This document shows positions 1 through 40,414 of a stretch of 40,414 bases of DNA, piece by piece. The notes beneath the pieces are model-generated. The model did no database searches. It was not told where the DNA came from and saw nothing but the letters and a program-made list of their open reading frames with translations. The position numbers and the translations under genes were made by a program. The stretch comes from Promethearchaeota archaeon (lineage in GTDB: Archaea; Asgardarchaeota; Lokiarchaeia; Sigyniarchaeales; SOKP01), in assembly GCA_016839915.1 (NCBI GenBank), contig JAEOTH010000190.1:1-40414 (forward strand). The letters are read 5' to 3'. Every line of letters starts with the position of its first letter. The first letter of the stretch is position 1.

Positions 1-29
1 AATAACTTAAATATCTCTATATTTTTATT

Positions 30-572
30 TTAGGCAAACCGCTGTTTTTCTCTATGTTCTTTGACAGAGATCTCCCTCTCACTCAATCTGTTAAGTTTAA
101 TTAAACTTTCTTTAATTACCTTAATCTCTGCTCGAGTATTAATCTTAAAATTTTTCAAATTATCAAGAATTTCTTTCTCACTGTAGCCTTTTTTATAGAC
201 TTCTTCAAATTTTTCAATAGTTTTTTCATGATAGAAGATATATTGTTTATTTATGAAAACGATAAGCCAATTTTTTTTTTCTTGTTTTTGTGATAATTCA
301 AACATTTTGTCTTGGATTTTTTGTAAAGGTTTCTTAAACTTTCTTGCTATTAGCTCATCTTCAAGTTTATAGAATTTTTTAAGAAATTTATTTAACTTTC
401 TTTTAAAAAGCAAACTTGGAATGTAGGATAACAAGAATAACGCCAGAGTGATACCGGCCATCCAAATAGCTACTAATGTATTATAAATAGCTACAATAAG
501 GATTATAGCTACAAGAAATATAAACCACTTTCTTCCAATTGTTTTTATTATAACTATATACTTTTTTGGCAT
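30..572 (-). CDS. Small membrane protein, unknown function
   Basis: The 180-residue protein has a short basic N-terminus and two adjacent hydrophobic segments at about residues 16-33 and 36-53, followed by a highly charged, Lys/Glu-rich helical tail of about 125 residues. The likely topology is a membrane hairpin with a cytosolic coiled-coil-like domain. I do not recognise the family. It starts at ATG and is divergent from the LRR gene, sharing an AT-rich intergenic region of about 160 bp. Its stop lies 30 bp from the window edge, so the gene is complete. Confidence 0.7.
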   Translation of the reverse strand: MPKKYIVIIKTIGRKWFIFLVAIILIVAIYNTLVAIWMAGITLALFLLSYIPSLLFKRKLNKFLKKFYKLEDELIARKFKKPLQKIQDKMFELSQKQEKKNWLIVFINKQYIFYHEKTIEKFEEVYKKGYSEKEILDNLKNFKINTRAEIKVIKESLIKLNRLSEREISVKEHREKQRFA

Positions 573-733
573 GGTTTAAGATTAAGAATTATTCCATATT
601 AATTAAGGATATAATGAATCGTTTAAAAACTTAATAAAGCTTTGTATGCATTCTACAAATAAGTATAAATTTATGAATCTTTAATAAAATAATTGTAAAT
701 AATAATTTAATAAATAATAAATAAAAGAATTAA
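573..733. promoter_or_regulatory. AT-rich divergent promoter region
   Basis: This 161-bp spacer separates two divergent genes and is almost entirely A/T. Several TATA-like stretches occur, for example around 665-720 for the rightward gene. No operator-like repeat or structured RNA is visible. The promoter role is inferred from position only. Confidence 0.4.
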
Positions 734-2056
734 ATGCTAGAATTTAAAGTTAATAGGTTTATTACACTAAAACTGGAAAAAAATAAAACTGTAATCTATA
801 TCAAGGATGAAGAATTTATACAATGTAAATATTTATTGATTGAGATTCCAAGAGATACTATTAGTAATTCTGATGAATTTATATCTATTGATGATGCTCT
901 AGAAAAAATAAACAATGATCCAAAAGAAAATGGCTTCATTAAACATATGATTTCTCCCGAAGAAGAATTTATAGGTCATTGTTCTAATTTGCAAGCTTGG
1001 TATGAAAATGGATATGATACTTGCTTACTTCATACAAATATAGCATTCCCTTTACTTAAAAAACTCACAGAAGTTGGAGATCTTAAGGCAAAAAAAATAT
1101 TCAAAGAAGAAATCTTTAAAAGAATATTAAATGGTAATGATAATACACTTTATTTTTTAACCTTAAACGAGTTTATTTTTCAATTGAGAGACGAAGAGTT
1201 AATCATTCTCTTCGAGACCCTTAATTCTAACCAAAAAAACAGACTAGAGAGAATTATTATCGATGAGCTAATTAAAAATCCATATAGAGATAAGTACAAA
1301 AGAGATTTATACGAAATACTAACATACTTAGATAAAAAAGTTGCAATCAATTTACCAAACATCGAATTTCAAAATGAAAAATTTTTCCTTAATGGTGATA
1401 AATTAGATTTGACAAGAAAGAGAAAAAAATCACGAATAATATCAATTTCAGAAATTTTAGGATTAAATATGTTAAACAATTTAAAATCTCTAACTATTAA
1501 AGACCATTCTCTTTTCAGTATAGACAATCTGGAAATGTTATCATCTCTAGAAACTCTGGACCTTAGTAGAAATAAAATTGAGAAAATATCAGGATTAAAC
1601 AAATGCACTAAAATAAAAAAGCTTAATCTTAATAATAATAAAATTAAAGAAATTAACAATATTAATTATATTAAATACTTAGAATACTTAGATCTAAGTC
1701 AAAATGAAATAAATGAGATCGACGGGTTGGATCATCTTAAACATCTTCAAACATTACGCTTAAACGGAAATAATATCAAAAAAATTGAAGGTTTAGATAA
1801 TTTGCCAAACTTGACAATATTAAATTTAGCAAATAATAATATCAAAAAAATTGAAGGTTTAGATAATTTGCCAAACTTGACAATATTAAATTTAGCAAAT
1901 AATAATATCAAAAAAATTGAAGGTTTAGATAATTTGCCAAACTTGAAAACTTTAAATGTATATGGAAATAAAAATGTCGAAGGTGTGTTTAGGAAATTTA
2001 TGTATGATGGACAAATGTATATAAAACTCAGTAAAAAATATATAAACTCACATTAA
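734..2056 (+). CDS. Leucine-rich repeat protein (SDS22-like), Lokiarchaeota-type N-terminal domain
   Basis: The protein has 440 residues. Residues 1-240 form a non-repeat domain with the motif GHCSNLQAWYENGYDT followed by LLHTNIAFPLLKKLTEVGD. From memory, this arrangement is typical of an LRR family expanded in Lokiarchaeota. Residues 250-425 hold about eight 22-residue repeats of the SDS22 type, with pattern LxxLxLxxNxIxxIxGLxxL. Such solenoids usually bind proteins; no enzymatic motif is seen. Repeats 5-7 are encoded by nearly identical 66-nt DNA units, which points to recent tandem duplication. The start is ATG, and the gene is followed by the 5S-like element on the opposite strand. Confidence 0.85.
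   Translation: MLEFKVNRFITLKLEKNKTVIYIKDEEFIQCKYLLIEIPRDTISNSDEFISIDDALEKINNDPKENGFIKHMISPEEEFIGHCSNLQAWYENGYDTCLLHTNIAFPLLKKLTEVGDLKAKKIFKEEIFKRILNGNDNTLYFLTLNEFIFQLRDEELIILFETLNSNQKNRLERIIIDELIKNPYRDKYKRDLYEILTYLDKKVAINLPNIEFQNEKFFLNGDKLDLTRKRKKSRIISISEILGLNMLNNLKSLTIKDHSLFSIDNLEMLSSLETLDLSRNKIEKISGLNKCTKIKKLNLNNNKIKEINNINYIKYLEYLDLSQNEINEIDGLDHLKHLQTLRLNGNNIKKIEGLDNLPNLTILNLANNNIKKIEGLDNLPNLTILNLANNNIKKIEGLDNLPNLKTLNVYGNKNVEGVFRKFMYDGQMYIKLSKKYINSH
1769..1946 (+). repeat. Exact 66-nt tandem repeats inside the LRR gene
   Basis: Units at 1769-1834 and 1835-1900 are identical at the DNA level, and a third copy is identical from 1901 to about 1946 before diverging. Each unit encodes exactly one 22-residue LRR (begins NNIKKIEGLDNLPNL). 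Identity at synonymous positions indicates very recent duplication or gene conversion. Collapse or expansion during assembly is also possible. Confidence 0.95.
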
Positions 2057-2224
2057 AATGATTCCGGGTTCCCGAGTAACTCGGAAAACAAAATACTTTT
2101 CGGATGGGACCGGGTATTTTCCTTGTATGCCATGACCGTAAGCAAACTTACAGTTTGTAGTTTCCCATAGACCGCAACTACAGTACTATCTACAACGCTA
2201 CACAAGTTTAACTTCCGGCATTTT
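2055..2224 (-). other. Possible bulge-helix-bulge joining the ends of the permuted 5S precursor
   Basis: On the minus strand the 5' flank AAAATG (2224-2219) pairs with CATTTT (2060-2055). CCGG (2218-2215) pairs with CCGG (2067-2064). Each CCGG is followed by an unpaired trinucleotide, AAG (2214-2212) and AAT (2063-2061). This is the geometry cut by archaeal splicing endonuclease. Cutting after the second base of each bulge and joining the inner ends would give GAACCCGGAAGTTAAAC, the standard 5S loop C/helix III sequence. The joined product would keep about 29 extra bases in loop C. CCGG is self-complementary, so the central helix alone is weak evidence. Confidence 0.5.
2099..2220 (-). rRNA. 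Circularly permuted 5S ribosomal RNA
   Basis: On the minus strand, 2218-2152 reads as the 3' half of an archaeal 5S rRNA: CCGGAAGTTAAAC, TAGCG, AGTACTGTAG and TATGGGAAAC appear in the standard order and spacing. It runs straight into the 5' half at 2148-2099: CTTACGGTCATGGC, GGAAAATACCCGG and TCCCATCCGAA. The native ends are joined by a GTA loop (2151-2149) closing helix I, CAAACT (2157-2152) with AGTTTG (2148-2143). Helix II pairs TACAAG with CTTGTG. Helix III pairs CCGG at 2113-2110 with CCGG at 2218-2215. The new ends fall in loop C, and the span of about 121 nt matches a normal 5S. The GC content is well above the flanks. The exact ends are inferred. Confidence 0.88.
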
Positions 2225-2234
2225 AAGTGAGTTA

Positions 2235-2249
2235 TAATATAAAAAAAAA
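2235..2249 (-). promoter_or_regulatory. TATA box upstream of the permuted 5S gene
   Basis: The minus strand reads a run of nine T followed by ATATTATAA just upstream of the 5S-homologous part, about 20-25 bases before its first recognisable base. This fits an archaeal TATA element placed to start transcription at or near 2214-2220. The T run could also terminate the upstream gene that ends at 2268. Confidence 0.5.
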
Positions 2250-2267
2250 CATATTAATTAAATTTTT

Positions 2268-2927
2268 TTAAAAAAAATTTTTATCAATGCAAACCTGATC
2301 ACATAATTTAATCCAACTAGTGACATATCGTGGTTTATGACACCTAGTATTACTATTTAGCTTACTTAGAATAACCTGCCACCTAGCTTGAAGCTCATTA
2401 TAATATGCTTCATCTGAAGTAAATAATTCGGTACCAGAATTAACAGGAAATACAAATTTATATGTATTCCCAAGTGGAGCAACAATATTCTCTGGAAAGA
2501 TTTCACGTTGAAATGCGTTAAAGCCAAAAACAATATCATTCCTATCTGCAAAATTTCCTGATTCATCAAAACTTCTTATTATGAATGTCTGACCGTCTGC
2601 AAAAAGCGCTCCTAAAAATATCTGAAATTGTAAAATATCAAAATTATCAAAATCAGAAGCGTCTAACTCATAATACCAACTGTTTGCTGGCATAAAAGGA
2701 TCTATAGGACCATCTTGGCTATAATAATATTGTAAGGATCCATATTTACTATGTGCAAAGCAAGCTTCAAATCCTTCAGTAGTTTTCACAACTTTGGATT
2801 CAAAACCGTAAATCCGTATCTTGCCATATTTTTCTGAAATATCTTTTAAGAAATCCTTAATAGCTATAATAGCATCAAAATTATTACTTAAAAAATTAAC
2901 TGGAGTCGATGGTTTGTAGTTCTTAAT
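2268..2927 (-). CDS. Unrecognised protein with no standard start codon
   Basis: From the first GTG (2789) the frame encodes 173 residues. However, the frame is open and protein-like for 46 more codons upstream, beginning right after an in-frame TAA with ATT AAG AAC TAC, so ATT at 2927 may be the start (219 residues). Alternatively, ATG at 2958-2956 begins an 11-codon reading frame that would run into this one if a single base in the A run near 2928 were removed. That ATG has a TATA-like sequence about 20 bases upstream. The protein is rich in aromatic and acidic residues, has no signal peptide or membrane segment, and belongs to no family I know. A decayed or frameshifted gene is possible. 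Confidence 0.5.
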   Translation of the reverse strand: MKNYKPSTPVNFLSNNFDAIIAIKDFLKDISEKYGKIRIYGFESKVVKTTEGFEACFAHSKYGSLQYYYSQDGPIDPFMPANSWYYELDASDFDNFDILQFQIFLGALFADGQTFIIRSFDESGNFADRNDIVFGFNAFQREIFPENIVAPLGNTYKFVFPVNSGTELFTSDEAYYNELQARWQVILSKLNSNTRCHKPRYVTSWIKLCDQVCIDKNFF

Positions 2928-3107
2928 TTATGTGGTTATTAACGTTACTTTGAACCATATTATAAGCTCGGATATTTTATAGCAAAATACCTACTTATAT
3001 GGTTACAAGTAAATAGGAAAAATTAAAGGCAATAAAAAAACTTTTCCATAAAGAACATTAAACTTAAAAGGTTTAAACAAAGAGGGTGTAAAAGTTCATG
3101 ATAATCC
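2928..3107. other. Intergenic stretch
   Basis: This stretch holds the probable promoter of the unrecognised gene ending at 2268, including a minus-strand TATAAAATA at 2981-2973, and the 3' region of the C25 protease gene. Nothing else is visible. Confidence 0.4.
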
Positions 3108-5276
3108 TCATATTTCTTTAGCAACACGAGAAAACTTCTTTAAACCTTTGTATAGAGCAAAAACGGAAATTCCTACAACTGCAATAACAATTATAAAAGA
3201 TGCTATGAAAATATAATCAAGTAATGGAGCAGGTATTAAAAGATTAAATATAGAATCTTGAAATATAATTGTATTGTTCGCATAATCCCTCGCAGCAAAC
3301 AAATAGGAATATTCACCAGGAATTAATTTTTTTGAGTTAATGACAAATACTTCTTTATTCTCTTCAATGCCATTATATGAGCCATAACATAACCAAGTAG
3401 TAAAATTGGATTTGGATAAAATTATGAATGTAGATTCTATCCCGGAATAATTATCATGTGTTTCCGCTGTAAATGTTATATTAACTGATGTTGAAGGATT
3501 TTCAGGATTATGAACTACTCCAATTAGCTGAGGTGAAATATCATCTGGAAGAGTAGTAAAATTAAAATGGGATTTAATCAAGTTATGACCTGTAATCGTA
3601 ACATTATAAAACTCATTTTCTTGAGCGGGAAGCCGAAAACTTGCAAGACCATTCTCATCAGCATACGCAGTATGATATTTTCCATCAGATGCTTCTAAAT
3701 GAACACGTGCATAAGGAATAATATTACTATCAATATCTTTTATATAAATTGACACTAACTGGCCTTCATAGATATTTTCAGTAAAGGGATTTAAAACTGG
3801 TTTTGGAATATCAGTATAAACATCAACTTCTGGATCTCCTAAAAGGCAATACGTTAGGAGTTGTTTGCGTTCGAAATCTAGATAAGTTGCTCCCTGAGTT
3901 AATAAATCTCCTATCATTATTCCTGTTGTATAATATTCGCTATTGATGTATGAAGTTTTAGAATCATATAATGCTCGTCCTTGCTGAAATTTTTTATTAA
4001 TAAAAAATTCTTCCCAAAAATATTTAGCATTGCCTCTATTTACAGCACCAAGGCTAGTATCGTCTAAATAATACCACGTTACCCTTAAACCACCTATATA
4101 CCCTATCGCTCCGGCATTTTGCCTTTTTATTAAATATTCTCCTATACTATTGTCATTAAAATCATAAGAAGCTGTACTACAGGCATCCGCATATATCAAT
4201 GAAGGATTACCGGTATTTTCGATTTCCTTTGCATCTCCATTAGTATAAATTGTGCCAACTCTATCAGCATACACCCAGGGTGATCCATGGCCCGCAAAAA
4301 TAACTGTCGAATAACTATTATTGATTTCTCTTTTAAAACTTGCCGCAGTTAATGGTTCTTTGGGATCTGGAGGAGTATAATAGGTTGATCTCCATAGGTG
4401 TGTAAAGTTCATCTCTGATGCTACATAATTCTGCCATATATAAGTAGTTAATCTTGATTCATCTTCTCCATCTGGAGGCGCTTGAAAAGTAGTATCGGAG
4501 ATACCTCCAGCGAGGAGCATTCTGTTCATCCAATCACCAATTTCTGGATTAGTTTCATATTTTAGTGTTTTATTTACCATGATTCCAAGCTCATTCGCAT
4601 TGCTTGCTGGAAATCTTCCTACATATACTTCAGGATCCCAAGATATTTCATCTAGACCATATGAGTTATCTTGTGGCGCTTCCCCCCAATATTCATCTCC
4701 ATCACTGTTCCACGTACCATCTAGGTCTGCATAATAATAATCTGTAGGCTTAAGATACTCACCACCAACGGTTTCGGTTCTTCCTTGTCCATATCTTAAA
4801 GCATCGGGGTTATAAACTTTCCTGATTGGAATTATGTCATTCTGAGCGTCTCCCGCTAAAAGAACCCACCTTATATTTTCTCTCTCGTAGTACCATTTAA
4901 TCATATTTCGAATTCTTTCTGCGTCATCAACTCCATAATATGAAGAAAAATTACTTAAAATTATTGTTTTAACACCTTTTTCATTCTTCCATTCCATCAA
5001 AGGTTTTACAGCATCAATAAAACTTTGATTATCTGGAGTGATAATTAACATTTCGATTTTAGGTCTGTACCAGGCATCATTAAGTGAAGTATAATCGATA
5101 TCTGGTAAAATAGACAGATTTACATCCAAATATGCATTAGATATTCTTACATTATTAAAGAGATTATTCTCTTCTGCATTTATGAAATATAAGGAAAAGC
5201 TTATATTAATTAGTGGAGAGAAGATTAATAAAAAAATTGAAAAGTAGATAAATTTTTTAGAAAAAAGTCTAACCAT
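3108..5276 (-). CDS. Gingipain-like cysteine protease (peptidase family C25), membrane-anchored
   Basis: The protein has 722 residues. An N-terminal hydrophobic signal segment lies at about residues 9-30. A C25 catalytic domain follows at about 50-490, with a His motif AGHGSPW near residue 328 and a Cys motif YADACSTASYD near residue 365; these match the His/Cys dyad of gingipain-type proteases. Two beta-sandwich regions follow: a carboxypeptidase-regulatory-like domain (PYARVHLEASDGKYHTAYAD) and a second sandwich. A C-terminal transmembrane helix lies at about 690-712, with a basic cytosolic end. It is probably exported and tethered outside the membrane, degrading or processing proteins. Asn-x-Ser/Thr sequons are frequent, as in archaeal surface proteins. 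The catalytic residues look intact. The start is ATG. Confidence 0.88.
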   Translation of the reverse strand: MVRLFSKKFIYFSIFLLIFSPLINISFSLYFINAEENNLFNNVRISNAYLDVNLSILPDIDYTSLNDAWYRPKIEMLIITPDNQSFIDAVKPLMEWKNEKGVKTIILSNFSSYYGVDDAERIRNMIKWYYERENIRWVLLAGDAQNDIIPIRKVYNPDALRYGQGRTETVGGEYLKPTDYYYADLDGTWNSDGDEYWGEAPQDNSYGLDEISWDPEVYVGRFPASNANELGIMVNKTLKYETNPEIGDWMNRMLLAGGISDTTFQAPPDGEDESRLTTYIWQNYVASEMNFTHLWRSTYYTPPDPKEPLTAASFKREINNSYSTVIFAGHGSPWVYADRVGTIYTNGDAKEIENTGNPSLIYADACSTASYDFNDNSIGEYLIKRQNAGAIGYIGGLRVTWYYLDDTSLGAVNRGNAKYFWEEFFINKKFQQGRALYDSKTSYINSEYYTTGIMIGDLLTQGATYLDFERKQLLTYCLLGDPEVDVYTDIPKPVLNPFTENIYEGQLVSIYIKDIDSNIIPYARVHLEASDGKYHTAYADENGLASFRLPAQENEFYNVTITGHNLIKSHFNFTTLPDDISPQLIGVVHNPENPSTSVNITFTAETHDNYSGIESTFIILSKSNFTTWLCYGSYNGIEENKEVFVINSKKLIPGEYSYLFAARDYANNTIIFQDSIFNLLIPAPLLDYIFIASFIIVIAVVGISVFALYKGLKKFSRVAKEI

Positions 5277-5307
5277 TTATTATCAATGATAGCAATTTAT
5301 TATCAAT
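5275..5307. promoter_or_regulatory. Two 13-bp direct repeats, 20-bp period, at the protease promoter
   Basis: ATTTATTATCAAT occurs at 5275-5287 and again at 5295-5307. The spacing of 20 bp places both copies on the same DNA face, as expected for a tandem regulator site. They overlap the start codon region of the C25 protease gene and lie upstream of the divergent zinc-ribbon gene. The role is inferred, and chance repeats are more likely in such AT-rich DNA. Confidence 0.35.
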
Positions 5308-5378
5308 ATATATATTATAGGATATAAAATTTTAAAAATAAGAATCTAATTGTTATAAAAATAAATTTGTGGGTAATC

Positions 5379-5597
5379 ATGCCAATTCGATTTAATTTTT
5401 GTCCCCATTGTTCTGAAAAAATAATTTTTGAAATTGAGATGGATGATATTGATTCTAAACAATATCCTGCACCAGTGTATATAGTTTGTAAATCATGTAA
5501 AAAGTTGTCGACATTTTATGTAGATAGTTTCCTGAGAGTATCATATAAGGAGCTTGAAAAGAAATCAGGTGGAATTAGAACAATTCAAACAAAATAA
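5379..5597 (+). CDS. Small zinc-ribbon protein
   Basis: The protein has 72 residues from ATG at 5379; an in-frame TTG at 5367 would add four. CPHC near residue 8 and CKSC near residue 37 form a likely zinc ribbon, followed by a short basic C-terminus. The function is unknown; it could bind nucleic acid or act as a structural partner. It sits 125 bp upstream of the aIF2 gamma gene on the same strand, but there is a separate promoter-like region between them. Confidence 0.7.
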   Translation: MPIRFNFCPHCSEKIIFEIEMDDIDSKQYPAPVYIVCKSCKKLSTFYVDSFLRVSYKELEKKSGGIRTIQTK

Positions 5598-5721
5598 TTG
5601 ATTTTTTAGTTAACTTTTTCTAAAATATGCTATTTATTGATTAATTTAATAAAAAATCTTTTCTTAATTTTTCTTAGGAATAATATAATCAGCTGTTAAA
5701 ATACCTTAAAATTTAACTATC

Positions 5722-7275
5722 ATGTCATATAATTTAACGGATGTTGGTGGCATTGGAAAAGCAACAGCAGAAAAAATAAAAGCAGCAGGAATAGATTCTG
5801 TAGAAAAATTAGCTGGATCCAATCCTGATGATTTAATTAAGTTAAAGATTAAAGGTGTAGGTGCTGCGACTGCAGAGAAATATATTACCAATGCAAAGAA
5901 ATTACTTGAAGCAATTAATACTCAAGAAAAACCAAAGTCTCCATCAAAATCTACAGCTGAAATAGAACCAAAAACAAAAGCTAAACCAAAAATTAAATTA
6001 AAACCTTCCAATATTAAAGAATTGGTAAAGAGTCAAGCAGAATGTAATATTGGATTAGTTGGACATGTAGATCACGGTAAAACAACATTAGTAAAAGCAC
6101 TTACTGGAGATTGGACAGATAGACATTCAGAAGAGCAAGAAAGAGGGATCTCAATAAAATTAGGATATTCTAATGCTACTATCTTATATTGTCCTAAGTG
6201 TGATAAGTATATAACATATTACTTATCAGAAAAATCAAGAAAAAAAGGTAAATCTCATTATTTATGTCCAGATTGTAAAGAACAATTAGATTTTAAAAGA
6301 AATGTCTCATTTGTTGATGCTCCTGGACATGAAATATTAATGGCAACAATGCTAAGTGGAGCATCATTAATGGATGGTGCTTGTCTTTTGATCGCAGCAG
6401 ATGAGGAATGTCCTCAACCGCAAACTAGAGAACATTTAGAAGCATTGCACATTGCCGGTATACAAAATATTATCATCATACAAAATAAAATTGATGCTGT
6501 ATCGCGAGAGCAAGCAAAGAAGAACTATCAACAAATAAAGGATTTTATTAAGGATACAATTGCCGAAAACGCTCCAATCATCCCAGTTTCAGCAGTATTT
6601 GAAGCAAATATGAATCTAATTTTAAGAGCATTTGAAGAAATTATCCCCTCACCAGAACTTAGAGAAGGAGACTTTCAGTTCTTAATCGCACGATCTTTTG
6701 ATATTAATCGACCTGGAAAACAAATAAATGAGTTAAAAGGTGGTGTTATAGGCGGATCCGTCTTAAAAGGGAAAATTAATGTTGGCGATAAAATTGAAAT
6801 TCGTCCTGGGTTAAGAATAAAAGATAAGTATATCCCGTTAAGATCTACTGTTGTTAGCATCAGTCAAGGTAACAATCTTTTGGATAATGCAAAGCCAGGA
6901 GGTCTTATAGGCTTAGGAACTAAATTGGATCCTGCTTTAACAAAGGGTGATCACTTAATAGGGCATTTAGTGGGAAAACCAGAGACTTTACCTGATGTAC
7001 TCGATGAAATAGAAATAAAAGTAAATCTTTTGGATCGAGTAATTGGCACTGAACAAATGCTTAGAGTACATTCAGTTAAGCATAATGAGAAATTATTATT
7101 AGTCGTCGGAACAGAAAAAACAGGTGGAACAGTTACAAAAATTTTAAAAAATACTGTTATCGTAAAGCTAAATCCCCCTATTTGTCCTCCAGAAAATTTT
7201 ATTTTTGCAATTTCGAGAATTATAAATAGACGTTATAGATTAATTGGTTATGGAGAAAGAGTAAATCATAATTAG
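5722..7275 (+). CDS. eif2g: Translation initiation factor aIF2 subunit gamma with N-terminal helix-hairpin-helix domain
   Basis: The protein has 517 residues. Residues 1-65 form a RadA/Rad51-N-terminus-like helix-hairpin-helix domain (GGIGKATAEKIKAAGI, then KIKGVGAATAEKY), and a Lys/Pro-rich linker runs to about 100. The rest is a full aIF2 gamma: G1 GHVDHGKTT (about 116), switch 1 RGISIKLGY, a zinc knuckle CPKC/CPDC, G3 DAPGHE, G4 NKID, then domains II and III. The factor delivers initiator Met-tRNA to the small ribosomal subunit. Archaeal gamma subunits are normally about 410 residues, so the HhH part is an extra. It is not SelB, because the G3/zinc layout and RHSEEQERGISI match aIF2 gamma. 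Confidence 0.93.
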   Translation: MSYNLTDVGGIGKATAEKIKAAGIDSVEKLAGSNPDDLIKLKIKGVGAATAEKYITNAKKLLEAINTQEKPKSPSKSTAEIEPKTKAKPKIKLKPSNIKELVKSQAECNIGLVGHVDHGKTTLVKALTGDWTDRHSEEQERGISIKLGYSNATILYCPKCDKYITYYLSEKSRKKGKSHYLCPDCKEQLDFKRNVSFVDAPGHEILMATMLSGASLMDGACLLIAADEECPQPQTREHLEALHIAGIQNIIIIQNKIDAVSREQAKKNYQQIKDFIKDTIAENAPIIPVSAVFEANMNLILRAFEEIIPSPELREGDFQFLIARSFDINRPGKQINELKGGVIGGSVLKGKINVGDKIEIRPGLRIKDKYIPLRSTVVSISQGNNLLDNAKPGGLIGLGTKLDPALTKGDHLIGHLVGKPETLPDVLDEIEIKVNLLDRVIGTEQMLRVHSVKHNEKLLLVVGTEKTGGTVTKILKNTVIVKLNPPICPPENFIFAISRIINRRYRLIGYGERVNHN

Positions 7276-7307
7276 AAATTTGTTTAAAAACTTACTTTCA
7301 ACAAACC

Positions 7308-7634
7308 CTAAGATGAATATGAAAGAAATATTTCTCTTATCTTTCCTTTACAAAATTTTAAAGTAGGATTTACTTGATTAAAGATTTTTTGCAAAGCTTG
7401 AATTACTTCTTTTTCACTATTTCTGGATTTTACAAATCCTTGTTTTGTTTCATATAATATTAATGTACCAGAGACTTTAGCAAGAAAATGTAGGATGATT
7501 TCTGAATTAATTTTTGTCGCTATATCCACTTCATGCTTGATTTCTTTAATTTCATAAAAAATCTCATCCATTATTCTTTTTTCATCGCAAAAAGCGATGA
7601 AATCGTCAATATTATCACAAAAGATAACAATCAA
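7308..7634 (-). CDS. Hypothetical protein, 108 residues
   Basis: This small soluble alpha/beta-looking protein has no membrane segment or metal motif, and I do not recognise it. It starts 5 bp after the stop of the surface-protein gene at 7640 on the same strand, so the two are probably co-transcribed. It converges with the aIF2 gamma gene, 32 bp away. Confidence 0.6.
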   Translation of the reverse strand: MIVIFCDNIDDFIAFCDEKRIMDEIFYEIKEIKHEVDIATKINSEIILHFLAKVSGTLILYETKQGFVKSRNSEKEVIQALQKIFNQVNPTLKFCKGKIREIFLSYSS

Positions 7635-7639
7635 AGTAC

Positions 7640-9322
7640 TTAACGTATTTTTTTACTTTTTATATAAAAAATGACTCCAAAGATTAGAATAATACAATTT
7701 ATCGTTCCAAAAAACACTATCCAAATAGGAAAATGAGGAAAATTGGTGTAAATGTAATTAATATTATTTGCAGTGTTTACTATTGACTCCTTTAAAAATA
7801 TACCATTATAGTAGACTCTAATTGAATAATTTCCATGAGGAACAAAATTTAATACAATTTCTCCATTTTCATTAGTAGTACCAGGAGCTAGTGGTTGAAC
7901 TGTATCTTTAGATATATAGGTTCCATATAGTTGATCAAAATAATATACTTCAACACTAGCACCTACTAAGGGCATTTTAATGTTATCTGTTATTACAATT
8001 GTTAAAGACTGGTCCGAAACATAATTTATCAAAAACGGACACGTTTCTCCAGTAATCATATAGGGTATTATTATTTCAATGCCCTCAATTCCTGTAACTG
8101 AAGCATTTAGATAAAATCTTTCTACAGTTCTTTCAAATACTGAAAACGCGTCAAAAGTTTGATAAAGATGAATAGTATATTCATAGATTGATACATCCCT
8201 AAGATATATATGTCTTGGTCCTGCTATTAAAGAGGGAAAATAGATTCTCTGACGTTTATTTCTCATAGCTATAAGTCTGTCTACACCCCAAGTCTTACCA
8301 ACAGGATCTATGAATTTAAGAGTAAAATTAGATTTGAAATCTATTGAAACATAACTCCAATTTGGCGGAAAGAAATCTGACAATAATATATTAATTGAAT
8401 TGTTAACATCCAAATGATCATTAATAGTAGCAGTAATATTATTTATTAAAAGGATATGATGGCTCAATAAATCTCTATCTGGTAAATTCACAGTTAAAGC
8501 GATATATATATTATCCACAACTTGATTTTGTTCTTGGATAGTTTCCCCGAATTTTCTTCCAATTAAACTAAAATAGTAATTAAATTTAACAAGAAAATTT
8601 TTTTGTGTTTCATTCATAATTAATTTAGGTTTAGTGTATTGAGTTAAACTCCAAGTTTCAACACGCATCTCACATTCCCAAATAATATACATTGTAAAGT
8701 TGTGACCAGAACCTTGGAAATAGTCTTCATAGTCAAATATAATAAAACCATTATTATCAATTGTATAATCAATTTCATTATCTAATTCATAAAGTGCAGT
8801 TCCATTTTTAACATAAAATTCTAATAATCTACTTGGATTTAAACGGGGATGATAAATTACATATCCCTTTGATAGATTACTATATTCAACGAATAAACTT
8901 TCATTTAATCTAACTTTAATAATATTATTATCTTCAATCCCTTCATTTAAATTATCGGTTATTGCGGGTTCAAGAGTTTCTACAAATTGCATATCAAGAG
9001 GTGTCATATTCAAAGCCCCTGAATTATAATCTTCTGTAATATCAGGAAAAAGAACACTATAGTTATTAAATCCCATCTCTAATTCACTAAAATCAATATC
9101 ATATACAGATATATTTCCAAGACCTTGCTTTTCTTGAGTAAGTATAGGGTTATAATCATCCTTTGAAAAAACACTTATTTCAAGATTAGGATTGTAAATT
9201 GAAGAGTCTGAATTATTTATAATATCTCCTAAACTTAATGGAATTAATAATAGAATAATCATTAAAACGATTAAACAAATCCTTATATAAATAACCTTAT
9301 AATTCCGATTTGTATTAGGCAT
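7640..9322 (-). CDS. Large membrane-anchored surface protein
   Basis: The protein has 560 residues. An N-terminal signal or membrane segment lies at about residues 10-33 and a C-terminal transmembrane helix at about 533-555, ending in basic residues. Between them is a beta-rich extracellular region with many Asn-x-Ser/Thr sequons. Near the C-terminus is a carboxypeptidase-regulatory/Ig-like segment (PLVGASVEVYYFDQLYGTY, then NENGEIVLNF), of the same type as in the C25 protease at 3108. No catalytic motif is seen. It could be a cell-envelope or adhesion component. It lies upstream of and is probably co-transcribed with the 108-residue gene. Confidence 0.7.
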   Translation of the reverse strand: MPNTNRNYKVIYIRICLIVLMIILLLIPLSLGDIINNSDSSIYNPNLEISVFSKDDYNPILTQEKQGLGNISVYDIDFSELEMGFNNYSVLFPDITEDYNSGALNMTPLDMQFVETLEPAITDNLNEGIEDNNIIKVRLNESLFVEYSNLSKGYVIYHPRLNPSRLLEFYVKNGTALYELDNEIDYTIDNNGFIIFDYEDYFQGSGHNFTMYIIWECEMRVETWSLTQYTKPKLIMNETQKNFLVKFNYYFSLIGRKFGETIQEQNQVVDNIYIALTVNLPDRDLLSHHILLINNITATINDHLDVNNSINILLSDFFPPNWSYVSIDFKSNFTLKFIDPVGKTWGVDRLIAMRNKRQRIYFPSLIAGPRHIYLRDVSIYEYTIHLYQTFDAFSVFERTVERFYLNASVTGIEGIEIIIPYMITGETCPFLINYVSDQSLTIVITDNIKMPLVGASVEVYYFDQLYGTYISKDTVQPLAPGTTNENGEIVLNFVPHGNYSIRVYYNGIFLKESIVNTANNINYIYTNFPHFPIWIVFFGTINCIILIFGVIFYIKSKKIR

Positions 9323-9551
9323 ATTATAATGATATTGTATTTAGAACAGAAAATTAAATTAAGTTAAATAATTTTACTATAGATTTTTGGTTTTAACTCA
9401 TTTTCTTATTGCTTCGAAAAAGCTAAAAGAAATCGGAATATTTATAATTATAAAATTTTATTTGGAAAGTATTAGGTTTTAAAATAAGATAAGAATACTA
9501 CCTCTTAAAAAATTGCGTTCTTTTCGAATTATCTACAAAATGATGATATAG

Positions 9552-10931
9552 ATGACCATTAAACCAGATAAGACTAAATTTTTGGAACATCTCAACAGAG
9601 CTACAGATGAATTCATTGATAGATTCTTCGCACATACAATAACAATTTCACATAACGATGCTGATGGAATAAGTTGCCTACACATTATCCAGAATTTATT
9701 ATATAAGATGCACTTTAATTATGATTATTTTATATATAATAGATCGGTTTCTTGGGAGAATTTTTTAAAAGGTATTTTCTCAAGTAGACAAACAGATAAA
9801 AATGCATTTATTTTTACCGATGTAGGTTCTAATTTAAAAGAATTAATACCTATTATTAAAAATAGGAAGGAAATATTCTTTATTCTTGATCACCATGAGG
9901 TCGAGGATGGAATTCATTTTGATGAATTACCTGAAAATTTATTTTTCGTAAATCCAACTATTTATGGTTATGATGGACTTGAACATATTGCTGGAGCTAC
10001 CTTAACATATATGTTTGCAAAACAAGTAAATCCATCTATAATAAAACAAGGATGGTTAACAATAATTGGTATTGCTGGAGATTCATTAAAGCCAATGGAT
10101 AAATTAGAATCATTTAACCGAGAAATCTATGAAGAATTAGTTGATGAAGAACTAATTGAAGATAAAGAAGGTTTGATTCTTTTTGGTAGTATGCACGAAT
10201 CAATAAAGAATGGGTTAAAATATAGTATATTACCTTTTCTTAATCAATTTGGAGGAGAATCGGATCAGAAAATTAATTCTTTCTTAAATACATTGCATAT
10301 AGATCCAAAAACGAAATTAGTTGATTTAACTGAGTCTGAAATCCAATTAATTCAAAAAAAATCAGATATTAACAGTTTAGGGCATTATGCTATAATACCT
10401 CAAAAAACAGGTTTAATGAAGTTTGCTTTTGAACACGCTCTCTTATTGAATATCTTATGCTTTAAGAATATAAGCGCAGCCATTTCTATTATACAGTTAA
10501 AATCAATTACTCGTTATGCCAAAAATATATATTCTGAGTATATTCAGAACCTATCTGCAAATTTAAGAACACTTACGAATGAAATACCTTATTTTGAAAC
10601 CAAAAAAGCGATTTTTCTGGAAGTTAAAGGAAAAATACCCCCTAGTAATTGGTCAGATACAGCTAGTTTCAGTGCTGTGAATGAATTATTTGATCCAAAT
10701 AAAATCTTGTTTCTTGGTGGCCTCGAAAAAAAATCCGGCACAATTAAATTAAGCGTTCGATGTTCAAGAAAATATCTTGAAAAAAATAAATCAAATGGAA
10801 TAAATAAAATAATAAGTAATATAAAAAGAGAATTTGGAGGTGTCGGTGGAGGGCATAAATTAGCGGGAGGTATTAGATTATCGAAACCATCTTATAATCT
10901 TTTGAAAAAGAGAATAGATGAATTTGTCTAA
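9552..10931 (+). CDS. DHH-family phosphoesterase (archaeal RecJ-like nuclease)
   Basis: The protein has 459 residues. Its DHH domain has motif I SHNDADGIS (residue 33), motif II TDVGSN (about 89), motif III LDHHE (about 114) and motif IV GIAGDS (about 173). The C-terminal DHHA1 domain carries GGVGGGHKLAGG (about 431). Family members are manganese-dependent exonucleases or phosphodiesterases, and archaeal RecJ homologues (GAN) act with GINS at replication forks. The metal ligands appear intact. The DUF167 gene follows closely on the same strand. The start is ATG in ATAGATGACC; the upstream 230 bp holds TATA-like sequences near 9450. Confidence 0.87.
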   Translation: MTIKPDKTKFLEHLNRATDEFIDRFFAHTITISHNDADGISCLHIIQNLLYKMHFNYDYFIYNRSVSWENFLKGIFSSRQTDKNAFIFTDVGSNLKELIPIIKNRKEIFFILDHHEVEDGIHFDELPENLFFVNPTIYGYDGLEHIAGATLTYMFAKQVNPSIIKQGWLTIIGIAGDSLKPMDKLESFNREIYEELVDEELIEDKEGLILFGSMHESIKNGLKYSILPFLNQFGGESDQKINSFLNTLHIDPKTKLVDLTESEIQLIQKKSDINSLGHYAIIPQKTGLMKFAFEHALLLNILCFKNISAAISIIQLKSITRYAKNIYSEYIQNLSANLRTLTNEIPYFETKKAIFLEVKGKIPPSNWSDTASFSAVNELFDPNKILFLGGLEKKSGTIKLSVRCSRKYLEKNKSNGINKIISNIKREFGGVGGGHKLAGGIRLSKPSYNLLKKRIDEFV

Positions 10932-10957
10932 TTTATTAAATTAAATCGTTGAATAAT

Positions 10958-11254
10958 ATGAGTTCTTTTGAAAAACATGCAGATATTAATTATATTTTGA
11001 AGTTGAATGTTAAGACAAATTCTAAAAAACAAATAATTGTTAATAACGGTGATTTTTTAACAATTTTCCTAAAATCAAAGCCAATACATAATAAGGCAAA
11101 TAAAGAACTAATAAATCTAATAAAAAGGAGATTAAATATTTCATCAGACCAAATTCAAATAATCTCTGGTTCAAAGAGTCATGACAAATTGATTAGACTT
11201 AATTTTTTAGAAAATATTGAAGAACAAGATATAATAAGAAGGCTAATTGATTAG
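10958..11254 (+). CDS. DUF167 (YggU-type) protein
   Basis: The protein has 98 residues from ATG at 10958; an in-frame TTG at 10949 would add three. The sequence KLNVKTNSKKQ, then FLKSKPIHNKANKELI and ISSDQIQIISGSKSHDKLI, matches the DUF167 fold, whose function is unknown. It probably shares a transcript with the DHH nuclease. Its stop lies 1 bp from the predicted true end of the transcription factor S gene on the other strand. Confidence 0.82.
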   Translation: MSSFEKHADINYILKLNVKTNSKKQIIVNNGDFLTIFLKSKPIHNKANKELINLIKRRLNISSDQIQIISGSKSHDKLIRLNFLENIEEQDIIRRLID

Positions 11255-11255
11255 C

Positions 11256-11636
11256 TTAACTACCAATTTTTTTCATTTTCCCACATCGCAGACAGATAAT
11301 GAAGTGATTCATGACTTAAAATGATATATTTTAAATTGTCATTCCTTCATCAGCCCTACGTGTTTGTCTCGTCTCTAGGTGTGCTTTTGTATATCCACAT
11401 CCTGGACATCTAAAATTTTTAATTGTACTTCTTAAATTCTCTTCCTTCCAATCCATAACTTCAGTCAAATTAGTTACTTCATTTCTTACTGGTTGTTCAA
11501 TTTTAGTCGTTACTTTATACGCCTGAGATTCTTCTTCTTTAAATGGCTTGGTTGCCCCACACTTACATTTAAACACTTTCTTCCCATCTAAGTCTGAGGG
11601 CAACATCATACCTCCACATTCATTGCAGAATTCCAT
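11256..11636 (-). CDS. tfs: Transcription factor S (TFIIS/Rpb9/RPA12-like), interrupted by a probable BHB intron
   Basis: The uninterrupted frame gives 101 residues: an N-terminal zinc ribbon (CNECGG, then CKCG) and the first half of the C-terminal ribbon (CPGCGYTKAHLETRQTRRADEGMT). It then stops before the second cysteine pair. In the same frame, 10 codons later, the missing part appears (FIICLRCGKMKKIGS, stop at 11258-11256). Removing the 27-nt segment 11335-11309 joins ATGACAA to ATCACTTCATT and gives a 117-residue protein with a complete ribbon. The RRADEG loop holds the acidic pair that stimulates transcript cleavage by RNA polymerase. If it is not spliced, the protein is truncated and probably inactive. 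Confidence 0.85.
11309..11335 (-). other. Predicted 27-nt bulge-helix-bulge intron in the tfs mRNA
   Basis: On the minus strand, outer helix ATGAAG+GA (11350-11343) pairs with TC+CTTCAT (11307-11299, one bulged A). Central helix ATGAC (11342-11338) pairs with GTCAT (11315-11311). The bulges are AAT (11337-11335) and GAA (11310-11308). The inner helix TTAAAAT/ATTTTAA encloses loop ATATC. Cuts after the second base of each bulge remove 27 nt containing both in-frame TAA stops and keep the frame. The central helix is 5 bp where the classic motif has 4. Confidence 0.7.
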
Positions 11637-11718
11637 TTTCTAGTAAACCCATACTGAAATTGTTAACATAACTTTCTTAAAAATAATAAATTATTCCTAC
11701 CAAATATTTTTTATGCAT

Positions 11719-12693
11719 TCAAAATCGAATGTCAAAAAGGAGACCACAAAATATAACTCCAGACACAAGATCAGCGGTGGTTCCCGGATTTAGTTCTCCC
11801 TTCTTTTTTTGAAGTTCATTATCTAATTCTATTGCTAATCTTAAACCTTTATCAGATGCAATACCACCATTTTCTAATATATTTGATGCCATTTTTGATA
11901 TGTATAAAGCAGAATCAAGTCCAGATTTTCTAATGACTAGAGTATCTTGATGTAAAGATAGAATTTTAAGATAAGTATTAACTGTAGCTATATTTATATC
12001 GTTAAATTGATTAAAATTTTTAACGAAAAATGGAAATCCTTCATTAAGAATTATATTAAATCCACTTGAGTATTCTAAACTTATCAAATCATATTCTTTT
12101 GAAAGTTCAAATACTTTTTTTAGCTTAATTTTGTCTTTAATTAATTGATTAAAAGAATCTTCATCGTTGATATCATATTTTTTAATCTTTCCTAAGCCTC
12201 CAGGATTAGCTATTCTAATTGCTTGATATAAATTTAAAGTATCATCAACAGAGGCGTTCCCAATTACTTTGTTAAGATGATATTTTAAGTCTTTAATATT
12301 ATTTTGATTTTTTCTTATACAAATTAATGCTGCTGCTGCGAGAGGTGCTAGTATTAGTATATGTCCTAATATGACGTTACCTCCGCCTTGCCATCTTATC
12401 ATTTCTTCTGCAGCTTTTTTAAAGAAATGCCCTAATTCAATTGTTTTGTAATCGTCTTCATTGTTAAAAGATTTTTGGAAATTGTATTCACAAAAAACTT
12501 TAAAATTTGGTTGAATTGCAGCAATTCCCGCTATGAAATGTTCAAATCTTGTCTTTTCAAAATCCTTGCGACGATGTATATTTCCAGGTTTTGGCCAACC
12601 AACTAATTCTAATAAACTAGCTAAGCATAGGCATCTTAATAAATCATCAATGGACTTAACAGAAATATAAAAATTAGTATCTTCTCTAGACAC
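11719..12693 (-). CDS. CitG/MdcB-like triphosphoribosyl-dephospho-CoA synthase family protein
   Basis: The protein has 324 residues. The motifs WPKPGNIHRRKDFEKTRFEHF (about residue 33; signature PKPGN.HR), ILGHILILAPLAAAA, YQAIRIANPGGLG and a C-terminal NPGTTADLVSG match the CitG family. In bacteria CitG makes the prosthetic-group precursor for citrate or malonate lyases. The substrate of archaeal members is not established to my knowledge, and no lyase genes are nearby, so the role here is open. It starts at ATG, 51 bp after the eL22 gene on the same strand. Confidence 0.82.
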   Translation of the reverse strand: MSREDTNFYISVKSIDDLLRCLCLASLLELVGWPKPGNIHRRKDFEKTRFEHFIAGIAAIQPNFKVFCEYNFQKSFNNEDDYKTIELGHFFKKAAEEMIRWQGGGNVILGHILILAPLAAAALICIRKNQNNIKDLKYHLNKVIGNASVDDTLNLYQAIRIANPGGLGKIKKYDINDEDSFNQLIKDKIKLKKVFELSKEYDLISLEYSSGFNIILNEGFPFFVKNFNQFNDINIATVNTYLKILSLHQDTLVIRKSGLDSALYISKMASNILENGGIASDKGLRLAIELDNELQKKKGELNPGTTADLVSGVIFCGLLFDIRF

Positions 12694-12744
12694 AACTAAA
12701 TATATTTTTTAAACTATAAAATTATATTCTAATAAGAATAAGAG

Positions 12745-13050
12745 TTAGTAATAACTTAATTCCACAATTTTTTTCTCTTTCACAGTATATCCTTCAGTTT
12801 CAGCAGTTTTATATGAAATTGGTCTGAAATCATTATGTAACCCATTTTTATAAAGAAATTTCTTTATTCTTAGTTTTATTGCTCTTTTAGATAATTTATT
12901 TGGTATATCTACATTGATATCGTTTCCATTTCGTTCAAGTGTTATCTGGGGTAACGCTTCAGATAAGAATCTAATTAAATCAAGAACATGTTGCTCGCTT
13001 TTGAAGCTTAACTCTTTAACATTGATTATGAAAGATTTTAATTCACTCAT
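12745..13050 (-). CDS. rpl22e: Eukaryote-type ribosomal protein eL22
   Basis: The protein has 101 residues. The core ITLERNGNDINVDIP, then LSKRAIKLRIKKFLYKNGL and a final VELSYY, aligns in order with eukaryotic L22e (VTIERSKSKITV..., SKRYLKYLTKKYLKKNNL, ...LRYF). In ribosomes eL22 sits on the large subunit near the exit tunnel. The protein is absent from most archaea but is, as I recall, reported in Asgard genomes, so it supports the taxonomic placement. It is slightly shorter than the human protein and lacks its acidic tail. It is divergent from the RuBisCO gene, with a 90-bp shared promoter. Confidence 0.82.
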   Translation of the reverse strand: MSELKSFIINVKELSFKSEQHVLDLIRFLSEALPQITLERNGNDINVDIPNKLSKRAIKLRIKKFLYKNGLHNDFRPISYKTAETEGYTVKEKKIVELSYY

Positions 13051-13140
13051 AATATCATCACTCTGTATAGTAATTAAAAATATTATTAATTTTTTATGAT
13101 TTTAATATTATAATCTATCAAATAAATGTGGTGAAATAAA

Positions 13141-14421
13141 TTGGTTGACTACATAAATTTGGATTACAAACCAAGTAGTAACGATTTAATCGCGATGTAT
13201 TACGTACAAATTTCTTCAGAGTGTAGAGATTTACAGCACGCATCTGAAGAAATCGCAAAAGAAAGTTCAATAGGCACATGGACCGAAATTTCAACTTTAT
13301 CCCCCGAAATAGCCAAAAGGCTTAAACCTTCGACATTTTATATCGATCCAGAAAATAATATTATAAAGATCGCTTATCCGAAAGAGCTTTTTGAAGCAAA
13401 TAATTTACCTCAGATTTTGAGTGCTATAGCGGGAAATATTTTTGGCATGAAAGTATTAAAGAATTTAAGATTATTAGATATAAGCTTTCCAAAAGATATT
13501 GTCAATGCATATAAAGGTCCTAAATTTGGAATTGAAGGCATCAGAGAATTAGTAAATGTGAAAGATAGACCACTTCTTGGTACTATTGTAAAACCTAAAG
13601 TAGGATTAACTGAGGTTGAACATTCCCTAGTGTGTGGAGAGGCTTGGAATGGCGGATTAGATATAGTTAAGGATGATGAGAATTTAACTAGTATGACATT
13701 TAACAAGTTTGAAAAAAGAATAACAGAAACATTAAAAATTCGGGATAAAAGTGAAAAAATAACAGAAGAACGGAAGTTCTATATGCCAAATATAACTGCA
13801 CCTCTCAGTGTAATGAAAAAACGAGCTGACTTTGTTATAGCAAAAGGTGGGGAGTATGTAATGGTGGATATTGTAACAATCGGATTCTCTGCTTTACAAG
13901 AACTCCGAGATTATCTTGATGATAAAGATATCATAATTCATGCTCATAGAGCTATGCACGCGGCTTTTACTAGAAGTAAAAAGCATGGTATGACTATGTT
14001 AGCATTAGCTAAATTAATGAGACTTCTCGGTATGGATCAACTTCATACAGGAACAGTAGTAGGAAAGATGGAAGGTGGAAAGATCGAAGTTTTAGAAACC
14101 AATAAAGTTATTACACAACAAAAAATAATTGGCAATAATTTGACATTATTAAACCAAGATTGGGGAAATATTAAACCAGTATTGCCTGTTGCTTCAGGGG
14201 GTTTAAGTCCATTACATATTCCAGAATTAATTGAGATATTAGGGAAAGATATTGTTTTTCAGTTCGGTGGAGGCTGCCATGGTCATCCACAGGGAACTGA
14301 AGCGGGGGCAAGAGCTATTAGACAAGCAGTTGATGCTGTATTACAAGGTTTTGAATTAAAAGAATATGCTGAAAGGAATATCGAATTGGCAAATGCTATT
14401 ACTAAATGGGGTAAAAAATAA
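13141..14421 (+). CDS. rbcL: Ribulose-1,5-bisphosphate carboxylase/oxygenase, archaeal form III
   Basis: The protein has 426 residues. All main catalytic segments are present: TIVKPKVGLT (about 151), GGLDIVKDDEN with the carbamylated lysine and metal ligands (about 176), HRAMHAAFTR (about 267), DQLHTGTVVGKMEG (about 300), VASGGLSPLH (about 350) and FQFGGGCHGHPQGT (about 377). It is therefore a true RuBisCO, not a form IV RuBisCO-like protein. Form III enzymes convert ribulose bisphosphate from nucleotide breakdown plus CO2 into 3-phosphoglycerate. The start is TTG, 7 bases after GGTG. Ribose-1,5-bisphosphate isomerase, the preceding pathway step, is encoded convergently 11 bp away. AMP phosphorylase is not in the window. 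Confidence 0.93.
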   Translation: MVDYINLDYKPSSNDLIAMYYVQISSECRDLQHASEEIAKESSIGTWTEISTLSPEIAKRLKPSTFYIDPENNIIKIAYPKELFEANNLPQILSAIAGNIFGMKVLKNLRLLDISFPKDIVNAYKGPKFGIEGIRELVNVKDRPLLGTIVKPKVGLTEVEHSLVCGEAWNGGLDIVKDDENLTSMTFNKFEKRITETLKIRDKSEKITEERKFYMPNITAPLSVMKKRADFVIAKGGEYVMVDIVTIGFSALQELRDYLDDKDIIIHAHRAMHAAFTRSKKHGMTMLALAKLMRLLGMDQLHTGTVVGKMEGGKIEVLETNKVITQQKIIGNNLTLLNQDWGNIKPVLPVASGGLSPLHIPELIEILGKDIVFQFGGGCHGHPQGTEAGARAIRQAVDAVLQGFELKEYAERNIELANAITKWGKK

Positions 14422-14432
14422 CTCTACTGCAA

Positions 14433-15365
14433 TTATACCATTTCAGGATACATTTTTGCAAAATATTGTGATACATGACTTGAAGCAAAAATACCTGCTT
14501 CAGTGATCAATCCATCTATATATCTTCTACTTACTGTTTCGAAAGCGGGATTTAAAATTTCAATTCCTTCTGGAGGGTCTTCCCATATTTCCTGAGGGTC
14601 TCTCATTTCAATGGTTTCTAAAATACCAAGATTAGTTTCAGGATTATACTTTAATAAAGGAGATGCAACATAAAAAGGAACATGTTCTTCATGAGCTACT
14701 AATGCTAATAATCTCGACCCTATTTTATTGATAATTGTTCCTTCAGAAGTTATACTATCTGCTCCAATTATAATTAAATCAATCTGATAATGTCTCACAG
14801 CCCATCTCATAGCACTATCAACAACATGGATGACTTCAATGCCGGCTTTTAATAATTCTTGTGCTGTTTTTCTACCTTGTAATCTAGGTTGTGTTTCAGT
14901 ATTAATTGCTTTAAAATTTTTACCTTGCTTTTTAGCTTCTAAAAGAATGCCAGTGACTAAGCTTGAATGGCAATGAGTCATCACATTAAATTTCTGACCT
15001 TGCGCAGGAAAACGTCTAGCACCTATCTCAGCAATTCTTTTTTTTGAATTTTGAAGCATATCATAATATAGATTCTTATATTTTTCAATAATATCAGAAA
15101 TATATTTAGTTATTATCGATTCTTTTTCTTGTTCTAACTTATTCATGATAAACTTTAATCCATTCTTCATCGCGGGTTCTGTTGGTCTAGTTTCTATTAA
15201 AATGCCTTGTGCTTCGCATAATTTCTTAAAACACACTTCAATATTCTCACATTTTAATCTTTTGGCATAATTACTTAAAAAACTAATAGCATTAACTGCA
15301 ACATTGCTAGCACCTTGTATCTCCAAAGATTTAATCTTTTGAGCATCTTTCAATAATTGTTCCAT
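14433..15365 (-). CDS. e2b2: Ribose-1,5-bisphosphate isomerase (eIF2B-alpha-like fold)
   Basis: The protein has 310 residues of the aIF2B/MtnA superfamily. Visible motifs are ETRPTEPAMKNGL (about 58), VMTHCHSSLV with the candidate catalytic Cys (about 131), NTETQPRLQGRKTA (about 155) and IIGADSITSEGTIINKIGS with the candidate catalytic Asp (about 200). These match archaeal R15P isomerase. It supplies ribulose-1,5-bisphosphate to RuBisCO in AMP/nucleoside salvage. A methylthioribose-phosphate isomerase or aIF2B regulatory role is less likely given the THCHSS/GADSI pair and the RuBisCO neighbour. The start is ATG. Confidence 0.88.
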   Translation of the reverse strand: MEQLLKDAQKIKSLEIQGASNVAVNAISFLSNYAKRLKCENIEVCFKKLCEAQGILIETRPTEPAMKNGLKFIMNKLEQEKESIITKYISDIIEKYKNLYYDMLQNSKKRIAEIGARRFPAQGQKFNVMTHCHSSLVTGILLEAKKQGKNFKAINTETQPRLQGRKTAQELLKAGIEVIHVVDSAMRWAVRHYQIDLIIIGADSITSEGTIINKIGSRLLALVAHEEHVPFYVASPLLKYNPETNLGILETIEMRDPQEIWEDPPEGIEILNPAFETVSRRYIDGLITEAGIFASSHVSQYFAKMYPEMV

Positions 15366-15418
15366 GTCAAATTACCATATTATTATTATTATCAAATTTA
15401 ATATTGTTACGAATAAAA

Positions 15419-15598
15419 CTATTCTTTTGAAAGCTCTTCTTCATCTAACTTATAATCTTCAGTATCAATTTCAACAAAGAAACGACCGATATAACCACAA
15501 GAGCACTCATACAAATCAGGGGCAAGCCAACCTGAAACGTTGACAGCGTTTCTTAAATTTGGTTCTTTGCATCTGGGGCAAATTCTAATTCTTACCAT
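15419..15598 (-). CDS. Small zinc-ribbon protein
   Basis: The protein has 59 residues from ATG at 15598; an in-frame GTG at 15610 would add four. CPRC (about residue 7) and CSCGYIG (about 33) form a single zinc ribbon, followed by an acidic tail. The function is unknown. It lies 53 bp upstream of the isomerase gene on the same strand, so co-transcription is possible. Confidence 0.7.
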   Translation of the reverse strand: MVRIRICPRCKEPNLRNAVNVSGWLAPDLYECSCGYIGRFFVEIDTEDYKLDEEELSKE

Positions 15599-15610
15599 AT
15601 TATATAACAC

Positions 15611-15796
15611 AATTCAATCATTTTTTTAAAAAGTTTACATAATATTCTCATTTATTAAATTTTTTTATTGTGGAGACTGAAATAATTAAGTCTTATATTA
15701 TATATAACAATAAAATATTAATCTCTATGAACATAAATTCATAATAGGCTTAATATCTCAATTAACACTGATAAAGCTTTAGTAGTCCTTTTAGAG
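15611..15796. promoter_or_regulatory. Divergent promoter region upstream of uvrC
   Basis: This is an AT-rich spacer between the zinc-ribbon gene and uvrC. A strong TATA-like stretch (TATATTATATATAA) lies near 15694-15708. uvrC starts at 15797, which would leave a leader of about 60-70 bases. No damage-box-like or other repeated operator is visible. Confidence 0.4.
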
Positions 15797-17623
15797 ATGT
15801 CCGATTTAGAATTACAGAGGAAAAGCTTACCAAACGAACCTGGAGTTTACTTGTTTCTTAATAATAAGAACACAGTAATTTATATAGGAAAAGCATTAAA
15901 TCTCAGAAAAAGAGTTAATCAATATTTCTCAAAAACACATTATAATGATCCATATTACGAAGAAAAAATTATAGAGCTAGTCAAGAACATTCAATCTATT
16001 GATTTTTTTGTAACTGAAAATGAAAAGGAAGCTTTGATTCTAGAAAACATTCAAATCAAAAAGCACCTCCCTCGTTTTAATGTGATAATGAGGGATTCAA
16101 AGACGTATCCTTGGGTGGCAATTTTTTACTCTGAAGATTTTCCAAGAATTCGTGTACTTAGAAACCCAGAAAAACATACACAAGATAACTTATTTTTAGG
16201 CCCTTACACAGATAAAAAAGAAATAATACGCATATTAAGAGATTTAAGGAAAATCTTTCCCTATTGTTCATGTAAAAAACCCATCAAGAAGAAAAAAAGA
16301 CCTTGTTTGTATTTCCAATTAAATCTCTGTCCTGGTCCATGTTTCTCTTCTATCACCAAGGAAGAATATCTTGAAAATATTAAAAAAATTGAATTATTTT
16401 TAAAGGGAGAAACTCTTGAATTAAAGAAACAAATTGAACAAAAAATGCAAAAGGCATCTGAAGATCAAAATTTTGAGTTAGCAGCACTATGGAGAGATAA
16501 ACTGGAGGATATAGATCATGCTACTGACCGACAACATGTTTTAATGAATCACGAAGCAAATAAAGATATAGTAGGATTCTTTAGTGATGACAAATATGTG
16601 GCAATGATAATTATTCATATAAGAGAAAGTAGAATTTTAAACAGAAGTTCGTTTACTTTTGATTTACGAGAGAAATTAATTAAGAAAAATGAGATTCTAA
16701 GTTCGATTTTAGAACAATACTATCAGGATTTTAAATCACAATTGCCAGAGATTATTATCCTACCTAAATTGAATGAGAAACTTAAAATCCTTTTAGCTTT
16801 TCTAAAAGATCTCAAAAGGGATATACTTATAAGAACTCCTATCAATGAAAACGAAATAAGTTTATTGCGAATTGCAAATAAGAACGCAAAAATAATGGTA
16901 GATCAGCAAGTACAAATGGAAGAAATTAGGATGAATGATCAAGATTTTAGAGAAAAAATACTTGAGGAAACGAAAAATGTCTTGAATTTATCACAACTTC
17001 CAAGGATCATAGAAGGATTTGATATTTCTAACATCGAAGGGGTTGATCCAACAGGCTCTATGGTTTACTTTCTTAATGGTAAACCTTATAATAAATATTA
17101 TAGACATTTTAAAATCCGGTCCAAATCTACACCTGATGATGTTGCGATGATGAAAGAACTATTGAGAAGACGATACAAGATGCTCCTTGAAAAAAACTTT
17201 GAATTACCAGATTTAATTTTGGTTGATGGAGGAAAAGGGCAACTAAATGCAGGCATCTCAGTCTTAAAAGAATTAAACCTTAATATCCCAATCATTGGGT
17301 TAGCTAAAAAATATGAAGAAATATTTCTACCCTCAAAAAAAGAACCGATTTTACTTCCAAAAAGCTCCTCTGTTTTAAAATTATTCCAAAGAGTCAGAGA
17401 TGAGGCCCACCGTTTTGCTATCAAGCTTCAGAAGAAACAAAGAAAAAAGCGGATAACAGGGTCAATCTTGGATGATATCGAAGGAGTTGGCCCTATTACC
17501 AGAAATAAGTTATTAAATCACTTTGGAAGCATAGATAAGATGAAAAAGGCTTCTTTAATTGAATTATCAGAGATAGTGGGAAAAAAGTTAGCAGAAGCGA
17601 TTTTAAAAAAAATAAAAAGATAA
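15797..17623 (+). CDS. uvrC: Excinuclease ABC subunit C
   Basis: The protein has 608 residues, the usual UvrC length. The GIY-YIG nuclease is at 10-90 (GVYLF, VIYIGKALNLRKRV), a Cys cluster at about 155-176, the UVR domain at about 213-246, and the RNase H-like UvrC domain at about 385-540 (GFDISNIEGVDPTGSMVYF, LILVDGGKGQLNAG). A C-terminal HhH pair includes DDIEGVGPITRNKLL. UvrC makes both incisions around bulky DNA lesions in UvrABC repair. uvrA and uvrB are not in this window. UvrABC is a bacterial system acquired by some archaea. Confidence 0.95.
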   Translation: MSDLELQRKSLPNEPGVYLFLNNKNTVIYIGKALNLRKRVNQYFSKTHYNDPYYEEKIIELVKNIQSIDFFVTENEKEALILENIQIKKHLPRFNVIMRDSKTYPWVAIFYSEDFPRIRVLRNPEKHTQDNLFLGPYTDKKEIIRILRDLRKIFPYCSCKKPIKKKKRPCLYFQLNLCPGPCFSSITKEEYLENIKKIELFLKGETLELKKQIEQKMQKASEDQNFELAALWRDKLEDIDHATDRQHVLMNHEANKDIVGFFSDDKYVAMIIIHIRESRILNRSSFTFDLREKLIKKNEILSSILEQYYQDFKSQLPEIIILPKLNEKLKILLAFLKDLKRDILIRTPINENEISLLRIANKNAKIMVDQQVQMEEIRMNDQDFREKILEETKNVLNLSQLPRIIEGFDISNIEGVDPTGSMVYFLNGKPYNKYYRHFKIRSKSTPDDVAMMKELLRRRYKMLLEKNFELPDLILVDGGKGQLNAGISVLKELNLNIPIIGLAKKYEEIFLPSKKEPILLPKSSSVLKLFQRVRDEAHRFAIKLQKKQRKKRITGSILDDIEGVGPITRNKLLNHFGSIDKMKKASLIELSEIVGKKLAEAILKKIKR

Positions 17624-17668
17624 TTTAATTTACAGTAGATTTGCTATATAATCAAAAAATTTTAGAAT

Positions 17669-17678
17669 AAAAAAAAAA
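17669..17678 (-). terminator. T-run terminator downstream of the MFS gene
   Basis: Ten consecutive T on the minus strand lie just after the MFS stop codon in the convergent gap with uvrC, as expected for archaeal intrinsic termination. Confidence 0.5.
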
Positions 17679-17681
17679 TTA

Positions 17682-18947
17682 TTATAAATAATCATTCTGT
17701 ATTCTCGAAAGAAGAGCGAAGATGATTATGATTGCTCCTAATAGTATAAATGTAGCGCTTAAATTCCACATTACTAAATACCCAACAAGGGGATAAAGAA
17801 TGGCCCTTATTAAGCTTGCAAACATATTTACTGTACTTATAACGGTTGCTCTATTCTCTGATTCAATTTGCAAATTTAATCCCTTAACAAATATTAAACT
17901 CCTTGAAAAACCGAATCCAATTACAATGAGAATTAAGGGAATACTAACTGGAATGAAGTGTATAACCGCCATTAGAATAAATGCGATCCCCGGAATTATT
18001 GTATATAATTTAAGAAACTTTCTCTTATTTTTAATTTTGTTTTCGAGAGCTGGAACTATATTGTTAAAGACAATTTGAACTAGCGTCATTGCTGTACTTA
18101 CGAATCCAAAGAAAATTAATAGAAAATTTAGTCCTTCAAGGTAAACTTGATAAGTCCATATTAAGAAAAACACTAGAGACTCTGTGATTATCATTTCAAA
18201 GGCTAAAATCCTTAAAACTTTTTTTTTTGTGAGCTCAGTAAATCCAGATTTTACTACAGTGAAATATTTTTTAGTTTTCTTCCTCTCTACCTCATGATTA
18301 GGTTCTTTTAACGTTAATGATATCAATGTTGCTATAATGAAAGGGATAAATATAAGGCTCATTACAAGATTCAATGAAAGATATGCACCTATGATTGAAC
18401 CAATCGGTGCTGAAATTGCAATACCAAGCAAGCTGAAACTTCTATTCCTAGCCATCACTTTTGAAACATCATCTACTCTTCCAAGCTTTCTCAATGTATC
18501 ATATATAAAAGCTGTATCTGTACCTGATGTTAAAGCTGCTCCAAAAGCCCATAAAGTTTCACCAATAGCAAAAATGAATATGTTTGGATAGCTTCCATAT
18601 ACTAATGCCGCAAATGCAGTTGATAATGCACCTAAGATCAAAGAGAACTTCCTGCTTATGTAATCCGCTATTGCTCCACAAGGAATCTCAAATATTAAAA
18701 TCATGACTGTAAAGTAGCTTTGTAAGAACATTACCTCAACAAAAGTTAATTTCCCCCAGGTTAAGAAAAATGGTAACAGTATTCCTGAAATTAAATGAAA
18801 ACCTTCTATGAAGTGAATTAAATATGATTTCAATATATTAGATCTCCATTTATTCAAATTTATATCAGTCTCTTTGCCTTCTAACTCTAAAGAAGATTCA
18901 ACTAACTCTTCCTGAGTATATTCCTTTAATTCTGACATATTTTCCAC
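17682..18947 (-). CDS. Major facilitator superfamily transporter
   Basis: The protein has 421 residues with about 12 predicted membrane helices after a 45-residue acidic N-terminal tail. A motif A-like loop between helices 2 and 3 (GAIADYISRKFSL) and the sequence SGTDTAFIYDTL at helix 4 are typical of MFS efflux-type permeases. The substrate cannot be read from the sequence. It is a single gene with its own T-rich terminator. The 446-bp upstream gap contains no recognisable regulator gene. Confidence 0.82.
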   Translation of the reverse strand: MENMSELKEYTQEELVESSLELEGKETDINLNKWRSNILKSYLIHFIEGFHLISGILLPFFLTWGKLTFVEVMFLQSYFTVMILIFEIPCGAIADYISRKFSLILGALSTAFAALVYGSYPNIFIFAIGETLWAFGAALTSGTDTAFIYDTLRKLGRVDDVSKVMARNRSFSLLGIAISAPIGSIIGAYLSLNLVMSLIFIPFIIATLISLTLKEPNHEVERKKTKKYFTVVKSGFTELTKKKVLRILAFEMIITESLVFFLIWTYQVYLEGLNFLLIFFGFVSTAMTLVQIVFNNIVPALENKIKNKRKFLKLYTIIPGIAFILMAVIHFIPVSIPLILIVIGFGFSRSLIFVKGLNLQIESENRATVISTVNMFASLIRAILYPLVGYLVMWNLSATFILLGAIIIIFALLSRIQNDYL

Positions 18948-19393
18948 CTTTTTTTTTTACTTTTTTAATTCATTACTTTTTTTTAAAAAACATATTTAGA
19001 ACTACAATTGAGAGAATTGTTTAGCTTGAATGTGATAGTTTAACCCTAGATTCACAGAATCTATAAAAGAAGAACGAGTGTTTTGAACGATAAAGAAAAG
19101 TAAGTATCAGCGTGTTGTTGATTTCAATGTTTTTATGAGGATAATGTTGCAGGGAAATATGATACAAACCCTAAAAACATCATTACCATGATAATTTTAT
19201 AACAAGATGGATCATGAACTACCATATCTCCTTGGTTAATTCCAATCCAATTATTTTCTTTCATTACCATGATACAATCAACAAATATGTTTAATAAAAC
19301 TATATGATTCTCAAGCTTATAAATTTTATGGGGAGTTTTCTCATTATTCAGAGAAGTGCAAAAAGGAAATGGGAAAAAGATGGGAAAGAATCA
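18948..19393. other. 446-bp intergenic region, possible gene remnant
   Basis: No clear gene is present. On the minus strand a frame is open from just after the glmM stop to about 19130. It has protein-like composition (for example KENNWIGINQGDMVVHDPS) but only internal ATG codons, so it may be a relic or a very small gene. A 7-bp-stem hairpin, TAGATTC-ACA-GAATCTA, lies at 19047-19063. The 13-mer TCATTACCATGAT occurs twice, near 19180 and 19260. None of this is strong evidence of function. Confidence 0.3.
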
Positions 19394-20824
19394 TTATTTT
19401 TTTGAAATTATCAATCTCACAAGTTCAGCTGTTGCTTCACAATAAACTCTAGCTAGTGATTCCCTTTTTGCTTCACTTATAACTCTAATTATTGGTTCTG
19501 TATTTGAGGGATGAATAAGAACAAACCAATCATTTCCATGGCCAAATTTAAGATCATTTTGAATCTGTTCTACCTTTTCTCCTTCCTGCTCCAATTCAGA
19601 TTTTAATTTTTTAATAAGTAATTCAATATCTATATTAATAACACTAATTTTTATTCTATGGGAATAATATTTAGGTAATTCTGCCACTAACTGAGAGATA
19701 TTTTTTCCAGATTTTACAAGTATTTCAATAATTTTAGCTGCTGCGAAAATCCCATCCCTAGTATTATTGAAATATGGAAACATAATACCCCCACATGATC
19801 CTTCTCCTCCAAACACTAGCCGATTCTTTGACGATTGCGATAACAGATCATTCATTCTATCTGTTAAAAAACGTTCTCCTACTGGCGTTCTTATAACTTG
19901 GGCGTTGTACTTTTCTGCTATTGCCTCAAATCTTAATGAAGATGCTAAATTGGTTACAAAAATAACCTCTTTGTGCTCATCCTCTTTGTTTTTTAAGTAG
20001 TAATCAGCAATTAAGGCTAAACCAATATCTTCTGGATAACAATCCCCGTTGTCTCCAATGATTGCCAATCTATCAGCATCTGAATCATGAGCAAAACCAA
20101 TATCATATTTCCCTTGCCAAACTTCCATTATTAAATCTTTGAGATTTTCTTTAATAGGTTCGATTTCTCTTGGAAAATCTTTATTTGCTAGTAGGTTATT
20201 ATTAATTAATTTTAAATCACACCCCAATTCACCTAATACTTTAGGGGTAACAAGTTTTCCTGCTCCTGCTCCCGAATCAATAACTACTCTAAGATTATTT
20301 TTTTCTTTAATCTTTAAAATATCAACATAAGTCAATAAATCTTGAATATAATCTGTAATTGGATTCAAATATGTAACATTCTGATCTAACCTTGATTGAA
20401 TTTTTTTATATGAATTTAAATCAATGTTTTCTAAATAGATTGAAATTATTTTCAAATCTTCATTATTTAGAAATGTTTTTGTAGACAATAACTTTAGACC
20501 ATTCCATTGTTGATTGTTATGAGATCCTGTAATGATGATACCAAATGGGATATTTAATTTATTCTTTGTATGGATTATCACAGGTGTCGGACATATACCA
20601 AGATTTATTATTTCAAAACCAGATAAAATTAAACCTTCTATAATTGCTTGTTCTATGAGGGCTCCGCTTGGCCTAGTATCTCTACCTATTAACACTTTCT
20701 TATCTTTACCATCACTCCATAATCCAAAAGCAATTGCTATTTTCTTAACAGTATCAAATTTTAGATCTTTCTCAACACGACCTCTAATACCACTTAGAGT
20801 GAAGATTAAATTATTTTCTTCCAT
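19394..20824 (-). CDS. glmM: Phosphohexomutase (phosphoglucosamine/phosphomannomutase family)
   Basis: The protein has 476 residues with the four-domain alpha-D-phosphohexomutase plan. The phosphoserine loop is TGSHNNQQWNGLK (about 98), the Mg loop DSDADRLAI (about 246), the sugar-specificity loop GEGSCGGIMFP (about 343), and the C-terminal phosphate loop HPSNTEPIIRV (about 450). SGIRGRV near the N-terminus fits archaeal GlmM-type enzymes. It interconverts the 1- and 6-phosphates of glucosamine or hexoses for surface-polysaccharide precursors. It lies 16 bp after the ROK kinase gene on the same strand, so the two probably form an operon for sugar activation. Exact substrate preference is uncertain. 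Confidence 0.87.
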   Translation of the reverse strand: MEENNLIFTLSGIRGRVEKDLKFDTVKKIAIAFGLWSDGKDKKVLIGRDTRPSGALIEQAIIEGLILSGFEIINLGICPTPVIIHTKNKLNIPFGIIITGSHNNQQWNGLKLLSTKTFLNNEDLKIISIYLENIDLNSYKKIQSRLDQNVTYLNPITDYIQDLLTYVDILKIKEKNNLRVVIDSGAGAGKLVTPKVLGELGCDLKLINNNLLANKDFPREIEPIKENLKDLIMEVWQGKYDIGFAHDSDADRLAIIGDNGDCYPEDIGLALIADYYLKNKEDEHKEVIFVTNLASSLRFEAIAEKYNAQVIRTPVGERFLTDRMNDLLSQSSKNRLVFGGEGSCGGIMFPYFNNTRDGIFAAAKIIEILVKSGKNISQLVAELPKYYSHRIKISVINIDIELLIKKLKSELEQEGEKVEQIQNDLKFGHGNDWFVLIHPSNTEPIIRVISEAKRESLARVYCEATAELVRLIISKK

Positions 20825-20840
20825 TTTTTTATTAAAATCT

Positions 20841-21845
20841 TTAGGAGATTATTTTATTTTTACCTACTTTGTACTTAACAAGAGCTAATGCTCCCCTTAA
20901 TCCAATTTCATCTTGATATCTTGTTAATTTTAGTTTTGGTGGATGATTAATAGTAAATCGGATAGGATCTTTTTCAAATTGTTCAATTAATGGAGGAATA
21001 ATCTGTTTATTATCTTTCATCATTGCACCTCCAAAGTAAATAGATGAACAATCATAATAACTATTGACTAAACCAATGCCTACTTTTGTATAAAAAACAC
21101 AATCATCAATAATTTTTTTAGATAATTCATCTCCATTTCTAGCCGCCTGAAAAACTTTTTTTGCTGTGATTTTAGATTTATCATTATCAACTCCTTGCAT
21201 TAATAGTGCAGCATTCAACTTTCCATCGTTTAAGGCATCTAAAGCTCTATTCTGTACTCCAGTTCCAGAACTATAAGCTTCCCAACACCCATATGCTCCG
21301 CAATTACATTTAGCGATACTTTTTGGCTCCACTAACGCATGTCCTATTTCTGCAGCATTCCCTTCTTTTCCTAGTAATAGATGACCATTGCAAATAACGC
21401 CACCTCCTATTCCGGTAGACATTGATATATAGACTAAATTATCTTTCTCATTATCTAACGCCTCAAAGAAATGTATACCTAAAACCCCTGCAATTCCGTC
21501 ATTAATAAAATATAGTGGAATTTCAGGAAATCTCTCTTTAATTGGTTTTTTTAGAGGAATTACTCTAAATCCGAGATTAGCGTTATTAAACACCTCTCCT
21601 TTTTCCATGTTTAAAGGACCTGCTGTTGCTATCCCTATTCCTAAAATCTGATCTTGTTCAATATTGTTGTCAGATAGTAACTGCGAAAAAATTTGACATA
21701 CTGAATTGCTTATAGAATATTTAGACTCCTTTAATGTCTTAATAATCCTTTTTTTAATATTTTTTTCATTTAAATCTGCTGTACAAATAGCAACTCGAAC
21801 CCAAGTGCCTCCAATATCTACTCCAGCAATATAATTTTCATCCAC
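20841..21845 (-). CDS. ROK-family sugar kinase
   Basis: The protein has 334 residues. An N-terminal phosphate loop, GVDIGGTWVRVAI, is followed by NDGIAGVLG near the catalytic Asp (about 117), STGIGGGV (about 142) and the ROK zinc motif CNCGAYGCWEAYSSG (about 178). It phosphorylates glucose or an N-acetylhexosamine at the expense of ATP. The neighbouring mutase favours a role in making hexose- or hexosamine-1-phosphate. There is no DNA-binding domain, so it is not a ROK repressor. The start is ATG. Confidence 0.87.
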   Translation of the reverse strand: MDENYIAGVDIGGTWVRVAICTADLNEKNIKKRIIKTLKESKYSISNSVCQIFSQLLSDNNIEQDQILGIGIATAGPLNMEKGEVFNNANLGFRVIPLKKPIKERFPEIPLYFINDGIAGVLGIHFFEALDNEKDNLVYISMSTGIGGGVICNGHLLLGKEGNAAEIGHALVEPKSIAKCNCGAYGCWEAYSSGTGVQNRALDALNDGKLNAALLMQGVDNDKSKITAKKVFQAARNGDELSKKIIDDCVFYTKVGIGLVNSYYDCSSIYFGGAMMKDNKQIIPPLIEQFEKDPIRFTINHPPKLKLTRYQDEIGLRGALALVKYKVGKNKIIS

Positions 21846-21950
21846 TTTTATCTCACAAATAAATTATATGTGTTTTCCTTAACCTCTGAATAATATTAAG
21901 ATTTCAAATATTTCAAAATATTGTTTTAGAAATAAAAGTTTTTCTATGAT

Positions 21951-22748
21951 TTAATAGATATTGATTTCAATTTTGTCATTATCGATTATCTTTTTAAAGA
22001 TAGCAGCGATTTCTCTTTTCTTCTCCTCATCTATTGCATAAACAAAATATTCTGATGGAATTCTAGCAGTTGAATAAATCTGTATTATGTTTGGTTGTAT
22101 CATTTTTAATGCATGTGCTAAATCATGAATATTTGTAGAATTATTGTTTGGAGTAAAATCTTCTTTGTAAGAATTAAAAATTAAACATTGAATCGCTAAT
22201 TTATTTTTTTTAGGCATTTCTTGTTTCAGTTTGATTAAGGACTCAATTATTATTTCAATATTAGGCGTATTATGATGAGGACGGTTAGTTCTCTTGAAAT
22301 CAGCATCATTGGCTGCATCTAGTTTTGCTAAAACTAACTCGAATTGCTTGACTTTTTCTCTTATTTTATCAATATACAAGGTACTAGAATTTGTAAATAA
22401 GGTAATTAATGGTTTTTCACTAGTCCAATTTAAATTATTCCTTACGTTTGTTGCAATATTGAGGAAATCTAATAAGCTCTCATTCAGGGTTGGTTCACCA
22501 TTGTAACCAAACGTAATTGAATTTAAATGCGGAACATACCTTAAAATCGAGAGTAATTCTTTCCGAAAATTAGGTGATGGTGGCAAATTTATTCTATAAC
22601 TCGGAGAAACCAAATTATCTTTTATTGTTAATCCAATTTCACAATAAACACAATTATATGAGCATAATTTATAATCAGCTAATACATTTACACCTAAAGA
22701 AAGTCCTAGCCGTCTTGACTGAAAAGGACCATATGTGTACTTACGCAT
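21951..22748 (-). CDS. Radical SAM protein (COG0731-like)
   Basis: The protein has 265 residues. The N-terminus RRLGLSLGVNVL is followed by the 4Fe-4S/SAM motif CSYNCVYC (about 29) and GEIGL-like residues. SITFGYNGEPTLN (about 78) and LDAANDADFKRTNRP (about 142) match the family related to wyosine-synthesis radical SAM enzymes, often annotated only as radical SAM proteins. It is shorter than TYW1, so its exact substrate is unknown. It lies 9 bp after the alpha/beta hydrolase stop on the same strand. Confidence 0.82.
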   Translation of the reverse strand: MRKYTYGPFQSRRLGLSLGVNVLADYKLCSYNCVYCEIGLTIKDNLVSPSYRINLPPSPNFRKELLSILRYVPHLNSITFGYNGEPTLNESLLDFLNIATNVRNNLNWTSEKPLITLFTNSSTLYIDKIREKVKQFELVLAKLDAANDADFKRTNRPHHNTPNIEIIIESLIKLKQEMPKKNKLAIQCLIFNSYKEDFTPNNNSTNIHDLAHALKMIQPNIIQIYSTARIPSEYFVYAIDEEKKREIAAIFKKIIDNDKIEINIY

Positions 22749-22757
22749 CTTATTTGC

Positions 22758-23519
22758 TTATAAATGATTATCAATAAATCTTTCTATAACTTTATTTACT
22801 TGATCCGGTTTTTCTAACATAACATCATGACCAGCTTCATCTATTATATTTAGTTCTGAATTTTTAATTTTATCATGAAAAAACTGTGAATATTTTATAG
22901 GAGTAAGTCGATCGTATTTCCCACATATAATCAAGCATGGAACATCAATCGAATTTGTCTTATCTAATGTATCAAAAGCATCACAGATTTTAAAATCACG
23001 ATACGTCACCTCTGGATCCATTTGAGAAGCCTCCAAAACTGCATTTTCAATTATCTTTTTAGAAGTTTTCCTATAAAATGTTCCTTTTCCTAAATTATTC
23101 AAGTATACCTGGTAGTCAGGTTTTATAGAATCAAAGATAACTTGACTCACTCGCATTCTCCCACCTGTTGCACATAAAATTAGAGCTGAGACCTCTTTCG
23201 GATACCTGAAATAAAATTCCTGTGCAACAACACCTCCCATAGAATGTCCACCTAAAATTAATTTCTCAGGTCTGAGAAACTCAATACTTCTTTTAACAAC
23301 ATCGACATATAAATCTAAAGACAATTCTGGAAAAGAATTGGACTTATTATGAGAAGGTAAGTCAATAGCAATTATATTATAATCTATATTTAAGTAAAAT
23401 TGACTCTCCCAAATATTTGAATTTCTTCCTGCCCCATGTATAAAAATAAGCGTATTTTGAGAATTATTATCTTTAATTTGGTAAAAAATCTGCTTTCTAG
23501 AATATTCAAAATATGGAAT
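22758..23519 (-). CDS. Alpha/beta hydrolase, apparent ATT start
   Basis: The first standard start gives a 188-residue fragment beginning in the middle of the fold. The frame is open upstream and encodes the missing first strands and oxyanion motif LIFIHGAGRNSNIW. Starting at ATT (23519) the protein would be 253 residues and begin (M)PYFEYSRKQIFYQ, which resembles typical MPYFEY starts in this family. The nucleophile motif is GGHSMGG, the Asp lies in CGKYDRLTP and the His in DEAGHDV, so the triad is complete. GGTG lies 7 bases before the ATT. The substrate is unknown. A one-base deletion in the T run near 23510 would instead allow a GTG start. Confidence 0.82.
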   Translation of the reverse strand: MPYFEYSRKQIFYQIKDNNSQNTLIFIHGAGRNSNIWESQFYLNIDYNIIAIDLPSHNKSNSFPELSLDLYVDVVKRSIEFLRPEKLILGGHSMGGVVAQEFYFRYPKEVSALILCATGGRMRVSQVIFDSIKPDYQVYLNNLGKGTFYRKTSKKIIENAVLEASQMDPEVTYRDFKICDAFDTLDKTNSIDVPCLIICGKYDRLTPIKYSQFFHDKIKNSELNIIDEAGHDVMLEKPDQVNKVIERFIDNHL

Positions 23520-23632
23520 TATAGTACACCAATATTATATCTTTATGTTGAGTAAAAAACGATAGTAATTTAGTTTTATTAAAAATTAAATGTGTTTACT
23601 AACCATTCAATTAAGTAATAATGAAATTGCAT

Positions 23633-25852
23633 TTAATCTCGAAGCTCAATGTCCCTATGTTGCATTTCTAAAAGCCGCTTATATTTCCCATTTAAAGCAA
23701 TCAAACGGTCATGATTCCCTTGTTCTATTATTCCTTTCTTGTCAGCATTTAAAACGATTATGAAATCAGCATTTTTGACTGTCGATAGGCGATGAGCAAT
23801 AATTATTGTAGTACGACCTTCACGTGCTTTATTCAAGGCGTCCTGAATTAGTGTTTCAGTATATGGATCAACTGAAGAGGTTGCTTCATCTAAAATTAAG
23901 ATTTTTGGATCAGTTATCAATGCACGAGCAAAGGCAATCAGCTGTCTTTGTCCAATTGAAATATTACTACCATTTTCTTTCAATTTGGTGTCATATTTCT
24001 TATGCAAAGTATCGATAAAATTATGAAGTCCTAAAAATTTTGAGACTTGAATCATTTTTTCTTCAAGTTCAGTAGAATAATTATCAAAAGCATAAAGAAG
24101 ATTTTCGCGAATAGTCCCTGTAAAAAGAAATGCATCTTGTGGGACAATCCCAATTAAATCTCTCAAATCTTTTTTACTGACTTTCCGTATATTAACTCCA
24201 TCAATGAGAATCTTTCCTTCGTTTAGATCGTAGAATCGGGCAATTAATTTGGTTAAAGTAGTTTTTCCTGCTCCTGTTTCTCCTACAATTGCAAGAGTAG
24301 TACCTGGAGAAATTTTTAAAGATAGATCTTTTACTACAAAACCCTTAGATTTATTATGCTGCATAAGTACTTTTTGTTCATTAATGGCATCTTTAACCAT
24401 TTTTGGAAGATTTTCATTTATCTCAGGAGGGATTGATGTATTTGCAAGCATCTGTAAAATAAACTGAGGTGATGACTGCTTGATATTACCACTAATCATA
24501 CCTCCACCATCTCCTCCCATTCCACCGCTTTGCTGGAGGCCTGTTGGAGATTGAAGAGATCTTTCTAAAACTTTGACCCATTTTAGTATAGTTTCTGGAG
24601 CTACAGTATTTGGTAATTTAGTATGCTCACCTAATGAATTTTCTTTAACCCTATTTTTTGGATCAATATTATTAAAAGAATATCCAAAACTAATATTGTT
24701 GAATTCTATTGCACCATTTATTTCATTAAATATCTTGGGATTAGCTAAATCAGGGATCTCAACATCTTCTTCTAATAAAGAATAGATTCGATCACTAGCA
24801 GCCATTGCAGACTCAATAATCTGTTGAATCTGCATTAATGACATAAAAGGGCGAAAAAATTGACCCAGAATTGTGATAAATGCACTAAGAACTCCTACAG
24901 TTACTGTAAACCCAAAAATTGAGACGTTCCCCTTTACTACAAATCCCCCTGCCAATAAAATAGATGCTGTAAGAATAGTGCTAGTAAGAGTAATTAAAGG
25001 AAATATTGTTGCCATATATTTTCGTATTTTAACCATAACATTATAATTTGCGATATTAGCTTGATCAAATTCAGAAGACGCTCGTTTTTCTTGACCATAT
25101 GCCTGAACTACTTTTGCACCCTCAATATTCTCTTGTATTGAAGAAGTTACTTTCCCTATCGTTTTTCTTGACTTTTTAAATAATTTAATGGCAACTTTTT
25201 TGAAAAAATGTGTTATAATAAAAAATATTGGGAAGATTATTAAGCTAATTAAAGCTAAAAATGGATTAAGCAAGAACATAAAAATTACAGTTAATCCAAT
25301 CGATACTGCACTGGTTATTATCTGCACAAATTGACCTCCTACTAATTGATTAAGTAATGTAACATCATTAGTCATAATAGAGATTACTTCTCCAGAGGAT
25401 TTTTGATCAAAGTAACTTAAGGACATATCCTGCAATTTATTAAAAAGATCGTTTCTTATTTGAAAAGTTATTTTTTGAGAAATCTTTCCCATCCCATATT
25501 GGGCCAAATAATTAGTTACCGCCATTATTATAATTAAAGAAAGATATAATGAACTCAATATAATAATAAAATAAGCATTTTTCATGACAATACCTCTATC
25601 GATGATATTAGCAGATAAAATAGGACTTAAAGCTGTAATTATCGTTCCTATCAAAAGAAAGATAAAATAGATGAAGAATTTCAATCGCATTGGCTTTAAA
25701 TATTTTATTAACCAATTCCATAATGCTTTTCTTGGATGATCTAATGGTGATTTATCTCCTTCTAGCAAAAAACGATGACGTGTACTTGCGCTAGGTTTTA
25801 TGATTTCTTTCTCTTCCTCTTGATAATTATCTTTATGGTCACTTTTACTAAT
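23633..25852 (-). CDS. ABC exporter half-transporter with an insert in its nucleotide-binding domain, apparent ATT start
   Basis: From TTG (25768) the protein has 711 residues; from ATT (25852) it has 739, beginning (M)SKSDHKDNYQEEEKE, with AGGAG 9 bases upstream. Six membrane helices span about 45-330, and the NBD has Walker A GETGAGKTT, signature ISIGQRQ, Walker B LILDEATSS and a switch His (IIAHRLS). Between the A-loop strand (ISFGYSFNN) and Walker A lies an insert of about 100 residues with a Gly/Met-rich stretch (SGGMGGDGGGM) and helical segments. It pairs with the exporter at 25869, 17 bp upstream, as a probable heterodimer for multidrug or lipid export. Confidence 0.87.
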   Translation of the reverse strand: MSKSDHKDNYQEEEKEIIKPSASTRHRFLLEGDKSPLDHPRKALWNWLIKYLKPMRLKFFIYFIFLLIGTIITALSPILSANIIDRGIVMKNAYFIIILSSLYLSLIIIMAVTNYLAQYGMGKISQKITFQIRNDLFNKLQDMSLSYFDQKSSGEVISIMTNDVTLLNQLVGGQFVQIITSAVSIGLTVIFMFLLNPFLALISLIIFPIFFIITHFFKKVAIKLFKKSRKTIGKVTSSIQENIEGAKVVQAYGQEKRASSEFDQANIANYNVMVKIRKYMATIFPLITLTSTILTASILLAGGFVVKGNVSIFGFTVTVGVLSAFITILGQFFRPFMSLMQIQQIIESAMAASDRIYSLLEEDVEIPDLANPKIFNEINGAIEFNNISFGYSFNNIDPKNRVKENSLGEHTKLPNTVAPETILKWVKVLERSLQSPTGLQQSGGMGGDGGGMISGNIKQSSPQFILQMLANTSIPPEINENLPKMVKDAINEQKVLMQHNKSKGFVVKDLSLKISPGTTLAIVGETGAGKTTLTKLIARFYDLNEGKILIDGVNIRKVSKKDLRDLIGIVPQDAFLFTGTIRENLLYAFDNYSTELEEKMIQVSKFLGLHNFIDTLHKKYDTKLKENGSNISIGQRQLIAFARALITDPKILILDEATSSVDPYTETLIQDALNKAREGRTTIIIAHRLSTVKNADFIIVLNADKKGIIEQGNHDRLIALNGKYKRLLEMQHRDIELRD

Positions 25853-25868
25853 CTATACCAACTCCTAA

Positions 25869-27635
25869 TTATATTACTTCTCCTATTTTACCCCTTGATT
25901 TTTGTTTTTGATATAAAGTCTCATAGATTTGTTTATATAAAACATTTGAGCTAATTAATTCATCATGAGTTCCATAACCTACAACTCTACCCCTATCTAA
26001 AATTAAAATACAATCTGCTCCTCTAATTGTTGAAATTCTTTGAGTAATAATAATAGAAGTTATCCCCTCCATTATTCTCGCTAAGGCTTGTTGTATATTA
26101 TACTCAGTCTCTACATCAACTGAACTAGTACTATCGTCAAGAATCAAGATTTTAGGTTTAATTAAAAGAGCTCTTGCGATAGATAAACGTTGTTTTTGTC
26201 CTCCTGATAAACGTGTTCCTCTTTCTCCTACGATTGTTTCATATCCTTTTGGTAATTGAATAATAAAGTCGTGCAAATCAGCTATTTTTGCTACTTCAAT
26301 TATTTCATCTTTTGATGCATCTTCTTTTCCATACGCAATATTTTCAGCAATAGTTTTATTGAAAAGAAAGGTCTCTTGAGAAACAATACCAATATTTTTA
26401 CGTAAATCTTTTACCAAATACTTTTTTATATCCTGTTGATCAATTCTAATTGTTCCTTCAATTGCGTCATAAAAACGTGGGATCAAATTAATAATTGTAG
26501 ATTTTCCTGATCCTGTAGTACCTAAAATTGCCAATTTTCTTCCAGCAGGAATTTTAAATGATATACCCTTTAAAATTCTATGGTCAGAAGTGTAACCAAA
26601 TGAAACATTCTCGAATTGAATATCTCCTTTAATAGTAGATATCTGAATAGCGTCAGGGAGATCTTTTATATCCGGACTAGATTCTAATACATCTCTCACA
26701 CGAGTGAGGGCTGCATCTGCTTGGATATAAGATAACATTATTTGCCCCAAAGCCATTAAAGGAAATCCAAGAGCAGCAACATATGATATTAAAGTAATAA
26801 CTGTGTCTAAATCCATTGTCCCATTAATAAACCTGATACCTCCTATAAATAAAGTAAAAATTGTCATAACGCCCATGATTACATAAATAGAAGGCATATA
26901 ATACGAATTATACTTTACAGAATTGACACTGGCTTGATAAAATCTTTCATTATTTTTTTTAAACTTCTGAAGTTCTTTATTTTGTGTACTAAATATTCGT
27001 ACAACTTGAGCACCAACTATGTTTTCCCTAATTGAAGTAGTTAAATCACCAAAACTCTCTCTTGTTTCCAAGAAGATTGGTTTTAATTTCTTGGCAATAA
27101 AATACGATAATGTTAGTGAAATTAGAATAACTGTTACCAAAATGAGTGATAAATCAAGATTAAAGGCAAAAAAACCTGAGATAACACCACTAATCTGAAG
27201 AATTGATTGTAAACCTAAAGTTAAGCCCATACCGAAAATTTGTTGAGTTTCTTCGATATCGCTAGTAGCTCGAGCTATAAGTTGACCTGTTTCAATCTTA
27301 TCGAAATATGAAAATGATTGACGATAAATAGCATTACTTATATCATCACGTAAATAGTATATTGCTCTGGATGAAACTTCAGCACCTTGAAGGCGAGCTG
27401 CTCTATTGAAAAGATAAGTTAAAGTAGCAAAAATTAGCACCATAAAAAAGTAAAAAAAGAATAAAATCGTGTTAAAATTTGTTAGAAGATTCGGATCTAA
27501 TACCCCTACCATTCTTCCTATAAAAATGGGAGTAAAAGTATAAAAGATTGTTGAAAATGTTAAAAATGTGAACTCTAAGATAAAAGATCTTTTCGATTTT
27601 AACCAATACTTAAATATCATATGAGCGGAATTCAT
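25869..27635 (-). CDS. ABC exporter half-transporter (permease-ATPase fusion)
   Basis: The protein has 588 residues with six membrane helices at about 15-310 and a C-terminal NBD: Walker A GTTGSGKST, Q-loop IVSQETF, signature RLSGGQKQR, Walker B ILILDDSTSS. The Walker B glutamate is replaced by Asp (ILDDSTSS), and the switch residue is Gln (IITQRIS) rather than His. This marks it as the degenerate-site partner of a heterodimeric exporter, and the gene at 23633 carries the consensus residues. It belongs to the PadR-headed operon that begins at 30395. The start is ATG. Confidence 0.88.
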   Translation of the reverse strand: MNSAHMIFKYWLKSKRSFILEFTFLTFSTIFYTFTPIFIGRMVGVLDPNLLTNFNTILFFFYFFMVLIFATLTYLFNRAARLQGAEVSSRAIYYLRDDISNAIYRQSFSYFDKIETGQLIARATSDIEETQQIFGMGLTLGLQSILQISGVISGFFAFNLDLSLILVTVILISLTLSYFIAKKLKPIFLETRESFGDLTTSIRENIVGAQVVRIFSTQNKELQKFKKNNERFYQASVNSVKYNSYYMPSIYVIMGVMTIFTLFIGGIRFINGTMDLDTVITLISYVAALGFPLMALGQIMLSYIQADAALTRVRDVLESSPDIKDLPDAIQISTIKGDIQFENVSFGYTSDHRILKGISFKIPAGRKLAILGTTGSGKSTIINLIPRFYDAIEGTIRIDQQDIKKYLVKDLRKNIGIVSQETFLFNKTIAENIAYGKEDASKDEIIEVAKIADLHDFIIQLPKGYETIVGERGTRLSGGQKQRLSIARALLIKPKILILDDSTSSVDVETEYNIQQALARIMEGITSIIITQRISTIRGADCILILDRGRVVGYGTHDELISSNVLYKQIYETLYQKQKSRGKIGEVI

Positions 27636-27713
27636 TTAACAACCAGCTCTTATTATTTTTAATTCAAGTTTTATTATAATCTATTTAAATAAAATCAATA
27701 TAAAAAAATTTAA

Positions 27714-28505
27714 TTATTGGCTTATTTCCATTTTATTAAATGATCGAGCTCCAATTACTATCAATAATGCTCCAAAAACACCTGTAATTAATAGATCAAG
27801 CCAAAATGGAAAATAGGAAACGCCTAATAAAACGAATCGAAATAGATCTACACTATAAGTGAAGGGGTTAAACATAGTTACCTGTATAGGAAATGGAAAT
27901 AATGCACCCGAAAGCCACATCATTGGCATTACAATAAAAGTTTGAATTAATCCAAAAGATTGCATATCGCGTAGACGTGTACTAATTGTTAAACCTATCC
28001 CTACTATTCCTAGACTTGCTAAAAATGCTACTGGTATTATCAGTATTACACGCCAAATTAGATTAAGGTCATAACCAAAATAACCTATTGCAATACTTAT
28101 TCCTATGATTATCATGACTTGTAACATTGTTTGTAATGCAATACCTACCGTCCTTCCGAGCATGAGCGTTCTACGACTCACAGGAGCCACTAATAACTCC
28201 TTCATAAACCCAAACATTTTATCTCTAAAAATTGACATCCCCCCAAATATACCTGTAAATAAAATGATCATTGCTGCGATTCCTGAAGCTGCAAATGCTC
28301 TAGGGTCAACGCTTACTCCTTGAATAATGGTACTGGAGCCTAGCCCTGATAAACCTACACCGAATACAAATAAGAAAAGTAAACCTTGCACTAGTGATGA
28401 TATAACTCTTGATTTATTTCTCCAAAAGCTCAGTAACTCTCTTTTTGCTAATATCCATATTACGCTATAATTTATTTTTGTTTTTTCAATATTTAAATCA
28501 GACAT
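27714..28505 (-). CDS. ABC-2 type permease (DrrB-like)
   Basis: The protein has 263 residues with six predicted membrane helices and the ABC-2 pattern: N-terminal RELLSFWRNKSRV coupling helix, KELLVAPVSRRTLMLGR in the middle and a C-terminal hydrophobic pair. It is the membrane partner of the ATPase encoded 6 bp upstream, together forming an efflux pump of the daunorubicin-resistance type. The substrate is unknown. Confidence 0.87.
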   Translation of the reverse strand: MSDLNIEKTKINYSVIWILAKRELLSFWRNKSRVISSLVQGLLFLFVFGVGLSGLGSSTIIQGVSVDPRAFAASGIAAMIILFTGIFGGMSIFRDKMFGFMKELLVAPVSRRTLMLGRTVGIALQTMLQVMIIIGISIAIGYFGYDLNLIWRVILIIPVAFLASLGIVGIGLTISTRLRDMQSFGLIQTFIVMPMMWLSGALFPFPIQVTMFNPFTYSVDLFRFVLLGVSYFPFWLDLLITGVFGALLIVIGARSFNKMEISQ

Positions 28506-28511
28506 TTATAA

Positions 28512-29831
28512 TCACTTCCTTAATTGCCTCATTTGAATCATTTTTTTTATATCCTTAGTATGATTTGAAGTTTCATCTCGAATTGTCGTCCCAACATAAT
28601 GTAAGAACACATCTTCTAAGGTAGGTTGATGCATATTTACAGTTTTTATCTTAAGACTGTTTTCACCAAATTTTTGAATAATTAATGGTAGTTGTTTTCC
28701 TCCATTCTCACATGAGATCGAGATAGTAGGTTCTAATTCCTCTTCCTCAAATTCTCCTTTCTTGATTTTAATTATTTCTTGTTTTATAGTGTCTGGAACT
28801 TCTTCTAAGAGTTTATCATCAAACATTTCTGCGATTTGCTTTTTCATTGCTATAGGAGCATTTAAGAACATTCCTGTAGTCATTGGCATTTTTTTCCAAG
28901 CCATTATTAATTTTTTAGGGTCTGATAATGTTTCTCTTATTCTTGCTTGAATCATTTCAGGGGTAATATTAGGCATCCCTTTGGGGATTTGGATGTTTGG
29001 CATCATAGATTGATCTCCTTCAGCTGTTCCCAATGACACATTTTTAACTCCTGAGATTTGCTTTATTTGATTTATAATTATGGGAATCTTAAACCTTTCA
29101 TTTATTTCTTCTAATTGAATATCAATTACATCTCCAGATAATTGTTTTTTAAGGTTTTCCGAAGTATCCATAGCAATGATCTTACCATGGTCCATGATGC
29201 ATATTCTATCAGCTAGTTCATCTGCCTCATCCATATAATGGGTGGTGATTAAGATTGTTATTTTTGAGTTGCTTTTATTCAACTCCTTAATCTTATCCCA
29301 TATTTTTCTACGGGTCTGAGGATCTAATCCCAAGGTAGGTTCATCCAAAAAAAGAACTTTAGGTTCATGGAGTAGACCTCTGGCAATTTCTAACCTTCTT
29401 TTCATCCCACCAGAATAATTCTTTACAAATGTGTCAGATCTATCCTCAAGATCTACTAACTTCAGAACGTCTTTGATTTTCTCTTGTCTCTCCTTTTTTG
29501 GCATCCCATATAGAACTGCATGTAATTCTAAATTTTCCCATGCTTTCATCTCACCATCTACGGAAGGTTCTTGAAAAACTATTCCAATACTTTTTCTTAC
29601 TTTATCAGGATCTTTGTTTACATCGTAACTATTAACAAAAGCTTCCCCTTCTGTATTGGATAATAATGTTGCTAATACATTAATTGTAGTCGTTTTCCCC
29701 GCACCATTAGGACCTAGTAAAGCAAAAATCTCTCCTTTTTTTATATTGAAACTAATGTCATCTACAGCTAAAACATCACCTTCATCATAGATTTTAGTGA
29801 GATTTTTTACTTCAATTATATTTTGAATCAT
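28512..29831 (-). CDS. ABC-2 transporter ATPase (DrrA-like) with a long C-terminal insert
   Basis: The protein has 439 residues. The ATPase core is standard: Walker A GPNGAGKTT, Q-loop VFQEPSVD, signature YSGGMKRRLE, Walker B VLFLDEPTLGLD, switch His ITTHYMD. After about residue 250 there is an extra Met-rich helical region of roughly 110 residues (for example TPEMIQARIRETLSDPKKL and VPDTIKQEIIKIKKGEFEE) before the usual C-terminal domain resumes (ISCENGGKQLPLI, PTLEDVFLHYVG). Typical DrrA-type proteins are 310-330 residues. It lies between the PadR gene (3 bp away) and its permease (6 bp), so it is co-transcribed. Confidence 0.9.
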   Translation of the reverse strand: MIQNIIEVKNLTKIYDEGDVLAVDDISFNIKKGEIFALLGPNGAGKTTTINVLATLLSNTEGEAFVNSYDVNKDPDKVRKSIGIVFQEPSVDGEMKAWENLELHAVLYGMPKKERQEKIKDVLKLVDLEDRSDTFVKNYSGGMKRRLEIARGLLHEPKVLFLDEPTLGLDPQTRRKIWDKIKELNKSNSKITILITTHYMDEADELADRICIMDHGKIIAMDTSENLKKQLSGDVIDIQLEEINERFKIPIIINQIKQISGVKNVSLGTAEGDQSMMPNIQIPKGMPNITPEMIQARIRETLSDPKKLIMAWKKMPMTTGMFLNAPIAMKKQIAEMFDDKLLEEVPDTIKQEIIKIKKGEFEEEELEPTISISCENGGKQLPLIIQKFGENSLKIKTVNMHQPTLEDVFLHYVGTTIRDETSNHTKDIKKMIQMRQLRK

Positions 29832-29834
29832 ATA

Positions 29835-30395
29835 TTATTTACCTCTCATACTTACTTTCAAATTATTTATTTTTTCCTCAATCCTTTGAGATTGATCTTT
29901 CATTTTCTCCATATCTTGATGAATTCTCAATTTTTGGAGCTCTAAAAATTCTAATTGTTCCTCATCTGATTTCTCATCTAATCTAATTAGCATTAGTCTT
30001 AAAGGACCGATTTTGTGAAAAGCCTTAGGTAAAACTCCTTTTTCATCACCTAACATTGCTGTTTTCAATGTTTCAAATGAATCTTCAATAACTTTATGCT
30101 TCTCTAGCATTAATTTCAATGTTGCCTGACCTTTTGGTGTAATTTCATAAATTTTCCGATTTCTGCCTTCCACTTGCTGTTCTTTAAATGCAATCAACTG
30201 TTTTTTTGTCATGTCTTTTAACACTGTATACATGGTCGAGGATGGTGGATTCCATATCCCTAAAGTACGCTTTTCAAGCTCTTTACCTATTTTATAGCCG
30301 TAAGAAGGATTCTTTTCCAGAACAATCAATATAAGGGAACTTATAAATCCTGTTTTCATAGAATTCTCAAACTTTTTAGCAATTTTTTCTGACAT
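29835..30395 (-). CDS. PadR-family transcriptional regulator
   Basis: The protein has 186 residues. An N-terminal winged helix (LIVLEKNPSYGYKIGKEL, then GIWNPPSSTMYTVLKDM) and wing (EGRNRKIYEITPKGQATL) match PadR. A C-terminal coiled-coil dimerisation part runs from about 110. It heads the efflux operon running leftward to 23633. A perfect 20-bp palindrome lies 32 bp upstream of its start, which suggests autoregulation with induction by exported compounds. Confidence 0.9.
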   Translation of the reverse strand: MSEKIAKKFENSMKTGFISSLILIVLEKNPSYGYKIGKELEKRTLGIWNPPSSTMYTVLKDMTKKQLIAFKEQQVEGRNRKIYEITPKGQATLKLMLEKHKVIEDSFETLKTAMLGDEKGVLPKAFHKIGPLRLMLIRLDEKSDEEQLEFLELQKLRIHQDMEKMKDQSQRIEEKINNLKVSMRGK

Positions 30396-30427
30396 TATTC
30401 TTTCCCTTATTTTTTAGAATATCTCAT

Positions 30428-30447
30428 ATCTTGATATATATCAAGAT
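30428..30447. promoter_or_regulatory. Perfect 20-bp palindrome: probable PadR operator
   Basis: ATCTTGATATATATCAAGAT is identical to its own reverse complement. It contains the TATA-like core and sits just upstream of the PadR gene. Repressor binding there would block TATA-binding protein. Confidence 0.65.
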
Positions 30448-30533
30448 TTATTAACTTTTTTCTTATAAATAATAGCTAAAAAGAATGTAAATTTTTCATG
30501 TAAAAAATTGTTATAATAAAAAAAAAATTAGAT

Positions 30534-31517
30534 TTAGTTATTCCTATTCCTTATTCTATTAATTTTACGTTTTCTGAATATTAAGTAAACACTTAATCCT
30601 CCAATACAACTTACCAATACAATGATTATCAGAAAAAAGATCCATTCTGAATTTCTTCTTATAATCTGGTATATTGTATTATCACCAATATCTTTTACTA
30701 TGAATGATGAAAATGTTCCTTCAGAGCCATAAGCAATTTCTACTTTATAGTTTGTTTCACCAGTACGATTTATTATAAGGTTGTTATTGATAACAGTAGC
30801 GTTTTCACAACTGAGTGTATTAATCAGATTTTCTAAGTATGAACCAGAGGGTGTGCCTAAAGCAAGTCCATTAAAGATAAATAGCCACAAAAATTCATCT
30901 GAATCTAAGATCGGAAAATTGTATCCTGAAAATTGAATTGCGGGATTGCTATTAAGCTCGGCTGATAAGTTATTATAATCATTCAGAATATCATCTATAT
31001 TTGTAGGATCTTGGAATACTATAAGTAAATCATTAGCATTGCTAGGATCTTCTTCAAAATCTCCAACCGTAAAATTCCATACAGCACTTAGACCAACCCA
31101 TAGATTGTAATTATTTGTGTAATTTTTATTTATAGTCGTTTCATTATACCCTTGAGTACCCATTAACCATAATAATGGAGTAATCTCTTCAGATTCGAAC
31201 AGAGATTGTAAAAAAATCGAGACAAAAATATCATACGTTTCCCATGTAACAGAATTCCATCCTTTAACGGTAATTTTACTTTGAGCTCCCACTATGTCAG
31301 CTTCACCTTCAAACCAAGTATTAGGTGAGGATGAGGCATTCACTGTATTTTCCCAAGCGGTATCATTATATTGATTCACGATTAGAACGTCAGTCCCTTT
31401 TGTTAACCCAATTTCATAATTCGTAGCAAATACCGAAGAACTAATGCTTAATAACGTAATTCCAAGAATAAAAATCCAAACAATATAAGATTTTATAATT
31501 TTCTTATTTCTTAACAT
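30534..31517 (-). CDS. Membrane-anchored extracytoplasmic protein of ABC operon 2
   Basis: The protein has 327 residues with a signal segment at about 11-31, a soluble region rich in Asn sequons, and a C-terminal transmembrane helix (about 294-317) ending in basic residues. I recognise no enzymatic family. It is the last gene of the operon PadR-like regulator/ATPase/permease/this gene, 16 bp after the permease, so it is probably an accessory or sensor part of that transporter. Confidence 0.7.
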   Translation of the reverse strand: MLRNKKIIKSYIVWIFILGITLLSISSSVFATNYEIGLTKGTDVLIVNQYNDTAWENTVNASSSPNTWFEGEADIVGAQSKITVKGWNSVTWETYDIFVSIFLQSLFESEEITPLLWLMGTQGYNETTINKNYTNNYNLWVGLSAVWNFTVGDFEEDPSNANDLLIVFQDPTNIDDILNDYNNLSAELNSNPAIQFSGYNFPILDSDEFLWLFIFNGLALGTPSGSYLENLINTLSCENATVINNNLIINRTGETNYKVEIAYGSEGTFSSFIVKDIGDNTIYQIIRRNSEWIFFLIIIVLVSCIGGLSVYLIFRKRKINRIRNRNN

Positions 31518-31533
31518 AATTTTTCACCTATTT

Positions 31534-32385
31534 TTATAATTGCCTCCGTTTGAATAGTATTGAAGCTAACACGAAATAAGACACAATAAATACAAGTAGT
31601 AATGTTATTCCCATTTCGACACTAGGGGTTATCCATTGGAAAAATTTGAAATCTCCCATACCTCCACCCATACCCCCCATCGGTATCTCAGCGTATCTCG
31701 GGTTTGGAAATGGATTTTGAAGAATTCCTGTTATTAGACCACCCAAATATGTGATTGAATATAGTGGTTCAACATCTCCAGCAAATATCATTGTAACAAT
31801 CTGATCTGCTATATTAAATCCGATGAGGAGAAGTAATATAGTAGTTATGATTGTTAAATTTACACTTCTCATAAATGAACTGAAGAATGTAACAAAACTG
31901 CTTAATGCAATTACATATAATATCGCAATACCATATGAATAAAAAAATCGGATATTAATTGGTCCCCCATAGTAATATAATCCTAGAATTCCAAGGAAAA
32001 AGTAATACACAGTAATAATACCAACTACTAGAGCTAAATTTCCAATGTATTTCCCTAGTATCAATTTATATTTGTTTATTTTGGGGAATACTATATAACC
32101 AGTTTTCTTGTCAAATTCAGAACAAATAATTGATGAGAAAAATAAACATGCTGCTAATAAGGCTAAGAATTCTATAAATGTTAAACCACTAATGAAGAAC
32201 TCTGCTTGTGTATCCGATAGAAGGAAAGTTGGTAATAAAGCTTGAAGCAAAAAGCTTTGAAGGAAGACTACAAGAATAGCAATACCGAGGAAATAATAAA
32301 ATTTCTTCCTCTGTTTTTTCATTTCGAAAACAATAGTAAAAAGAACCGGTTTAATTCCAATATTACCTTCATTTCTATTTCTCAT
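31534..32385 (-). CDS. ABC-2 family permease with a Gly/Met-rich loop
   Basis: The protein has 283 residues with about six hydrophobic helices. The N-terminal KKQRKKFYYFLGIAI and the later FSSIICSEFDKKTGYIVFPK, then KYKLILGKYIGNL, match NosY/ABC-2 permeases. A loop before the last helix carries PMGGMGGGMGDFKF. Its start overlaps the end of the upstream ATPase gene by 11 bp, indicating translational coupling. Confidence 0.85.
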   Translation of the reverse strand: MRNRNEGNIGIKPVLFTIVFEMKKQRKKFYYFLGIAILVVFLQSFLLQALLPTFLLSDTQAEFFISGLTFIEFLALLAACLFFSSIICSEFDKKTGYIVFPKINKYKLILGKYIGNLALVVGIITVYYFFLGILGLYYYGGPINIRFFYSYGIAILYVIALSSFVTFFSSFMRSVNLTIITTILLLLIGFNIADQIVTMIFAGDVEPLYSITYLGGLITGILQNPFPNPRYAEIPMGGMGGGMGDFKFFQWITPSVEMGITLLLVFIVSYFVLASILFKRRQL

Positions 32386-33454
32386 TTTTCTCTAACACTC
32401 CATTTTGATTAATTTTAATTTTTAGTGCATCATCTGCTATCATTTCTAAATAAACTCTTTCCAATTGAGATGATCTTGGTTGAATATATGAGATTACTGT
32501 AAAATCAGATTCAAATTCCTTTATCAAAATTTTCAATATTTCTCCTTTTGATTTATTCCTTCCATCGTAATAAATCTTCAAACCTTGGCGTTCAGGATTA
32601 TATTTAATTGGAATCTTTGAAATATTTGGATCTAAATTTTGTTCTAAATAGGGATTAAGCTTCTCAGTCAACCGAGTTAATATTGGGTCTAATTCGTTTA
32701 AAGCAATAGGATCAAGCAATGTACAATTTAGTTCATTAGTCCTTAGAGCTCTTGCTAGATTTTCTACGGTATCAAATCCAATAATAGAACCATGATTGAT
32801 TAAAGCTATTTTATCGCATACTTCAGAAATCTCATATAACATATGTGACGCTACGAAAATTGTTTTTCCTAGTGATTGAAGCTCTCTAATATAGCTCCGT
32901 ATTTCAATACGTGCTGCTGGGTCTAATCCTGTCTGAGGTTCATCTAATATGATGATATCAGGGTCATGTAAAATAGATTGAATTATTCCCAATTTCTGAG
33001 TCATACCTTTAGAGAAAGTCTTAACTTTCTCCCATTTCCAGTCTTCAAGTTTAAATAAATCTAATAACTCGTCAATACGGGCATCAATCTTATCCTTTGG
33101 ATAATTCTGAAGATTAGCAAAGTATCTTAGCAATTGGTAGGCGGTCATATCATAAAAATTAGGAATATCAATTAAAAAACCCATATTACTAATTGTTCTA
33201 GATACTTTTTGTAAGTCTTCTAATTTATGATGATTAGTATTAATTAATATTCTACCTGATGTTGGCCTTAATATTTTCGCTATCATTTTAATTGTTGTCG
33301 TTTTACCTGCTCCATTAGGTCCCACGAGCCCTATAGTTTCCCCTTTACAAACTTCGAGGTTTACATTATCTACAGCTTTCAAATTACCAAAATTCCTTGT
33401 TAAATTTTCTAATTTGATAACAACTTCAGACTTGTCAATTACTTTTTCTTCCAT
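32375..33454 (-). CDS. ABC transporter ATPase (CcmA/NosF-like)
   Basis: The protein has 359 residues. Walker A GPNGAGKTT (about 41), Q-loop region NMGFLIDIPNFYDMT, signature FSKGMTQKLG, Walker B IIILDEPQTGLDP and switch His VASHML are all present. The C-terminal extension (about 230-359) ends in a region like the DrrA C-terminal domain (SSQLERVYLEM). It energises the permease encoded next to it. Its start lies 12 bp after the upstream regulator gene. Confidence 0.9.
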   Translation of the reverse strand: MEEKVIDKSEVVIKLENLTRNFGNLKAVDNVNLEVCKGETIGLVGPNGAGKTTTIKMIAKILRPTSGRILINTNHHKLEDLQKVSRTISNMGFLIDIPNFYDMTAYQLLRYFANLQNYPKDKIDARIDELLDLFKLEDWKWEKVKTFSKGMTQKLGIIQSILHDPDIIILDEPQTGLDPAARIEIRSYIRELQSLGKTIFVASHMLYEISEVCDKIALINHGSIIGFDTVENLARALRTNELNCTLLDPIALNELDPILTRLTEKLNPYLEQNLDPNISKIPIKYNPERQGLKIYYDGRNKSKGEILKILIKEFESDFTVISYIQPRSSQLERVYLEMIADDALKIKINQNGVLEKNEK

Positions 33455-33466
33455 TATATCACCTAT

Positions 33467-34231
33467 TTAATTATTTTTTTCGTCAATTTTCTCTGCTTTT
33501 TCATGGCTTTCATATTCCTCTCTTTTTTTAATTAAATCTCCAACCATTTCTATTATTTTATCCGTATTTAAAGTGTTCATTTTCTCAACTTTTTCTATTA
33601 ATCTATCTAAGTCAACTTTACATTCTCTAAAGTTTTTAATTCTACTCTCTATCTGTTGAACCATACCTTTCATCCAGGATCTTAATCCTCTAAAAAAATC
33701 AATAGCGTCATCATTTGACTTAAAATCTTTTACTTTTTCTAATAAAATCAATTTTAATCCCTTAGAGGGGCTTATTTCTGACATCATGCTGAAGAAATTA
33801 GCCCATTTCAATTTTAACTCTTCTATAAATGTCCTTCCTAATTCCGTTATTATAAAGAACTTGTTTGCTCTACCATCTATTATTTCCTCTTTAGATTTTA
33901 TATATTTTTTATCCTCTAATTCCTGTAGAGTTCTTATCAAGGTTCCTCGTGGAAAATTATATTTATCTTGTAACTGATAACCAGTAATTCCGTCAGGATA
34001 CTCAGAAATTATCAATAAAACGATGAAATCTCTTATTTCTTGAAAAGATTCTCTACCTATCGGTAAAAGAGGTTTGAATTGTCCTTTTGGAAATGGTGGA
34101 AATAATCCAAAGTGAGGAAAACTACTGAATGGAGGTTGATGTGGAGGTCCATTATGATCAGGTGGTCCTTGTCCCATAAATCTATCTTCTTCATAGTTAG
34201 ACCTAAATTGATCTATATCTCTTTTAAACAC
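33467..34231 (-). CDS. PadR-like winged-helix regulator with a Pro/His-rich N-terminus
   Basis: The protein has 254 residues with a GTG start. Residues 18-55 are rich in Pro, His and Phe (for example PPDHNGPPHQPP). The PadR-type winged helix follows (LLIISEYPDGITGYQLQDKY, RGTLIRTLQELEDKKYIKS, DGRANKFFIITELGRTF), then a helical effector/dimerisation half. It heads ABC operon 2. The unusual N-terminus could bind metal or mediate contacts, which is speculative. Tandem repeats occupy the region shared with the divergent DUF362 gene. Confidence 0.82.
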   Translation of the reverse strand: MFKRDIDQFRSNYEEDRFMGQGPPDHNGPPHQPPFSSFPHFGLFPPFPKGQFKPLLPIGRESFQEIRDFIVLLIISEYPDGITGYQLQDKYNFPRGTLIRTLQELEDKKYIKSKEEIIDGRANKFFIITELGRTFIEELKLKWANFFSMMSEISPSKGLKLILLEKVKDFKSNDDAIDFFRGLRSWMKGMVQQIESRIKNFRECKVDLDRLIEKVEKMNTLNTDKIIEMVGDLIKKREEYESHEKAEKIDEKNN

Positions 34232-34309
34232 TGTTATATCACTTAAGAATCAGTAAAATTGGTTAAAATGTATTTAATAATACAAAAGAAATAGTATTAT
34301 TTAAACTTT

Positions 34310-34360
34310 TGGACATATGACTTGATTGGACATATGATCAAAAAATGATCAAAAAATGAT
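34310..34360. promoter_or_regulatory. Tandem operator-like repeats in a divergent promoter
   Basis: TGGACATATGA occurs at 34310-34320 and 34327-34337. It is followed by TGATCAAAAAA at 34335-34345 and 34346-34356, with a partial third copy to 34360. The TATA-like ATATAAAG of the DUF362 gene directly follows. The site lies between the PadR-like gene and the DUF362 gene and could control both. Confidence 0.5.
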
Positions 34361-34407
34361 ATAAAGTAACAACTTTAAGATATTATAATTAGAAAAATTG
34401 AAGAATA

Positions 34408-35745
34408 ATGACAGAAGTATACATTGAGGATACAAATCAAGGGATTAGATCCGCTGTAAACCGGGTTTTCAATCAGATTGAGAAGGTTGGAGGAACTATC
34501 CTTAAAAAATCAAAAGAAGTTTATATCAAAGTAAATGGAATTAGTTTTAAGAAGCATTCTTACACGTCTCTTGTAGTTTTAGAAGCAGTAATAGGCTATC
34601 TTAAAGAAAAGGGTGCAAATGTATATGTAATGGAAAATTCAACCCAAGCAAATTTAACGAGAGTAGTGTTTTGTATTACTGGTTACAAGAAAATCTGTGA
34701 AAAATTAGGGGCAAAAATAATTTATCTAGATGAGGAAGATACCTTTACCTATGAATTTAAGTATAAAACCTCAGCAGAAGAAATTTCAGGAGGATATAAT
34801 TTAAGAACTTATAGATTACCACTAACAATTAAAAAAATTATAGAGAACAGAGACTCTATAACATATATAAATTTACCTAAATTGAAGACTCATAGTATGG
34901 CTGTTGTTACATTGGGAATCAAGAATCAATGGGGCTTTCCTATTCATGCAGATCGTGGGAAAGACCATAATTATAATTTACATTCAAAATTAGTAGAAGT
35001 ATTTGATGTTATAAAACCAGATATCACTATAATAGATGGAATTGAAGGTACAATTCATGGACATTATCCACCCACAGCATGGGAAGATAAACACGTAATC
35101 CCTTTCAATATCCTTATTGGAGGGGTAGATACACTAGCAGTCGATGTAGTCGGAGCAAGAATTTTCGGCTTAACAATTGATGAAGTTCCTCATTTAAAAT
35201 TAGCTTATGAACGTGGCTTGGGTGAGGGGGATTTAAGCAAAATAAAAATAATTGGAAAAGATCTAGAAACATATAAAGAAAAATACGAATGGGATCTCTT
35301 TCAAAAATTTCCAGAAAATGTTAAAATAGTAAAAGGAAAAGATTTATTATGCAGAGAGGGTTGTCAAAATAATCCATTATCATTACTCCAATGGTTAGCT
35401 TTTGATTATCCAGAGAAATTTAAAGGTGGTTGGTTTATTGTTATGGGTAAGGGGCATGATGATGATCTAATCCACCATTTAAAAGCAGAAGGATATACAA
35501 GAGGATTGGTAGCAGGATATTGTGCTATCGAAGAAGTTGGTCAAAAATTAAGGAAAGAATTTGGTAGAAGGAAAGTATATTTTTCAGGCACCTGTAATAA
35601 TCTTGCTGAAACTACAACTGCCGAACTAAAATTATCTGGTATGAGCGCTCTCGATTTAGTTCCCTTATCATCGGAAGAATTAATGGAATTAATTCAGGAA
35701 GCTCAAAAACACGGTACTACAGCACTTATAACAACAGCATTTTAG
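34408..35745 (+). CDS. DUF362 family protein
   Basis: The protein has 445 residues. The region NLPKLKTHSMAVVTLGIKN (about 155-175), DGIEGTIHGHYPP and GGVDTLAVDVVGARIFGL match DUF362, a family often fused to ferredoxin domains and of unestablished function. No ferredoxin Cys clusters are present here; only scattered Cys occur (CREGCQNNP about 315, and Cys in the last 60 residues). It is transcribed divergently from ABC operon 2 and followed by a T-run. Confidence 0.82.
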   Translation: MTEVYIEDTNQGIRSAVNRVFNQIEKVGGTILKKSKEVYIKVNGISFKKHSYTSLVVLEAVIGYLKEKGANVYVMENSTQANLTRVVFCITGYKKICEKLGAKIIYLDEEDTFTYEFKYKTSAEEISGGYNLRTYRLPLTIKKIIENRDSITYINLPKLKTHSMAVVTLGIKNQWGFPIHADRGKDHNYNLHSKLVEVFDVIKPDITIIDGIEGTIHGHYPPTAWEDKHVIPFNILIGGVDTLAVDVVGARIFGLTIDEVPHLKLAYERGLGEGDLSKIKIIGKDLETYKEKYEWDLFQKFPENVKIVKGKDLLCREGCQNNPLSLLQWLAFDYPEKFKGGWFIVMGKGHDDDLIHHLKAEGYTRGLVAGYCAIEEVGQKLRKEFGRRKVYFSGTCNNLAETTTAELKLSGMSALDLVPLSSEELMELIQEAQKHGTTALITTAF

Positions 35746-35755
35746 TTTTTTTTTT
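35746..35755 (+). terminator. T10 terminator after the DUF362 gene
   Basis: Ten T follow the TAG stop immediately, as expected for archaeal transcription termination. Confidence 0.55.
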
Positions 35756-35815
35756 AGAGTCTCATTCTAAAATAAAAGAAATTTTTATAATGATTGAAAA
35801 CAAAATAAAATTATT

Positions 35816-36565
35816 GTGAATTTAAATTCCCTATATTCTGAAATAAAGCAACTCTTATCAATTTCTGAGAATAATTCTGATTTGGAACAAAATATTAATC
35901 GTTGCTATTCTAGGGAACCGGATGAGAATAAACTTGAAATTTTAGGGGATATTTTAAGTTTTATAGACAAATTTTCAATGTTCAGAGATATTAAACCATT
36001 TATGAACTCATTATACTCTTGTATAAATAATTCTCTTGAAATTAAACTGGAATCTGTCCTTGATTTTGAAGAATTATTGGTAAAAAATTCAATTATGCAT
36101 TTTGTCCAACAATATATTAACTATTCAAAGATAACGCAAAAAGATCAAGTTTTAGAATTCTTAACTGATTCATTAGAGAAACTACAAAAAAAACCATTAG
36201 TTATGAATCTTGGATTATTACTTAAACCAATGTATCAAGATCAGAAATATCTCATCAATCTAGAGAAACTTAAGGAAGTCGAGGTAAATTATAATTTGGC
36301 TACTGATGTAGATCTTCAAATTAAACAAGAGATAGATGCGTGGCTTAACACTCAAGATATCAATTTAGATAAACAAGATGAGTTAAAAGAATGGTTAAAA
36401 TTAAAATTTGAAAATTTGGTAACTGAATATAATTTAACAATGGATTCTGAAAAATCAAAGAAATTAGAGATGGAAGTACTAGAAATGCTCACAATGAAAT
36501 TAACAATGCTAACTCTCATGGAATTTGTTCCAGAAGATTCTTTTGGGCCAATATCTATAAAATAA
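35816..36565 (+). CDS. Hypothetical helical protein, 249 residues
   Basis: The GTG-started soluble protein is rich in Leu, Glu, Lys and Asn and is predicted almost entirely alpha-helical, without membrane segments or Cys/His clusters. I do not recognise it. It lies 138 bp upstream of the repeat-protein gene on the same strand, so the two may act together. Confidence 0.6.
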   Translation: MNLNSLYSEIKQLLSISENNSDLEQNINRCYSREPDENKLEILGDILSFIDKFSMFRDIKPFMNSLYSCINNSLEIKLESVLDFEELLVKNSIMHFVQQYINYSKITQKDQVLEFLTDSLEKLQKKPLVMNLGLLLKPMYQDQKYLINLEKLKEVEVNYNLATDVDLQIKQEIDAWLNTQDINLDKQDELKEWLKLKFENLVTEYNLTMDSEKSKKLEMEVLEMLTMKLTMLTLMEFVPEDSFGPISIK

Positions 36566-36703
36566 CTATTTGAAATGTTAATATTTTTTATTAAATGATA
36601 TTAATCCTCCTTTAACTTAAAATTTTTTAATATTAGAAACATAAAAATTATTAAATAGGAATTTTGATATTATATTTAAAAAAATTTCAATATTTTTTCT
36701 AAA

Positions 36704-38080
36704 GTGAGAAATTTGGGTGAAAATGAAAAACCTCTATCAAAGGAAGAAATAGAACAACAAAAGAAACTTGTCGGTGACCTTTATAAAAAAGAAAAGGAAG
36801 AGAGAGATGCTTATCTTAAAAGCACTGAAGAAGAAAGAAAAAAGGTTTTTGAAGAGGTAAAAGAACAAATTTCAGATTTGATAGACGAAAAAGCTTTCAG
36901 AATTGATCGTCAAAAAGAAACTTCAGCACAATTAAAAGAACTTAAACCAGATATCATTGGAACAGGAGAAAAAATAGAAAGTTCTGTGGGAGAGAAAGCC
37001 TTTATGATAGATCGTCAAAAAGAAACTTCAGCACAATTAAAAGAACTTAAACCAGATATCATTGGAATTGGTGAAAAAATTGATAAATCACTAGGAGAAA
37101 AGGCATTTCGAGTTGAAAAACTACGTGAAATAGATGAGCAACGCATTAGTATACACCCTGACCTTAAAAGCGTTAGTGAGGAGATTGAGAAATCAGTAGG
37201 AGAAAAAGCATTTCGCATTGAGAAGCAAAGAGAAATAGATGAACAACGTAAGGAAATTGAAACAGATATTGAGGGAATTGGAGAAAAAATCGAAAAATCT
37301 ATTGGAGAAAAAGCATTTCGCATTGAGAAGCAAAGAGATATAGATGAACAACGTAAGGAAATTGAAACAGATATTGAGGGAATTGGAGAAAAAATCGAAA
37401 AATCTATTGGAGAGAAAGCATTTCGCATTGAGAAGCAAAGAGATATAGATGAACAACGTAAGGAGATCCATACAGATATCGATGCAATTGGAGAAAAAAT
37501 CGAAAAATCTATCGGAGAGAAAGCATTTCGAGTTAGAAAGCTTCGAGAAATAGATGAACAACGTAAAGAGATCCATACAGATATCGAGGGAATTGGAGAG
37601 AAAATCGAAAAATCTATCGGAGAGAAAGCATTTAGAGTTAGAAAGCTTCGAGAAATAGATGAACAACGTAAGGAGATCCATACAGATGTCGATAAAATTG
37701 GAGAGAAAATCGAAAACTCTATCGGAGAGAAAGCATTTCGAGTTGAAAAGCTTCGGGAAATAGATGAACAGCGTAAAGAAATACATCCTGATTTAGAGAC
37801 ACCAGCTGAAGCTATCAGTAAATCTATAAGCGAGAAAGCATTCATGATAGAAAAACGGAGAGAACAAGACGAAAAACGTAAGGAAATACATCCCGATTTA
37901 GATAAATCGAGTCAACAAATCTTAAGTACAATAGAAAAACAAGCAAAAAAAATTGAGGAACAAAAAGAAATTGATGAAAAACGAATTGGAATTAAAACTG
38001 ATGCAAAAACTATTGTTGAAAAATTCGAATCTGAAGTTGAAAAATTTAAAAAAGATAATGATGAGCAGAATACTTCTTAA
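36704..38080 (+). CDS. Coiled-coil protein with about eleven 35-residue repeats
   Basis: The protein has 458 residues with a GTG start. After a charged N-terminal 55 residues, a 35-residue unit repeats about ten times plus a degenerate eleventh, each with the pattern xEKAFxxxKxRexDEqRkEIxxDixxigEKIekSi. Composition is dominated by Glu, Lys, Ile, Asp and Arg, with no Cys or Trp. The heptad-like spacing suggests a long helical rod or bundle. The 35-residue period is five heptads, consistent with an uninterrupted coiled coil. It is probably a structural or scaffold protein; no known family is recognised. Open antisense frames here are artefacts of the repeats. Confidence 0.75.
   Translation: MRNLGENEKPLSKEEIEQQKKLVGDLYKKEKEERDAYLKSTEEERKKVFEEVKEQISDLIDEKAFRIDRQKETSAQLKELKPDIIGTGEKIESSVGEKAFMIDRQKETSAQLKELKPDIIGIGEKIDKSLGEKAFRVEKLREIDEQRISIHPDLKSVSEEIEKSVGEKAFRIEKQREIDEQRKEIETDIEGIGEKIEKSIGEKAFRIEKQRDIDEQRKEIETDIEGIGEKIEKSIGEKAFRIEKQRDIDEQRKEIHTDIDAIGEKIEKSIGEKAFRVRKLREIDEQRKEIHTDIEGIGEKIEKSIGEKAFRVRKLREIDEQRKEIHTDVDKIGEKIENSIGEKAFRVEKLREIDEQRKEIHPDLETPAEAISKSISEKAFMIEKRREQDEKRKEIHPDLDKSSQQILSTIEKQAKKIEEQKEIDEKRIGIKTDAKTIVEKFESEVEKFKKDNDEQNTS
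36876..38000 (+). repeat. 105-nt tandem repeats in the coiled-coil gene
   Basis: Units repeat every 105 bp (for example ACAGATATTGAGGGAATTGG at 37262 and 37367). Central units are nearly identical in DNA, and outer units are more diverged, which indicates growth from the middle by tandem duplication. Boundaries are approximate. Confidence 0.85.
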
Positions 38081-38084
38081 TTAA

Positions 38085-38600
38085 CTAAATGTGAATATTA
38101 AATTTGAATAATGAGTTTAAATTCATACTCTTTAATCTTTTTTTATAATCAAGTATAGCAGGATATACTTCTCCATTAAAATTATTAATTTGTTGTTTAA
38201 ATCGGATATAAAAATCTTCCACAATTTCCCTTAGAATTCCTCTCTCCATTTGTAGATTCGTCTTTTTAGTAATTGCTATAGCTAAAAGCCTTCCCTCTCT
38301 TTCATATAAAATTCTTGTGCCTTTAAAGTTAATTTCTTGAAGTTCTTCATTGGCACCTTCATTAATTTCATTTATAAATAAATTAATTGCATTTAAAAAA
38401 CTACAAATTAAGTCATCCTTTAAAAAATTTAAACTATCCGTATATCGATTGCTTACCAGTAAAGCTCCAGTTTCATAATCAATAAAGTATACAGCATGAA
38501 ACCTACACTCTTGAGAGCTAAACTTTTCAAGTTTAAATCCGAATCTATTTCCACTTTTATTAAAATTATTTTGAAAATCCATCAGTAAAGCTATTATCAC
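38085..38600 (-). CDS. Longin/roadblock-like domain protein
   Basis: The protein has 171 residues from GTG (38600), or 165 from ATG at 38582. The pattern HAVYFIDYETGALLVSNRY, a helix with FLNAINLFINEINEG, and GTRILYEREGRLLAIAITKK, then a final helix, follows the beta-beta-alpha-beta-beta layout of longin/MglB-like domains. Asgard genomes contain many of these, often linked to small GTPases. No GTPase gene is in this window. The fold call is by pattern only. The gene converges with the coiled-coil gene, 4 bp apart. Confidence 0.55.
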   Translation of the reverse strand: MIIALLMDFQNNFNKSGNRFGFKLEKFSSQECRFHAVYFIDYETGALLVSNRYTDSLNFLKDDLICSFLNAINLFINEINEGANEELQEINFKGTRILYEREGRLLAIAITKKTNLQMERGILREIVEDFYIRFKQQINNFNGEVYPAILDYKKRLKSMNLNSLFKFNIHI

Positions 38601-38822
38601 TTATTATTTATTGGAGATATTAAGTAATGAAAATTAGATTTCAATATAAAATACAAATAATATCTTAGTAATACCAGAGTTTTAAATAAAGAAAACTGCT
38701 GAATTTTAAGGTATTTTTTTTATATATATACAAAATTAACTTATTTAAAACGTGTAAAAAAATAAAAATAAAAAAACTTTATATATGCTTACGCAAATAT
38801 AACTTTTAATTATCTTTGGTTT
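38601..38822. promoter_or_regulatory. Divergent promoter region
   Basis: This 222-bp AT-rich spacer holds a TATA-like CTTTATATATGC at 38778-38789, which suits transcription of the rightward gene. A further TTTTTTTATATATATAC lies near 38716. No repeats or structured RNA are seen. Confidence 0.45.
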
Positions 38823-38831
38823 TTGATTATT

Positions 38832-39293
38832 ATGGAAACAGACAATAGTGCTCAAAAAAATAAAATTTCCATTGGTCTTATTATTACTAATAGTGAACTT
38901 AACAACAATCCTATTTTTCCTACTGAAATTAAGGAAGAAATCCTAGATTCACCATATTATTTATTAATTTTCATTTCTCGTGAAGATGTTGTTAAAATAA
39001 GCTGTTTTCCTACAAAAAATAAAAATATTAAAAAAATTCTTGTAAAACTCAAAGAATTTTCTCCAGATCTCGTTAAGGGAATATCAAATGTATTGAATGA
39101 TCTGAATTTAAGTAAAGAAATCCTACATACAACTGGTTTATGTTACGAAATGGAGAAATGTTTTTATGAAACATACCTAATTGGAGATATGCTTGATACA
39201 GGGGAATTAACTGTTGATAATATTAAAGATAAGTTTATGTCTGTTGCTAATGTTATCAGTGTTATGATTGAAGATATTCCTACAATTTTGTAA
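38832..39293 (+). CDS. Hypothetical protein, about 153 residues
   Basis: ATG at 38832 is preferred over the in-frame TTG at 38823, because it gives a usual polar N-terminus (METDNSAQKNK). The sequence alternates short strands and helices (ISIGLIITNSEL, YYLLIFISREDVVKISCFPT) and is somewhat like a longin or ACT-type regulatory fold, but I cannot assign a family. It is in the same neighbourhood as the longin-like gene. Confidence 0.6.
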   Translation: METDNSAQKNKISIGLIITNSELNNNPIFPTEIKEEILDSPYYLLIFISREDVVKISCFPTKNKNIKKILVKLKEFSPDLVKGISNVLNDLNLSKEILHTTGLCYEMEKCFYETYLIGDMLDTGELTVDNIKDKFMSVANVISVMIEDIPTIL

Positions 39294-39388
39294 AAAAACT
39301 TAACATTTTACCAAATAAATCCATTTTTTTAATACATTAATAAATCTTAATTAATTTTATTTAAGAAAAGAATATTAGATAGGATTTA

Positions 39389-39595
39389 ATGAGTGATAAA
39401 AAGACACCACCTCCACCAGTGCTCCCTCCTATGGTTTCCTTAAAAGAAAGCTTTTGTCTTTTCCATAAAGGTGATATTAAAGGTGAGATCTATACCTGTC
39501 CTTCCTGTAAATCAAATTATTGCCTGAAATGTGCTGAGAAAGCAAAAAAAGAAGGAAGGCTTTGTGTAAAATGTAAATATCTGGTATTAATCTAA
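39389..39595 (+). CDS. Small treble-clef/RING-like zinc protein
   Basis: The protein has 68 residues. A Pro-rich N-terminus (TPPPPVLPPM) precedes CLFHKGDIKG, CPSCKSNYCLKCAEKA and a final CVKC, giving eight potential zinc ligands in a cross-brace-like order. Asgard archaea encode small RING proteins for ubiquitin-like systems, but a B-box or other treble clef is equally possible. No ubiquitin, E1 or E2 gene is in the window. Confidence 0.65.
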   Translation: MSDKKTPPPPVLPPMVSLKESFCLFHKGDIKGEIYTCPSCKSNYCLKCAEKAKKEGRLCVKCKYLVLI

Positions 39596-39602
39596 TTAAA
39601 TT

Positions 39603-39983
39603 TTAGACCTGTTTTATTGAAGAAAGAGATCTCCAAGCTTTCCAAAAAATTAACCATAGTATCATGAATATAAATACAGATGTTGCAAATGTATACCCCC
39701 CTATAAAAAGATCCATAACAAATAAGAAAGGAATTCCTGCTATAGCAAAACCCATTATGTAACCATAACTCCAATATCGATTTTTTAAACCTATTATCAC
39801 GGCAGGTATTATCACTGTAAATATGATTGTAAGATAAGACCAAATTTCCATTGAATTTAAAATAATTAGCATATTTACCCAAGATACAATAAAACCAATA
39901 ATTATCCATATTACAGTTACAAAATTAATCTTAAATTCTGGCTCTGGTCTTCCTACTGTCTGATGCTCCATATTATCAGGCAT
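39603..39983 (-). CDS. Small four-helix membrane protein
   Basis: The protein has 126 residues with four hydrophobic helices (about 22-42, 47-67, 72-92, 96-114) and a polar N-terminus (MPDNMEHQTVGRPEPE). No family is recognised. It converges with the zinc-protein gene, 7 bp away. Confidence 0.7.
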   Translation of the reverse strand: MPDNMEHQTVGRPEPEFKINFVTVIWIIIGFIVSWVNMLIILNSMEIWSYLTIIFTVIIPAVIIGLKNRYWSYGYIMGFAIAGIPFLFVMDLFIGGYTFATSVFIFMILWLIFWKAWRSLSSIKQV

Positions 39984-40193
39984 AGTAATGCTGAGTTTTT
40001 TTCTAACGTTAATTAAATTGACTTTCTTTTTGATCTTTTTTTTAATTTAAACTTAAATTATTATCTATAAAAACCTTGTCTGTATAATGATTTAATTTAT
40101 AAACTCTTAATGATATAATAAATTTAGGATAAAAATTTAAATTCAATCTATTAATATAAAAATACAATTTAGTTAAATTCTAAAATTCTAACA
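39984..40193. other. AT-rich intergenic stretch
   Basis: Promoter-like AT-rich DNA lies upstream of the small membrane protein gene. No gene or RNA is recognised up to the inverted-repeat element at 40194. Confidence 0.4.
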
Positions 40194-40313
40194 TGACTCC
40201 TGCCTACACCCTGGATTTTTGTCTTTTGGTAGTGTAAATTTTTACACTCTGATTTCGCCCTCCTCCCCCTATTTTGTTTAGGATGCATTATGCATCTCGT
40301 AGGGCAGGAGTCA
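40194..40313. repeat. 120-nt GC-rich inverted-repeat element with two internal hairpins
   Basis: TGACTCCTGCC (40194-40204) pairs perfectly with GGCAGGAGTCA (40303-40313), and the stem continues as TAC/GTA past one bulged G. Inside are hairpins AGTGTAAA-TT-TTTACACT (40231-40248) and GATGCA-TTA-TGCATC (40282-40296). The GC content is much higher than in the flanks. It could be a structured non-coding RNA, a small non-autonomous mobile element or an insertion-sequence end. The strand is undetermined. Confidence 0.5.
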
Positions 40314-40414
40314 CCTTTTCATTATGGATGATTTCCTTTAACTTTTTATGACTTGGGTAATTTTCCCCGACGTTCGCAAATTCCTAATTTCGAAATCTAT
40401 CATCAGATTTTGGT
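40314..40414. other. Window edge: possible partial reading frame
   Basis: From ATG at 40348 the plus strand stays open to the window end (MTWVIFPDVRKFLISKS...). The minus strand is also open from the edge to a stop near 40340 (...NLRTSGKITQVIKS). The base composition resembles the adjacent element more than the surrounding AT-rich DNA. Which strand is coding, if any, cannot be decided here. Confidence 0.25.

Follow-up and report, generated by a model that had tools for sequence, protein, structure and literature searches.

The permuted 5S rRNA locus

The window, by which we mean the whole analyzed stretch of 40,414 nucleotides, carries on its minus strand a 5S rRNA gene whose halves are swapped, located between the open reading frames at 2268-2789 and 734-2056. 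Read from the letters, the motifs on that strand run CCGGAAGUUAAAC, AGUACUG, GGGAAAC, helix I, CGGUCAUGG, and GGUCCCAUCCGAA. The 3' half comes first and extends from GUUAAACUUGUGUAGCG through AGUACUG and GGGAAAC to ACUGUAAG, and the 5' half, CUUACGGUCAUGGCAUACAAGGAAAAUACCCGGUCCCAUCCGAA, follows a UUUG loop that closes helix I. Helix I consists of 8 bp between ACUGUAAG (2154-2147) and CUUACGGU (2142-2135), and its UUUG cap (2146-2143) fuses the native ends into a hairpin. The predicted new ends, at 2212 and 2062, lie on the 3' side of helix III/loop B (CCGGAA^GUU), and the flanking stems extend to 2233 and 2045. The features are listed below in minus-strand order; A1 is an alignment of 21 permuted loci, R1 is the covariance model built from them, and BHB stands for bulge-helix-bulge.

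2219-2233, minus strand: 5' leader stem AACUCACUUAAAAUG, outer BHB helix; pairs with 2045-2060 (15 bp, one bulged U) in the precursor MFE fold
2212-2218, minus strand: 5' half of the BHB, with central-helix strand CCGG (2218-2215) and bulge AA^G (2214-2212), from the geometry scan
Between 2213 and 2212, minus strand: predicted 5' cut, the top of 4 matches in the geometry scan of the window
2147-2212, minus strand: 3' half of 5S, with the loop B 3' side, helix II 3' strand, helices IV/V, and helix I 3' strand, from the R1 match at 2108-2218, A1, and the ring MFE fold
2143-2146, minus strand: UUUG loop fusing the native 5' and 3' ends over helix I, from sequence reading; helix I covaries in A1
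2099-2142, minus strand: 5' half of 5S, with the 5' strands of helices I, II, and III and loop C up to CCGAA, from sequence reading, A1, and R1
2069-2098, minus strand: 30-nt loop C insert, a predicted BHB-type (HBh') intron, UCCG-AA^A ... CGGG-AA^C, from the profile gain on excision
2061-2068, minus strand: ring 3' end, with C, CCGG (2067-2064), bulge AA^U (2063-2061), and a predicted cut at 2062/2061, from the geometry scan
2045-2060, minus strand: 3' trailer stem CAUUUUAAUGUGAGUU, outer BHB helix, from the precursor MFE fold
2062-2212, minus strand: predicted circularized RNA, 151 nt with the insert and 121 nt without it, from BHB geometry and insert excision

The original prediction, that an Asgard archaeon has a circularly permuted 5S gene here, is confirmed. 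The motif order is as claimed, and the arrangement recurs in more than 100 genomes, which argues that the locus did not arise by chance. Several particulars were revised. The native ends had been described as fused through a GTA loop, but the cap is UUUG on the 8-bp helix I; the new ends had been placed in loop C, but are predicted at 2212 and 2062; and the unit had been taken as 2099-2220, but the predicted ring is larger, spanning 2212-2062, with the 30-nt loop C insert included in its 151 nt. No circular product had been proposed, since neither the BHB nor the insert had been seen.

The usual spacing between a TATA box and the transcription start is about 25 nt. The best TATA-like heptamer in the window, TTTATAT, starts 29 nt before the bulge, and a weaker element, TTTAATTAA, was seen by eye near -48. 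A TATA box had been reported just upstream of the gene, but at that spacing TTTATAT lies too near the gene for the precursor stem to fit, and the TATA element of this locus is ambiguous. In families other than f1, the best heptamer lay 40 to 60 nt before the bulge in 19 of 26 distinct upstream regions, counted with no shuffle control; given the spacing above, this position is consistent with a leader of about 20 to 25 nt that carries the stem. The positions were scattered in f1.

Three other genes of the window were noted. The one at 734-2056 (plus strand), whose end adjoins the 3' stem of the 5S precursor, encodes, through near-identical DNA repeats, a leucine-rich repeat protein (Pfam LRR_4). 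The gene at 5722-7275 (plus strand) encodes an EF-Tu-like GTPase whose C-terminal domain is that of eIF2-gamma and whose N-terminal part has a helix-hairpin-helix match, a combination that we judged unusual, and 3108-5276 (minus strand) encodes a 722-amino-acid Peptidase family C25 protein.

Permuted and canonical 5S genes across the phylum

Rfam searches of the window gave no call at the gathering threshold and no match at E of ≤1 within 1700-2600. With RF00001 over the whole genome at E of ≤10, the sole match was the permuted locus, at 16.9 bits and an E value of 1.53 against a gathering cutoff of 38, so that the gene as written does not qualify as a match to the family. A weak or absent score is expected of a permuted gene, since its halves are swapped, and the swapped order would explain how 5S has escaped standard searches in these genomes. 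Model R1 gave the window 117.9 bits, the window being one of the 21 sequences on which R1 was trained. The 200-nt precursor folded better than all of 200 dinucleotide shuffles (z = -3.91).

R1 itself came from a search of 58 genomes with RF00001, which returned many weak matches; 31 loci were inspected, and the 21 that read as permuted 5S were aligned as A1. RNAalifold on A1 predicted three helices, in our reading helices I, IV, and V; of their 17 predicted pairs, 13 show changes on both sides. At E of ≤0.1, R1 matched 111 of 227 genomes of the phylum, 107 of which were judged permuted, and RF00001 exceeded its cutoff in 64 of the 227, both counts being lower bounds because large searches apply stricter filters. 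The permuted genes fall into 18 families (f1, f3 to f7, f9 to f13, f15, f17 to f20, f22, and f25), and the RF00001 matches mainly into families f2, f8, f21, f27, and f28, with further ones in G070, G087, and G089 (f15 and f16). R1 matches of 23.5 to 39.2 bits in G040, G042, G044, and G178 overlapped canonical genes and were dropped from the permuted count. Among the 45 genomes with completeness of 90% or more and contamination of 5% or less, R1 matched 27 and RF00001 matched 19; read by eye, 25 of these genomes were permuted, 15 were canonical, and 5 were neither.

The same gene order was also found in a pattern scan of 84,980 named species, which gave 69 matches, 55 of them also matching R1 at E of <0.001. 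One of these, in a Thermoplasmata record (30.9 bits with R1), reads as a canonical 5S gene with a chance motif after it and was dropped. The remaining 54 permuted loci are in 53 genomes, 52 with Asgard names and one named only "archaeon": 41 are Lokiarchaeota/Lokiarchaeia, 5 are Heimdallarchaeota, 2 each are Jordarchaeum and Baldrarchaeota, and 1 each is Odinarchaeia and Kariarchaeota. Many of these loci are on the same contigs as in the 227-genome search, and the two counts are not additive. The pattern was derived from Asgard sequences, so the scan says little about other phyla.

The complete genome record of Heimdallarchaeum endolithica (CP084167.1), from a genus in which the genome authors were unable to find 5S (PMC8813620), has two permuted loci, L090 and L108, both matching the pattern and R1. 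The strict BHB scan described below gave a restoring motif for L108 and none for L090, where a hairpin seems to break up the outer stem. A second, partial permuted copy lies near the first in G111 (L181; R1 matches at 151-255 and 308-392). Family f2, a member of the window's own order, has canonical 5S genes (L006; G042:C1:1399892-1400758), with three in a row in G042, and a return from the permuted to the canonical form by duplication is possible there.

We also searched for a standard 5S gene in genomes with the permuted one. None was found in the window's own genome, in which RF00001 at E of ≤10 gave no second candidate. That assembly (G000, a MAG listed as 93.94% complete) also gave no archaeal 23S match, which makes its lack of a canonical 5S weak evidence when taken alone. 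In 30 further genomes of the 107, picked for completeness or few contigs, RF00001 at E of ≤1 matched 30 times, in 24 of the genomes; every match fell on the permuted gene, and none exceeded the cutoff. Outside that set, 3 of the 107 (G013, G098, and G145) have a second, canonical-type RF00001 match over the cutoff on another contig; those in G013 and G098 read by eye as bacterial type and were taken as contaminating contigs. A 23S search of nine permuted genomes found a full 23S over the cutoff in two. One is G056, a single 1.42-Mb contig that is 98% complete and in which 5S matches at E of ≤10 occur only at the permuted gene (it is likely Odinarchaeia, as its genus-mate G174 shares match coordinates and score with the Odinarchaeia record L070); the other is G138, in which the same holds for RF00001 matches at E of ≤1. 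G004 gave only a weak 53-nt 23S match, and the other six gave none, four of them being single contigs, in a search that also missed one of four archaeal controls. With 23S over the cutoff in only two of nine, many of these assemblies could have lost a canonical 5S along with a linked 23S that was not assembled.

Bulge-helix-bulge motifs, ring lengths, and inserts

In archaeal pre-tRNA introns, a BHB is read as helix, central helix, and bulge, with the cut after the second bulge base, and we applied this orientation and rule to the ends of the permuted gene. The motif is also described in PMC4731332. In the window it reads 5' UUAAAAUG-CCGG-AA^G ... CCGG-AA^U-CAUUUUAA 3', with a 4-bp central helix (CCGG/CCGG), 3-nt bulges at both ends, and an uninterrupted 8-bp outer helix that reaches 15 bp with one bulged U (2233-2219 with 2060-2045). 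Both the outer helix and CCGG/CCGG are present in the precursor MFE fold. When both bulges are cut after the second nucleotide and the inner ends are joined, the junction reads CCCGGAA+GUUAAAC, which is the canonical sequence. The locus therefore shows the features of BHB-processed permuted RNA genes, namely reversed halves and a 4-bp helix with 3-nt bulges that restores the RNA when cut.

Motifs were picked in the scan on geometry alone: the central helix had to have 4 bp with no more than one G-U pair, the bulges 3 nt each, and the outer helix 3 bp or more. Restoration was scored as recovery of the canonical motif and spacing after joining, with a motif that we wrote ourselves. The scan covered 103 of the 107 permuted genomes, leaving out G003 and G061, with matches at contig ends, and G023 and G174. 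A strict restoring BHB was found in 77 of the 103 loci and was the best-scoring match in 74. Shuffling the flanks while keeping the central helix and bulges gave means of 7.6 restoring and 4.3 top-ranked motifs, versus the 77 and 74 observed (101 loci, 20 rounds; G103 and G104 were dropped for a short 3' flank). Over 56 distinct flank sets, 5.36 of 6 outer-helix pairs formed, versus 2.71 when flanks were exchanged between families and 3.37 within families; at positions 4 to 7, past the three pairs required for selection, 2.91 of 4 formed, versus 1.68 with exchanged flanks. The central helix shows compensated changes among CCGG/CCGG, CUGG/CCAG, CGUG/CACG, and CUGG/UCAG. By our own reading, the 26 loci that lack a strict restoring BHB comprise 15 with a relaxed one (a mismatch, a short outer helix, one extra spacing nucleotide, or a site beyond the range first scanned), 2 truncated at contig ends, and 9 with none recognizable in either the strict or the relaxed scan (G041, G051, G073, G095, G100, G137, G143, G148, and G158).

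The opening point of the 5S is not fixed among the permuted loci. The commonest is CGGAA^GUU. Five genomes of the window's own genus (G002, G004, G010, G014, and G016) are opened in loop C instead, as CCGGUC^ ... ^CCAUCCGAAC. G031 of another genus is also opened in loop C, and G038 is opened in loop B, as AUCGGAA^ ... ^ACACCCG. Each alternative site coincides with a BHB whose ligation brings back the canonical order.

The rings predicted for the 77 loci fall into two length classes, 115 to 129 nt (56 loci) and 149 to 180 nt (21 loci), with peaks at 119 to 125 (54 of 77) and 149 to 155 (20 loci). Scores were taken on a profile of 31 canonical 5S genes from the same phylum. Nineteen of the 21 long rings were tested, and excising the best BHB-like intron added 5.9 to 26.7 bits in 16 of them; in 50 short rings with such intron candidates, excision raised the score in none. 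The window is among the 16. Its insert, CCCAUCCGAA^(30 nt)^CCCGGAAG at 2098-2069, gives a gain of 24.4 bits and leaves a 121-nt ring. The insert motif has a central helix (UCCG/CGGG), both bulges, and a 4-bp inner helix; with no outer helix pair it is of relaxed form. The insert resembles, and is predicted to be, a second BHB-type intron. Inserts in the helix IV region of L156 (G009) and L216 (G144) have outer and inner helices that are both at least 3 bp, and a BHB-like insert upstream of loop C in L159 (G047) has a 5-bp outer helix; these three are 29 to 32 nt long, and their removal raises the canonical score. Three further loci, L032 (G035), L209 (G022), and L208 (G139), carry about 30 inserted nucleotides in the linker of helix I; no BHB whose excision raised the score was found for these.

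On the canonical profile, the window ring gave no match in gene order, 15.8 bits after re-ordering, and 40.2 bits (15.8 + 24.4) after re-ordering and removal of the insert. Of the 77 joined rings, 72 could be re-ordered by script and 5 were dropped; the median scores of the 72 were 45.6 bits when re-ordered at helix I, 21.0 in gene order, 34.6 when cut at random, and 0 when shuffled. The median for random cuts indicates that part of the gain comes from ring closure and the remainder from the cut at helix I. A structure test was run on 46 distinct short rings without an insert, a set that by its definition does not include the window ring. The structure of canonical genes formed in 82% of the cells of the re-ordered rings, versus 30 to 45% when the rings were slid by 1 to 3 columns. 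By helix, it formed in 65% of cells for helix I (94% in canonical genes, the lower figure being due in part to rows cut off-center), 100% for helix III, and 88% for the helix IV/V arm. The test replaced a column-based reading of helix II on alignment A2, which was unclear from gap placement. Folded as a circle without its insert, the window ring forms the helix I hairpin, helix II, helix III, and the helix IV/V arm; the case for helix II rests on this fold, as the consensus of the structure test contains no helix II. Once its halves are re-ordered, the locus has the conserved sequence and structure of 5S rRNA.

A predicted circular 5S rRNA

The window's own genome encodes two EndA-family genes (contigs C157 and C81) and one RtcB (C25), the splicing machinery that a BHB calls for, together with a gene for uL18, which along with uL5 binds 5S in the 50S subunit. 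Heterotetrameric endonucleases are described as having the most relaxed BHB recognition (PMC4731332), and the two EndA-family proteins may form a pair of the heterotetrameric type. Our main reading, to which we assign a probability of about 0.85, is that the tRNA splicing endonuclease cuts the permuted transcript at the BHB and that a ligase, likely RtcB, closes it into a predicted circular 5S rRNA. From the sequence features we infer the following course of events. The 3' half would be transcribed ahead of the 5' half, and the flanks would pair into a stem with the 4-bp central helix between the 3-nt bulges. EndA would cut both bulges between the second and third nucleotides, and RtcB would likely join the inner ends into a ring, so that the 5S motif and its spacing become canonical again. 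Removal of the 30-nt insert from the window copy would leave the 121-nt ring, which would enter the 50S subunit and stay circular, with no reopening at helix I.

Three other accounts of the locus were weighed against circularization. The transcript might simply be trimmed at its new ends and work as a linear permuted molecule, the flanking stems being only processing stems. Mitochondrial mtPerm-5S works in this manner, and the nine loci with no recognized BHB would fit it. Permuted 5S rRNAs are also listed among natural circular permutations in the introduction of PMC10085705, which cites Valach 2014. However, trimming does not need what is seen in 77 of 103 loci, where cuts of BHB geometry restore the canonical loop B or loop C, and this restoration occurs at three different permutation sites (CGGAA^GUU, loop C, and loop B). 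We therefore regard a trimmed linear product as improbable. Nor do we give much credence to a route in which the ring is transient and a later cut in the helix I loop turns it into a linear 5S with the usual ends. The parallel would be permuted tRNA, whose precursor must be processed (PMC3218864) and whose transcripts are circularized and then cleaved to the standard form (PMC10085705). Against this, the helix I cap, which is of the UNCG type in 50 of 94 parsed loci and is UUUG, outside that type, in the window, is short and leaves little single strand to trim, which argues against reopening at the native ends; it also resembles the tetraloop that fuses the ends of an engineered circularly permuted 5S (PMC7283268).

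It is more improbable still that the locus is a pseudogene or relic and that the true 5S is canonical and missing from the assemblies. The 23S results lend that idea what support it has, as neither the window's own MAG nor most of its nine relatives gave a match and rRNA genes may thus be missing from the assemblies. However, the permuted gene is present in 107 of 227 genomes with helices that covary, and the two genomes in which 23S was found, G056 and G138, have 5S matches only at the permuted gene (at E of ≤10 and E of ≤1, respectively). The circular 5S reading is thus preferred.

A close precedent is the permuted SRP RNA of Thermoproteus, named for T. tenax and T. uzoniensis, which is circularized at a BHB into a circle shown by RNA-Seq (PMC4731332). 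The two systems share swapped halves, a canonical gene that was not identified, a BHB at the new ends, and a short leader; in both, ligation restores a conserved loop, and EndA and RtcB are the proposed machinery. Production of a circular 5S by EndA and RtcB, as for that SRP RNA, is on our analysis the most likely course. The Asgard case differs in that the RNA is 5S rRNA, that it extends over much of a phylum, and that its circle is so far a prediction.

Permuted 5S has a precedent in mtPerm-5S, the permuted mitochondrial 5S rRNA of Rfam family RF02547 (named in PMC5753348). It likewise is a 5S rRNA with fused native ends and new ends elsewhere. It is encoded in mitochondria, and we know of no BHB processing for it. 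The present locus does not belong to that family: RF02547 gave no match at E of ≤10 in the window's own genome, and the gene is on a contig of a 3.6-Mb assembly rather than in a mitochondrion.

Permuted tRNA genes, in which the 3' half is also encoded ahead of the 5' half, are processed at BHBs. They occur in Thermofilum pendens and a red alga (PMC3218864), and, unlike the ring proposed here, their product is a standard linear tRNA (PMC10085705). Archaeal pre-16S and pre-23S rRNAs are circularized via a BHB, and 23S is kept circular in ribosomes (PMC12918454 and PMC7758197); these too are circular rRNAs made by excision and ligation, but from unpermuted genes. According to PMC12918454, circularization in pure cultures affects 16S and 23S and does not extend to 5S. 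In Halobacterium and Sulfolobus, 5S-derived circular RNAs have been described, with the suggestion that circularization is part of 5S degradation (PMC12558985). As for whether a permuted 5S can serve a ribosome, Escherichia coli cells with an engineered circularly permuted 5S within 23S, and no free 5S, are viable (PMC7283268). There, as here, the native ends are joined by a 4-nt loop, and the engineered molecule was opened in loop C or D (PMC7283268); that construct is artificial and inserted into 23S, whereas the Asgard gene is natural and free-standing.

We found no published report of a permuted or circular 5S in archaea in the open-licence literature, preprints aside. Permuted 5S in mitochondria and BHB-made rings from permuted genes, in the case of SRP RNA, are already known. 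What appears to be new, within the same literature, is the combination of the two on an rRNA, in free-living cells and in much of a phylum.

Taken more broadly, we consider it more likely than not that the ribosomes of most Asgard lineages contain an endless, covalently closed circular 5S rRNA, made from a permuted gene able to carry splicing introns of 28 to 32 nt. The arrangement would then be old in the phylum, its opening point would have moved at least twice, and one family in the order of the window would have gone back to a canonical gene. Annotation pipelines gain a model that is able to find the missing 5S, and, if the circular reading is true, tRNA splicing enzymes serve an essential rRNA in these organisms.
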